From NCBI GenBank assembly GCA_963971285.1, contig OZ020252.1, forward strand, positions 13,739,662 to 13,803,661: DNA of 64,000 bases, in the 5' to 3' direction. The notes beneath the pieces are model-generated. The model was given only the letters and a program-made list of their open reading frames with translations. It did not search any database and was not told the origin of the DNA. The translations under genes were made by a program, and so were the position numbers. Shown in pieces: positions 1-64,000 of this stretch. Source of the stretch: Astropecten irregularis. Its lineage: Eukaryota > Echinodermata > Asteroidea > Paxillosida > Astropectinidae. Position 1 is the stretch's first letter; each line of letters begins with the position of its first letter.

Positions 1-147
1 ACTCTTTTCTGGATAAATATAGCATTTCAGGCAGAACAATTTTGACAGTATGTTTCTACCATCACCATCTTTATACCCTGTAAGCTATAGGTAAATATGT
101 GAAGATTTCTGTTTTGGTATTCTACCAAAGTAAGGTAGTACCTTTAT
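1..147 (-). mobile_element. C-family MITE, cut by the window edge
   Basis: CTGGATAAATATAGCATTTC, CATCTTTATACCCTGTAAGC and the end CTACCAAAGTAAGGTAGTACC match other C copies. Confidence 0.6.
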
Positions 148-1017
148 AACATCGCTTCATATGGTCCACACACGATTTATCATAGCCCATCTTTACACAA
201 GTTGATGGTATATGCTTTAGATTAAACTTTGTGAATCGGAGAACGTTCTCTTTCCTCCTTCATGTCCGGATGAGAAGCCCTACATATCTTTACCCTTTAC
301 CTCAGCTCTTCAGAGAATCACATTATACGATGTAGAAGCATGCGCATGATATACCGCGAAATTCAAGTCACGTGTTCCGGGAACGAAGAGATACTTGTTA
401 ACCGCACCCTGTGTTTTTTAGGAACTATTAACATTCAATTTCAAATCCGAGAATTACAAAGCTCAGTTATGAGTAACCATGAAAAAATTGTCAATGTCAA
501 TCAAACAAAAGTCATACGTTTGTTAATTTGTTAATTGTACAGTGAATTCATACATGTATAGTACTGTGCATCAACAGTCAAATTGTTTTACATGGGCCAG
601 AGACTATACTCGTTTCCCATGATCTGCTTTTCAAAAATCATACCATGAAATTGACTTGAGCAAGTTTCATGCAAATCAGTGTACACACTTTCATAAACAA
701 TAATTTACAGTTTCTATTTTTTTCCACAGGATTTTCTGAACATTGGTATTATATTCTGTTTCATCTTAACTGTTACAAACAAACTCAGCATATGCAACAT
801 TTGATTTATGGTTTTCAAAACTGTTCAAATGTAGTTTTTCTCCAATATAACAGCGTCGTAAGGGAAAGTATTTCACAGAAATACTGATCTTCGATTCAAC
901 TTTACAGCAGGCTATATCAGACCAAAATTAAGCAATATGTTTGTAACTTAGAAATCCTGTTCATTAATTTGATCAAGGGATTGCCTATTTAACCCTGACC
1001 TAGGGAAATCGCTGTGT
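148..1017. other. unassigned intronic sequence
   Basis: AT-rich. I see no open frame of substance and no recognised repeat end. Confidence 0.5.
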
Positions 1018-1641
1018 TAAGGGCTTTTGACACTACAAGCTCTCGACCCGGGGCAAACTCCGTTCCCGCCCCGGGTTGAAAATAAATTTGTCAACCCTGC
1101 GGTTCATCCAGCGTCGGTTCACACTTGTCTGTCGCGAACCTCTTAATTCGGGGAGTTTCATGTAGAGACTGTTGAGTAGTTTCAACCCGGGTTGGCAAAT
1201 CTCAACCCTGGTCCAGAGTAGTGTTGAGTTTATAAAGATGGTGATGGTAGAAACATACCGTTAATTTTTTTCTGCCTGCAATGGTGTATTTATTAAGAAA
1301 AGAGTAAAACCAATGACCAAAATAATTTTTTATCTTCTAAGATCAAAAAGAAAAAAGGAAAAGACTTCAGAAATACTGTGGCAGTTTTCACTGTTTTCTC
1401 AACAAGTGGGCACCGTATGGGACTGAAATTTTTACAGATGACTGTTCTGTATCTTCCTTGATATTTTTGCCATTGAATCTGTATTTCTTTGACAAAAACT
1501 AAAGTATGATACTACCTTTAACCCAGTTTGAAGGCAATCTCGTGGTTGATGAGTGGTTGCCACGGGGTTGAATATTTTCCAGTATGAATCACCGTCGATT
1601 TTCAACCCTGCATCAACCACGAGATTTGTCTAGTGTGAAAA
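1018..1641 (+). mobile_element. H-family element interrupted by a C-family MITE
   Basis: H sequence occupies 1018-1228 (GGCTTTTGACACTACAAGC, CAACCCGGGTTGG) and 1522-1641 (AACCCAGTTTGAAGGCAATC to TAGTGTGAAAAG). The C-type piece 1229-1521 sits between GTTGAGTTTA and TAACCCAG, which are contiguous in the 15-kb copy. Confidence 0.65.
1229..1521 (+). mobile_element. C-family MITE, left-truncated
   Basis: It begins inside the family at TAAAGATGGTGATGGTAG and ends with AAAGTATGATACTACCTTTA. Confidence 0.65.
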
Positions 1642-2002
1642 GTAGTATCATACTTTGGTTTTTATCAAAGAATTTCAGATTCATGAGGAAAAAGATCAAG
1701 ACAGATACAGTAACAGTCATCTGTGAAAATTTCAGTCCCATACAGTGCCCACTTTTTGAGAAAACAGTGAAAAACAGCCACAGTATTTCTTAAGTCTTTT
1801 CTCTTTTATTTTTGATCTTTTAAAAGATCAAAAAGATTTTCGGTCGTTGTTTTACTTATTTCTGGATAAATACACCATTTCAGGCGGGAAGATTTTAACG
1901 GTATGTTTCTACCAGCACCATCTTCATACCCTGTTAGTTATACGTAAATATGTGAACATTTCTGTTTTGGTCTCTTACCAAAGTATGATACTACCTTTAA
2001 AT
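1642..2002 (-). mobile_element. C-family MITE
   Basis: TAGTATCATACTTTGGTTTT at the left and CCAAAGTATGATACTACC at the right; inverted with respect to the 1229-1521 copy. Confidence 0.7.
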
Positions 2003-3134
2003 CTGCTGGTTTCACAGGTTTCATGTATGGCAATCCAATCCATACTGTCTACAACCGCACACGTGAAACCACGCATCTCTTCAGTATAATAAGGCTTCCA
2101 AATTTATGTCTTCTCCTACTAGTTATGACCAGGGTACCAGAGAATGAAGTGGCGGCACAAATCTAAAATTGCGACAGAACAAACCACTGTGCACAGACAT
2201 CCGAGTGCCATGCACATGTACTTTCCAAGTCCAAGAACACTAGAGGTGCTATTTTTATCTGTCTGCAGAAATCGGAGACAATTCCGGTGATTTTGACCCT
2301 TTTTTGTTTCATGGGCTGTTTTCACCCGCGGATGCTTGTGAATGGCTGGACAGGTTTGTATTGACACTTGTGGACTTGCCTTGCATATTGTGGTGCCAGG
2401 TTTCTTTTAATATATTTCCTGACGGGCGCAATAAATCTGCAATCTATTCCGCATGGAGAATTAACTAGCCTGCATTGGCCAAGATGTTTTTCAGTTTCGG
2501 TTGAAAACCCATCTCTACAAGCGTGTTTTTTCGTCTTTTTATAATCGGCATTGCTTCATTGTGCTTATTCTGTGTTTGTCTGTTTTTGCTCGTGTTTTTT
2601 TATGTTCACAGTTTTAATTATGGTCATTGAAGGGTGAACAAAAAAATCTGACTAGAATGGGATTTGAACCTTTGACCTCCGCAATATGATACATGCACTC
2701 TGTATTAACTGAGAAATTGAGTCATATTATGGCTGTGTCCCAATATGCCAATTATCTTTGCTCGTTTTAACTATTGTTCCAAATTGCTTGGAGTTTATCT
2801 TTATCGTGGGCTTAAAAAGCCTTTGATAAAGATCCTGCTCGGATTTGACAACACTGGCCGAAATGTTGAGATTCAACTTCTCACCTATTCTTTTCAGAAC
2901 CACACATCTATAAAAGAGTTTTTATACACAGTGTCTCTGCAAACCTTTATTCCAAGCATTTTATCAATTTTAGGTCATTATTTTGATTGATGAGCAGTCT
3001 GCAGCAGTCTGTTACATGTATTGTTTCAAATTGTGCAATAATGAGTAAGTGTTTACCAATTAATGTGTTCATCTTGTTCATATTTTAATACAATACTGAA
3101 TGTAATACCTTAATAATCATTTTGCATTTAAACC
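2003..3134. other. unassigned, with decayed repeats
   Basis: It contains a tRNA-like remnant (minus strand, about 2645-2735) and a decayed foldback copy (about 2812-3018); otherwise nothing recognised. Confidence 0.4.
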
Positions 3135-3574
3135 TGGGGTGCGTTCCGCTTACGCGAACGTTGCCAAGGTACGCCAACGTTTGCAAACAATTTCGGGTGG
3201 AACGAGTTGTGCGCCGCCAACGTTGGCGGGCGTTAGCAACAATCCGCGAACATATTTCTGAGATGTTCGCGGATCATTTAAAAATGGCCGATACTTCCAA
3301 GATTGCGGAAAAGTAAGCAGACGACGAATTGTTTTTGTGACGAAAGTAAAAGGGAGTAGGCCTAGAAAGTTAAGATTGAACATTTAATATTGCAATCTCC
3401 TCAATTATTTGGGATGCTGCAAGCCATACAATATCATAACTACTGTCACTAGTGTCACAACTGGACGCCGCCATTTTGACGTTGTGTTGCCCGCGCGCTC
3501 ACAATCGGTTCCGGTTGTACACAAACGTTGCCGCTAACGTTGAGACATGTTCGCGCAAGCGGAACGCAGCCCTG
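3135..3574. mobile_element. MITE with GGTGCGTTCCGCTT ends, CpG-rich
   Basis: Left end GGGGTGCGTTCCGCTTACGC, right end GCGCAAGCGGAACGCAGCCC. The interior has AACGTTGGCGGGCG and ACGTTGCCGCTAACGTTG. It is a local CpG island with no coding evidence. Confidence 0.65.
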
Positions 3575-3868
3575 GATGATTGAAAAAGTGTGCATATGCA
3601 AATCAGGAAAAAAATTCAAATTTCTTAACATGTTTGTTCTCGGCTGGAATGGCAGTGCCATTTGTTTTATCCATGTAAGAGCTATGTAGTGGGCCTATCG
3701 ATCCATTAAAGCTTTGAGTGGAGCATGGGGGTAAGGGTTTCTTGTCTGAGCAAATACCCAGCCTGCCTACCGCACCAAGCCACTATGACTTACCCCATGT
3801 GACACAACCTCTCAACAGATGTACCATTTGATAGACAACTAATAGCCAGTAGGCTGTGTCCCTCAATG

Positions 3869-3991
3869 GGTTAACCCTAACCCGCTACACAAGACGTGTG
3901 CTGCTTACCACACATTACCACAGTCTACACACAAACTGTGTTGTGGTATTCAGTATACCACACTGTGGTATGCATTTGGGTTAGGGTTAAA
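3869..3991. mobile_element. short MITE with telomere-like ends
   Basis: It starts GGTTAACCCTAACCCGC and ends TTTGGGTTAGGGTTAA. The inside is rich in ACCACA / TGTGGT. A related copy lies at 41466-41685. Confidence 0.6.
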
Positions 3992-4014
3992 CAAAAATTC
4001 AACTGACAATGAAA

Positions 4015-4266
4015 CCAGGGGCCAATTTTTTTTATTGAGCTGTTAAGCACAAAAAAAAAATGCTTAGCACAAAATTGTCTTACCCAATAAAACAAAACAC
4101 CATTAAAAATGCCATTTGATATTCATGGTCAGCGAACAACAGCCAAAGAACGATCGCAAGTGATACAAAACCATGGAAATTTGGTTGCTAATCCTGGTTT
4201 TATTAGGACAGAAATTTCATGGTTAGCAAAATTGTTATGCTAAGCAGGGCCGTGAAATTGGCCCTG
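4015..4266 (+). mobile_element. A-family MITE
   Basis: CCAGGGGCCAATTTTTTTTA at the left, TGAAATTGGCCCTG at the right, with internal TTAGCACAAAATTG and CAAGTGATACA motifs shared by all A copies. Confidence 0.7.
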
Positions 4267-4968
4267 ACCAGATGCTGTAATATGAACACACACTGTGTTA
4301 GTATGAACCCCAGCAGTAAACCTCCACCGTGATCATAAGAGATCAATTAATACAACAAACCTGAAACAAATAACCATATTTGATTATTCTGCCAAAAAAA
4401 GAATGTCACAGAGCAGTGACCAGTTTTTAGTGAGAAATAGTGAAAAGGAAACAATGTAATCATTTTGATTTAGTGTGAAAAATCAGTATAAAAACCTGTT
4501 AGTGTTGATAATTGAACTTTATAAAAAAAAATGAGTTAGTGTAGTCTTTGCGTTAGAGTGGGACAACCTGTGTAAAGATGATGTATGAGTTAGGCACAAA
4601 CAGCAAACAGTTGTTGTTGTTGTTGTTTATGGATGAGTAGTAGTCATGACAATAACTTGCTGTATGACCTACCGCGATGTTGTTGTTATCTACCAGACTC
4701 AGACCGCATAAAAACTGGTGAAAATCCACTTCATATTCTCCGTTCTAAACAACATGCAATACAGGGGGAAGACAAACAGTTTTATTCCACTAATACAAGA
4801 GGGGAAAAAAGATGAATTAAAATCAAAAGTCTTGTATTAAAAGCATGACTTAATAGGCAAATAATCAAAATTAAATACTAGAAGCACAAAAGAAGGATAA
4901 AACAGAAATCATTCCGTGAATTATAGCTATTTAAGATTACGATTATGAATCCTTGTTAAGAAACAGTG

Positions 4969-5391
4969 TAGTGCTGGGAAAAATCGGGTAATTTTATATC
5001 CGGTTACTGATTGCAAAAAAAAATCAGGTTAACAGTTAACCTATGTAATAACAGGCGACGTGCGCGACATGTGCAATTTATGGTATGCGCCTTCTTCAAT
5101 GACGGTGATCGTCACTTTCGGAATGCTTTTCACAATGTTATTTTTTAGATCAAGCATTTAGATCAAGTGCGTAAAATGTTTGTTTTAGATGTGAAAAGTG
5201 TGTTTCTACTATATGGCAAAATGGACAAAATAACTGACTGAAATTTAAGATGTATTCTACAGTTTTTGGGTCGTTGAGCATGAGCCAAATGTTAGTCCCT
5301 TTTTTTCCTTTCAGTTTCGGTTAACGGTTTGTGGAAATTTGTAACCAAGTCGGGTCAGGTAATCTATAACCGGATAAAAATCCCAGCACTA
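4969..5391 (+). mobile_element. hAT-like MITE, second copy
   Basis: It shares TAGTGCTGGG / CCCAGCACTA ends and the internal stretch with TTGGGTCGTTGAGCATGAGC. Its flanking duplication is no longer clear, suggesting an older insertion than the 18.7-kb copy. Confidence 0.7.
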
Positions 5392-6202
5392 GTAGTGTAT
5401 GCTATCCTCTTGAGATAAGTCTGTTATTGTGCACCGATTCCTCATCTAAAGACGGCCCATTAATCTGCTGCTAGGAACACAAATTTATGATTCTAATACC
5501 TCAAAGGCGTCGGAACTGCCTGCAATGGCCGTGATATTTAGCTTTCCTCAAGGCTCTCAAGAGCACCGAGTTCACCGAAAAAACACGGCTTAATACAACA
5601 TTGCTAGTGAGTCAACAGCGTAACCTAAGAATTCAAAACCCTCCCACGCACACGGAACAAAACAAAAATCAAAATGTCAATAAAAAAATTTGCAGATCGG
5701 CAAAGACGCCGATTTATGTTTTCATTTTTTTTCGCATGCAATAAGAGATGCTCTCATTAAAAAGAAACGGCTTTGTTCGTAAGTTATTTTGAATTTCTAT
5801 TAGCTTTTGCAATTGTGAATTTGTATTGTATGTATTCTGTCATTGTTGTTCTCCATAACACTCCATTACATTGACATGTACACAGGATGAAGATGTCAAA
5901 TGCTGTGGAGACCACGTGTGGGCTGACATATAACTGTGTCAATGCCATTGCAAGGATACATCTTAAGATACCGTAAACTAAAGGTAAAACAAAATACTTT
6001 GTGTACATTTACAGGTAGACCTTAAATATAAATATACAGTACACAAAATGAACAGAACTTGACACTGAGCCTAAAGGCTAAACACAGAAGAAATTATTTT
6101 TTTGTTGCAAATAGGATAATACTGTTCCTTGGGATGCAAAACCGTTGTCCTGTGAAAATCATAGTAGAACCGTTTTGAAAAAAGGAAAAAGGGGTTTAAA
6201 AT

Positions 6203-6385
6203 TACAATGGAACACGTCTATAACGAACACCGCTACACCGAACATCATCCTTGGCTCCCATTTTGTGTGTACAATGTAGAGGCCTACAATATGGTTCTTT
6301 ATATCACTATAATGAACGACCACTATAATGGACAGTATCTGGGTATCACGCCATGTTTGTTATATAGAGTCGTTCCACTCTAGTA
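6203..6385 (+). mobile_element. G-family MITE
   Basis: CAATGGAACACGTCTATAACG ... CGTTCCACTCTAG, with internal CATCCTTGGCTCCCATTTTG. Confidence 0.65.
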
Positions 6386-6891
6386 CATATATAAAGTCAA
6401 TGGAATATTTTCCCTTATGGCCCTTCCTTGGTTAAATTAATACTATAGCCATGATTAATATTAATAAGTACTCTTCAAAACACATGCCTACTAGACACGG
6501 TCCAGTAACCTGCATCTTCACGGTTCAGTGCATATGGGTTCGGCTCTGCCAGCAAAATCAAATTGACAAAAGCGACAAGAATGCTTAAACGCTACAACGC
6601 CTCTGACTGTTACATGGCACAGCCTGTCACTATACATGTATGACATTTTATGACTTTGTCCATCAATTTGCCTGGATTATAATGATTACAAGATAGATTT
6701 ATGTCATAAACATGGTATAGGTATGATAAAGTACAGTGCATGTATGTACATGATGAATGGCTCCATAGGAAATTACAGTATTAGCCTAACATACATAATA
6801 TAATGTATGACCATGGAGGTAGAATTTCTACGTCCATGCAATGAATGATCTATGCTTTTATCTTCAGAAAGTTTCATTTTATGCTGTGCGA

Positions 6892-7196
6892 CAGGTTAGA
6901 TTTCATGGAATCCATTACGGCCTATTTTGGTGCTTATGAGCACTGCTACATTTGAAATCTATTACATGGAATCCATAAGCAAGACTTTCGGTTAGCGAAG
7001 AATTTCTAGGCTAACCTTTGATTTGTTTTTGCTAATGTGCTGTCATGTGCATTCTGCAGAAATTCCTTGCTTAGCGTAGCAACTAGCGAGAAAGAGAACT
7101 CTCCCGTGAAATACGCTAACCGTAAGCAAAAATAGTATGCCATCGTAAGCAAAGAATTGTTGCTAATTGTAACAGATCCCATGAAATTGGGCCCTG
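6892..7196 (-). mobile_element. L-type MITE (related ends to family A)
   Basis: It contains TTTCATGGAATCCATTACGG, CTGCAGAAATTCCTTGCTTAG, CTCCCGTGAAATACGCTAACC and ends ATGAAATTGGGCCCTGG. It matches 25660-25959 in the opposite orientation. Confidence 0.6.
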
Positions 7197-7586
7197 GTTT
7201 TGTAAGGAGTCAGTATTTCATGAAATTCACTAATATCATGAAGGTGCCATACAGAAACACATATAACTTGGCTGGATTCCAACTGTATCTCTATGCTGGT
7301 ACAAAATGAATTTGCATTTTTTTGTCACCATGACAACTGAAGCCCTAGATAAACATGCCTGATATCCATCTTGTGCCCTGCTCAATGGCTCTGCTGGGTG
7401 TTCAAATTTATTTATTTATTTTTTCATTTACAATTTCTTTATTATTTTTCAGACCGTAGACAATTTGTGTGTGAAACACAAATAAATTCATCTTTGGAAA
7501 TTGAAGTATGTACATGGTATATGGAAATGATGTTTATAAGCAATTTTATAAGCACTCACTATGGCAACTGAAGCCCTATTAACATA

Positions 7587-7780
7587 TACAGTGGAACGCC
7601 ACTATAAAGAACACCCCTATACCGAACATTTGGCTATACCGTACAACATCCTTGGCTCCCAAATTTTGTGTACAATACATACCCCATATGGTTCTTTAAA
7701 TCACTATAAGGACCAACATAACAGACAATATCTGTGCATCCCGCCATGTTCGTTATACAATGTAGTGCCGTTCCACTGTA
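7587..7780 (+). mobile_element. G-family MITE
   Basis: TACAGTGGAACGCCACTATA ... GTGCCGTTCCACTGTA, flanked by TA. Complete copy. Confidence 0.75.
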
Positions 7781-7974
7781 CATGAATATCTCACAGAAAT
7801 ATTGGTTCAATAAGCTTTCTATCTGAAACTAGCTAATAATGATTCTTTGTCTTTACCAATCCTACCTTTAACCTTAAGCAAAATTATACAGGGTTTAAAA
7901 CCTGAATAACCACAGTATCAACCCTCATCTAATTTAATACAAGTAATAAACATCTCATCATCTCATCCTCATTA

Positions 7975-8446
7975 TACAGGGTGTCCCTCCCCCCCCCAAA
8001 AAAAATGCAACAACTATTATATGAATAGTTAATGTCGGCACTATTATATGAAAATTAAACTGTTTATAACTTCAAGATTCAGATATGTGATACAGCCATA
8101 TCATGGTTATCACCATGTAGAATTTGAGCAAACTTGGACTGAAATTGAGTGAAAAAACTAAGACTGAATTACCCAACCTCAAAACCCGATATTCATCTTT
8201 CTTTCATACACATTATGTGTGTATTGACCACTATGCATGTTATCCTTGCAAATTTGTTTTTAAGGAGTACTTACTCTTTCAATTGGTCATATTTTTGCAA
8301 ATTTCAGCCCCAATATGCTTAAATTCTACATGGTGATAGCCAAGACATGGTTGTATCACATATCTGAATCTTGAAGTGATTAACAGTTTAATTTTAACAT
8401 AATGGGTCCAGCACAGTGTTGCATTTTTTTTCTGGAACACCCTGTA
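7975..8446 (+). mobile_element. mariner-like MITE, family E
   Basis: It starts TACAGGGTGTCC and ends GGAACACCCTGTA with TA at both ends. The long internal inverted similarity includes GATACAGCCAT and TATCACCATGTAGAATTTGAG. No transposase frame. Confidence 0.75.
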
Positions 8447-8516
8447 TAAACCACAAAGAGTAATGACATGTATTCTGAATGAGTTTTACTATGCACATGA
8501 TCACAAGGGACAGCCA

Positions 8517-8699
8517 CTACAGTGAGCTGATAATATACATATAGTCAGCATAGCATCCTGGATCTATAGCATAAACAGGTGTTGTCTTCTTAGATGTGGA
8601 ATGGGTCATCGATTTCCCATCCACAAGGACATGATACCAGCCCCGATCAAATTCTTCAACAAACCACGCAAGGTCAAGGCATGAAGCAGTTACTTGAAT
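8517..8699 (-). CDS. candidate coding exon, unknown product
   Basis: After an acceptor-like TTACCAG (minus strand, 8700-8706) the frame is open for 60 codons to a TAG. It reads IQVTASCLDLAWFVEEF, then DRGWYHVLVDGKS and TPVYAIDPGC. The WYHVLVDG segment resembles the WYHVLV core of YccV/HspQ-like domains, and the spacing of Trp, Tyr and hydrophobic residues could also suit a fibronectin-type fold; neither assignment is secure. It lies just right of an E-family MITE and has no second copy in the window. A real exon, a decayed exon, or a chance frame are all possible. Confidence 0.3.
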   Translation of the reverse strand: MQVTASCLDLAWFVEEFDRGWYHVLVDGKSMTHSTSKKTTPVYAIDPGCYADYMYIISSL

Positions 8700-8739
8700 C
8701 TGGTAAGACCATTTTGATGAAGATGGATAAATGAGCATT

Positions 8740-10171
8740 TGGTATAAAGGTTATTACATTGGATATCAACTTATCATAAATACTAGGCCGACACTTATGT
8801 GGTTGGGTCTTAAATCTTAAAGGTTACTTGAAATCAAAAACTCATATGAAGTTAAAAACATCTGTATTGTTATAAAACTCAATATGTCTATCATCGTTTG
8901 TGCTGAAAAAAAATATATTTTACGTAAAAAAAGGAGGAATTTTAGTTAGACTCATAAGTTAGCACCCCACTTTTCGTGACGTAAAGCCTTGCTACGTCAC
9001 CGGCAGAACGCTACGCAATATTAAAGTCGCAAACCTGCCGACCCCACGTTTTTGTTCAAACCGAAGAGCAAAATCCTACATACAATGTGCGCGAGCGTCC
9101 ATGAGCTACTGTGGTGCAAGCCTACTTGTTCTGCCGATGACGTCACACACATTGTTGCATTGATCAGTTCCAAGGGGATTTTTTTTGCAGAATGCAGGGT
9201 GGGGCATCCGGCATACATACTGATTTTTTATCTTGAAGCATCAAAATGAAGGATACAAATTTTTTTTAAATTTATATAGTCATTACCGGTAATTATGCAT
9301 TAAGCAATTATTTTACAGCACTTTCACACCTTTCCCAGATTTGATTACAGGTAACATTTAATACATGTGTGAGAGAGAGAGCAGCCTAGCAACGAACCAC
9401 TGGCAATATATGAGATGGACAGGCAACATTCAGACAAGAAGTCATTTATCTCAATGCTCCAAGCAAATTCACGATCGACCAGCCACATGTGGTTAACTAA
9501 TGGGCCCTCCTGAACTTGCTAACAGCTGTAACTAATCAGCATTTTAACTCCGACATAATGAGGCATCATCCACATGTTGGATTTATATCATAGTGAAAAA
9601 AATGAAAAGATTCAGCATGATGTAATGACATGCATGGATGAATGGAGTTGAAATGAAAAACAACTTTGCTTGGCAATATGCTGTACCAGTGTACCTACTA
9701 CCTTGCATGACAAATTGCACAGATCTATGTACAACAGTAAAATACAAGTAATGGATACGCGTATGTACAGTACATGACGTCAAACAAACATCATGCATGC
9801 GAAACTAAGCCCTTTTATGGGCAATTTCGTCAAACCTGTGACATCTTTCTCTGTAGTATTACATATGGGCCCTACACTACAATATGTATGTATGCACTTT
9901 AGTGGAAACCATTAATTAAATTTGGTTAGACAGGTGTGACAAGTTTAAAACCTTTATTGTAAAATTGTGAGGGTCTATTGATATGTAATTATACAAGTGA
10001 CTGAATGCTGTATTGCAAAACATCCAAGACAAAAATTACATAAATTATTGGTTCTATTTATTATTTCATATTAGGACACAACAAAAGGTAACATTGTTTA
10101 GGAACTGACAAGTATGCAACAGAGTAATTACATTTTAATACAATACTGTATTGTAGCAATGCCACTTTCCC
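8740..10171. other. unassigned, with two CRE-type palindromes
   Basis: TGACGTCA occurs at 9138-9145 and 9775-9782. The segment 8940-9230 is unusually rich in CpG and open on both strands, possibly a repeat, but no second copy was found. Confidence 0.4.
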
Positions 10172-10310
10172 TAGGGTCGATTTCACCAAATTCATCGTAA
10201 CTTACCATCAATCGTAGGACTTGTGATGCATTGCAGCCCTACGTATAAGATATAATGGGTTATCCTTCGTGGTTATGATCGATCGAAGGGTTTTGTGAAA
10301 TCGACCCCTG
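10172..10310 (+). mobile_element. D-family MITE
   Basis: AGGGTCGATTTCACCAAATT ... TTTTGTGAAATCGACCCCTG, with an internal near-palindrome around CAGCCCTACGTA. Confidence 0.75.
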
Positions 10311-10736
10311 GTCACACAAGACATCACATTTCAAGATTTGTGAACAAAAAAAGAACTATCAGTAGGCCTACATGCATTTGTGGTGTTTTGGGAGTTTGTA
10401 TCAACCCAAAATTTATTTGTCCCAAGTTAAAAAATATATTGTACAATTCGTTACTGTACCTACAACATTCATTCACAACAGAAAACTTAATTGTGAACAC
10501 CAAAACAAAATCAGTGCTCAGAAATGTTTCTAAATTGGCTCTTCAACAGCATCAAGAATAAAAATTAAACATTAAATTGAATTAAATCAATTAAAAATAA
10601 AATTGTCATAATTAATATCATTGAGAAATGGAAAGACCAATTTTTAAACAACTTTTGCTTTAATGCAAATTAGGCTTGTCCGTCATATTCATGAACTTTG
10701 CTTTTGTTTATTTGGTACATGGACTTTTTTTTTATA

Positions 10737-10847
10737 AAGCCTTTGAGAAAGATCATATTAGGATTGAAATGTCACGCCTTCCTAACTCCAATAATTTGCA
10801 TATTTCAGGTCATTATTTTGTTTGATGAGCAGTTTATTACTTGCATA
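10737..10847 (+). mobile_element. foldback family B, solo right arm
   Basis: One arm only: GCCTTTGAGAAAGATC through CCTTCCTAACTCCAA to GATGAGCAGTTTATTACTTG. A more decayed copy lies at about 2812-3018, and a fragment at 19458-19492. Confidence 0.5.
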
Positions 10848-11788
10848 AATTCGATTTTGTTTTCAGTCGTTTAAATGTGTGTATTTCTCAGAGGACTAGC
10901 GCATGATTCTCGCCAATTGTTTTTAGAATTTTATTCAAACTACAGAGGGATTTTTCACAATTCCACATGATTGAGTTGAGAGAGAAATTCCCACAAAATC
11001 ATACAATGGAGCTTGTTAGAACAATGTATGGAATGTGAGCTATGCTTTGATATTTTAATTACATTCATGCCATCGGTGCAAAGAAGACAAATTCAAAATG
11101 GCAGTCGCTACAGGGCATCTAACTAAAACTGCTATCAATAATTGTATCATTCGTTCCTAGGCCATGGCATAAACCTGCATCTTAAAGGTTACAACTACGA
11201 TACCTTGGCATGCAAAGTATATGTGAGAAAGGTCAGCAAAGGTCATTTAATGTAATGAATGCACTGAGCTGGTCATTGCACACACAAGCACTACATTCTA
11301 GCGATGGGTTTATTTAATGTTCCTACTGGCAAGAATCCTGACCTTTTGGCAATCAACTTGTTTGTAACGCTGCTACATGTACGTAAAACTGGTCAATTCG
11401 TATTCAGTACTGAATTTTTGCTTCTGTGTCCAGTCCACCCTAAATGTATATCTGGTGCCTTGGGGAACTCTTTAAGGACAATAGGTTGAATATGTCTCTA
11501 AAGGTGTACTATAGGTCTCCACAAGGTTTTCACAAAACTGATATTTGGAATTGACTATGGAGGAATTTTCAAGGTATACTTATCTGTCGTAAAGAGAAGT
11601 AATCAGGGACATTCACTTGAAATTTCAACCCAGGAAAGTGATTTAAGTTCAATGGGAGCGAGTTGAATTCTGCTGACTGGGGTCATGTGAGTGGTTTCCA
11701 GTTTTTACCAAATTTAAAGGTTTTTGCAAGGATATCAACAACTAAATTGGCATTTTATTGTTCATTTATGGCGCTGAACTATGTATTA

Positions 11789-12219
11789 TACAGGGTATCC
11801 CCCAAAAAACGCAACTTTGTGTCAAGAACTATTAAATGAAAATTAAACTGTTTTAATATCACTTCAAGATTCAGATATGTGATACAGCCATGCCTTGACT
11901 ATCACCATATGAAGAATTTGAGCAAAATTGGACTGAAATTGAGGAAAAACCAAAATCCAACCTCAAAACCCAATTTTCATCTTTCTTTCAATACACATTA
12001 TGTGTGTATTGACCACTTATTCTAGAATACTGCAAATTTGTTTTTATAGAGTACTCTTTCAATTGGTCATATTTTCATCAATTTCAGGCCGATTTAGCTT
12101 AAATTCTACATGACGATAGCCAATACATGGTTGTACCATATAGCTGAATCTTGATGTGGTAACAGTTTAATTTTAACATAATGGTTCCTGACAAAGTGTT
12201 GCGGTTGTTGGGGGGATAC
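11789..12219 (+). mobile_element. mariner-like MITE, family E
   Basis: It matches the 7975 copy over most of its length (TATGTGATACAGCCATGCC, TGTATTGACCACTTATTC). The right terminal repeat is eroded. Confidence 0.7.
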
Positions 12220-12696
12220 AGCAGTACAGTAGTTGCAATGGAAGCTCAGTCACAATAAGGATATAGGTTAATTTCCCTTTGCGCGACATCTCATATGGAT
12301 GTGCTCATCACCATTACAATCACAGTACATTACAAAAATCCTCAATTAGAGCACCAACCTTGCATCCTCTGCAAGTAGGATACCATGCTGTGAACAAAGT
12401 AACAAACCATTTTGCAGTGATGTCATTGTCTTGTGACATCACCAAAGATGTCTCCCCCAGGCAGGAAGCCACATAAATGACCAATTAGCAAATCAGACAA
12501 CAACAACAAAAATATACCATTCGACAGACGTTAAGTACCAGACCCACTTTGCCACATCGGGCTTGGCCGGCCTACACAGACTCAATAAATGAAACGAATG
12601 GCTTGCTATTTGGAGCACTTGCACGTTACCTTCTTCTCGACACGTTCTGCAATGTGAAGAGCTATAGTGAGATCGACAGATAGACAGAAACGAGGA

Positions 12697-12732
12697 GGGG
12701 TGGGGGGGGGGGGGGCGGGGGTGGTGGGGGAA
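12697..12732. repeat. G-run with quadruplex potential
   Basis: It is a nearly pure G tract with isolated T and C interruptions (GGGGCGGGGGTGGTGGGGG). Confidence 0.8.
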
Positions 12733-13132
12733 GTCTGTGTGGGGAATTTCACTCTAAAGCATCTGGAGTACTCCCTACCTACCCACTGTTGCCAGGGCAA
12801 CCCATTTCTATCACCTTGAATGAAACACGGAGCAATAATTGATGCAGAGTCTGTTGCACTGAAAGCTGACTGGCAAAAAAAAACCCCAGAACGCCACGTC
12901 CTCCCATTTCTGTTTGTTTCATGTCTCTCATAATTCACCAGACTTTGTGATACAGACGTGGGCTTCAGTACATATTCCCTGTGCGTCTGTGCTGGTATTT
13001 TTGGTAATACGTTTTATGATAACAAATGTACATGTTATACAAAACCACCTCCAAATGGTTTACTACTCAAGGGACAAGGTAGAAACTCACAATTTTTGCA
13101 ATCTGCACCTGTATAAATACGTTATGCAGTTT

Positions 13133-13476
13133 AAAGGTAGTATCATACTTTGGGTAGCATAGCGAAACAGAAATCTTCACAGATTTACCTATAACTTACA
13201 GGGTATAAAGATGGTGATGATAGAAACCTATCATTTAAATTTGTCTGCCTGAAATGCTGTATTTATCCACAAAAGAGTCAAACCAAGATCTATCCAAGAT
13301 CAAAAATGAAAAGACTTAAGAAATACTGTGGCCATTTTTCAATGTTTTCTCAAAAAATGGGCATCGTATGGGACTGAAAATTTCACGGATGACTGTCACT
13401 GTACCTTTCTTGATTTTTTTACCAATGAATTTGCATTTCTTTGACAAAAGAAACATAGTTTGATATTACCTTTAAC
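13133..13476 (+). mobile_element. C-family MITE
   Basis: AAAGGTAGTATCATACTTTG ... TTTGATATTACCTTTAA; directly followed by a C2 copy. Confidence 0.7.
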
Positions 13477-13836
13477 GGTAGGGGGGCCTATAATATATGA
13501 TTTGTAAAGATCATAGAACAGCACCTACACTTTATCTAATCCAACACGTACATAAAATAACACACCTGTGAAAATTTTAGCTCAATCCGACATCTGAGTC
13601 ACGGGAAAATAGTAAAAAAAAAACGACTAAAATTTTCTTATAAAACATCAATGATGGTTTTGATCTTTGATGTTTTTGGTCTTTGTTTCGCAAATTTCTG
13701 GAAATATACACCATTTCAGATGGAAATATTGCAACGGTATATTTCTACCAGCACCATCTTTATACCCTGAAAGTTATACGTAAATCTGTGAACATTTTGG
13801 TTTGGGTATGTTACCAATCCTGTACTTTACCTTGAA
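13477..13836 (+). mobile_element. C2-family MITE
   Basis: It contains GATCATAGAACAGCACC, CCTGTGAAAATTTTAGCTC, GAGTCACGGGAAAATAG and ends CCAATCCTGTACTTTACC. Confidence 0.65.
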
Positions 13837-15252
13837 TGACGTAACCAAGGCTTACTTTCCTTTCTATACAAAACACTAAGCAATTGTCCTACATTTCATA
13901 TCAAAATATAATATACTGCTGACAGAAAAAGCAAAATATTTTCCTTCTCCATTTATCTTTGTTTGGCCGTAAGAAATGTATACCCTTGGGTAGCGACCGT
14001 TTTATTACTGTGCTCCATTTTGACAGGCATGTGCATGCACATTCAGTTTCACATTATGACCTTTATGTTGCATCGTACACGAGTACATTTTGTAAGTGAA
14101 TCGTGCGTCTGCTCAAAAGGGAGCAATTTCTTCAAGGCAGTGAAACTTAAAAAGTATACAGTTGCAGCATGTGATATAGGAAAACAAATTTGGGAGGTAC
14201 ATATTAGGTTAAGTGTGTGCATGTACTCCATGGCCGCCTCAAAATAACCACAAAATACAACTAGTCATAAAAAAGGGCAGATGTGGTGTGTTATTTAGCA
14301 TGACATTAAACTACAGAGTCCAATGCAGCTCTGTCGTTTGTACTGTATACCATTAAATATCAAATGATCAAAATAATACTGCCCACCCAAAGTGCAGTTC
14401 AGATTTGGCCATCTGCTTTCTAGCGCCAGCCGATTCTGGAAGCCAACATGATCGGGTGGGGATTATGTTAATCCTTAATCAGAATGGAAGTCCCAGTAAG
14501 TTATGCCGATAAAGATCTCTTAATCCAAAATTGACAAGCCGAGCAAGAATTCCTCACTATTCAAGTAATCCGTCAGTGGCAAAACACCAGGGACTTATAG
14601 AAGCGCTGTGGGGTTTCCACATGTACACAGAGCATCGTAGCATCAGTATGTACAGCGGTCTTAATATCAATTTATTGGTGGCCCTAGGTATGTGAGATGT
14701 CCCCAAGTCCTCCAATATAGAAACCTGGGTATACAAATATTGATATTTACAAACTTGTTTCACGGCTTCTGATGGGATTAGTGATCATCTGACTTAGAGC
14801 AACAATAGACCTTTCTTTTGCAACGTCATAGACCAAGTTCTTGCCAACCAGCATGGCGGAAACTATGGCGAACCATCAAAGCCAGGCATAAAAAATAACC
14901 ACATATTTTACCCAATTTGTACACAGCGTTTCATAAACATTTAAAGATATTGCTGAATGTAATGGAAACAACACAAGCATTATGATGGTATGAATTTGTA
15001 CAGCTATGGAAAGTTGATCATGCCGTCTGTCAAGAAAACGAAATGATTTGCAACCTTTGGCCACCCATGCCAACCACGGGCCAGTGTTTGTAAATGAAAG
15101 AAATGTCTATATCACTCCTTCAAATTCTGAAAGTCTAAGCACGACATTATGAACTTCAGTCTTGAAGTCATTCAGAGAACCCATCCCAGTCTCTTTAGGG
15201 AGCTTGGTGAAATAAGGGAAATGAACTACTGCAAGAGCACTGTTTGTGTATG
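13837..15252. other. unassigned intronic sequence
   Basis: No gene or repeat family is recognised. Short open frames here have no coding character. Confidence 0.4.
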
Positions 15253-16149
15253 ATTCTAGAGGGATTTTCACAAATCTCCGGTTTGACGCAGGGCTGACAC
15301 GAGGTCGAAAATCGACTGGGATTCACACTGGAAAATGTTTAAATCTGCATCAACACCGAGATTCCCTTTAATTTAACCTGGGTTTTAAACCCAACCCTAC
15401 TCCGGAGCAGGATTTTCCAACCCAGGTAGAAACTCAGTCCCTTCATGAAACTCCCCGCAACAATCCTAAGATTGCCTTCAACCCGGGTTAAACTCAACCC
15501 TACTCTGGAGCAGTGTTGAGATTTTCCAACCCAGGTAGAAACTCAGTCCCTTCATGAAACTCCCCGCAACAACCCTAAGATTGCCTTCAACCCAGGTTAA
15601 ACTCAACCCTACTCTGGAGCAGTGTTGAGATTTTCCAACCCAGGTAGAAACTCAGTCCCTTCATGAAACTCCCCGCAACAACCCTAAGATTGCCTTCAAC
15701 CCAGGTTAAACTCAACCCTACTCTGGAGCAGTGTTGAGATTTTCCAACCCAGGTAGAAACTCAGTCCCTTCATGAAACTCCCCGCAACAACCCTAAGATT
15801 GCCTTCAACCCAGGTTAAACTCAACCCTACTCTGGAGCAGTGTTGAGATTTTCCAACCCAGGTAGAAACTCAGTCCCTTCATGTAACTCCCTGCAACAAC
15901 CCTAAGATTGCCTTCAACCCAGGTTAAACTCAACCCTACTCTGGAGCAGGGTTGAGATTTTCCAACCTGGGTTAAAACTCAGTCCCAACATGAAACTCTG
16001 TAAACTAGAAAAGAAGGTTCGCGAAAGACAAGTGTGAACCGAACCTGGGTTGAACAGCAGGTTGACAAATTTAATTTCAACCCGGGGCAGGAATTGAGTT
16101 TACCTCGGGTTAAGTTATACCCAGGTTGAGAGCTTGTAGTGTGAAAAGC
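15253..16149 (-). mobile_element. H-family element with an expanded internal minisatellite
   Basis: The right end TAGTGTGAAAAGCC and the segment 15990-16149 match 1018-1190 in reverse. The left end near 15253 has GGGATTTTCACAAATC. The interior is the 109-bp array listed separately. Confidence 0.6.
15362..16005. repeat. 109-bp tandem repeat, about 5.9 copies
   Basis: The marker ATTGCCTTCAACCC recurs at 15471, 15580, 15689, 15798 and 15907, exactly 109 bases apart, with a diverged first unit at 15362. The inner units are almost identical and contain GGAGCAGTGTTGAGATTTTCC. Confidence 0.9.
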
Positions 16150-17952
16150 CTATAGTGGGAACTATAGAGTAAGGATCAGACCTTGCTTTACAGGTCAACC
16201 AAATATGAACTCAGTATAATACATACCGGTAATAGCGCTCCGCACTTGTGCTAAAAAATAGCACCGGATCTCAGAAAAACATTGCAACCATGCAAACGTG
16301 TGTGGGTGTGCGCATGCATGTACACTACCTGTGTGAGACAATGTTTGTCTGACATCGGGGGATTTTGTGACGTCATTAGTACGGAGCGCTATTATTCCAC
16401 CATGCCGTGTACAATTTATAGTGTAAACTTTAGACAGCATAAACAACAACATCATGACAGTGGATTTTCCCATTCAATGTGCACTAATGGATATCATCAG
16501 TGGTTGAATTTGACTCTAAATGTACACACGTTACAGTACTACACAACGGTACACAGATTATGCAATGCTACAGGGACACTGCACAAAACATACTTAAACA
16601 TGTGGATGTTTACAAAATAAAATGATCAAGATCTATTAAGCTACTGATATTGAGCATGCAGTCTATTTGCATCAGACTACATTTTTGTTTTTTCAGAAAC
16701 ACGCTCAGTTGTTTTTTCATGTGGTGACATGATGTGTTGCCTACCATGTAATATGTCAGGTCAAATTATTCTAGTCACAACGACAGAATAATAAAAACAA
16801 TACGCTTGACAGATTTAATATCTGTAATAAAATACTATTAATTAGTTTCTTTTTGAAACCATTATAAGCAATTTCCTTCCTCATTTGTGAACCAATTATC
16901 TGCTTCACGTGGTCCATTGTAGTGTATTTATAAATTGCAATTTCTTTATTGCTTGTACTGTCGTCCATTTTAATTTGATCGTCTGCCAATTTTAATTGGG
17001 TATCAACATTGCATACCCTCACAAAAGATGGTTTTATGGAGGAAACTAACAAGGGATGTTTGGAGATTAGTGTTATTATTCATCAAGTGGAACTGATGAG
17101 GTTTAAAACTCTACACGGGCAAACAGTAAAATATTATTTAAAAAAAGAGATAATATTATTACTATACACTGTATCACATCAGCCAGCCATGCTTTACATG
17201 CACAATATATTCCAAGGACTGTTTTACATATGTACGAGTATATTGCTTGGCTGACGTATTTTGATGGTTATAATGCATATTACTAAATTAGTACCAACAA
17301 ATGGAAACCCCCATAACTGGAATGACAGCACATGTACAGTAAAAGATGCATAAATAATTAGCGAAGGCTAAGCAGGTTCTAGACTTGGTTTCCAGCCTGA
17401 AAATATGGCCATCTGCATCTCACTGCAACCTAGTTACTAGTATTGACCTAAATACCAGCCTTTCTCTATCATATTGATCAAGGTTTGGACTTTGGCCTCC
17501 AATCGAGTCTAAGAATTGAAAACCTCAGGTAAAATAGCTCACAAGAGGGCGCTGTTTCTGGCAACACAATACGTACGCTCTCCCACTAGACAAAATAGCT
17601 TGGCATCTCCGAACTGACGCGATTGAATTCTGTAATCCAATCACATGCTGGCATAGGTTGTATATAAAATGCCACGACAAGGCTCTTACGTCCAGCCACG
17701 TAGTCAATGTAACGAACAAAGCTGCATGTATGTATACATACACACGTAGGCCATTAAGGTATGTGACACACACCAGGTGTACAGTACAGTGTGTACACCA
17801 AGGCGATGTGTAGGCCTACATCTTGTAATTTTCAACACCGTGGTCTATTTCTCAGTGAATGGATGATGATGACGAGCTATCTTGCTGAGTGAGATACGCG
17901 ACCCACAACAGCACGCAGACCATTTACTTGGCAAGGCAGCAGGATTCCTCCC
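16150..17952. other. unassigned intronic sequence
   Basis: A CRE-type TGACGTCA lies at 16368-16375. The 16282-16620 stretch is open on the plus strand for 112 codons but reads as ordinary AT-rich sequence. Confidence 0.4.
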
Positions 17953-18204
17953 CTAAGAACACCTCTGGAGACACTTCAGTATAGCTGTCAATTTTAGCAC
18001 CAGGCTGGTTTTCATATTTGGTTTATCAACACTGTCTGGGTCAATCATTGCCTGCACTGGGAGGCAGGGGACAGACATATCAACATGTGATGTGTAGAGT
18101 ACAGGCAGGGGGTTCATACAACCTTTTAAGTCATCATCTCCCGTAACAACATATTCATGTGTCATTCTGCCGTTTGCATCAATCTCAATACCAAAGATTT
18201 CCGC
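17953..18204 (-). CDS. candidate coding exon, unknown product
   Basis: The minus strand shows an acceptor-like TAACAG at 18205-18210, followed by 83 open codons and a TAG. The reading begins AEIFGIEIDANGRMTHEY and continues with a mixed, non-low-complexity composition (GDDDLKGC, MNPLPVLYTSHVDM) unlike translated repeats nearby. No other copy of the segment was noticed in the window. I do not recognise the protein. A foldback element is inserted only about 15 bases upstream of the acceptor, so if this was an exon its branch-point region has been replaced and it may be dead. It could also be a chance open frame or the final exon of a nested minus-strand gene. Confidence 0.35.
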   Translation of the reverse strand, partial: AEIFGIEIDANGRMTHEYVVTGDDDLKGCMNPLPVLYTSHVDMSVPCLPVQAMIDPDSVDKPNMKTSLVLKLTAILKCLQRCS

Positions 18205-18219
18205 CTGTTATTTTAAAGA

Positions 18220-18412
18220 TCAATACAAGTATTAAAATGCTGCAAACTGCTCATCGGCATGAAATATATCAAATGCTTGGAGTTAGGGGGGCATGACGCG
18301 TTTCGATCCTAGCAGGATCTTTCTCAAAGGCTAAAAAATAGCCTTTCATTAAGCCTTTGAGAAAGAGCTTGCAAGGATCGAAATGCGTCAGGCCTTCCTA
18401 ACTCCAAGTGTT
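18220..18412. mobile_element. foldback element, family B
   Basis: The inverted arms begin ATGCTTGGAGTTAGG and run to CTTTCTCAAAGGCT, with a loop near 18330-18350. A 9-bp direct repeat TTTTAAAGA flanks it (18211-18219 and 18413-18421). The left arm also carries the outer GCTGCAAACTGCTCATC segment. Confidence 0.75.
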
Positions 18413-18685
18413 TTTTAAAGAATGATAATGATAATAGTATAGTTATATGGTTTACGCAAAAGGGCGACAATCCCATAGACTTGTGCAGAAAACCCCCGAA
18501 ATAAAACCTTTATTTTCTCCTGTTAGGACTTAGTAAACCCTTTAGGCCTATAGACAAAGGTTTTAGACTACGAGGATCCTACAAAATAACATTTCCGAGA
18601 ATAAACTTCTTGTAAATGCAGAGGGAGTGCTTAGGAGACAATGGGCAACATCACATTATAATAATGATGAATACTTTGTAATGAG

Positions 18686-19088
18686 TAGTGCTGGGATTAA
18701 AAATGCGGTTACGAATTTCCGCTGACCATTAACCGAAACTGAAAGGAATAAAAAGGGACGAACATTTGGCTCATGCTCAACAACCCAAAAAGTGTCAACT
18801 GTAGAATTCCAGTCAGTTATTTTGTCCATTTTGACAAGTATAGAAAAACGCTTTTCACATACTTGATCTAAAAGAAACATTGTATGTACTTCATCTAAAT
18901 GCTTGATCTAAAAAATAACATCGTAAAAAGCATTCCGAAAGTGATGATCACAAATTGAAGTATACCATAAATCGCACACATCACGCACATCCCATGTGAT
19001 TACTGTACATAGGTTAAAGTCTGCTAACCTGATTTGTATTTTGCAATCAGTTACCGGATATGAAATTACCTGATTTTGCCCAGCACTA
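18686..19088 (-). mobile_element. hAT-like MITE with exact 8-bp target duplication
   Basis: The element begins TAGTGCTGGG and ends CCCAGCACTA. It is flanked on both sides by GTAATGAG (18678-18685, 19089-19096). An 8-bp duplication with TAGTG-type ends is typical of hAT elements. Its internal sequence matches the 4969-5391 copy in opposite orientation. Confidence 0.8.
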
Positions 19089-19496
19089 GTAATGAGTAGT
19101 TTCCATGAGCAATATTTTTGGAAAAACTGGTTGCCGTTTTGTAAGTGAATTTGTACATGATTCTATAATGTGTTAAATTTCTGTTGTTGTATTCCATTTC
19201 AATTTAGTGAGTTTTCAGGTTTGGTACCTGTACTAGATGTGTAGGTTCCTCGAATATGAGAACAATACAGAGGGAAGTACCGGTATAGCACAAAATATTG
19301 ACCTACACTCTACAGATATGGGAACATTACCATACACAGTCGTAGTCAGTAATTTCAAACTTAGTGACCCTAGCCATCATTTCCTGACTGCATCACTGCA
19401 ACTCCGAATTAAATTGTCACAAGATAATGACTTGGGTCGTCACTCACCGAGTCAGGAGGGCTACACGTTTTGATCATAGCAGGATCTTTCCCTCTT

Positions 19497-19896
19497 TCTT
19501 TTTGGCAAAACCCAAAGTATGATATTACCTTTAAAGGTAATGTCACATTTTGTTTTTTGTCAAAAAAAATGCAGATTCATGAGCAAAAATATCAAGAAAG
19601 ATACAGCAACAGTCATCTGTGAAATTCTCAGTCCCATACAGTGCAGACTTTTTGAGAAAACAGTGAAAACGCCCACGGAATTTCTTTAATCTTTCCACCA
19701 TTATCTTTGATCTTTTAAAGATCAAAAATATGTTCGGTCCTTGCTTTTACTAATTTCTTGATAAATACCGCATTTCAGGCGGAACAATTCTAACGGTATG
19801 TTTCTCCTAGCACCATCTTTATACCTTGTAAGCTATGGGTAAATCTGTGAATATTTCTGTTTTGGTACGCTACCAAAGTATGAAACTACCTTTAAA
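19497..19896 (-). mobile_element. C-family MITE with an extra terminal fragment
   Basis: A 38-bp tail of one C copy (19497-19534) abuts a full copy from 19533, ending ACCAAAGTATGAAACTACC. Confidence 0.65.
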
Positions 19897-20268
19897 GGTA
19901 TAATTTATGATTGGTTATTAAAAAGTCACAGAGCAGCAATTCAAACTTTGTCAGATCCAGCATGTACATGAAATAATAAACCTGTGAAAATTTGACCTCA
20001 ATCGGACATTTGAGTCACGAGAAAATAGCAAAAACCCGTCTCAATTTTTATTTTAAAACATAACAAATGGTTTTGATCTTACCCCTAGATCAAAACTGAT
20101 TTCGGTCTTTGTTTTATAAATTTTTTGATAAATACACCATATCAGGCAGAAATATTTTAACAGTATTTTTCTACCAGCACCATCTTTATATATTCTGAAA
20201 GTTATACGTAAATCTGTAAACATTTCTGTTTGGGTATGTTACCAATCCTGTACTGTACCTTAAGTCAC
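19893..20268 (+). mobile_element. C2-family MITE
   Basis: Begins AAAGGTATAATTTATGATTGG, ends CCAATCCTGTACTGTACC; directly follows the C copy, as at 13.1-13.8 kb. Confidence 0.65.
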
Positions 20269-21778
20269 ATATCAGGCTATACTAAAACAAATTTCAAGCT
20301 GCTTATCAAAAATAAATAGACCTACACTTAAAGAAAATGGAAGCAAGAGCCACAAAATTAAGATCTTCAAATGAATTTTCCTACCAGCAATCTTGTTCAG
20401 TGTGGATTTTTCATGGTCATATTCACTTAAACAATGGTCAAATTAGGCACTGAAGGACAGGGCAGAAATAGCAGTAAAATGTTTCCATATGGTTTAATCA
20501 ACCATGGAAGGAATTGGTTCATGCTCAGACAACCAGTTACAGATGTCTGTTGGGGAAAAAAATGGATGATGTCGAAATAACTACCAGTCTGCCAATGTGG
20601 TCAAGTGTCCAGCGCTGATGCAGCTTTGGCCATTCCAAAGGTCAAGCAGGTCCAGGCCTCTGGAGGCATGTTTGTGACCCTCCTTGACGAAGGTAGACTT
20701 TTCCAATTTCCAATTTAACCCTGAAAGGATCATGCTCCATCCATTTAGAATATTGCTGAAGGGAACAGGCAATTCAAAATAATGCAAGGAGAGGTAGGGG
20801 AGCAGTTATCAGGCTGTTTGCAGTGGACTTTTAATACAAAGGCTAACATAATCTGCCATCGCTAAGGAACAAATTAAAAATCCGGCGAGGATGCAGCTTA
20901 TGATTGACGTCAAGAGATCAGAGATAAAAAATTCCGCCTAGGGCGGAGAGATAACCCGCGCCATCTGCACGCCAATTTCCATATCGCTGTAGTTACTGTT
21001 CACTACTTGGCTGGCCCCTCGTGCATTCAAAATTGAATTTCTTTTCCGTATTTGCCGTTCGATCACTGTCATTTTATGAGTTGGGTCCATACAGACTATT
21101 AGTTACATGCAGTGTTAGCTAGCCCATTTTGAGTGCCAGCTAAATTTACTTATTGTGAAGCGTAGCAAGCGGAGCTCTCGCCCGTCACGGCTGGAGTCCA
21201 GGAGATAATACATGGTAGCTAAATGCAAGTACGTACGTACGTGAGCGTGTCAGCAATATTCTGTTATGTTATTCGGGATCTGGTCAATTTATCTTTCCAA
21301 ATCTTACTGTTCTTTCAGTGAAAAAACACAACATTCTATGTTGTAACTTTTGCATTTTCTGTGATTTTCAAGATTTTTTGTGCTGGTCGGTAACATGGTT
21401 TTTCATCTCAGTGCCGGTCGGAAAAGCCGGCTGTCCCTGACTGGTGCCGGCCGGTGTGGCTAGAATACATGCCTCATGTATGGCTGTACACATCCATGTT
21501 AGCAGTACACTGTTTCATTATCATTATCATGCTATTGTCTGTTCTACGATGCCATTACATTATTAAATTGCATTGTTTGGTTTCCATGGCCATGACTAAC
21601 AGAACAAAAACTCAGACCGAGAAAGTATAGAGAAATGGACTACAGTTTCAGAAGCAGGTGTAATCAGCCACCTACCAAAGTAACTTTTTGAATCGTTAAC
21701 TCTTTGACTCTACCGTCATCAGCTGTTTTCTTTCATTTTTTGACATTTTACCATGAAAGGTTCTAAAATTAATAGTTC
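20269..21778. other. unassigned intronic sequence
   Basis: It has a CRE-type TGACGTCA at 20905-20912. The 20580-20790 part is less AT-rich and open on the minus strand, without recognisable protein similarity. Confidence 0.4.
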
Positions 21779-21968
21779 ACGGCTTCAGACAGCCAAACGA
21801 ACACAAATAATTGACTAATAGGGACACCACCAACATAGGGCTGGATAGCTCAGTTGGTTAGAGCACCAGTACGGTATTCTGGTAGTTGCTGGTTCGAATC
21901 CCGCTCCAGTCAATTTGTCTTTGTTCACTTTCAATGACTCAAAATTAATCCAGTCAGTTTCCCTTATG
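21779..21968 (+). mobile_element. tRNA-derived SINE, family S1
   Basis: A tRNA-like region spans 21839-21912: the acceptor stem pairs, with A box TAGCTCAGTTGG and B box GGTTCGAATCC. It is followed by a shared tail TTTGTTCACTTTCAATGACT and TTAATCCAGTCAGTTTCCC. The same head and tail occur at 27.6 and 33.6 kb. Confidence 0.75.
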
Positions 21969-22215
21969 GGGATAATTTCACAGCACTGCTAAGAACAAAA
22001 AATTGCTAAGCATTACACTTCTTTCTTATTAAAAACAGGATTAACAACCAATTTTCCATGTGTTGCGCATCACATGTGATTGTTCTTTGGCTGTTGTTCG
22101 CTGACAATGAATATCAAATGAAATTCTTAATGTGGTTTGTTTTATTGGGCAAGACATTATTGTACTAAGCATTTTTTTTTGGGGGGGGGGCTTAGCAGCA
22201 TGATGAAATTTGCCT
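21957..22215 (-). mobile_element. A-family MITE, decayed
   Basis: It directly abuts SINE S1 and shows ATAATTTCACAGCACTGCTAAG, CACATGTGATTGTTCTTTGGC and CTTAGCAGCATGATGAAATTTGC. It includes a T-run followed by a G-run at 22170-22190. Confidence 0.6.
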
Positions 22216-22335
22216 GTGGTTATTTCATGATTACTGCAGTTTATGGCTTTTGGTGGAACTCATTGTTGAGGGTAGAGCTTTACTGGCAAACTTTCGTACT
22301 TGTCTACGGTACTTGATCCTATTTTGGGGCTACAA

Positions 22336-22672
22336 AATTGAAAAATGTTGAATATAAAACTAAAATAATTCTGACTGAAAAGCACAAAATGGTTGGCAAC
22401 TTTAAGAATACTGATGACTATTTAACTATTACCGTCCACTCATTGTTTTGGGCAAGAAAACTGAAAAATGTTGAATATAAATCTAAAATAATTCTGACTG
22501 AAAAGCAAAAAAAATGGTTGACAATTTTAAAAAATACTGATGACTATTTAACTATTATCAGCCACTCCTTATTGTTTTGGGCTAGAAAACTGGAAAATGT
22601 TGAATATAGAACTGAAATAATTCTGACTGAAAGCAAAAAATGATTGGCAACTTTAAAAAATACAGATGACTA
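22336..22672 (+). repeat. tandem repeat with 123- and 129-bp periods, partly open reading frame
   Basis: Three units each begin TGAAAAATGTTGAATATA or close. The first two starts are 123 bases apart and the next 129. Both periods are multiples of three, so one frame stays open for 101 codons across units 1-2 and into 3. Confidence 0.8.
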
Positions 22673-22935
22673 TAACCACCCACTCCTACTGGTGATCTGC
22701 GACAAGATTGAAAACAAGAAAATGCATTGGTAACCTGCTACCGCATCTTGATCCTCTTTCTAGGAATGGTGGGATTATGGGCAAAGCTTTGACTTGTCTC
22801 CCTGCACTGAGGCAAACACTCATGACCTGCCGTGGGGGATTTGATGCTTCTCCACCCCACGAAATATTCTGGTAAAAATGTCATCATCATCTCGAGAAGA
22901 AAAAAAGTGAGATCCTTCTTCCAGACTTCCACAGT

Positions 22936-23345
22936 CAATTTCATGAAGCTGTTAAGCAAAAAAAAATGCTTAGCACAAAATGTCTTGCTCAATATTAAAA
23001 ACAAACCACCATTAATTTGATATTCATGGTCAGCAAACAACAGCCACTTGAAGAACAATCACAAGTGATTCACAACACATGAAAATTTGGTAGTTAATCC
23101 TGTTTTTATTAAATGCTTGGAGTTAGGAGGGCCTGAGGCGTTTCGATCCTAGCAGGATCTTTAGCAGGATCTTAGCCTTTGATAAAGATCCTGCTAGGAT
23201 CAAAACGCTAACTCCAAGCATTTTATAAATTTCAGGCCATTGTTTTGGCTGATGAGCAGTTTGCAGCATTTTATTACTTGTACTGTTAATTAAGACAGAA
23301 ATTTCATGGTTAGCAAATTTTGGCGCAGGGCCGTGAAATTGGCCC
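22936..23345 (+). mobile_element. A-family MITE split by a foldback insertion
   Basis: The left part is 22936-23112 and the right part 23289-23345, ending GGGCCGTGAAATTGGCCC. Removing 23113-23288 plus one ATTAA restores continuity with other copies. Confidence 0.75.
23113..23288. mobile_element. foldback element, family B, nested in an A-family MITE
   Basis: The arms match the 18.2-kb copy, and the right arm runs on to GCTGATGAGCAGTTTGCAGC. It is flanked by ATTAA at 23108-23112 and 23289-23293. It splits the A-family MITE 22936-23345, whose two halves rejoin cleanly when the insert is removed. Confidence 0.8.
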
Positions 23346-24528
23346 ATGGTAGAAAATGTCTTTTTATTTCTTCTGTCGGGTTTTCAGGAAGTAGCCATAA
23401 TACTGAAATGCATAAATTATGAACTACAAGAATGCATCGTGCAATTCACGGTCGTATTCATTAACTGTTAACATTTTGGGCAGGCAGGCTGGGTTGACAG
23501 TAATCTCCTCCTAAGTAACATCTGAAAAGGTTAATAAATACCCGTGACATTCATTTCATTTCAGCGCGGCCGCTCTTTACAAACCAGACTAACAACACTT
23601 GATATCGGAGGGCAATTTTTGTGTGGAAGGTACGACGGGTTTAAGGAGAGCAGATGATGTACACTCATGTGTAGCAGAAGACTCCGTCCCCTTCTAAATT
23701 TGATTATCCAATCTGCTGTATGACCTTATGTGACAGCCAATGGCCCCGGGGTGCAGCACTGTCGCAAACACCAACCATCTCAAACAGCAATAAAATTCAA
23801 CTCATGAAATTATTAACTGGAAAAATCATTCAAAATTAGTTTTGAAACGCGCTCAAGGGGTGAACAAGCAAGGGGCAGCTGAAGCCATCCACTGCCTCCC
23901 CCCTCCCCACGATGAAAAAATAAATTAACACATGTCAATACAGATTCTGACAGTAACCGATCTATATGTGTGAAAAATTTCTATGGGAAAAATCAAAGCC
24001 ACAAACTACCATTTGAATATTTGGCTATGGCTTGGATATAAGCCCACTGCAGCAGCTATAGCCTCTTCCCATAGACTAGGGTGTACATGTACTTCCTTAA
24101 GCCATAGCCAATTTGTGTAAGGTTTTTTGCGCTATGGTACAGATCTATGGAGCAAGTCAATGCTCTTTGCCAAAGTACATGTAGCATACACCGAAGGGGG
24201 CAATTTCCATTAAGATGTTGTGATGAAGGACGAAGGTATCCACACTGACGGACACAGGCTTTGGCTACAGGATGGCTCGAGCAACCAGTTTGATGTAAAT
24301 GGTCAAGAAACGAAAGTGCAACCTGAGTATGAGCCTGCTTCTACAAAAGTTATACAAATGAGTAATTTCAGGCTCATAACTGATGCTGCAGTACAATCCT
24401 TGCAAGCCATTTCGTAGAACAAGTATTAACATATGTGCATAATGAATGGTTTCATTTTGTCAGAAGCTAGAGCTTCATTTTATCCGTTACTTTCACTTTC
24501 ATCAGTTTCTGTACGTGGGTCATTCCAC
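23346..24528. other. unassigned intronic sequence
   Basis: A 65-codon plus-strand frame at 24220-24417 has mixed composition but no recognised motif or splice context. Confidence 0.4.
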
Positions 24529-24764
24529 CAGGGGCCAATTTCATAAAGCTGCTTAAGCATGAAAAGGCTTCATTGATCAAATGGGATTACCAACCAAATT
24601 GTCATGGGATGTTAAATGTGTTTGACTTTTGGTCATTGTTTGCTGAGCATAACATTCACAACTTGGAGTTTTTCGCTGGCATACTGGCATACATTTTATT
24701 TACCAAGGTTTTTGGTGCTTAAGCAAATTTCGGTGCTTAAGCAGCTCTAAGAATTTGGCCCCAG
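24529..24764 (+). mobile_element. A-family MITE, variant subfamily
   Basis: CCAGGGGCCAATTTCATAAA ... TTTGGCCCCAGG ends, with an internal ATTACCAACCAAATTGTCATG type shared with the 43.2-kb copy. Confidence 0.7.
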
Positions 24765-25659
24765 GTTGATGTTAGGCATGAAGTGTGTGGTGTATAACAA
24801 GTATACATGTACCAGTATGTAAACTGTTCAACCTGCACATTTTGCACATCCATTAATGGGCATGAAAAATCACATGAAATCAGACTACAAATAAAATTTA
24901 AGAATACAGTGATGCTAATTAAGAGGCATAGCAAAGGATAATGGATACATGTACAGTAACATTTGACATAATCACAAATCGTGCCCAAACCCCGTGGAAT
25001 GACTTGAGCATGACAAGATAAACTTCACCAACATTGCATAAACAATATCACTTTCAAGCCCACAGCGTAATACTGTGTTCTTTATAACTATCATATTATT
25101 ATCAAAAAACACAAATTGCATCAGTCATGCTGGTGAAACAGAAACTGGGTAACATAACTTTAAAAAAACAACAACAAAAGGGACATGACTCTCGTTCAAC
25201 AACAATGAAATGAACGAAACTGAGATTAAACATGTAGTCATGTTTTGGAAGCTTTCTTTTGGCCAAAAACCTACAGAGAACCGCTCCTTACACTTCATGC
25301 TTGTTGCCTGTATTATAACATGAGTTTCACGGCCATAAATTATTTTCTTTGGTTTTCTTTTCAGTACGATCAAACAACAAATGATTGTACCAAGCATAGA
25401 GCTAGAAACTGTTCCTTGCTCTATACAACCAACCTAGGAGGCTAGGATATGTTTGTTCATGTTCAATTGCCCCAACAACCAGAAATTCTGGGCTATTTCC
25501 TGGAGAGAGGTAGACCATTCATCAGTGCCCAAAGGCAGTGATTGATACAGCATGATTTTCATGGAAGCATGACGAAACATGTTCCAATCTGTTCTTTCCT
25601 TTTAACTGGTAGAGATGTCACATCCATGCCTTGCACATGCAGTCTTACACCATGAGTAC

Positions 25660-25959
25660 AGGGCCAAATTTCATGGAATCCGTTACCGTTAGGCTTTAGC
25701 AAAAGTTCTTCACTTATAAAGATTACAGACTTTTTTGGCTTACGGTTAGTGTATTTCACGGGAGAGCTGTCTTTGTCGCTTCGCTAAGCAAGGACTTTCT
25801 GCAGAATGCATATGACAGAGCGTTAGCAGGAAATAAACATGGTTACCCTAGAAATTCTTCGCTAGGATTCCATAAAATAGATTTCACGCATAGCAGTGCC
25901 CATAACGTACATGTGTAAGTACAAAATAGGCCATGACAGATTCTATGACATTGGGCCCA
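25660..25959 (+). mobile_element. L-type MITE
   Basis: It starts CAGGGCCAAATTTCATGGAA, has TTTCACGGGAGAGCTG, and ends near CATTGGGCCCAG. Second copy of the 6.9-kb element. Confidence 0.6.
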
Positions 25960-26667
25960 GTTGCCCCAGTGCTCATTTTCAAACCAGTGAAAGTTGGTTG
26001 CCTCAAAGCTGTACGAACATGATATCAATGTACGAACATGCAATTGCTAATCATATTGTAATGATGCATTTACCTAGAAGATTGGCACTTCAAACTAACA
26101 AAAGCCAGCAACCTAAACTGTCAGCTAACTTGTGAAATATTCATCGATTTGAATCATGATTCAAAAATCCCATCCCATCATGCAAGACATGTGCTATACG
26201 AACTTCCCGTCACAGCGTGTTGAGCGTAAACTGTAGCACATCGATTCTGTTCTTCCTGCACCGGATGACAGGTCAATTTCATGTCAAACTTTGAGAATGA
26301 CACATACGCAGTTTGAATATTAATGAAGTTGAACTGATTTGATTTGAAAACAATTCAGATTCAAATCATGCTTTTTCAGTGTGTGTGAACAGGCAACAAA
26401 GTCTTCACGTACATCATCAGGTTTTCCATCGTCTGCTCCAACTGTATGTGTTTTTCCACTCTGCTTGAACATGTTTGTCAACTGAAATGCCCGGCTGTCA
26501 AAGTTCCAGGCATAAAGTCTTCTTCAAGAAAGCCTACTGTTATCTCAAGAAACCCAACCACAAAATTGAAATCCCCCTTCCCCCAAGTTACATCAATATG
26601 TCATCTGCCCCAGGCAACTGAGTAAAACTGATCTACTGTAGTTAACATGAAACACAAAATCTGCTTT

Positions 26668-27177
26668 AAAGGTTGTATCGCACTTTGGTAAAGTTGATAG
26701 AACAGCTGCGGTCTGTTCAAAATTTAATGTTCCATGAAATAAATACAAACCTGTGAAATTGTTAGCTCAATTGATCATTGGAAATAGTAGAAAACAGCGA
26801 CAAACCGTTGCAATTGTTATACGAAATTGTAAAGTAATTGTAACAGTAAGTTTTGATTTCCATGTCAGAGATCAAAACTGTTTCCGGTCTTTTGTTTGAT
26901 CAATCTCTGGATAAATACAGCATTTTACTGGTATGTTTGTATCAGGTCCATCTTTATACCCTGAAAGTTATACTTAAATCTGGAAACATTTCAGGGATCG
27001 ATTTCACCAAACTCATCGTTACTTACTATCAATCGTAGGATTGATGTATTGCAACCCTACGTAAGATAGGCCCCCTGGGTTATCCTTTGTAACTTGAGTT
27101 ATGATCAATCTTGATCGTAGGGCTTCGTGAAGTTGACCCCTGTTTTGGTTTCCTACCAAACTATGATGTACCTTTAA
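26668..27177 (+). mobile_element. C2-family MITE carrying a nested D element
   Basis: TTAAAGGTTGTATCGCACTTTGG ... CCAAACTATGATGTACCTTTAA; internal GATCAAAACTGTTTCCGGTC. Interrupted at 26992-27142. Confidence 0.65.
26992..27142 (+). mobile_element. D-family MITE nested in a C2 MITE
   Basis: CAGGGATCGATTTCACC ... GTGAAGTTGACCCCTG lies exactly between the CATTTC and TGTTTTGG of the C2 host. Confidence 0.75.
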
Positions 27178-27580
27178 CACTGTAATTAAGCAAAGCCCCT
27201 GGATTTCAGTCAGCTGGTTATTAATGTTCAGAGCATTAGTCCATCAATGTGCTACATTATGAATTTTATGGCGTCCAACGAGATTTACATGTGACATTTG
27301 CGAAATGCGAGACCGATGATAAAGAACACATTATGATACCCGTGGAGCAATAATCCATCATTGGAGACATCACATCACTGGATAATTACCGGGCAATTAT
27401 TCGACAATATCTCCGTTACTTTCAAAATACATCAATCACAAACATCCCTAATCATCCTTGTACCACCTGCCTGTACATTTCATATTTTAATATGTGATAA
27501 CTTTCTGCAGCAAGATGAATATTTGGTATCCAAACTTTTTGCATTCTTCAAAGTTATTAAAAATTTATTAGAGTGAGATT

Positions 27581-27752
27581 CAAACAATAATTGACTATTA
27601 AAGAGACCGCCAACATAGGGCTTGATAGCCTGGATAGTTCAGTTGGAGGAGCACTGGTAAGGATTGCCTGGGGTTGCTGGTTCGAATTCCACTCCAGTCA
27701 ATTTTCTTTGTTCACTTTTCAATAACTCAAAATTAATCCAGTCAGTTTCCCA
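27581..27752 (+). mobile_element. tRNA-derived SINE, family S1, decayed
   Basis: It carries the same leader (ATTGACTATTA), a B box GGTTCGAATTCC and the same TTAATCCAGTCAGTTTCCC tail. The A-box half has suffered a small duplication (TAGCCTGGATAG). Confidence 0.7.
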
Positions 27753-27897
27753 TGTGGTTGTTTGATGATTCTTCACATTTTTTCTTTTTTTTTGACCAAA
27801 CGTTCCAAAATTCACAGCCAGAAAATGTATTTAAGACGTTTTTTAAAATTGAATTTAAGATCGTAAATGTAAAGTTGTGATTCAACAAAAAAACTAG

Positions 27898-27922
27898 AAA
27901 TTTTTTTTTTTTTTTTTTAAAA
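27898..27922. repeat. T homopolymer
   Basis: It is a run of about 20 T. Comparable homopolymers: C-run 42811-42828, C-run 7988-7997, T-run then G-run 22170-22190, A-run 62877-62892. Confidence 0.8.
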
Positions 27923-28028
27923 ACAGTCAAACACAACAATAAGCTCTTTTAGCCTGGAATAAAAAATCCTATGGAAAACACTAAATTAACCTTGAGATAC
28001 ACAGGAGAAATAATCGTCATGAAATTAG

Positions 28029-28188
28029 GAATGCTTGGAGTTAGCAGGGTCTGACATTTTGATCCTAGCAGGATCTTTCTAAAAGGCTAAAAATCCTGCT
28101 AGGATTGTAACGTCACGCCCTCCTAACGCCGAGCATTTGACATGTTTTAGGTCAATATTTTGGTTGATGAGCAGTTTGTTTCTTGTAG
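28029..28188. mobile_element. foldback element, family B
   Basis: The same ATGCTTGGAGTTAG start and AGCAGGATCTTT hairpin are present. It is flanked by TGAAATTAG at 28020-28028 and 28189-28197, a 9-bp duplication. Confidence 0.75.
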
Positions 28189-28724
28189 TGAAATTAGAAA
28201 GTTAAAAACTGGCATAGTCCCTTCACCACAATGTATAGTGAAAGAAACAGTCTTCCAACCACAATACATGATAAATACCGGTATTCATTAATTATGAAAT
28301 GATAATCATGACAAAATGTGGAATATTCAATTGCTGTTTCTTTCTTTAATTGGATTAACTTTTAAGAGACCCAACATATTGTGGCTTGGTGAAGATGCGT
28401 AATTGGCCAGCCCTGGCAACCATGGTGAAACACATATGACTTGAATTTGATGGATGGATAATCTGGCAAAGTCAAACCCTATGTCAACTAGAACGGACTT
28501 CAAGACCCTTCTACTATGCACACACAAGTCTCTCTCGGTCTACAAAAATATGCAAATTACACCGTGTACGTCGGTCGGCATGATAACAAAAAACAAGAGG
28601 AAACACACACAGATACGTGCAGTCCTCACGGATGGACCAAATTAGTTCACCGCAAAAAATCTGTTCTAGTTGGAGCAGGGCGTGTACTAGCACAAGCTCA
28701 GATGATACAAGATGGGCAAACGTC

Positions 28725-29114
28725 TACAGGGTGTCCCAGAAAAAACGAAACCGAGATTTGTCAGTGTTGAGTCCTATTTTAATTTCACTTTTGATTAAAA
28801 AATGACACATATCTGAAAAGCTTATTTCTTCAGCTTTCATTTGGTACCATTCATATGATCCATATTTCACGCATGAGTGAGTAAAGACAATATGAAGCAA
28901 GGCTATCAAAAAGTAATTTGCACAACGATATTTTTATTTTAAGGAATCAATCACATTTCTAGAAACTACATTTCCTAGCCTTTCAAATGATGCCTCAGTC
29001 AAGAAAAATGAGCAAGGGATGACAGAGATATCTGCCTTTATTATTCAAAAGTGAAATTAAAATAGGATTAAACACTGCCAAATCTCGGTTTCATTTTTTC
29101 TGGGACACCCTGTA
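28725..29114. mobile_element. mariner-like MITE with about 80-bp terminal inverted repeats
   Basis: It starts TACAGGGTGTCCCAGAAAAA and ends TCTGGGACACCCTGTA, with TA flanks. The arms run inward through CCGAGATTTG and TTTTAATTTCACTTTTGA. The middle is unrelated to family E, so it is a separate family sharing the outermost bases. Confidence 0.75.
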
Positions 29115-29261
29115 TTGTGACAAAAGAGCTGATATCTGCAATTTCTTGGTTGTAATACTCAAAGCATTTTGGGTTTTAAAAAGAGAATGCAAAAATTATT
29201 AGGATTTGGAGAAATATTGGAGCCAAAAGAGAAGGGAAAAGGAGAGAATCAAACAGACAAG

Positions 29262-29478
29262 GGGCCTTTCTCAAAGTTTGGCTCTGGCTCCGTTACATGA
29301 ATCCATTTTAAAATTACGGGTATCAAAATAGAGACATTTGGCTGTGGTTCGGAAGTAGATTCTCTGGTTTGAAAAAGATAACGGAGCTTCAATGAAAAAC
29401 ACAACAATTTTCAGCGTGTATGGATTAAAAAGGCGAAGCCGGAGCTGGAGCCGGAGCCGGAGCCGAGCTTTAAATTAT
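29262..29478 (+). mobile_element. F-family MITE, GGAGCC-rich
   Basis: Left end GGCCTTTCTCAAAGTTTGGC, right end GGAGCCGGAGCCGAGCTTT. The hexamer GGAGCC is tandemly repeated at 29444-29466. Confidence 0.65.
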
Positions 29479-29479
29479 G

Positions 29480-31295
29480 CAGAGAAACAAAGTTTTAAAA
29501 ATAAAATGTGTAAAAACTTATACCATGGGTACCTCAATTAACTTTTCTTGATAACAGCTGCAAATCTTCAGCTTGAAAATTCTTATTAAAAAAAAAAAAT
29601 TCCGTCTTTCATTCAGTGTAACACCTTTCTCATATAGAGTTTGACAATTTCCTGAAATGTGCCCTGCCCTTGTTTTTCATTTTTCACATTCGTAGCTTGG
29701 ACAATGAGGACCAAAATAGGTCTTCGAAACATGGCAAAGTGGTTGAAAACGTGCCCAACACTTTATCTAGCTCGCGATTTGGCCATAGCTATGTGGAAAA
29801 GCAACAAAAATGCCAGCGCAAGTGAAAAAGTATGAACCTTCCTGCAAAATAATGCGGGTCTCATACGGATAGACGCCCAATAACCCAATGCATGAGTGTG
29901 AATGTTCAAATGAGCATGAACAGCAAACATGCCGCGGATATTCTGATCAATATGTAAATTTTATATAGCACTGTAAACACGGCAAAGCACTTTTGCCGAA
30001 CAAGATGTGACAAGTGATCCTGAAGACATTGTGAAAAACAATTTGAAAAGCACGGGGCAGACGAAAAAATAAGGGCATATACTGACGTAAATGAATTCAT
30101 TATGGAAACTCTTCTCAACTTTCTGAAAAAAAATGCCTCAGGGAAAAACTTGATGGCAGTTTGATGGTAAAATCTAAATAAAATATGGAAAGGTTTTAAA
30201 ATCTGAAAAAACCCCACATACCTTTCTACTCTGTCCAGATGCAAAAACAATTTAATTTACAATAGGCCTAAGGTTATTACATGTATTCATATTGCTTATG
30301 AAATTAAATTTTGGTTTTTGAATTTTTCACTATTTAATAATATTCAGTTCTGGAAAAAAATTCAAGATTATTCAGAATCACCTACACATAACACAAAAGC
30401 TTGAAAGCTCTAAAAAGACGTGGATAAAAATGCAAGGATTGAATGATCAGATTTACTGGAGGAAAGAACACGAAAGATCAATTAGTTTACAGAAAAAAGG
30501 GAACGAAATCCACTTTCCTGCCGCCAGTGGGAATGGAACCCACGTTCCACAAGGGATGTACATTGTTCACGTAACACTGTGCGAGTGTGTCTGACGCACG
30601 TACAATGTACCTTAAAATGCAAATAGTACGCCTACAGTGTACTTATAAAACGCAGAGATTGAATAAGGTTTGATGATAGGAGTTCCATGGAGATGCTTAT
30701 AGGGCGTTCATCCATTCCCATCCTACCTGGACACCGGATAACATTATGTTTTGTTTGTCTGAAATGTGCAACAACAGCTTGACAAATCTCACAGGAAATT
30801 ATCTGCAAAAGCAGAAGAGAATCACTCCCACACGGGTAAAGATGCACTTAACGATTTTATGTGCATACTTTCAATGGATCGTTGTTTCGCCTCCGTTTTG
30901 GACAGTTTTTATTCCCAGCTGTTTAAATACAGTAAGCATTTTACTAAGCAATGTTTCTCTGCTTACTATACAAGAAAGGTATATCCACATGTTTGCTATA
31001 CATTTAGTACCGGGCGTGGCGATTTGCTCAGTTGCATCATGGATTTTTAACAATTGGTGTTGGCAAATGAGGTAAAAACGGACCGTAAAGCACAAAATAA
31101 ATTGCTTAAAAGTGGCTCTATGAAACTGGCCCCTAATGTGAGTCAAAGTGATGGTCCATCCTATTCTCTTGAGAAACTTCTCCAGTGGAATACATGTATG
31201 CTAACTGTAACTAAAACAAAGTCTGCAATTGTAAGATAAGAATTTTTTGCTTACAGTAATAGATTCCATGAAAGTTTAATGCGAACGGTGGCAAG
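29480..31295. other. unassigned intronic sequence
   Basis: AT-rich, with one tRNA-like remnant near 30508-30560. Overlapping short frames at 30746-31075 show no coding character. Confidence 0.4.
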
Positions 31296-31421
31296 ATTTG
31301 ATGAGGACTAGAGCAGACTAGTCGAAACGTTGAGACCTTACGAGAAGTGCCAATGAAATAGAAGTGCGAAAGTACGAACGATTCTTACATGGTGTTTCTG
31401 CAAACTTATCCACACGTAACC
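31296..31421 (+). repeat. repeat with hammerhead-like core and ACATGGTGTTTCTGC end
   Basis: The segment holds TTGATGAGGACTAG, a short loop, CTAGTCGAAACG, and ends in ACATGGTGTTTCTGCAAAC. That outer end is shared with the foldback at 63637-63890 and, inverted, with 36788-36915. The GACTAG/CTAGTC stem is perfect. Confidence 0.5.
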
Positions 31422-32360
31422 ATCCTCCCATTAAATTTAAGTCCAGTCCGAATGCGACTTTTAGGAACCACTGTGACTAGGCTTAATGGAATAGCGACAT
31501 GATGAAGAGTATCCCTTGGATAAAGATAATGGAGGCAGATGGTCCAGACTCCAGACTGGCAGGTACCAAGAAGGAAGCAATCCACCATCTTCAATCCAGT
31601 GTGAAATGACAAGATTACAGGGTGCAGACTTGTAGCTCCAAATCAGTCCGCGGAGCTCATTAATTTTTTGTATACCCTCAAAATCTTTTCTCTTGAAGCG
31701 TCTGGTAAGCCCTATACGTGAGAAAATCCTGTAAAGAAAATGGATGGAACCAGAGTTTTGGACTTTCAACTTTTAGCTGTTTGGGTAAAATCGAGCCCTA
31801 AAGTCGCTCCACTTTGGCATGTAGGGGAGGGGTACATTTTTTTCAGTCTGGCATCAGTCAACATGGCCGTTTTCAAGGTAATTTCCTTTGGATGGATTTT
31901 TCTCAAAAAATCATTGGCTACCCTATGGAAAATTGAAGTTTTCAGCTTCATTTTGGAGTATAGTTGGAGTCTCTCAGAAACTACTAAGTATTTTTAATAA
32001 TTTTTTTGAAATTGGCCATTCAGCATGGGAGCCTATGGGAAATTATTTACTGGTTCCAACTCTACAGATTCTGAAGATAGAGACAGAGTCAGAGGTAGAG
32101 TCAGGCTTATAGGATGTAAGCAGCTGATACCCAACTCTCATGTGAGTTGCAGAAGGATTAAAAGGCTCAACAGCAAGTTTATCGTTTCTATTTATTTTCA
32201 GGTCTTTTTTAATATTTTGCTTCAGTGAACAATAACCCATGCAGTGTGACCAGAGTCGGGTTCTAAAGTAAGGCATCAGGCATATAAAAGAGAAAGCGTG
32301 GAAATCAATGGTTCACAGCAGCAAGGATAAAGGGCTGAATAAGATGATTAACTCTTTACT
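31422..32360. other. unassigned, open on both strands
   Basis: Frames of 60-102 codons overlap on both strands. A TTTACAG acceptor-like site lies on the minus strand near 31730, but no protein family is recognised. Confidence 0.35.
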
Positions 32361-32760
32361 TAAGGTAAAATAATTATGAACTCTTCTCTTAAACGTATAT
32401 TAATACATACATGATTGGTAAAGGCTACAGAACAGCACTCATACTTTGTCTGGTCCCGCATGTACATGAAATAACAAACCTGTGAAAATTTGAGCTCAAT
32501 AGAAATCTTAGTCACAAGAAAATAGCGAAAAAACCCAACTAAACTGTTCTTATAAATCATAAAGAATTTATAAAGTTTTTATCTTAACCCGATATCAAAA
32601 CTGTTTTCAATCTTTGTTTATTAATTTCTGGATAAATACAGCATTTCAGGGGGAAATATTTCAACGGTATGTTTTTACATGTACCAGCACCATCTCCATG
32701 CCCTGAAAAACCAAACATTTCTGTTTGGCTGTGTTATCAATCTTGTACTGTGCATGCCAT
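32361..32760 (+). mobile_element. C2-family MITE, decayed
   Basis: GGTAAAGGCTACAGAACAGC, CATGTACATGAAATAACAAACC and CAATCTTGTACTGTGC are family landmarks. Confidence 0.6.
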
Positions 32761-33280
32761 GGTTAGATGTATGAAACTATGATTTCTGGTAGACAATTCC
32801 AGGCACCGAATGCGTACTACCTTCATGTATACAATATACAGTTTAAAAAGCAAACAATTTAACAAATTTGACCACATAGATTCCTATATAACTATCACAG
32901 CCCATGTCATTTACACAACATTAGATGTCAAGCAATAAATGCCCTATTCTTGGATAAATATTTTCCAAAAGAAATAACATTTATCAGCTGCTTGGAATTC
33001 CTGGCAATAAAAACAGCATTCTTTGTCATGATTTTCCCATGCATTAACATGTTTTGTAATTTAATATGAGCTGTATCCATACTGGTGAGCTAGAGCTGGA
33101 AAAGTGATTCACATGATGTATGACTTGTGGATGTATGCGTGGATACAAGGAGATGAGTGGTGGAATGTGGGTTACTATCAACATTATCAACTGATCATTT
33201 GAGTTGAATGCAACACAGTCTGTTGTGAACAAAAATTTCCCAACAAACACATTTTCAAGAAATTCAATCAATTTGTATGT

Positions 33281-33470
33281 TATGCTTGGAGTTAGGAGGG
33301 CCTGACGCATTTTGATCCAAGCAGGATCGGTATCGAAGGCTTTTTACCCTTTGAGAAAGATTCTGCTAGGAATGAAATGCATCAGGCCCTCCTAACTCCA
33401 AGCATTTTATAAATTTCAGGGCATCTTTTTGGATGATGAGCAGTTTGCAGCAATGTTAGTCATTGAGTTA
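33281..33470. mobile_element. foldback element, family B
   Basis: Arms ATGCTTGGAGTTAGGAGGGC and the inverse are separated by a short loop around 33335-33345. The right arm extends to GATGAGCAGTTTGCAGCA. Confidence 0.7.
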
Positions 33471-33599
33471 AAATATACTTTTATTGACATCATTGTGACA
33501 TACTTTTTTCATTAATTTTCTTTTATTTCTTACATGTTGGGTGTTTATTAAATATTTCAATCTTAAATGATCCTTGGGATATAGCAGTGTGTGTGTGGT

Positions 33600-33798
33600 T
33601 TCATGGCTTCTGACTGCCAAACCAACAAAGATAATTGACTATTAGGGACACCACCAACATTGGACTGGATAGCTCAGTTGGTATCTTGCGCCGGTACGGT
33701 ATTCTGGAGGTCGCTGGTTCGTAACCCGCTCCAGTAAATTTTCTTTGTTCACTTTCCAATGACTTAACATTAATCCAGTCAGTTTCCCTTATAGTTTC
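33600..33798 (+). mobile_element. tRNA-derived SINE, family S1
   Basis: The leader GGCTTCTGACTGCCAAACC, tRNA-like 33661-33735 (GGACTGGATAGCTCAGTTGG) and the conserved tail are all present. The B box is mutated (GGTTCGTAACCC). Confidence 0.7.
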
Positions 33799-34506
33799 TT
33801 TATTTTATTGTTCAGATAATACTAGTATTATACTGAGGGTCTCCATGAAAAGGGAGCACTTCTGTGCACTCAATTAACGCAGATCATTAAAGATGACATA
33901 CAAAATGAAATAAAATACTTCTAAACAGTTTGCTTGTAAAGCAATCTAGGACAAAAAGGGGAGGGGCCTTAAGAAATTTCCTCCCATCTCCAATTGTTAA
34001 ATCTTAAATACTTGCTTCATTATCATTATAACATGGTTGTATAATGATCACATCTCCTAAGAACTGAAATGCATACGTATGTGTATAGAATCACGTCTCT
34101 GAAATTCAACAGCTCCTTCAAATTAATATTCATGGCACATGACAGCGCGTGGTGCCCAGACACACATGTACAACGACACGTAATTATAAGAGGCGATTAT
34201 TAATTTAGGGTAGACATGAGATGTGGCTAGCTAAAGCGCAGTATAGGCTGTACGTGTACAGGGTATGTACACGTGTCCACACATCCAAGCACCGTGATGG
34301 AATGTGATGACTGATTATAATGCACGCATGTGAGTACTGTACACTGGAGCATGGAAGAGCAGAAACAGCAAGCTGTCACAGACTACAGTCATTTGTTAAA
34401 CATGGCTGCACTCCACAGCTCAAGTACCCCTGACAGACTCAGTATATACATGCATTAAAAACACATACATGTATTGCAGTGTACACAGCTATGAAATATG
34501 GCTGTT

Positions 34507-34849
34507 TAAGGTAGTATCATACTTTGGTAGTACTGAAACAGAAATCTTCACAGATTTACCTACAGGGTATAAAGATGGTGGTGGTAGAAACATACCGTTC
34601 AAATTATTCTGCCTGAAATGCTGTATTTATCCAGAAAAGAGTAAAACCAGTGACCCAAATTATGTTTGATCTTTTAAAGATCAAAAAGAAAAGAGAAAAG
34701 ACTTAAGAAGTACTGTGGCTGTTTTTCACTGTTTTCTCAAAATGTGGGCAGATAATTTTCACAGATGACTGTTACTGTATCTTCCTTAATATTTTCGCCC
34801 ATGAATCTGCATTTCTTTGACAAAAACCAAAGTATGATATTACCTTTAA
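34507..34849 (+). mobile_element. C-family MITE
   Basis: TAAGGTAGTATCATACTTTGG ... AAGTATGATATTACCTTTAA, complete copy. Confidence 0.7.
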
Positions 34850-35302
34850 CCAGCCGGCTGGTCCGTCAATTGGAAAATATCTCAGGGATGGACGAGGTGC
34901 CATATTTATTGTAATGCTCATCTAGTGAAAACAAGCCACGCTGAACAAACACAAGCTGTAAACACACAATCAGCCAACACTTCCAATGTCTATTTGAAGA
35001 ACTAATACTGTTTGTGTGTTGAAAACCACCCTAAGTGTATTTAACCAAATCGCCTAAGAGCAAAGTACATGCATATCTGGATGGTGAGTATCCTATGAAG
35101 CTAATAAGACCAATACAGCTTCATTCAAAAACACAATTTGTCCTTCAATCTGTTTCAATAGAACATTGATGATTTATTGGGAATGTTTGACAATCGCGAG
35201 ACCTTACACTTCCAAAAAGAAATTACATGTTTCCATACATGTGAACACAATTAACATTGTACATGTATGATGCACACATGATTAATGGGTGTGTTCAACA
35301 AC

Positions 35303-35664
35303 GTTGGTAAAAGTGACAGAACAGCACTCACACTTTGTCTAATCCAGCACGTACATGAAATAATAAGCCTGAGAAAATTTGAGCTCAATCGGACATTGAG
35401 TCCCGAGAAAACAGCAAAAACCTGACTCAATTGTTCTTATAAAATATTTCTCATATAAAAGAAGAATTTTTGATATTGCCAAGATCAAATTAATGTATTT
35501 GGTGTTTGGTTTTACTCTTTCTGGATAAATACACCATTTCAGGCGGAAATATTTTAACATAACAGTGTTTTTACCAGCACCATCTTCATACCCTGAAAGT
35601 TATACGTAATTCTGTAAACAATTCTGTTTTGGTTTCTTACCAATGTTGTACATGTCCTTTAAAG
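35303..35664 (+). mobile_element. C2-family MITE
   Basis: AACGTTGGTAAAAGTGACAG, CACGTACATGAAATAATAAGC and an end near ACCAATGTTGTACATG. Confidence 0.6.
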
Positions 35665-36192
35665 GATACAAACAAGATCGTCAGAAGAAGATAGATTGTT
35701 TAGGGGCTCACGATATTGGCTGGAAAGTACTTCAATCCATTGACGTTTTAGCAGCAGTCTGCTAGCCTTTGTCAAGCTATTGAAAGGCACTTGCACAGTC
35801 TCAATTTATACCCATGTTTGGTTTCGGCTATGCTAGGTTGCGATCATTGATAGGAACATGCCTGTCCAATCCAGAGATAGCCTGCCTCTGATTGGCCGAT
35901 TGGCACGAGCAGTGAAGACCAGATTAGCAAGGGGATTATCAGAGGGATTATCGGGGGATCTAAATAGTTGTTCTTTCATCAATACATACAAAAAGTCACT
36001 GTTGGCTTTGTTATACTAGGCAGCAGGGGGCCTCCCATAAAATGAGCATCAGAACAGTACGAAATAATCACCTTCCTAATCACCCACCAGCAAGGTATTT
36101 GTAAAAAAAAAAGAATCATGGCCACCACTTCTGTCCAAAAAAGCTGTTCAACTTGGAAAATGAGGACAAACTGCAGTGTGCTCAACAGACAC

Positions 36193-36418
36193 TATAGCGG
36201 TTTACAAAACGGAGGCTCAGGCTCAGGCTCCATTCTAAAATAACGGGTATCAAAATAGAGGCTTTTGGCTGCAGTTCGGAAGTAGATTCTCTGGTTTGAA
36301 AAAGGAAAACAGAGCTTCAGTTTCAATGAAAAACCACAAACTATATTTTTTCAGCATATGGAAGACAGAGCTGGAGCCTGAGGCTGAGCCTAATCCGCCG
36401 TTTTGGAAACCCCCTATT
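36193..36418 (+). mobile_element. F-family MITE
   Basis: ACAAAACGGAGGCTCAGGC ... GAGCCTAATCCGCCGTTTTGG; shares CGGAAGTAGATTCTCTGG with the 29.3-kb copy. Confidence 0.65.
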
Positions 36419-36533
36419 TTATTATATTTTGGCTTTGAATGCAGAATATTTTGCTATTTTCTATGGAAATTATCTACGTTGGTATAAGCAATAAAAAATA
36501 TTGAAATTTCAGCTCTTTGCTGCTACAAAGGTC

Positions 36534-36680
36534 AGGGGTCGATTTCACAAACTCATTGCAACTTTCTATCAATCGTACTTGCAATGCATTGCAGCCCTAT
36601 GTAGCCTTTCCGATACGATGGGTTATCCTTCTTAACTCGAGTTATGATCGATCATAGGGCTTCGTGAAATCGACCCCTGG
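36534..36680 (+). mobile_element. D-family MITE
   Basis: AGGGGTCGATTTCACAAACT ... GTGAAATCGACCCCTGG, complete copy. Confidence 0.75.
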
Positions 36681-36787
36681 ATAGTTAAACATAACATGAA
36701 AGCTTGTCCTACATGTATTGAAGTATATAATTAAAATAAAATCCTACCTCATGATTCGTTTAAGGAAGGTAGTCAATTTAAAATGAT

Positions 36788-36915
36788 TTGTGGATCGGTT
36801 TGCGGAAACACCATGTAAGAATCGTTCGTACTTTCGCACTTCTATTTCGTTCACATTTCTCACACCATGTAAGAATCGTTCGTACATGGTGCTTCCGCAA
36901 ACCGATCCACATACC
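36788..36915. mobile_element. short inverted-repeat element related to the 31.3-kb and 63.7-kb repeats
   Basis: Ends GTGGATCGGTTTGCGGAAAC and its complement lie at about 36788-36815 and 36888-36915. Inside, CACCATGTAAGAATCGTTCG occurs twice in direct orientation. The CACTTCTATTTCG stretch matches 31350-31375 in reverse. Confidence 0.6.
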
Positions 36916-37544
36916 AATTGTCACCATGCAAAGCCTCAAATCTTTCTTGAAATGATTTGTTACAAGAAACATCAAGTATTAGGTAGAATCTGAAAAGCTG
37001 TTGCTTTGAAGCACATAACAGGCATTCACGATGTAAAAGGCTCTATTTTTAATGCCAAAATGTTCACGCTGAGCCATACATCAGCAGGATACCAATCACA
37101 AGCAATGGCCACTGCATGCTATTCCGGCTGGTAACCGGGGCCCGCAGCTATGCAGAATTTGTCCGCATGGAGCAAGCAGCTGACAGCCCTCACACTGCAT
37201 GCTGCAGCCCCATCACAATATTCATGTCACATTAATTTTATTCTTACGAGTATGACATCAGTGGAAAATGAGATGATAATTTACAAACAAATGCACAGCA
37301 TATGGAAGCAGCTTTGCAGAAGACAAATCTATCTATAAATCACAATGGAAATGCATGGAATACCAGTATGATCATGTCAGTGATATGCCCGAACCCAACA
37401 ACAAGATTTGGATACAAAATGGCTGGTCATTATGTGTACCGATACTGTGTATTGTTGGCCAATTCACTGTGTACACTGAAGCAAACTTAGCCATTTTAAA
37501 GCCATTATTTGGGACCCCTTCTATGTAGCTCTATAGAACTTTTC

Positions 37545-37860
37545 ATCACCTTTTTGATCCGTGTTGAAACCAACCCGGATCCGTCCCGATTCAGCCCGGC
37601 AAGTTTTTGAACTGGATCGCAAAGACGCAACGTTTACACTACGTTTATGGTGAACCGGCTCATACAACACGGACCACGCGTCACACGGCAGTTTGGAACC
37701 AGGTTGAGATTTTCAAGCCTGGTCCCTACCAGGGTTGATTTCGATCCAGCTAGGCCGTCCTATCCGTGTTGACTCGGGGTTGAACATTTTCAAGTGTGAA
37801 AAAGGGTTTTCAAAAAATCTCAGGGTTCGATACGGTTCCAACCCCGATATTTTGGATACT
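37545..37860. repeat. CAACCCGG-rich repeat related to family H
   Basis: AACCAACCCGGATCCGTCC, AACCAGGTTGAGATTTTCAA and TTTTCAAGTGTGAAAAAGG recall family H, but the inside differs. Confidence 0.45.
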
Positions 37861-37873
37861 GTGAAAAATGATC

Positions 37874-38078
37874 TCTTCTCTCTAAATGCAAAAGAGTAAA
37901 GCCACTCTTTGAAGAGCCATATGAAGGACAACTCTTTTTCGAGTTGTCTTCCACTCTTTTAGAGTGAAGTTTGCATCGTATTGAGTGATTCTTCACTCTG
38001 GCCCAGAGTGAAAACCATATGAAGTACAACTCGATTTTGATCGAGTGGTATTTTTCACTCTTTTGCATTTAGAGAGTT
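37874..38078. mobile_element. MITE with CTCTAAATGCAAAAGAGT ends
   Basis: CTCTCTAAATGCAAAAGAGT at the left and ACTCTTTTGCATTTAGAGAG at the right enclose several AGAGTG / CACTCT inversions. Confidence 0.75.
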
Positions 38079-38084
38079 TTAATA

Positions 38085-39803
38085 GAGGAATCCAGATAAA
38101 ACTGAAATATACTGCCCTCAATGGTTGACTAGAAGAGAGTTTCAGGGTCACTCCATATCCCTACAACATTGGCTTTCTGATAATCTATCACTGGTGTACA
38201 AATTCTATCACTGTGACTATCCTGTCTACCATTAATGAGGACAACATTACTCAGGGTAGGCTCATTGATCATTCATGCGATGGCACTTACACAACACACC
38301 TTGAAAAAGATGCTGCCCGATATAACGGTACACAGTTATATTCCAGGATGGACTGAACAAAGCCCTCCTATATTGTGAATTTCTCAAAAGAGGGGGGCCT
38401 GCCAAATCCTCTTCCATTCATGAGTTTAACAGGGGATGTCAGATGAAGGGACCCCACAATGCCGATCAATATAATGATGTGGTGGATTAGGAGTCCGAGC
38501 TGTCAGCCTGAATGGCTGTCCTTGGGCAGCATGCCTGATTAGGGATCACAACCAGCAGGGTCTCTTCAGTCTTTCTGTTTTTTGCCCCCGAATCAGCGGC
38601 TTGATTGTCCTGCCACTTCATGGCTAGATTGTTTCACACATGCAGACACTCAGGAATCACTTTTCGCTGCGGCATACTGCTTTTGTGGAAAGTTAAACTG
38701 TTCTTTTTTAGGGCTAGATCGGAGCTTTAGGTTAACTAGATGTTCTTTCTATACACATTGTGTAGCAATAGCAGTAGCTGTCTTTATATTGATCTATTAT
38801 CAGTAGTCGATACTATGGGGCTGAAAATGTCAACCCACAGTGTTCAATATCATCACTGTGGTCTTTATTTACAGCTAAAATTCAAACTAGGATGCTTAGA
38901 TCTACATGTCATGCAGCAGTTTGAATTTAATTTGTTTCTGGAATACTATACTCTAAGCAGTTGACTACCCTGCCCCAAAAAGGGCATAGTTCAGACTTTG
39001 ATAAACATCTGAGGTTGTTTAGCCCCGGGGGATTATTTTAGTAGACCCAGTGGCCATTGTTTGGGAAGGTATCTGGCCTTGTTTCCAAACCATGACCAGG
39101 ACTAAAAGTAGGAGAAGACTGACCTCAACAGAGATTAAAAATAAGTCTTCAGCAGCAATCACTCCTCCAGTTCTTGCAAGGAATCCCTCCCTAACACCCC
39201 AGCCTCCTACACCCACCCCAACCTCCCAAGGCCGAACCCACTTTAGTCATGTGAAACCATGGCCAGAAACTGCTGGTACCAGATTTCAAGCATTCGCTAA
39301 TTGCAATTCATTTGCTGGAGACCCACTGAACCAAGGTACTGTCCTTTGACTCGTTTCCACGTAGCTGTACATGTACACTGACCAGCACAATTCATAATCA
39401 ATAAAAATGACACCAAGTCAACAACAGTTGTTAAATAATTTTATGCAAACTGCATGTGATCACCTTTTATGTGAATTAGGAAACATTTGCTGGCGGTGGT
39501 AAACATGCAAGCATGAGAAACCGTCCAGAGGTTCAAGCGAAACTCACGGGCATAACTCTTGGCATGTTTCCAAATGAAGATCAATAAATCTTTTCCCCGA
39601 GCAACCCAAGCATCTGTGCTCAAGCATTTAAAAAAATAAGGGCTAGGGGACTTCAGTTGACGGTTGCACCATTACTCTGTGCCATGATTTCAAGCCTGTT
39701 GCCATGCCAGGCAAATGGTGCCCACTGAGGACTAAAAGTTCAGTCATGTTTGGGAAACAATATTAGAATCTGTCAGTTGTGTTTAGAAACATTGAATCCA
39801 AAA
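38085..39803. other. unassigned; includes a proline-rich open frame
   Basis: A 99-codon plus-strand frame at 39050-39349 has a basic part and a Pro/Thr-rich part (TPQPPTPTPTSQG). There is no splice or homology support, so it is not called as a gene. Confidence 0.35.
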
Positions 39804-40054
39804 CCAGGGGCCAATTTCATAGAGCTGCCAAGTTAGAACAACAATTTGCTTAGCACAAACATGTCTCGCCCAATAAAACAAACAACCATTGAAAATTCCA
39901 TTTCATATTCATGATCAGTGAACAACAGCCAAAGAACAATCACAAGTGATACACAACACGTAGAAATTTGGTTGTTAACCATGTTTCTATTAAGACAGAA
40001 ATGTCACGCTTAGCAAATGTTCGTGCTAAGCAGCTCTATGAAATTGGCCCCAGG
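39804..40054 (+). mobile_element. A-family MITE
   Basis: CCAGGGGCCAATTTCATAGA at the left and CTATGAAATTGGCCCCAGG at the right; complete copy. Confidence 0.75.
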
Positions 40055-40396
40055 CTATTGATGGGAGGAAAATACATTAAATTGGAGCAATTCTCTTGAG
40101 AAATCATCAGTATTCAAAACAAGAGACCTGGGGAGAGTCAAGTTTCATGAAGCAATCATCCATTTGTCAAATAATTCAAATAATTGTAACATCTGTATAA
40201 AGCTTACTGCTGTCCCACATATTAGGCCAACTCGTTGCTAGTAGGCCTACTACTATTAGTACTTACTGTACTGTGTACAATTTGGCAAGCATTAGCATGG
40301 TTATTTACAATTATGCATCAATGTTCGAGTCTTTCTTGGGACATTTTGAACACATGGCGAACATGGGCAAACATGGATTTTAATTATGCAAATAAT

Positions 40397-40634
40397 TTAT
40401 TACCCTTCATCAAGTTTTCAACGAAGATATTTCACTAAATAATTTTTTGAGAGCACATGAAAAAATCATGCGCTGGCTCAGGTGGGATTCGAACCCACAA
40501 CCTCCTGCTTACTATTGCAGATGCAATACCCGCTAGGCCACTGAGCTGGCTGGGGTCAGCAGAGTGAATCGAATATCCCTTGTCTCAGCGCCGTAATTAA
40601 TCTGTTATGAATTATTTTTTTGTCCGGGATATAG
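40397..40634 (-). mobile_element. tRNA-derived SINE, family S2
   Basis: On the minus strand the tRNA-like part has an A box (TGGCCTAGCGG) and a B box (GGGTTCGAATCCC). It is flanked by a perfect 15-bp direct repeat AATTATGCAAATAAT (40382-40396, 40635-40649), so it is a retroposed copy. About 75 bases precede the tRNA-like part, so the tRNA unit is internal. The anticodon loop is one base too long for a standard tRNA. Confidence 0.8.
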
Positions 40635-41465
40635 AATTATGCAAATAATATATTAACATTTACCAGATTGGATTTTAACTTTCTACATCATTTTCCAAGG
40701 AAACATTTTTTTCTCAGATTAAAAAAAAAAAGGGGGGGAGGGGGTGGGTGAAAACAACTGTAGAAATATTTGACATAAGAGCCTATGGACTAATTTGATT
40801 CTATTGAACACTAAATTCCAACAATTGAAATATTGCAAAACTGGAACATAACATCCCGGAGATGTGAAATGGCAAATTTTCATGTTTTAACATCTTCCAC
40901 TTACAGATACAGTATCTGTAACATTTATGAGGTGTTCACACATACAGTAGGCCTACTTACATCACTTCATCATTGTCATACATCTCCTATGTCAACTGTT
41001 GTATATTGAAAAACTTAACACAATAAAAGAATGATTATGTAACATTTGATGCGGGTATGCTCTCTGTGCGGTAACTACCATCGTCATAATGATCCAGTGC
41101 TTTTTATACTGCGTCATGCTCACCCATTGTCAGCCATGTTAAAATACTAGCCTTATCTTTACATTAACCGTTCCACCGTTTACCCTAATTCATGTGACCA
41201 TGGGGCAAGGAACAGTGCCTTAATGTACTACAATGTCCTCAAATGCTGGTTCCATGCAAATACAATCAGTTACACTACATAACATAGGCAGTATGATGTA
41301 CACTGTACAGTAGGTAAGTGTAGTATTAGTGTAGTCTCCTAACTTCACAGGCCATGGAACCAAAACTGTTAGCAATCTGAGATCCTAAACAAGAGGTTTT
41401 AAGCATCACTCTGTGCTTGTGTGACAATGGCCAATGGGCTTCCTAGCTCCATGGTGTGAGTATCA

Positions 41466-41685
41466 CTGAGAAAACCCTAACACTCGATCTGCACCTACCA
41501 CACAAGACAAGAGTTGCTTCCCACACATCACCACAGTCTCCACAGTGTAACTGTTATCATAAACCATACATTGCCACACATACTACATTGTGGTGTATTG
41601 TGGTATTCAGGATGCCACACTTACCACAGGAAAAACCATATGGTAAACTGTGATACAGTATATGGAGGTGGGTTAGGGTTAAGAA
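41466..41685. mobile_element. short MITE with telomere-like ends, second copy
   Basis: AAAACCCTAACACTCGATC ... GGTGGGTTAGGGTTAAG, with internal TGTGGTATTCAGGATGCC. Confidence 0.6.
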
Positions 41686-41689
41686 CAAA

Positions 41690-43158
41690 TATGTAACAAA
41701 AACTATAGCCACAGTTCCTTGGAAATATACAAGACACATGTACACATTCCAGTGCTTGGCTAGCTCTTATCAGCCTCTTATTTCCAATATGTTTGCAATA
41801 TGTCATTGTACAACTATTGCACATGCTACATGTATTTACCTTATCCATAAGGTCGTCAGAATTATCTACAAGGGCAAATTATGCATAATAATAGGGGCAA
41901 ATGCAATAAAACACTGCTCAAAAGGCCGCAACAAATTGGCTTGACATTTGACATCTTTATCCTGGAACTCAAGCTGTAAATAGTGTCATAGGAATGCATC
42001 TTCGAAATGATGGAAACCTTGTGCAAGGGTTCACATTCACTGGCACAGACCAGTGGCACTCTGGGGAAAAAAAGCTGCTAGGGCTGGTACTGAGTGCATA
42101 CTACATACAGACATATGATACAACTATAAATTGAACTATTATACTCAACTTAACACTGCTGGAACAAATTACTTAACACTACAGTAACATTCAATGGACC
42201 ATTGTGCAACAGTGTCATACACAAACTCAAAGTAAGGCTTTCTTCTAGGAAAAAATTAAAACTTCACAGGCCAGCAGCTACATGTAAATGCACGTGTGTC
42301 AACACTATATGTAAAACTTGTTTGCAAAAAATTACCTACTGTTCTTTGCGCGCACATGCGTAGTGTCGAAAACGATAAGGTCCATGTGGAAATTAACCAT
42401 TATTAGGACATTCTCACTAACAACATGTACAATCTCAATTGCAGCCAATGGAACCGTCTTATTCACAAACCCTTGCTGTCAATGCAAGGTTCAATAAAAA
42501 TGCGATGGAGGTAGACAAGAAATGAACGAAAAAGCATTATACTTCGGGATATGACCGTTTTTTCTGTCATGAAAACCCAGCCTGCATACATGACCCCAGC
42601 TGGATTTCACAAAACACAAAGATTAATGGAACATTAATTAATTTATGTAGGCCTGCATCCCCAAGCTGGATTTCATAAAAAACTACGATCAATCTTAAGA
42701 TGAAATTTCAATCATGTCGCCAAAGTCATTTGTATTGTGACATCGCACTTTGCCTAGTAATTAAGATTAATTCACATTTCAGTTCAATCACAGGGCTGCA
42801 TTGAATCGGCCCCCCCCCCCCCCCCCATCAGCAAAGTTCAGATTGTACCAAAGATTATCATAAGTGGCAGGAAATATCCTATTTTTTAAAACCTGGATGC
42901 AATACAGGTAGGCCTAATGCTGTATACAATCCAAAACTCACATGTAAATTTCCATAAAAAACAGGTTTTTTCCTTTTAAGTCACTGGATATTAGGAGTTC
43001 CCTCTACTTAGTCTTGTTGGCAATTTGTGGCTACCCAATCAAGGCATTGAGCTACCTCAAATCACGAGAAATACAATTACCATCAAGTATAACCACGGCA
43101 TTTTCAAAACAGCAGGTGTTCCGACATCTTACTACCTGAAAGCTATGAAAATCTCTGT
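41690..43158. other. unassigned intronic sequence
   Basis: No gene seen. A long C homopolymer lies at about 42811-42828. Confidence 0.4.
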
Positions 43159-43664
43159 ACCTGGGGCCAATTTCATAACCAGCTTTAATTAAGCACACAA
43201 TGAAAAGTCTTCCTTGACCAAACAGGATTACCAACCAAATTTTCATGTAATGTTTACTAAGTACTTTTGACTTGTATTTGGCCATTGTATGCTGAGCATA
43301 ACATTAACAAGGAGTTTGGCTGGTATACTGATTTTCATGAATATCAAATGATTTTCGTCAATCAATATTCATGATTAACTGCGGTACCCGCCGCGATATT
43401 GGATTCGATTCACCCCACTGATCCCAGCTAGCTTGGTGGCCTAGCGGTATGGCATCTGCACTCGTAAGCAGGAGGTCGTGGGTTTGAAACCCACCTGAGC
43501 CAGCATATGATTTTTTCATGTGCACTCAACAAGCACCGAGTATGCAGTGCTCATCTACGTCGGTGAAGGCAAGCCTAATTTGCATATACTGATTTTATTT
43601 ACCAAGTTTTAAGTTCCTTTTACGCAATTTTTGGTGCTTAAGCAGCTCTATGAAATAGACCCCA
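43159..43664 (+). mobile_element. A-family MITE, variant subfamily, split by SINE S2
   Basis: GGGGCCAATTTCATAACCAG ... CTATGAAATAGACCCCAGG ends. The SINE 43336-43584 interrupts it, and both halves match the 24.5-kb copy. Confidence 0.75.
43336..43584 (+). mobile_element. tRNA-derived SINE, family S2, nested in an A-family MITE
   Basis: The tRNA-like core spans about 43427-43502, with A box TGGCCTAGCGG and B-type GGGTTTGAAACCC. A 12-bp direct repeat TATACTGATTTT flanks it (43324-43335, 43585-43596). Core and flanks match the copy at 40397-40634 in opposite orientation. Confidence 0.8.
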
Positions 43665-44221
43665 GGTGAGGGATACAGTCAAAATGTATTACCGGTACAT
43701 TAACCCAGTAAGCCACCTTTTTTTCTAAATGCCGCAGAATATTAATGATCTCTCCTGCAATTAGGTCACAGGTGCTCTCGTCCGAAATGAGATAAAGTAA
43801 CACGCTGAACTTTTCGATTAAGTCACCCACTCACCTGGGAACCAGATTACGTTCATGGTTTGCTTTGTTGTGAAAAAGCAAGAAAATTAATCAGTGGGCT
43901 TCTTTTTTTTTTACTCTCTCTCCCTAGATTAGGAGATAGAAAATTTATTCATATGAATTTCAGAACAGACAGAGATTGCCATCAAAATACTGACTTATTC
44001 ATTCACATTGGGTTTTTTTTTATGATATTGTTATCTTTTTCATATCATGATGCTTAATTTTAATAAGCAATGACAACCAATTTGAATGAATGGTACTTAC
44101 GGTATGTGTGCAAATTGTACACATTTTACAAAAAGTGCTTGAACTGGGGGGGGAGAGAGTGGAAAACGATTTTAATGTAAACGTTTTTTATCTGACAATA
44201 AATATTTTTGTATCTTTGAAT

Positions 44222-44425
44222 TTGAATCTTTGATGGTGCCTTCGCCATCTTAGGTCTCTTAGGTTTTGTTTTTTCATTGAAGCTGGAGCTCCGTTTTCTT
44301 TTCCAAACCAGATAATCTACTTCCAAATCGAAGTCAAAAGCCTCTATTTTGATATCGTAATTTTAGAATGGATTCATGAAATGGAGCCGGAGCCAGAGCC
44401 GAAGCCGAGCTTTGAGAAAGCCCTA
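44222..44425 (-). mobile_element. F-family MITE
   Basis: It ends GGAGCCGGAGCCAGAGCC ... GCTTTGAGAAAGCCC, with internal CAGATAATCTACTTCC in reverse orientation. Confidence 0.6.
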
Positions 44426-45139
44426 GATGTGCTAATCTGTTTACTAATGTTGGGATCGCTTACTCTGTGAGCAAAAACCCAATACATAACATGCACTATG
44501 CAGACTTAGCATCTATTGTAACTTCACTGAAGCATAGACCAAGGCTGGGCAAGTACCTTTCCATCCCCTGGGTAGAATCGGTTACTGTACCGATTACTCG
44601 AGCGATAATAATAATTTTGTTGTGGCAGGGAATCCAGTCGACTGACATTATTCTTTACCTGTCAGTTTAGCTGCTTGCAACCTAATCAGAAATAAGTCAA
44701 ATGACGAGCCAATGAGCCATAGGTGTGATGAAGGACGACCGTAATGAAGAAATTGCAACTGCTCTGCATAATGTGTATATTATGTGTAGGCCTACATACA
44801 AACATAACAGAACGATTATCTAGTGCCTTATGGTGACAGAGCACAATAGGCTGTTCAAATACATCTCCACAGGGAAATTCTTAAGGTGTATAGGCCTGTT
44901 TTAAAAAGGTTTTCACGAAAGTGATATTTGGAATTAAAAAAAGGAGGAATTTCCAAAGAATATTTATATTTATCGCAAAGAGAAGTATTCTATATTGGAC
45001 GTTTGCAAGAGTGTCCATTGGGTTTTAAATACATGTAGATGTAGTTGCTTAAGTTTGCTGATATTTTAGTTGATATTAGGCTGTGAGGTGTTTTTTTCTA
45101 GTAGGCACTCCATAAGAACTGAGTGTAAAATGTGAGTTG

Positions 45140-45612
45140 TACAGTGGAACGTTGCTATGTAATGAACATGCCGGAATGCACAGATATTGTCCATCAGGGC
45201 TCAAAATATCCACTAGACCGAGTTCTGAGTCTAGTGATTCCAGTATCGGTCTAGTAAAGTGTGTACACTAGTCCAGCTTTCTAGTGATGTTGTTTTCCTT
45301 GCAAAATTGAAATGGTGCCTAAATTGAAGATTCTTGACACAATGTTGCAAACAATTACGGTTTTCCTATGTTGAATGCCACAGGTCTAGTGAAGAAAGTT
45401 CAGGTCTAGTAAAATGCTTCAGTTACTAGGACTGCTGTTCAGTGCTTTTTTTTTTTCACGAAATTTGAGCTCTGTCCACTTCATTATAGTGGAAGTTTGT
45501 ATAGTGATGTAAAGAACCATAATTGGGTATGTATTGTACACTAACATTGAAAGCCTTCAGTATAGCCATATGTTTGATATAGGTGTGTTAATTATAGTGG
45601 TGCTCCACTGTA
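45140..45612 (-). mobile_element. G-family MITE with a nested element
   Basis: TACAGTGGAACGTTGCTATG ... GTGGTGCTCCACTGTA. The middle is interrupted at about 45199-45475. Confidence 0.65.
45199..45475. mobile_element. nested element with CAGGGCTCAAA ends
   Basis: It starts CAGGGCTCAAAATATCC and ends GAAATTTGAGCTCTG. TGTCCAT / TGTCCAC at the borders look like an imperfect target duplication. Internal TCTAGTGATT and GGTCTAGTAAA motifs recur. Confidence 0.5.
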
Positions 45613-45973
45613 GTAGTTTTATGAAACTTTCTTCTAATGCAATAATGACCTCCCAAAAACCCAGTAAACATCATACAGTAGGCCTAGGCCTATGTGGTTT
45701 GTATGTTGAAGCTTGAGTAGACATGGTAGATACGGGTTCCCTATGGTGTTAGCAGGGTCAATCAGAGTGTATTGTGTATGTAAAACAACACCCTGGTCTG
45801 TGTACTAGGTGGGCATTTAATTACAGTACAGGTTTTCAGCCCCTGACACATCAAGTGATGTTTTTATAATGTATTCAATTACTCAAACTGTCACCTCATC
45901 AGTCATTGGGTCGTCAGTGAAGCAATTACATGTTTATTTCAACACAACAAGTCAGGGAGGATTACTTAAACTT

Positions 45974-46372
45974 AAAGGTACAGTACAAGATCAGTAACAT
46001 ACCCAAAGAGAAATTCAATGTTAACAAATTTACATATAACTTTTGTGGTATGAAGATGGTGCTGGTAGAAATATAGGCCCTACTGTTAAAATATTTCCAT
46101 CTGAAATAGTGTATTTATCAAGAAATTCTAGTAAAAAAAAGACCGAAAATAGTTTTAATCTTAGGGTAAGAGCAACATAATTCTTTATGTTTTATAAGAA
46201 AAAATGAGTCGGTTTTTCACTTTCCTGTGACACAGATGTCCGATTGAGTTCAAATTTTTACAGGTCCATGTATGTTATTTTATGTAGGCCTAGATGTTGG
46301 ATTAGACAAAGTTTAAGACTGAAAGTGCTGTTCTGTGACCTTTACCAATCATGTATTATACCTTTGGTCTAA
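45974..46372 (-). mobile_element. C2-family MITE
   Basis: TTAAAGGTACAGTACAAGATC ... ACCAATCATGTATTATACC, reversed. Confidence 0.65.
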
Positions 46373-46843
46373 AACAGATTTGAGAAATGGTTCACTTTCA
46401 AATATTTTCCGGCAACACTAGCACACACGAAATATACTGTACTGTACTACACAGTTTAGAATACATGCGTTCCTAGGGGTATGAAAGTGTTTACCACCTG
46501 AACGAAATTGCATCTGCAACGTAATTTAATCTCTTACAGAGCAAAAAGGGAGAAAATGAGTCCTTTTCATAGCTGTTTTGTGGCAGACATGTAAGGCTAT
46601 CAGATGACAGCACTGTAGGGATGGATTAGTCTGGTCCCTTGACTTCAGACTGCACAGCCAGGTGCTAATTTCACGGCAATCTGACACCAGTCAGCCAGTA
46701 AATTTCAAAAGATTACAGATGCATGTTTCCAAACTCTTGAAACTTTTGCTCGTTTGGGGAGTGAAAACTGACGTTACGAGGAATCATTTTCTGTTATTTC
46801 ATATAATTTATGATAAAATAAGATTCTATTAAATTTTTGTCAC

Positions 46844-47091
46844 CAGGTGTCAATTTCATAGAGCTGCTTAGCACAAAAAAATTGCTTAGCACGGAAATGG
46901 CTTGCCCAATAAAACAAACCACCATTGAAAATTCGATTTTATATTCATGCTCAGCAAGCAACAGCCAAGGACAATTGCAAGTGATACACAACACTTGGAA
47001 ATTTGGATGTTAATCCTGTTTTTATTAAGGGAGAAATGTCATACTTAGCGATTTTTTGTGTGCTAAGCAGCTCTATGAAATTGGCCCCTGG
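46844..47091 (+). mobile_element. A-family MITE
   Basis: CAGGTGTCAATTTCATAGAG ... CTATGAAATTGGCCCCTGG, complete copy. Confidence 0.7.
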
Positions 47092-47699
47092 AAGTGACAA
47101 TTACTATTCAAAACTGCGCTGTCTTTGTGATAATACCTGTAGTGTAGGCCTACATCTACTTCATATTGCCAAGCTTAATCAATTTGTCACTTAAATTTAT
47201 CTCCAATAGACTTAGGGAAGACAACTGACTGATTATTTATAGTCTGCAAAAATGAATCTAAGTACATGTACATGTAACTTGTACGTTGCAGAGTGGCTAA
47301 AAGGAAACCATAGCTGAGCTGCTGAGAATAATTGCTGAAACTCATGGACATCCATTCCTATAACTGAACACCAGACACAAAGGTCGTTTATATTAGTGTA
47401 TGGCCTCATATAGAAGCCTGCAAAGGAAATATTCTACAACTTCTATTCTAAGCCAAAGCAACAGCACTCTGAATAAAATTACTGCTTTATTTGTTTCTGC
47501 ATTTATCTCAATATTCTTTTACTGTATTTCATTGATTGCCTGTTTTTACCATTTCATTTCATTTTTCTTTGTAGTGCTTCCCACACTAACATTTGTAAAT
47601 ATCTATATTTTATTTCATATTTGTTAACTTTGTAATACAAATAAAAAAGAAGGCCCATATTCAATCTTCAATTATGTAACCAGTGCCAACCAATAGCTA

Positions 47700-47780
47700 A
47701 GCACCGTCAATATCGGGATTTTCAAATATCGATATATTGGCGCTGAAATATCGATATTATCGATATATCGATTTTCACGT
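47700..47780. repeat. ATATCGATAT palindrome cluster
   Basis: ATATCG and CGATAT alternate many times within 80 bases, including ATATCGATATTATCGATATA. It could be the end of a hAT-type element. Confidence 0.6.
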
Positions 47781-48475
47781 GTGCAGACAGCTGGCCAAAA
47801 TTCACTAGGCAACTTAATGGAGTTGAACTTGATGAACTTGTTTGACTCAATCACTCTTGACTCATTTAATCTGCCTGTTTGACAAATCTCTGAGCATGTA
47901 CATGTGGGGCAGTTTGGACAGGGAAAACATGATTGGAGGGATTACGTGTAGGGCTACTTGCAAGGGTTCCGTGCTAAAAGCGTTAATAGTCCAACAAGAC
48001 AACTTTGTCTAATGTGCAATCTTAAATAGACTAGTATGTAGGCCTAATGTGGATACGTTCAGCAGCGGTGTGAGTGGACACATGCAACAAAAGCTGAAAA
48101 GCGCTTGCAAAAAGCTGAAATTTTATCAGTTGCTGTGCATTTGTACACAGCAGGCGTACCAAAAAGCTGAAATTCAGAGTAAAAACTGGAATCAAAAAAG
48201 CTGAATTCTCACACCCCTGGTTCAGACAGCCTTTTATTTAAAACCAATTGAGTTAAACCGCTCGGCAACCATGGGGGTAAGTCATAAGTTAAAATTCTGT
48301 TGCGTCCAAACAGCGTTTTACTGTTTGCAGTTAAAACAGATCGGTTTTATTTTTGGTTTTAAGAGGTCATGCACTTTGCCTTGACCCTGTACGGGCTTCC
48401 GGTTATAAAATAAAGCGCGCGGATTTATCTGTGTGTTGAATATAAACAAGCGTGCTACAACAGGTGTTACGTAAC

Positions 48476-48627
48476 CAGGGGCCGATTTCATAAAGCTCTG
48501 CGACGCGTCGCAACTCGATTTGCGACGCGTCATAGCTGCGACGCGTCGCATCTATGCGGTGAGTCCATAGAGAAAGGATGCGTCTTAACTCCGCGACGCG
48601 TCGTAAGGTTTATGAAATCGGCCCCTG
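48476..48627. mobile_element. GC-rich D-like MITE with GCGACGCGTCGC palindromes
   Basis: CAGGGGCCGATTTCATAAAG ... TATGAAATCGGCCCCTG ends enclose repeated GACGCGTCG units. Five ACGCGT sites occur in about 120 bases. Confidence 0.7.
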
Positions 48628-50065
48628 CTGCCAGTCTTAACTTAAATTGTTAAATAGCAATAAACTCGATCGATTTTAAGCGCTAAACCCAAATAGGGAA
48701 ATGCACAGCATATCTTACAAATAGTAACCACTGTGAGATAGATAGAATATAAGTGCATGTACGCACACCAAAATGCCAACAACACAGCAAATGGCTGTGC
48801 AAATATCACAAAGGTTGCAGTATCAATACTATCATTTGCTTTTGTGAAAGTCAAGTGTTGGCAAACACTACGACTGGGTCCAAATCATAGCTACGCAATC
48901 CAATCAGATTGAGAATATGTTGTAAGTACATACATGTACATGTAGGCCTACAGTACGGTACATGAAGTTCAGTTTGTATTGTATCTAGGGTAATGGGAAC
49001 TTGAGAAGTAGGTCTAAGGTCTAATATACCATACATGTACATGTACATCCCATTAATACATGCACAGAAGGTACACATATACACTGTAGCAGTAGCAGGG
49101 GTTGGGAACCCACTGATAACCTGGAAATACTTTGCAATCAAAAGATATCATATTTATCAAGCATTGCGAGGTCAAATAACGTACATTTATTTCACATAGT
49201 ACAGGCACATACCATTGACAAATACAAAGGCTTGCACATTCACTGGTTGTACACAACCACAGTACAGTATTAGACTATATAGGCCTTATGGCATTTGCTA
49301 AACAAACCAAAACATAGAAAATTGGTTTCAAGTTTGCCATATTCTAAATGATGCAATTCCCGTTCCGATCTTTTGAGTAAATATTGTTTTTTTGTAAAAA
49401 TGTCTAATTTATAATTTCCCAAAGAAATCTAAAGAAAGCAAAGAAATGCGTACAGTGTACCTTTACTGGCTGAGCCCAGTGGCATATGCTAATTCAAACT
49501 AATTAAAAAGCTTTGAAGCATTGCAGTATGTGATCCGAGCTGGGAAAGGTTAAGGATACCTCCAGCAGGAACATGTGGTAGCACAGCTGAGTGAAATTAG
49601 TGCATATGTTAAAGGGAAAATCTATGCCAAATAGACATTTTTTCCTGTGAGTTAAATTACAGCGACAAACAAACAGGAGGATATATGCTCATCTCAAATA
49701 TCCAATTCATGCATGAAAGTCAAAGTGCACATTTCAGTTCATGAATTCAGTGAACATATAGGCCCTAATTATCTTGAAACTTGGCAAAGTCTTTTTTTTT
49801 CCTTTCTAATAGACCACTCCATTTTAAAATATAAGACCAATGCCATGACAAATTGACAATTCTGACCCATAATTCTGACCAGGACAATGTAGGCCAACAA
49901 CTCCCGTGGAACCCCATGGCCCTGTTTGTATGGCCAATGCTGAACTTAAGAAAACAATCACATTATATTATGCAATGTAATCATCAAAGATATTTTCAGA
50001 CACTTACAAATATGTAACTTTATCAAATTAAGCAAAATCTTGAGAAACTGCTTGGTGGAGTCCTT
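48628..50065. other. unassigned intronic sequence
   Basis: Rich in TACATGTA / ACATGTAC words near 48920-49050; nothing else recognised. Confidence 0.4.
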
Positions 50066-50176
50066 TAGGAGGGCCTGATGTTTCGATACTATAGCAGGAT
50101 CTGTCTCAAAGGCTTTGAAAAAGAAATGAATTTTGGCAGATGAGCAGTTTGCAGCAGTTAATAATACTTGTACTGG
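50066..50176. mobile_element. foldback element, family B, internally deleted
   Basis: It retains GGAGGGCCTGATGTTTCGAT, AGCAGGATCTGTCTCAAAGG and the outer GATGAGCAGTTTGCAGCAGT, but lacks most of one arm. Confidence 0.55.
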
Positions 50177-50732
50177 AGAAACCGGGTAGATTTCATAATT
50201 TGTTGTGTCATTTAATGGTAAAATAAAGAAACTTAAGCGACATTCGAACTTCCGACCTAATGGGATACCAAACTGGAAATCCATCAACTGTACAGTTCCA
50301 TCTAGCCATACGTTGGAAGTGTTCCAAACTCTCACTATTATAAACCTTTGTTCCATTGCTAGTCAGAAGCCATGAAACCACAACTAGGCCCTATATCCCA
50401 AGGATCTAATTAATTAAGACGCATGCAACATTAGCGTTGCTGCAAAACCAGCGAAAGGGAGAATCGGGGATCACTCACAGTGTTATGGATGTCGCACCAT
50501 TTCCCCTTTTCTGTTGTCCCTGTTGAACTCTGTACCTGATGAATGATTGTTACCTCCATCCATTGACCTAGTTTCCTATCAGTGGAATGGCAATAAATCT
50601 TCAAATCAATCCTACGGATCTAGCATCTCCGTATTATTGCCTTTTAACTTCAGTGGCTATCGACGTCTTGTTTAGGGCAAATTTCCATAAAAAAATTAAT
50701 ACTGCCAGATATGAAGTACAATTTATATGTAC

Positions 50733-50884
50733 TGGGGTCAATTTCATGAAGCCCTACGATCGATCATAACTTGAGTCATGAAGGATAACCCATCGTATCC
50801 TAGTATGCAGGGCTGCAATGCATCATAAGTCCTACGAGTACGATTGATAGTAAGTAATGACGAGTTTGGTGAAATCGACCCCTG
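50733..50884 (-). mobile_element. D-family MITE
   Basis: TGGGGTCAATTTCATGAAGC ... GGTGAAATCGACCCCTG, reversed relative to the 10.2-kb copy. Confidence 0.75.
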
Positions 50885-51158
50885 TACAGTCACCATGGAC
50901 TAGTACAGTCTCTACTGCATTGCAATTTGCAAGTGTTCATTTTATTTACATCAAAATATTTCAGGCCCATACAGAAATTTTCTACAAATGCCATGCACGT
51001 ACAGCCCGGGCTGTGTGCGGAGATATGATATGTGTGTATCACCCATTGGGATTCAGATCCTTCTGTGAAAAAAAAATAGTAGGCCTATAAAGATCATTCA
51101 CTGGTCATCCAGCAAGCCAGACAAGACTGCTGATAACACTTGCTTAGTTACCTTATTC

Positions 51159-51415
51159 CGGGGCCAATTTCATAGAGCTGCTTAGCACACAAAAAATGCT
51201 TAGCACAAAAATAGCTTCCCCAATAAAACAAACTACCATTGAAAATTCCATTTGATATTCATGGTCAGCGAACAATAGCCAAAGAACAATTGCAAGTGAT
51301 ACACAACACGCAGAAATGTTGTTGTTAATCCTGTTTTTACTGCTTAAGTTCTAAAGACAGAAACATCATGCTTAGCGAATTTTTGTGCTAAGCAGCTCTA
51401 TGAAATTGGCCCCAG
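51159..51415 (+). mobile_element. A-family MITE
   Basis: GGGGCCAATTTCATAGAGC ... CTATGAAATTGGCCCCAG, complete copy with high end symmetry. Confidence 0.75.
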
Positions 51416-51888
51416 TTTGGTAGTCATTCTCAATATGTCAGGGTCCATTTCTGATGTTATACACAGTGAGTGCACCATCTGGCGTTATAGGTCTCGGACT
51501 CGTGATAATTTCTTCTCATTACCAGTTTATATTAAGAATTTTAAGATGATTTATCACTTCGAGACATATCTGGAAATGTCATCAAAGACTCAACTAGACA
51601 AAAAAAATACCTCCAACTTCCATTAGCAGTTTTTTAAAACGAATTTAACATTGACTGTACTAATTGTGTATCTTTAGAGACAGCCGATGTAGGAAATGTG
51701 ACAATGGGTCATTAAACTCATTATCAGGGAAGTAACAGCCAGCGTAAGATAAAAACTGTTCTGACTTGAAAATCCTTGTGACAATCAGAAAAATCTGCCG
51801 ACATTGTTTGTGTTCACAGTTTCCCTTTTTTGAGTGACAAAACGAATGATATCCACTGAAAATCAGCAGGGATTCCCCACATTAGAGG

Positions 51889-52222
51889 TAGTGTCATACT
51901 TTGGTAGCATACCACAACAGAAATCGTACAGGGTATTAAGAATTAAGATGGTGATGGTAGGAACATACCGTTGATATTCTTCTGCCTGAAATGCTGAATT
52001 TATCCAGAAAAGAGTAAAACAAATGGCCAAAAACAATTTTGAAGATAAAAAATAACTGTGAAAAGATTTTTTTTTTAATACTGTGGGAATTTTTCACTGT
52101 TTTCTGACTTTTCTCTAAAAGTGGGCACCATATGGGACTGGGAATTTCGCAGATGACTGTTCTGTATCTTTCTTGATATTTTTGCCCATGACAAAAACCA
52201 AAGTATGATATTACCTTTAATT
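51889..52222 (+). mobile_element. C-family MITE
   Basis: AGAGGTAGTGTCATACTTTGG ... AAGTATGATATTACCTTTAA, complete copy. Confidence 0.7.
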
Positions 52223-53649
52223 AATGAAGTGTATTGCCAAGGAAAAACCCTATCAATGGCCGTACCACTACTCATTATCATTTTAAAAAAATGTAAGCAA
52301 AATCGTGAAACAGTAAAATAGGGTATGGCTTATACCAATAGTTGTTTCAGCTGAATGACTTGTACACTGTAACAACATTGCAATAATACACTGTACAAAC
52401 TACAAAGGGGCTGTAATATAACTTGTCATTCTAAGAATCCATTTTAGACTCTGATCATTATCCGAGGTTTCATGATTTAGTTTTCCTTCCACTTTCACAT
52501 TTCAGCTTAAATGGCAGGCAGTTATGTACAAGTGCTCAGCTGTACAAACAAGTAGATGTTTGAAACAATGCAATTAGCAATTAGGCTATGTACAGCAAGT
52601 ACTTTAAAATCTCTCATTTGCAATAGCATGTTTGTTCACGCTTAAATTATGACATCACTGCAAAAACCTTTTACTTGCACCGGAACTGAACCAGCATTTA
52701 CACACTGTGGGTGGGATAACAACAAAATTGATTTTATCATTTAGAACAGGACGGGTTGGCTTTGCAAATGTTTATAAAAGCCAAGTCAGTAAAATGGATG
52801 TATAATTAGCCACTGAAAATAACACATTTATATGCACAGTCAGATAAAAAGCCAAAGATTAGACCTAATTAATGCACGCAGTTTGTTCCAGTAACTTGGG
52901 ACATTTTATTAGGACATTTTACTACAATGTATCATTTGTCAGCAGACAAAACAAGAATCCACAAAAAAGATCACATAGTGTATCATGACAATGTGTGGTG
53001 ACTGGTGAACACATTATAAATTTAAGCCTACTACTGATAGGATCTTAATGGCCAAATGGGTAAAAGGATTCCATAGGAGCCTGTAAAACAAGACAAGTCA
53101 CTGCATAATTGATTAAGTGACTACACATTAGCAGGACAGAGCACTCAGTGTATTTGCACTCGTTAATTGAAAATGATAATTTGACACCTGTAGGCATAAC
53201 GAGTGAACATTATCATAAAAGCATTGACTCAAACAATCTGCGTCATCTACACATTGTTTTCATCAAATCTATTTAACTAGCAATGATAGTTGGCACACTG
53301 TCATTAAAAAACCTAATATCGTTTGCCCGACACTTACAATATTTGAAAGACAATATTTGAAAATTGAGGGAAAAACATCCCACATCTTTGATGGGAAACT
53401 TCTAGAGGTTGGGGAAAGTGTTTTCACAGGAATGTTCCTATAAAAGTGAAGTGTATGTCGCCAATTAGTATTTGGAAAAAGAAAAATTTTTTAGGCCTTA
53501 CACACTGATGAATTTCAAGTCTTCATATTTCAATGCACGCTGCATCATTGTTTGTCAAAATTTTTTAAGAAGGGCTCTGTAATATATCACTGACTGAATA
53601 GCTGTAATTTTTTATATCGTTTTACATGTACAACTACATTTATAATCAT
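52223..53649. other. unassigned intronic sequence
   Basis: AT-rich. I see neither exons nor repeat ends. Confidence 0.45.
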
Positions 53650-53945
53650 ACATGTACCTGTCAGTCACACAACTTCCCCCGAGAGTGATACAGAAATCAT
53701 GACCCTGATACATGTATATATTTGTTCAGACGTCACAAGAAATTTAGCTATATGTTTCATTGCCCAGAGCCCCAGACCTTGTTTTCTAAAAATATATGAT
53801 CTCCCCACCAAATAATTGTATACATCTACCTGTCAGTCACACAACTTCACCGAGAGTGATGCAGAAATGACCTTAATATATTTTTTTCAGACATCACAAG
53901 AAATGAAGCTATTTATACGTTTCATTGCCCAGACCTTGTTTTGTA
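53650..53945 (+). repeat. direct duplication, 172-bp offset
   Basis: ACCTGTCAGTCACACAACTT at 53655 recurs at 53827, and CCCAGACCTTGTTTT ends both units (53771, 53927). The copies differ by small indels. Confidence 0.75.
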
Positions 53946-55274
53946 AGATCAGAATTACAACTGAAGAGTGTGGACACAACCTGACAAAATACTCCCACCA
54001 AATGCTGCATGCATGCATGAATGCAAACATAGTTAAAGGTTTGGGCATGAATCACGTTCCTAGATCCCATAATTCTGCACGGGACCAAATACAAACACTT
54101 CTTGAAGAAGAAATCAATCAAAAAGCAGCTGACAGACAATTTGTGTAAATCGTGTCAGCCATGGCATAGTCCATTTAACTGTAAAATGATCACTTGCGTG
54201 GGGGAAGGGTACGCGATGGGGACAGCCAGCCTCATGTCCGGTACTTGAGTGCATCATGGCCTTCTTGTCTTGTTGACCCTGAACTAAACGGGTCAGTCTT
54301 TTTCTCAATCTGCTGGTCTAGTGGGATTCTGCACCAAACAACTGGACATGCACTTACACACACAAAAATACACACAAAACTGTAGATTTTCTGTTTTCCC
54401 ACTGGCAAATAAATGCACATGCCTTCCTTGTAAAATTTATGGCCGAGCTGTGGGAATTTACATCCATTCAGATTCTTTGCAGCTGTTTTTTTGTGTAAGC
54501 AGTGTCTCGTAAAAATAAAAAGCTTGATTTAATATACATCAGGCCTTGCTTTAAACATTCTGAGACATGACACAAAATGGTACTCAGTATCATATCGTAT
54601 ACATGAAAATGTCATATTGTTTATCATTTGTATCTTTGATTGCTGTCGTTGTGGGCCGTTTTATGATTTAATAGAAGGGGCTGGGCCAGATGGCTAACGA
54701 AATAACAGAATCCAGTTTTCCAGACCAGCAAAATGTACATGAAGCTGGCTACTGTACAGGAATTGGTTGGGCCGCCAGATTGTCCCAATTTTGTCAACTA
54801 GTTGAAATGATCATATTGCTTAATCCATTGTGGCATGTACAGTTTGTACACAAAATTACATCCAAGGCAAATTTAGAATTTATATTTTGAATACACGCAG
54901 TTTATCGAAGCCTATTTGCTCATAAGAATTACATCCTCAAGAACTGATGGTTTATAATTTTAGATTCAAATTAAAAGGTAAAAAGCAAGACATTCATCCC
55001 AATCTTCTAGGTTTGCATGTGAAAATGTTCACATTACTGCAATTGAAATCAGCTGATTCAATGCATTTTTTGAGGATCTAACATAAAGTTTTCTTTATTC
55101 GACAGATTCGACAGACTCACTTTGTTCTTATTATGAGCCTACTGCACAATAAACAGTACACGAAGTTTTCAGACAAGAAAAAATATTATTATATGTTGAA
55201 TCCTTTCACATCCTCATTACCTAGGGCGAGAAGGTTGCCATGGCAACAAGTGAAACTAACTTTCAATTTGTGCA
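53946..55274. other. unassigned intronic sequence
   Basis: Short frames only, no recognised repeat family. Confidence 0.4.
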
Positions 55275-55421
55275 TCTGGGGTCGATTTCACAAAGCCCTA
55301 GGATCGATCATAACTCGAGTTATGAAGCATAACCCATCGTATCCTACGTAGGGCTGCAATGCATCATAAGTCCTAAAACTGACAGTATTAGATACGATAA
55401 GTTTGGTGAAATCGATCCCTG
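55275..55421 (-). mobile_element. D-family MITE, abutting a D2 element
   Basis: TCTGGGGTCGATTTCACAAA ... GGTGAAATCGATCCCTG. The next element starts at its last bases. Confidence 0.7.
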
Positions 55422-55571
55422 GGGCCGATTTCCATAATGCTTTGCGATCATCATAAAGCCCAAATCCATCGCTAAACAGAAAATTGATCGCTACTTTGCA
55501 TAGCAATTTTCCGTTTAGCAATGGATTTGGACTTAACGATGATCGCAAAGCGTTGGTGAAATCGACCCCTT
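55421..55571. mobile_element. D2 MITE, near-perfect palindrome
   Basis: TGGGGCCGATTTCCATAATG ... GGTGAAATCGACCCCTTG. The arms contain TTTGCGATCATC and GATGATCGCAAAG, so the element folds almost end to end. Confidence 0.7.
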
Positions 55572-57705
55572 GTCCATAGCATCACAAACAAACATTTCAT
55601 AATTTTCCCATCCCCAATAAAAGTCACAAGATCAGCCAAATAAAAGGACAAACTGCATCCCTGACAACAACTCTTGCTGCATTCATTAGGGCCAACCTAA
55701 CAAAGGTCAATCCCCATGGCCATATAGTCATGCCTTTCATAATGGGTTGTATATAAACTCTCCATGGACACCATTCACCAATTTGACCTCAAACCAGAAA
55801 CACTGATCAATCGAATCCTCTCCTGGATCCTAAAGTCAGGGTCTTCTTTTATGCCACTTAAAATCTTCACGGCTCAGTTGCTACTTACTGTACACCTGAT
55901 TTCCCAAAGGGTCACACAAAAACTGACATAAAATAGCCATCTTTAGGATACTTTACGTACACATTTGACCAAAATGTTGACTGTCAAATCAGATGCATGG
56001 CTACAAATTCCATGTCAGAGACTTCGGACTTTCTTGTTGAATGTGCCACTCATACAATGTAAATCCTAATAAAAAATCAACACCTCTCTCTAAGCAATCT
56101 ATTTTCTACTGCCATTTCATTTGATTAATGAATCTTTACATCAATTGACCAGTTACGTAGGTGCTCATTCTGCCACTGATTGAGAAACTGTTGACGTATG
56201 TTTATGTATACGTGTACACATATGGTAAAATAGTATTTTACTATTTGGGGCTAATCACAACATTGTTCTTTTTTTAGTGTTAAAAATCACAAACAGAAAA
56301 CTGCCTGAAAATCACCTACATCAATTTCAATAGTGACAAACGAAGCATTGGAAGGAATGATTATAAAATAATGATCAATGTTACATGGCAACAGATTATC
56401 TTGGTGGGTATTTTGCCAAAAACACTCCACTTGTGTAGGCCTACAAGTACAACTAAAATGCCCAGAAAACTTATTCATGAAATTCGCGCAACCCTTTCTG
56501 ACGACCAAATTGTATCGATTGCCTAATCTCTTATAAAAATAAATCACCAAGAATAGATTTTTAGATTATAGGGTGTACAAAGGGATGTCGTGACCTTGAA
56601 GGTAAGAATTGTCTCTGGTTGCAACAGCTAAATGAAAAATAACACTCCGTGTTGTCACACATGAAACATATCACTGAAATACATTCAAAAGGTAAAAATA
56701 CTATGTAGTATTTGTTATAGTTTCTTAAATTTCTTAGTTTTCTATGTACTTCAAGAAATGAGATATTTTTGTATGATGCTCCACAAACTGTTGTTTTTCC
56801 ATCACCATCGTGCAAAGCCAAAAATCACATTGACTTTTAAGCAAAGACCTTATAATATAATCTCCATATAATTATTATGCATCCACAAGTTTTTTCCAAC
56901 AATATGATAGGATCATGTCCTTATAAAGTCGCCGTTTTCTGATCAGTGAGATTCAAGTACAGTACACGGGGGAGTGTGTCGGAAATCATGTAAACTAACA
57001 TTATAATGTCAATTTGTGCTGTTGCAAAAGAACCACCTGTGTTTGTATGATTTAAGTCACGCACACATATCTGCAATTTAAACATGGTTTTGACTTTGAA
57101 AAGATTAACTTTCCAATTCACTGTATATAGATTTACTGTGTATCTCATGCGCATTTCTACGGTCAATGAACCTATACCTGAATCATGATTCGAGAACAGA
57201 ATTTAAAACTCCTCTTTTAATAATCCAAGGATTTATAATGTACCGTCTATGAATTTCAAAATTTCCTACTGATGGAAAATACAAATTCCAATGATACAAC
57301 AATGGGACACCGGGATTCAAAATTCAGCATGATTATTATGTCTTACTGCATATTAACTAAGGTGAAATTTTTCGCACATTTTGCGAGAGAAAACATAGAT
57401 TTAGATTTAGGCAATTTATAATTTAGTAATATTTCAGAATTTCATATTTAATATCTCAATTGAAAATAAACTGTTTTAATGCTTTTTATCCTTAAATTCA
57501 TCCCACAAAATACACAAACACATCAAAAATACAAAAATACACAAAAAAGTGAAAAAAAAACACAATCGAGTCGAGTCACCAAAAACTAAAAAAATTCCTG
57601 TAGTAAATCCAAGTGTCATCTATGCTGCTCCAGTGTAGAAGACAAACTGATTAAGTAAATACAGATAAGATTCTGACAAGTTCCGACGGGATTAAGTTGC
57701 TTAAG
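55572..57705. other. unassigned, start of PDE3 intron 1
   Basis: Repeat-poor compared with the rest of the window and AT-rich, increasingly so at 57180-57600. This repeat-poor stretch next to exon 1 could hold intronic enhancers. Confidence 0.4.
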
Positions 57706-57711
57706 ACTTAC
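57706..57711 (-). other. splice donor of PDE3 exon 1
   Basis: The minus strand reads CCAA|GTAAGT, a near-consensus 5' splice site. It falls exactly where the PDE3-like reading ends, in phase 0 after ...SQKNQ. In vertebrate PDE3 the large first exon also ends, as I recall, just after the RRPSLP-type segment. Confidence 0.8.
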
Positions 57712-58512
57712 TTGGTTTTTCTGCGAGAGTGCTGGTAGAGATGTTCGCCGTGTTTTGTGGGAGAGACTGGCCGTGCTGGACTGGCTGGAAGTCCTCCGTC
57801 TACGGATGACTGGAATCTTTCCATCCGGGGCAAGGTGGTTCACAATCTGTGACTGTTTAAAGACGTGAGTTTCTGTGAACTTGGACAAGATGCATCCTAA
57901 AATCCCACAGAGGTAGGCCACGTATGGCCTTAGCAAGGGCCGCAGTCCATGCAGGGTAGACCCGCTCAAGAAGCGGATGAAACTGAGGAAAGTCAGGAGA
58001 AGAGCCGACTGGGAGGTACGCAAGGTGGACGTCAGGCTGGCTAGACTAGCGGTGCCCAAGACGCAGCCCACCAGCCAGGTACGGTAGATATTCTCCCCTC
58101 CAAAGATGACCTGGCCGGCAATTTCACCCACAAAGCAGGCCACGAAGAAAACATAGACATTGGTGCCCGTCCAGGACTTCCTGAGGTACAGGGCCAGCCA
58201 GTAAAAAGCGCAGACGATGCTGAAGATGGGGGCGAACAGACCGCAGATGGTGTGGAGAAGAGCCAGTAAACTCTCCTGGAGAAAATACATGATCACGGCC
58301 AGAACCACCACGGCCACGGGGATCACAGTACGGGGATTAATCCCATATTTCTTCCATTCGCTCAGGCCCAGCCAGGCCCAGTACGGGTTGAAGCTCTGCC
58401 TGTCCATAGGGGTAACAGTACTCCGAATATATCCGTTATTATCCCCTGTATCTAGTCCAAAATCAGCTCGATTTGGAGGGTAGCGAACGCTAAAAGACCG
58501 TCCAGTCGCCAT
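57712..58512 (-). CDS. PDE3: PDE3-type cyclic nucleotide phosphodiesterase, first coding exon (N-terminal membrane region)
   Basis: The exon encodes 267 residues from ATG at 58512 (A at -3, G at +4) to a phase-0 donor. An in-frame TAG nine codons upstream supports this start. Hydrophobic stretches lie near residues 62-79, 82-110, 117-138, 145-163, 168-184 and 194-210, fitting the multi-pass N-terminal region (NHR1) of PDE3A/PDE3B. After them come a basic motif RRRRTSS (about 237-243) and RRTSLPALS (about 255-263), which match the PKA/PKB phosphorylation segment that follows the membrane region in PDE3. PDE3 enzymes hydrolyse cAMP and cGMP at endomembranes; the catalytic HD domain is encoded by later exons and was not found in this window. 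Reading past the donor gives 31 non-homologous residues, then a stop, so the exon ends at 57712. The family call rests on remembered motif order, not on an alignment. The base composition is distinctly more GC-rich than the flanks. Confidence 0.85.
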
Positions 58513-58800
58513 TGTGTTGTACTGAGGATATGCAATCTACGTACATTTACCGTACCAGCGTTCCATGCAAGCATCGGGTTTGTATTGCCTTACGTACAGT
58601 GTGTATGTGATGATATAGAGCATGTACAGGTGTATGAGCATTGCGTTGCTATCTGGCGCGCTTGTGTGTATTTATCCAAAAATGTAGCCGCGCTATTTGC
58701 TCTCGTTAATGTTATGAATGGTGTTTACAAGGCTTCGAGAGATGGCGCTATACAATCAAACTCTTCCGTTTTTTAAACCCGATAAACTGTTTGGTTTTTT
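58513..58800 (-). promoter_or_regulatory. probable 5' UTR and promoter region of PDE3
   Basis: These are the bases directly upstream of the PDE3 start codon. A CTATAT stretch lies on the minus strand near 58610, but no convincing TATA or initiator pair is visible. There are several CpGs (around 58650-58700). No repeat family recognised elsewhere in the window covers the segment, consistent with conserved regulatory or UTR sequence. Confidence 0.35.
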
Positions 58801-58902
58801 TTTTTCCAAGGACTTCATAATTTATTCCATTTATAGTTTGTAATATTATGTTGTTGCCCATACAAATATAAATTATATTAATAAAATACAATGTAAGTAA
58901 TA

Positions 58903-59082
58903 AATTGCTGCAAACTGCTCATCAGCCAAAATAATGACCTGAAATTTTTTTAAAATGCTTGGAGTTGGGAGGGCCTGACATTTCGATCGTAGCAGGATCT
59001 TTCTTGAAGGCTAAATGACAAGAGGGGGAAGAACATGCAAGTTCTACTTGTCACTTTACCCTTCAAGAAAATCTCCTGCAAC
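58903..59082. mobile_element. foldback element, family B, diverged centre
   Basis: A nearly complete left arm (GCTGCAAACTGCTCATCAGC to CTTTCTTGAAGGCT) is followed by a diverged right part that keeps CTTCAAGAAAATC and CTGCAACGATC. It lies in the PDE3-PSMA1 intergenic interval. Confidence 0.55.
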
Positions 59083-59228
59083 GATCAGTTTTACTTGTCA
59101 AGTTAATTATCATTTATAGGACGAAATGCAGACCATTATACCATTTTATAATGGGTGGCCTACATTACTTTATAGTATGGCAAATGGTTTGACTGTCCAC
59201 CAAAGATAAATCATATTCAACAAAGTGA

Positions 59229-59310
59229 CTGGATAGCTCAGATGGTGCAGTATTTTGGCCATTGATTTAGAGGAATTAGGTTCCATTCCCTGAAATCCAT
59301 GAGAAATAAA
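59229..59310 (+). repeat. tRNA-like SINE fragment
   Basis: GACTGGATAGCTCAGATGG followed by GGTTCCATTCCC gives recognisable A- and B-box spacing, but no S1 tail follows. Similar tRNA-like remnants on the minus strand lie at about 2645-2735, 30508-30560 and 50234-50320. Confidence 0.45.
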
Positions 59311-60265
59311 TGTTTCTAAAATGTTGATTTAAAGGTGGAGTACAAGTTTGCCAAGGATGAAAAACATTAGTCAATTAGTCAGTGCAAAAGCTTATCAATT
59401 TAGAAGAGCATGGCCAATATTGCTGTGAAAATTTCCTCTGAAATTTGGTTATGGTTGCATTTAACATTCTCTCAAATTGCATCAACCAATTTTAATTGCA
59501 GTTTTGTGTTGAAATTTGACACAAAAGCAATGTGTATAAAGCCATGAACAAAATACAAAGAATTATTTGATGTTTTCTCACTGATTGACTGAACTGAACA
59601 AAATTTGTAAGTTAAATTTTATGATGTGCATTGTGAAAACTTAAATTCAATTGAAATAAAAAGCTGATTCTGATGACTGTCTCTTCCAAAAAGCATGACA
59701 AATGGTGCACTCTACCTTGAACTGTACAATTGTTGATTTAATTGTCATCTAAAACTTAAAACATTTATTTGTTGAAGAAATCATATTTTGAAAATGTGAT
59801 TATTTTTTAAGGGCACATGTAGCAAGGTATTTGGAAAAGGTAACTTACTATATGCAAGAAAAAACATGTACACAAAGAGAAATACACACAAATGATTTCT
59901 CAGTAGTGACAATCATTACAATCATGAATTGATGCCTGTCATTTATTATCCTGATTCAACAGTTTACATTAAACCAAGAATCCTAGACAAAAAAAATGAA
60001 ATTCTTATGAATTGGATACAATTTTCCCATGCAAGACTTCAACAACAAACCCACAGTCTATTCAATGGATACTCTCAAATGATTTTAATTTCTTCTGAAA
60101 TGTAATTTTGACATGGACATCTGTAAACAGGGCACACATATTTTCTTTCCTTATAGCAAAGAAATGGACAAGTAATATAAACTACATAACTATACAAAGA
60201 TTGTTCCCCTTCATATGATTTTGACATTCTGCAGACGTGTTTCAAATATTTTCTTGTGTCACCTA
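59311..60265. other. PDE3-PSMA1 intergenic, unassigned
   Basis: AT-rich with no recognised feature. Confidence 0.4.
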
Positions 60266-60718
60266 TACAGCGTGTCCCCCCAAAAACGCAACACTTTGTG
60301 TCGAGAACCATTATATTAAAATTAAACTGTTAATCAATTCAAGATTATGTGATACAGCCATTTCTTGGCTATCACCATGTAAAATTTGAGCAAAATTGGA
60401 CTGAAATTGAGGGAAAAAACTAAGACTGAATAACCCAACCTCAAAACCCAATTTTCATGTTTCTATCATACACATTATATGCGTATTGACCACATATTCT
60501 GGAATACTGCAAGTTTGTTTTTAAAGAGTACTCTTTCAATTGGTCATATTTTCGCCAATTGCAGCCAGATTTTGCTTAAAATCTGCAAGGTGATAGCCAA
60601 GACATGGTTGTATCATATACATGAATCTTAAAGTAATAAACAGTTTGATTTTAATATAATGGTTCCCGACAAAGTGTTATGTTTTTTTGTTTTTTTTTTA
60701 ATTTGGGGACACACTGTA
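60266..60718 (+). mobile_element. mariner-like MITE, family E
   Basis: TACAGCGTGTCCCCCC at the left and GGGGACACACTGTA at the right, with internal sequence as in the other copies. It lies between PDE3 and the PSMA1-like exon. Confidence 0.7.
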
Positions 60719-61547
60719 TAGCTAGCTCACTGTTCAGCAACATGACTCTGATCATACATCCCAGAGTTATCACAGCAAGGACTCTTGCCAATTCCATTTC
60801 AAATGTTGGCATTTCAAAGTAGAAACAAAAAAGCTAGGGGTAGAAAAACACTTCAATGCACCTGCGTAAACATGTAAGGGAAAGACAGAAGACATCAACC
60901 TCGTGCCGTGCCTGTAGGTACACGTGAAGTGCGTACCTTGTATTTTTCCAACTTTTTTTGTCCTTGCGGATTCCATGATGGTTGTATGAGGACCTTCATG
61001 CACTTGTATGACAGATAATTGAGTTCTCCTGTCATCTGAATGAGATATAGGCTTTTTTCCATTTCACTGGGAATGTGCAATCCAAATATTGCCTGAGTAT
61101 TCACTATCATATAAAACTATTCCCAGATGTTATCAAACTGGAGGCTCACCACTTTCCATGAAATTTGCCCAATGGCACATCTTAAAGTAACCGACCCTTC
61201 AACAGTCCAGGAGAAAAGACAGAATGTGAGAACTGTGCATATATTTGACTTATACTGTATAAGAGTGTCTTCTTTTGTCAATAGAGGAGTAAACAGCCGA
61301 TTTTGCGACTTCCATTTTCATTGAAGTGTTCATGATGAATTTGTTGAATAAACACATCAAGATGATAACAAAAAAGCAAAAACTATTGTACATGAGGACA
61401 TTTTTTTTAACTGTGATTGTAAACCACATGAATATTGACTGAGCACCTCTTGGTGGTTGACCAAATATCTGTGCAATCATATGATGAGTAACGTACTACA
61501 TTTGCTATTTATCTTTTGAAAATAAAAGCAATTATTTTGTTAAGGAA
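60719..61547. other. PDE3-PSMA1 intergenic, unassigned
   Basis: No gene is seen. It may contain the 3' UTR end of the PSMA1-like gene, although no minus-strand AATAAA was noticed near it. Confidence 0.4.
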
Positions 61548-61700
61548 CCAGGGGTTGATTTCACCAAACTCATCGTAACTTACTATCAATCGTAGGACTT
61601 TTGATGTATTGCAGCCCTACGTGGGATAGGCCCCCTACGATGGGTTATTCTTCGTAACTCTAGTTACGATCTATCGTAGGGCTTCGTGAAATTGACCAGG
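61548..61700 (+). mobile_element. D-family MITE downstream of the PSMA1-like exon
   Basis: CAGGGGTTGATTTCACC ... CGTGAAATTGACCAGG. It lies about 140 bases beyond the stop codon on the 3' side of that gene and may be part of its 3' UTR. Confidence 0.7.
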
Positions 61701-61840
61701 ATAGAGAAAGCATTCCAAAATGAAAACAGAATATTATAAAATATCTTGCCATTAGAATAAATGCAAATGCAAAAACCCTAGAGAGGCTCTACGTTCTCAG
61801 AGCATTCAGTAATGTAATTGCAAGTGTTGAGGGGTCCCTT

Positions 61841-62002
61841 CTACTGTTCCATGGGTTCAGGTGGCTGTTCTACTACAGGTGCTGCTGGTCTCGGCTCCTC
61901 GGCGCCAGTGTCCATAGCAGGTGCATCTTCGGCAGGTTTATCTGCTGCTGTTGCAGCTGCTGCAGCTCGCTTTGCTCGTGCAGAAGCCTCAATGCCGGAA
62001 AG
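61841..62002 (-). CDS. PSMA1: last coding exon of a PSMA1-like proteasome alpha subunit
   Basis: The minus strand has a good acceptor (pyrimidine-rich tract ending CTGACAG) at 62003-62005, then 53 codons in phase 0 and a TAG at 61841-61843. The peptide starts LSGIEASARAKR, has an Ala-rich stretch, then an acidic, Pro-rich tail ending EPMEQ. PSMA1 proteins end in a variable charged tail after a FLEGLE-like segment, and the human tail ends EPMEH, so start and end both fit. PSMA1 is a structural subunit of the 20S proteasome alpha ring; its alpha-ring fold would be encoded by exons beyond the right edge. The tail is longer than the human one, about 53 residues against roughly 30. It lies upstream of PDE3 on the same strand, and PSMA1 neighbours PDE3B in human. 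I saw no canonical poly(A) signal on the minus strand just downstream. The tail alone is short, so identity is probable, not certain. Confidence 0.68.
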   Translation of the reverse strand, partial: LSGIEASARAKRAAAAATAADKPAEDAPAMDTGAEEPRPAAPVVEQPPEPMEQ

Positions 62003-62075
62003 CTGTCAGAGGGATGGTCAAGGAATACTCACAGAAATTGTGAACAGATATGAACAAAGAGTTATCTTTCTTTTA

Positions 62076-62582
62076 AAGGTAGTGTCATACTTTGGTAAAG
62101 TTGATAGAACAGCTGCTGTCTGTTCATAATGTGATTTGCCATGAAATAAAAACAAACCTGTGAAATTTTCAGCTCAATTGATCATTGGAAATAGTGGAAA
62201 ACAGCACAAAAAAACATTGCAATTAATACGCGAAATTGTAAGGTAATTGTAATTGTGAGGTTTTGATCAAAACTGTTTTAAAGGTAGTATCATACTTTGG
62301 TTTTTGTCAAAGAAATGCAGATTCATGGGCAGAAATATCAAGGAAGATAAAGTAAAAGTCATCTGTGAACATTTCTGTTTTGGCTTCTTACCAAAGTATG
62401 ATACTACCTTTAAGTCTTTTGTTTCACTCATATTTTGATAAATACAGCATTTCAGGCAGAAACATTCCAATGGTACGTTTGTACCACGTCCATTTTTATA
62501 TACTCTGTAAGTTACGGTATACGTAAATCTGTGAACATTTCTGTTTTGGTTTCCTCCCAAAGTATGATACTTCTTTAAGTTT
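62076..62582 (+). mobile_element. C2 and C MITEs in tandem, rearranged
   Basis: 62076-62280 is a truncated C2 head (GTAGTGTCATACTTTGGTAAAG). From 62278 a C copy with an internal deletion follows, with AAAGTATGATACTACC at 62394-62411, and then a second half-copy to 62582. Confidence 0.6.
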
Positions 62583-62597
62583 AACCACAGTTGACTC

Positions 62598-62740
62598 AAT
62601 AGAGTACCGTAATTTTCGGAATATAGGCCGCGTGGTTTATAAGCCGCAGCACGCCAAAATCAGGAAATTAAGATTTAAAATTACTGTATTAGCCTCAATG
62701 GTTTATAAGCCGCACCTGCGCGGACAATGCATAGCATTTA
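62598..62740 (+). repeat. dispersed repeat with CCGTAATTTTCGGAATATAG and TTATAAGCCGC
   Basis: GGTTTATAAGCCGCA occurs twice, at 62634 and 62699. The start ACCGTAATTTTCGG resembles a dispersed repeat I recall from many animal genomes; the family name is not certain. Confidence 0.5.
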
Positions 62741-62845
62741 TCAGTCGCGCGGCCGCAACACAAAAGGAAAGGTTCCGCCCATGTTCTGCAGGGACAGCGA
62801 GAGGACAACTTTGATGGTTTTGACTTGTGAAGCACGACATGCCGA

Positions 62846-62880
62846 CAAAGAACTCTTTTCAGAGCCACATATTTTCAAAA
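62846..62880 (+). other. degenerate histone-type stem-loop followed by an A-run
   Basis: The sequence has AACTCTTTTCAGAGCCAC, then TATTTTC and a run of A. It keeps the loop and the downstream half of the histone stem, but the first two stem positions are mismatched. No histone reading frame was found upstream. Confidence 0.35.
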
Positions 62881-62892
62881 AAAAAAAAAAAA

Positions 62893-63584
62893 TTTTTAAT
62901 AAAATGAAAACAAGAGACTTCTCCTTTCTCAGTCTTTTCTCTGTTCTATTCTTTTCCTTTCTGTGTCGTGTGAGTTATTTTCATTTAAATGTTAACCCCC
63001 CCCGGCCCCAAGCACCAATAAATTGTTCCATCTTGCATGGGGGGACGTTTTAAGTCGTGAACCCCAAACACGACAGGTGGCGTCAACAGCGTGACTCTCC
63101 GACCCTTATACTTCACAAGAGGAACAATATTCTTAAGATATAATGATCCTGAGTTATTATTCTCGGATCTGATATGAGTGAAATCAGTTGGCTTTCCAAC
63201 CACAGTTACTGCGCAGTGTCAAACCGAATTGGTATGTTTATGCGCAGCTTGGGGATTTTCCTTCCACCTTTGTGTGCTCCGATGAAAACAAAATGTAGGT
63301 AAAGATCTTTAGACAGATCCCTTTGTGGTTGGGTTGGTTTTGCTGATAAAAGACTGTTTGCGGTTTGTGGTCTCTTTACCCAGTAAAAGTTACTACTTCT
63401 ACCAGCACAATTAATTTGATGTCATGATGCTAAATGTGGATAGCACAAGGACGCAGAATTGTAATCCCCCAACAGTAGTGTTGGTAGGCCACAGGGCATG
63501 GTGGTAGGGCAACTGAGGGGAGTGAGGGCGCTACTGTGTTTAAATCTCTAAAAAAAATCTTACCTGGCAGGAAAGATAATACAT
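62893..63584. other. unassigned, intron of the PSMA1-like gene
   Basis: The minus strand is open for 72 codons at 62985-63203, and a consensus donor CCAG|GTAAGA lies at about 63558-63563. Neither reads like the PSMA1 sequence expected before the last exon. Confidence 0.35.
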
Positions 63585-63693
63585 TTATGTAATGTTGACT
63601 TAGATTTAGGGCTATGCATGGTGGAAGTACAAACGTAATAGGATTTGCGGCAACACCATGTGACATATATAAACTCTTTTCTGAGTATGGGGT

Positions 63694-63709
63694 GGCTCTG
63701 AAAAGAGCC
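63694..63709 (-). promoter_or_regulatory. histone-mRNA-type 3' stem-loop (left arm)
   Basis: The minus strand reads GGCTCTTTTCAGAGCC followed by ACCCC: a 6-bp stem with the UUUC loop, the animal histone 3' processing stem-loop. A purine-rich CTCAGAAAAGAG follows about 10 bases later, in the place of a histone downstream element that pairs with U7 snRNA. Confidence 0.75.
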
Positions 63710-63816
63710 GTTTAACTCGATGTTCTGGTCAGTATACTCTGAACATCTTCAGGAGAATGAAGACGGCTTTCTCCTGAAGACGGCCAGAGTATACTGACCG
63801 GAACGTCGAGTTAACC

Positions 63817-63832
63817 AGCTCTTTTCAGAGCC
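63817..63832 (+). promoter_or_regulatory. histone-mRNA-type 3' stem-loop (right arm)
   Basis: The plus strand reads AGCTCTTTTCAGAGCC followed by ACCCC. Only the first stem base differs from the canonical form, giving an A-C mismatch at the stem base. The same CTCAGAAAAGAG box follows. Confidence 0.65.
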
Positions 63833-64000
63833 ACCCCATACTCAGAAAAGAGTTAAAATAGGTCACATGGTGTTCCTGCAAATCCTATTACTTATGTAAT
63901 GTTGGCTCTACAGGTATGAAGTACAGTGACACTTTGAAATTCAGAATTCTTCTGCTGTAAAAATTGAATCTGATACAAGTTTTCTACATATTGACTATTA

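Follow-up and report, generated by a model that had tools for sequence, protein, structure and literature searches.

The histone stem-loop is taken as a mark of histone genes, which use this signal to end their mRNAs without a poly(A) tail. Close to the right end of the 64,000-nucleotide stretch of DNA analysed here (the window), it occurs twice within one inverted repeat, which an earlier note had described as a mobile foldback element with two divergent histone-type 3' processing signals. This raises the questions of what kind of element the palindrome is, how closely its signals resemble those of the host's own histone genes, and whether they may act on the RNAs of the element. The genome searched comprised 475.7 Mb and carries tandem histone genes, which suggests an animal.

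The palindrome and its histone-type signals

The inverted repeat is real, with two arms of 130 nt each (63628-63757 and 63769-63898) that are 89% complementary and 11 nt apart, and its fold has a z-score of -23, none of 100 shuffles being equally stable. A target duplication of 13 bp flanks the insertion, and the bounds proposed earlier, 63598-63891, are exactly the interval between the two copies of TTATGTAATGTTG; the arms also stop at unequal points and carry a single tail, neither of which the earlier note had included. The parts are as follows, the last lying outside the insertion.

63585-63597, no strand: left target-site duplication TTATGTAATGTTG
63598-63757, minus: tailed arm, an element copy that runs from the centre outward (L001)
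63598-63634, minus: tail of about 37 nt, on the minus arm only, from comparing both arms
63674-63685, minus: U7-type purine box CTCAGAAAAGAG
63694-63709, minus: histone-type stem-loop GGCTCTTTTCAGAGCC, six pairs (Rfam Histone3)
63719-63752, minus: hammerhead-like core (CTGAAGA, stem II, AGAACATC), by reading; no Rfam hammerhead match
63758-63768, no strand: spacer at the head-to-head junction
63769-63891, plus: untailed arm, the other element copy, set head to head with the first (L001)
63774-63807, plus: hammerhead-like core (CTGAAGA, stem II, GGAACGTC), by reading; no Rfam hammerhead match
63817-63832, plus: histone-type stem-loop AGCTCTTTTCAGAGCC, outermost pair broken (Rfam Histone3)
63841-63852, plus: U7-type purine box CTCAGAAAAGAG
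63892-63904, no strand: right target-site duplication TTATGTAATGTTG
62614-62959, plus: remnant (deleted copy) of a pogo-like DNA transposon, whose histone-type stem-loop at 62853 has decayed

A stem-loop is present in each arm, as claimed. The minus-strand copy exceeds the Rfam Histone3 gathering score of 34 (40.2 bits, E 2.3e-8), and the plus-strand copy, with its broken outer pair, stays under it (29.3 bits; a search of 701 bases gave E 3e-6). ACC follows directly after both stems, the purine boxes lie where they had been placed, and both signals are directed outward; the two arms have a rare variant of the purine box in common. The 12-base core of the box, with at most one mismatch, has five matches in the window against 0.37 expected, and none of 100 shuffles had five. 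Further, the combined stem-loop-plus-box pattern has 45 matches in the 249,686 bases fetched for this repeat and none in any of three Markov-1 resamples. A further stem-loop core at 62853, absent from the earlier note, is accounted for by the deleted pogo-like copy in which it lies. Elsewhere in the window, a 109-bp unit is repeated 5.4 times in tandem at positions 15411-15998, with 97% matches.

The assignment of the motif to the histone type is borne out by the host's own genes. In one host histone repeat unit, H2B, H3, H4 and H2A all end in a stem-loop, ACC and a purine box, the H2A stem-loop having a deviant loop, and the arms of the element match these 3' ends in stem-loop, ACC, purine box and stem-to-box spacing. 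The general form GGYYYU-NNNN-ARRRCC followed by ACC was found in the arms, with the outer pair broken in the window's plus arm. Alignment of the typed family arm with host H2B covers 45 ungapped nt, 41 of them identical (score 70; maximum 27 in 1000 shuffles); the same arm scores 60 against H4 (null maximum 27) and 44 against H3 (28); its score of 27 against H2A is within the null (30). Against H2B, H4, H3 and H2A, the minus arm of the window scores 57, 60, 53 and 34 (null maxima 26, 32, 28 and 25) and the plus arm 62, 50, 42 and 27 (null maxima 26, 26, 26 and 24). With the Rfam model, the five host histone sites score 41.3, 37.4, 36.4, 36.4 and, for H2A, 25.6 bits, and element copies reach 43.8 bits, as good as histone genes. 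Chance resemblance is rejected by the shuffles of the box core (0/100) and of the H2B alignment (0/1000).

Unlike histone 3' ends, the module of the element lies in a dispersed repeat with no histone reading frame upstream, and about 70-100 nt of element continue past the stem. In a genome-wide RF00032 search, in which the best 75 of 91,728 candidates were scored, an array on contig C18 (15.52-15.62 Mb), next to histone repeats, accounts for 52 of the 75; the remaining 23 are dispersed and include all of the 15 best matches listed. Of these 23, fifteen were fetched, 13 of them matching this family (L112 and L113 with the same stretch) and two being pogo-like, and the other eight coincide with element copies already found. 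One unit of the C18 array (L115) holds no frame of at least 80 residues. A neighbouring histone gene was considered as the source of the motif and rejected: no histone gene was seen among the frames read by eye at 56000-64000, and the host histone repeats lie on a different contig (C18) from the window (C16).

A probable short Penelope-like element in many copies

The window element as query gave 1655 first-look candidates and an extended single arm 2393, and the best 40 were scored in each case. Copy numbers are therefore lower bounds (40 scored of 1655, 2393 and, for a sister family described below, 2065 candidates), and the copies represent the best matches and not a random draw; second-strand and duplicate fetches of the same place were removed before counting. 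The element occurs as single arms or as head-to-head pairs. One tailed and one untailed arm were found in 18 of 28 dimers and two tailed arms in none, the remaining dimers having a shorter second arm or no tail. These proportions, together with the existence of single copies, speak against the idea that the element carries two divergent signals by design. In L020, a separate neighbour that is 70% identical is drawn into the same cluster.

For most dimers, the end of one arm lies at reference 224-233 and that of its partner at about 249-264. Relative to the equivalent of an ATG at reference 114, untailed arms end after 110-119 nt and tailed arms after about 150 nt. The inner ends are variable, many lying at reference 96-105, just ahead of the hammerhead-like core. 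Direct repeats of 11-16 bp abut 11 of 46 elements, including that of the window (score of at least 9, at most 7 nt from the element ends; a count without shuffled control). Junction spacers mostly differ among dimers. L008 and L016 have one spacer in common and different target repeats, which suggests that at least one dimer has been mobilised whole, and some dimers may move in this way. As to whether dimers arise by self-primed fold-back of one cDNA or by joining of two, the evidence is mixed: arms within a dimer are no closer than arms across dimers (mean difference 0.011 over 21 dimers, p 0.23), though the window's two arms have the rare box variant in common. The hammerhead-like core and a pairing stem II are visible in element copies, with the GAAAC of the hammerhead reading GGAAC in the majority of family A copies (consensus); an Rfam hammerhead search gave no match at E 1 for the window arms or at E 0.1 for the copies. 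A scan of viral contigs for relatives of the element gave none. Among the copies, one (L082, 1-1100) has in front of it a tandem array of a 54-bp unit that also makes up the 5' extension seen in other family copies, and L020 comprises two separate insertions within what reads as a host gene.

In layout, hammerhead-like core and the position of the arm ends past the ATG-equivalent, the element appears to match published Penelope-like elements (PLEs). In the Anolis PLE PAc, the ORF starts at stem II of the hammerhead, reverse transcription is initiated internally, at a point 111-118 nt from the beginning of the ORF, cutting and extension affect both DNA strands, the protein needs the first 172 nt of the ORF, and an optional tail of 30-40 bp occurs (PMC11167929). 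The Pen families of Adineta vaga have inverted pseudo-LTRs, typically head to head, with a 31-bp tail on one pseudo-LTR and 9-10-bp duplications (PMC3846280). Like these, the element has a hammerhead-like core and two arm ends about 35 nt apart, its fixed ends and optional tail lying at reference 224-233 and about 260-264. It also resembles them in its inverted head-to-head copies (28 dimers), single tail and short target duplications (11 of 46 with abutting repeats). It differs from PAc and Pen in that the copies read are without an RT or GIY-YIG gene, and in the histone-type processing module of its arm, of which the parts of these accounts consulted (PMC11167929, PMC3846280) make no mention.

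Across the typed family arm the reading frame stays open, and in the arms of the window it is interrupted. The copies read contain no long RT frame, and none of them combines a telomerase-like RT with GIY-YIG. We therefore call the element a non-autonomous one of PLE type. A GIY-YIG search of the genome for an autonomous parent carrying the histone-type module found none. The host does have an autonomous PLE in tandem (L083), with GIY-YIG at 26.6 bits (cut-off 22.6) and RVT_1 at 28.7 bits, slightly below the cut-off of 29.6. Its pseudo-LTR differs from that of the window element, has a hammerhead-like core and is without the histone-type module (best local score to a histone 3' end 25, to H2A, without control), and as a partner of the window element it is a candidate at most. 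Another locus, L084 on the 24-kb contig C94, has frames that read by eye as a bacterial-like UvrC, a transporter and a ribosomal protein; this contig is perhaps a symbiont or a contaminant.

The element also resembles animal retrozymes, which the available parts of two papers describe as short non-autonomous hammerhead elements thought to be moved by PLEs (PMC7229834, PMC7761336), in being short and non-autonomous with a hammerhead motif. According to the same parts, retrozymes have canonical type I hammerheads in tandem repeats, whereas the window element has a minimal core and copies that are single or head to head. Taken jointly with the explanation of the module given below, the palindrome is probably a single insertion in which two copies of a short PLE-type retroelement stand head to head.

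Related families and a pogo-like transposon

A2-like stem-loops occur in PLE-like sequences of other invertebrates. The sister family A2 gave 2065 candidates, the best 40 of which were scored and are 92-100% identical to the query, and 14 copies were read. In most of these the stem-loop is GGTTCT-TCTC-AGAACC, followed by CACAGAAGAGAT. Compared with family A, a C-G pair has become U-A, a compensatory change, all six pairs are intact, and A2 has a purine box of its own. Against host H4 and H2B no shuffle of 500 scored as high as A2, with one for H3 and 13 for H2A; two A2-type copies (in L020 and L044) had no Rfam Histone3 match at E 0.1. Relative C, a single divergent copy at window 2840-2960, has stem-loop and purine box in recognisable form (0, 1, 4 and 8 of 500 shuffles as high for H3, H4, H2B and H2A). 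Family B, at window 31296-31440 and 36785-36950, is hammerhead-like and of PLE type, has the same start-site word and tail as the window element, and is itself head to head at 36785-36950. It is without the histone module, 65, 408, 498 and 420 of 500 shuffles scoring as high as the copy at 31296-31440 against H3, H4, H2B and H2A.

Whether the stem pairs covary, as the earlier note had asked, has a divided answer. In an alignment of 23 rows, hand-picked from related copies, stem cells are paired in 89.1% of cases, compared with 5.8-52.9% for slid versions. The covariation score was reached by none of 500 shuffles, but the number of pairs that change on both sides, two, was reached by 49 of 500, and the covariation is modest support because the rows are related. 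The stem-loop is also kept somewhat better than its flanks in family A (divergence 0.066 against 0.110, four arms left out), but 13 of 149 windows are equally low. All six pairs are kept in 29 of 54 family A arms, and 20 of 54 have the exact stem-loop. Judged by the refutation criterion of the earlier note, inserted copies thus decay nearly neutrally, as is expected of dead copies, so the decay does not decide how the source element behaves.

Dispersed RF00032 matches of non-PLE type belong to the pogo-like copies L107 and L110 (longer stretches L116 and L117). Their transposon has a DNA-binding domain of the Brinker type (25.2 bits, against a cut-off of 23.4) and a DDE_1 domain (69.6 bits), both of which pogo-like transposons share; the label pogo-like is our reading. 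Unlike such transposons, the family of which a deleted copy lies beside the insertion has an H4-like histone 3' end after the transposase stop. In the two copies read, the transposase frame ends in FDGFDL or FNGFDL, with stem-loop and box 27-30 nt after the stop; in host H3, H4 and H2B the distance from stop to stem is 23-26 nt. The module of L117 is identical to the host H4 3' end in 40 of 41 columns with one gap (0/500 shuffles as high), and since an AATAAA stretch follows it, polyadenylation is possible there too. The pogo-like transposon and the PLE-type element are unrelated elements with the same signal.

Origin and possible use of the module

In the mechanism that we propose, a PLE protein acting in trans would make two first-strand cDNAs, one beginning at the tail site and the other at the non-tail site, which would meet head to head. 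In each copy, the module comes after the hammerhead-like core and before the point at which reverse transcription begins. In the sense RNA of the source element, the module would be bound by SLBP and U7 snRNP, and part of the transcripts would gain non-polyadenylated ends of the histone type or be handled in an SLBP-dependent way; the template would be read-through RNA that has escaped cleavage. As reverse transcription begins downstream of it, RNA that is cleaved at the module cannot act as a template, which favours two pools of RNA, one processed and one read through. Judged from the sequence, it is quite possible, at slightly less than an even chance, that histone-type processing acts on element RNAs, and use of SLBP and U7 is likewise predicted. 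The downstream start of reverse transcription, the absence of the module from family B and L083, and the near-neutral decay all count against such use.

The same decay, and the position of the module upstream of the reverse-transcription start, would suit a passive capture, in which an ancestor copied a histone 3' end that has since been carried along unused; so would the near-identity to host H2B, and that of the pogo-like element to H4. We nevertheless consider this rather unlikely, as the A2 stem has been altered with all six pairs kept by compensatory change, its purine box has been kept, and a third relative (C) retains a recognisable stem-loop and box. Convergence, in which the stem-loop would help the PLE protein to bind or reverse transcription to begin and would merely resemble the histone signal, is a more doubtful explanation still. 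The module does lie within the first 172 nt of the ORF that the PLE protein needs (PMC11167929), but loop, ACC, spacing and purine box are all as in host histone genes, and family B and L083 manage without the stem-loop.

The earlier reading as a mobile foldback element holds as far as mobility is concerned, given the many dispersed copies; the foldback part gave way to head-to-head PLE-type copies that also occur singly. A foldback or MITE-type DNA transposon, with terminal inverted repeats that happen to contain the motif, would explain the long inverted repeat and its short centre, but as a mobile unit the repeat pair is disfavoured by the commonness of single-arm copies and by junction spacers that mostly differ, and neither the unequal arm lengths nor end repeats of 11-16 bp fit it, making this explanation very improbable.

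In the literature searched, which included few subscription papers, no histone stem-loop in a transposon is reported. Our tentative reading, held with less than even confidence, is that the PLE-type retroelement and the pogo-like transposon, which belong to unrelated classes, may both have taken over the SLBP/U7 histone 3'-end machinery of the host, so that their RNAs would be non-polyadenylated and coupled to S phase and their transposition would be timed to DNA replication. For annotation, it matters that among the 15 best RF00032 matches listed, 14 are this element, one is the pogo-like transposon and none is in the histone-region array. The module further touches on how PLE RNAs end. If functional copies of the signal are present in both classes of transposon, these would tie their expression to S phase and escape polyadenylation-based control, and the cleavage signals that they scatter through the genome could truncate host transcripts.
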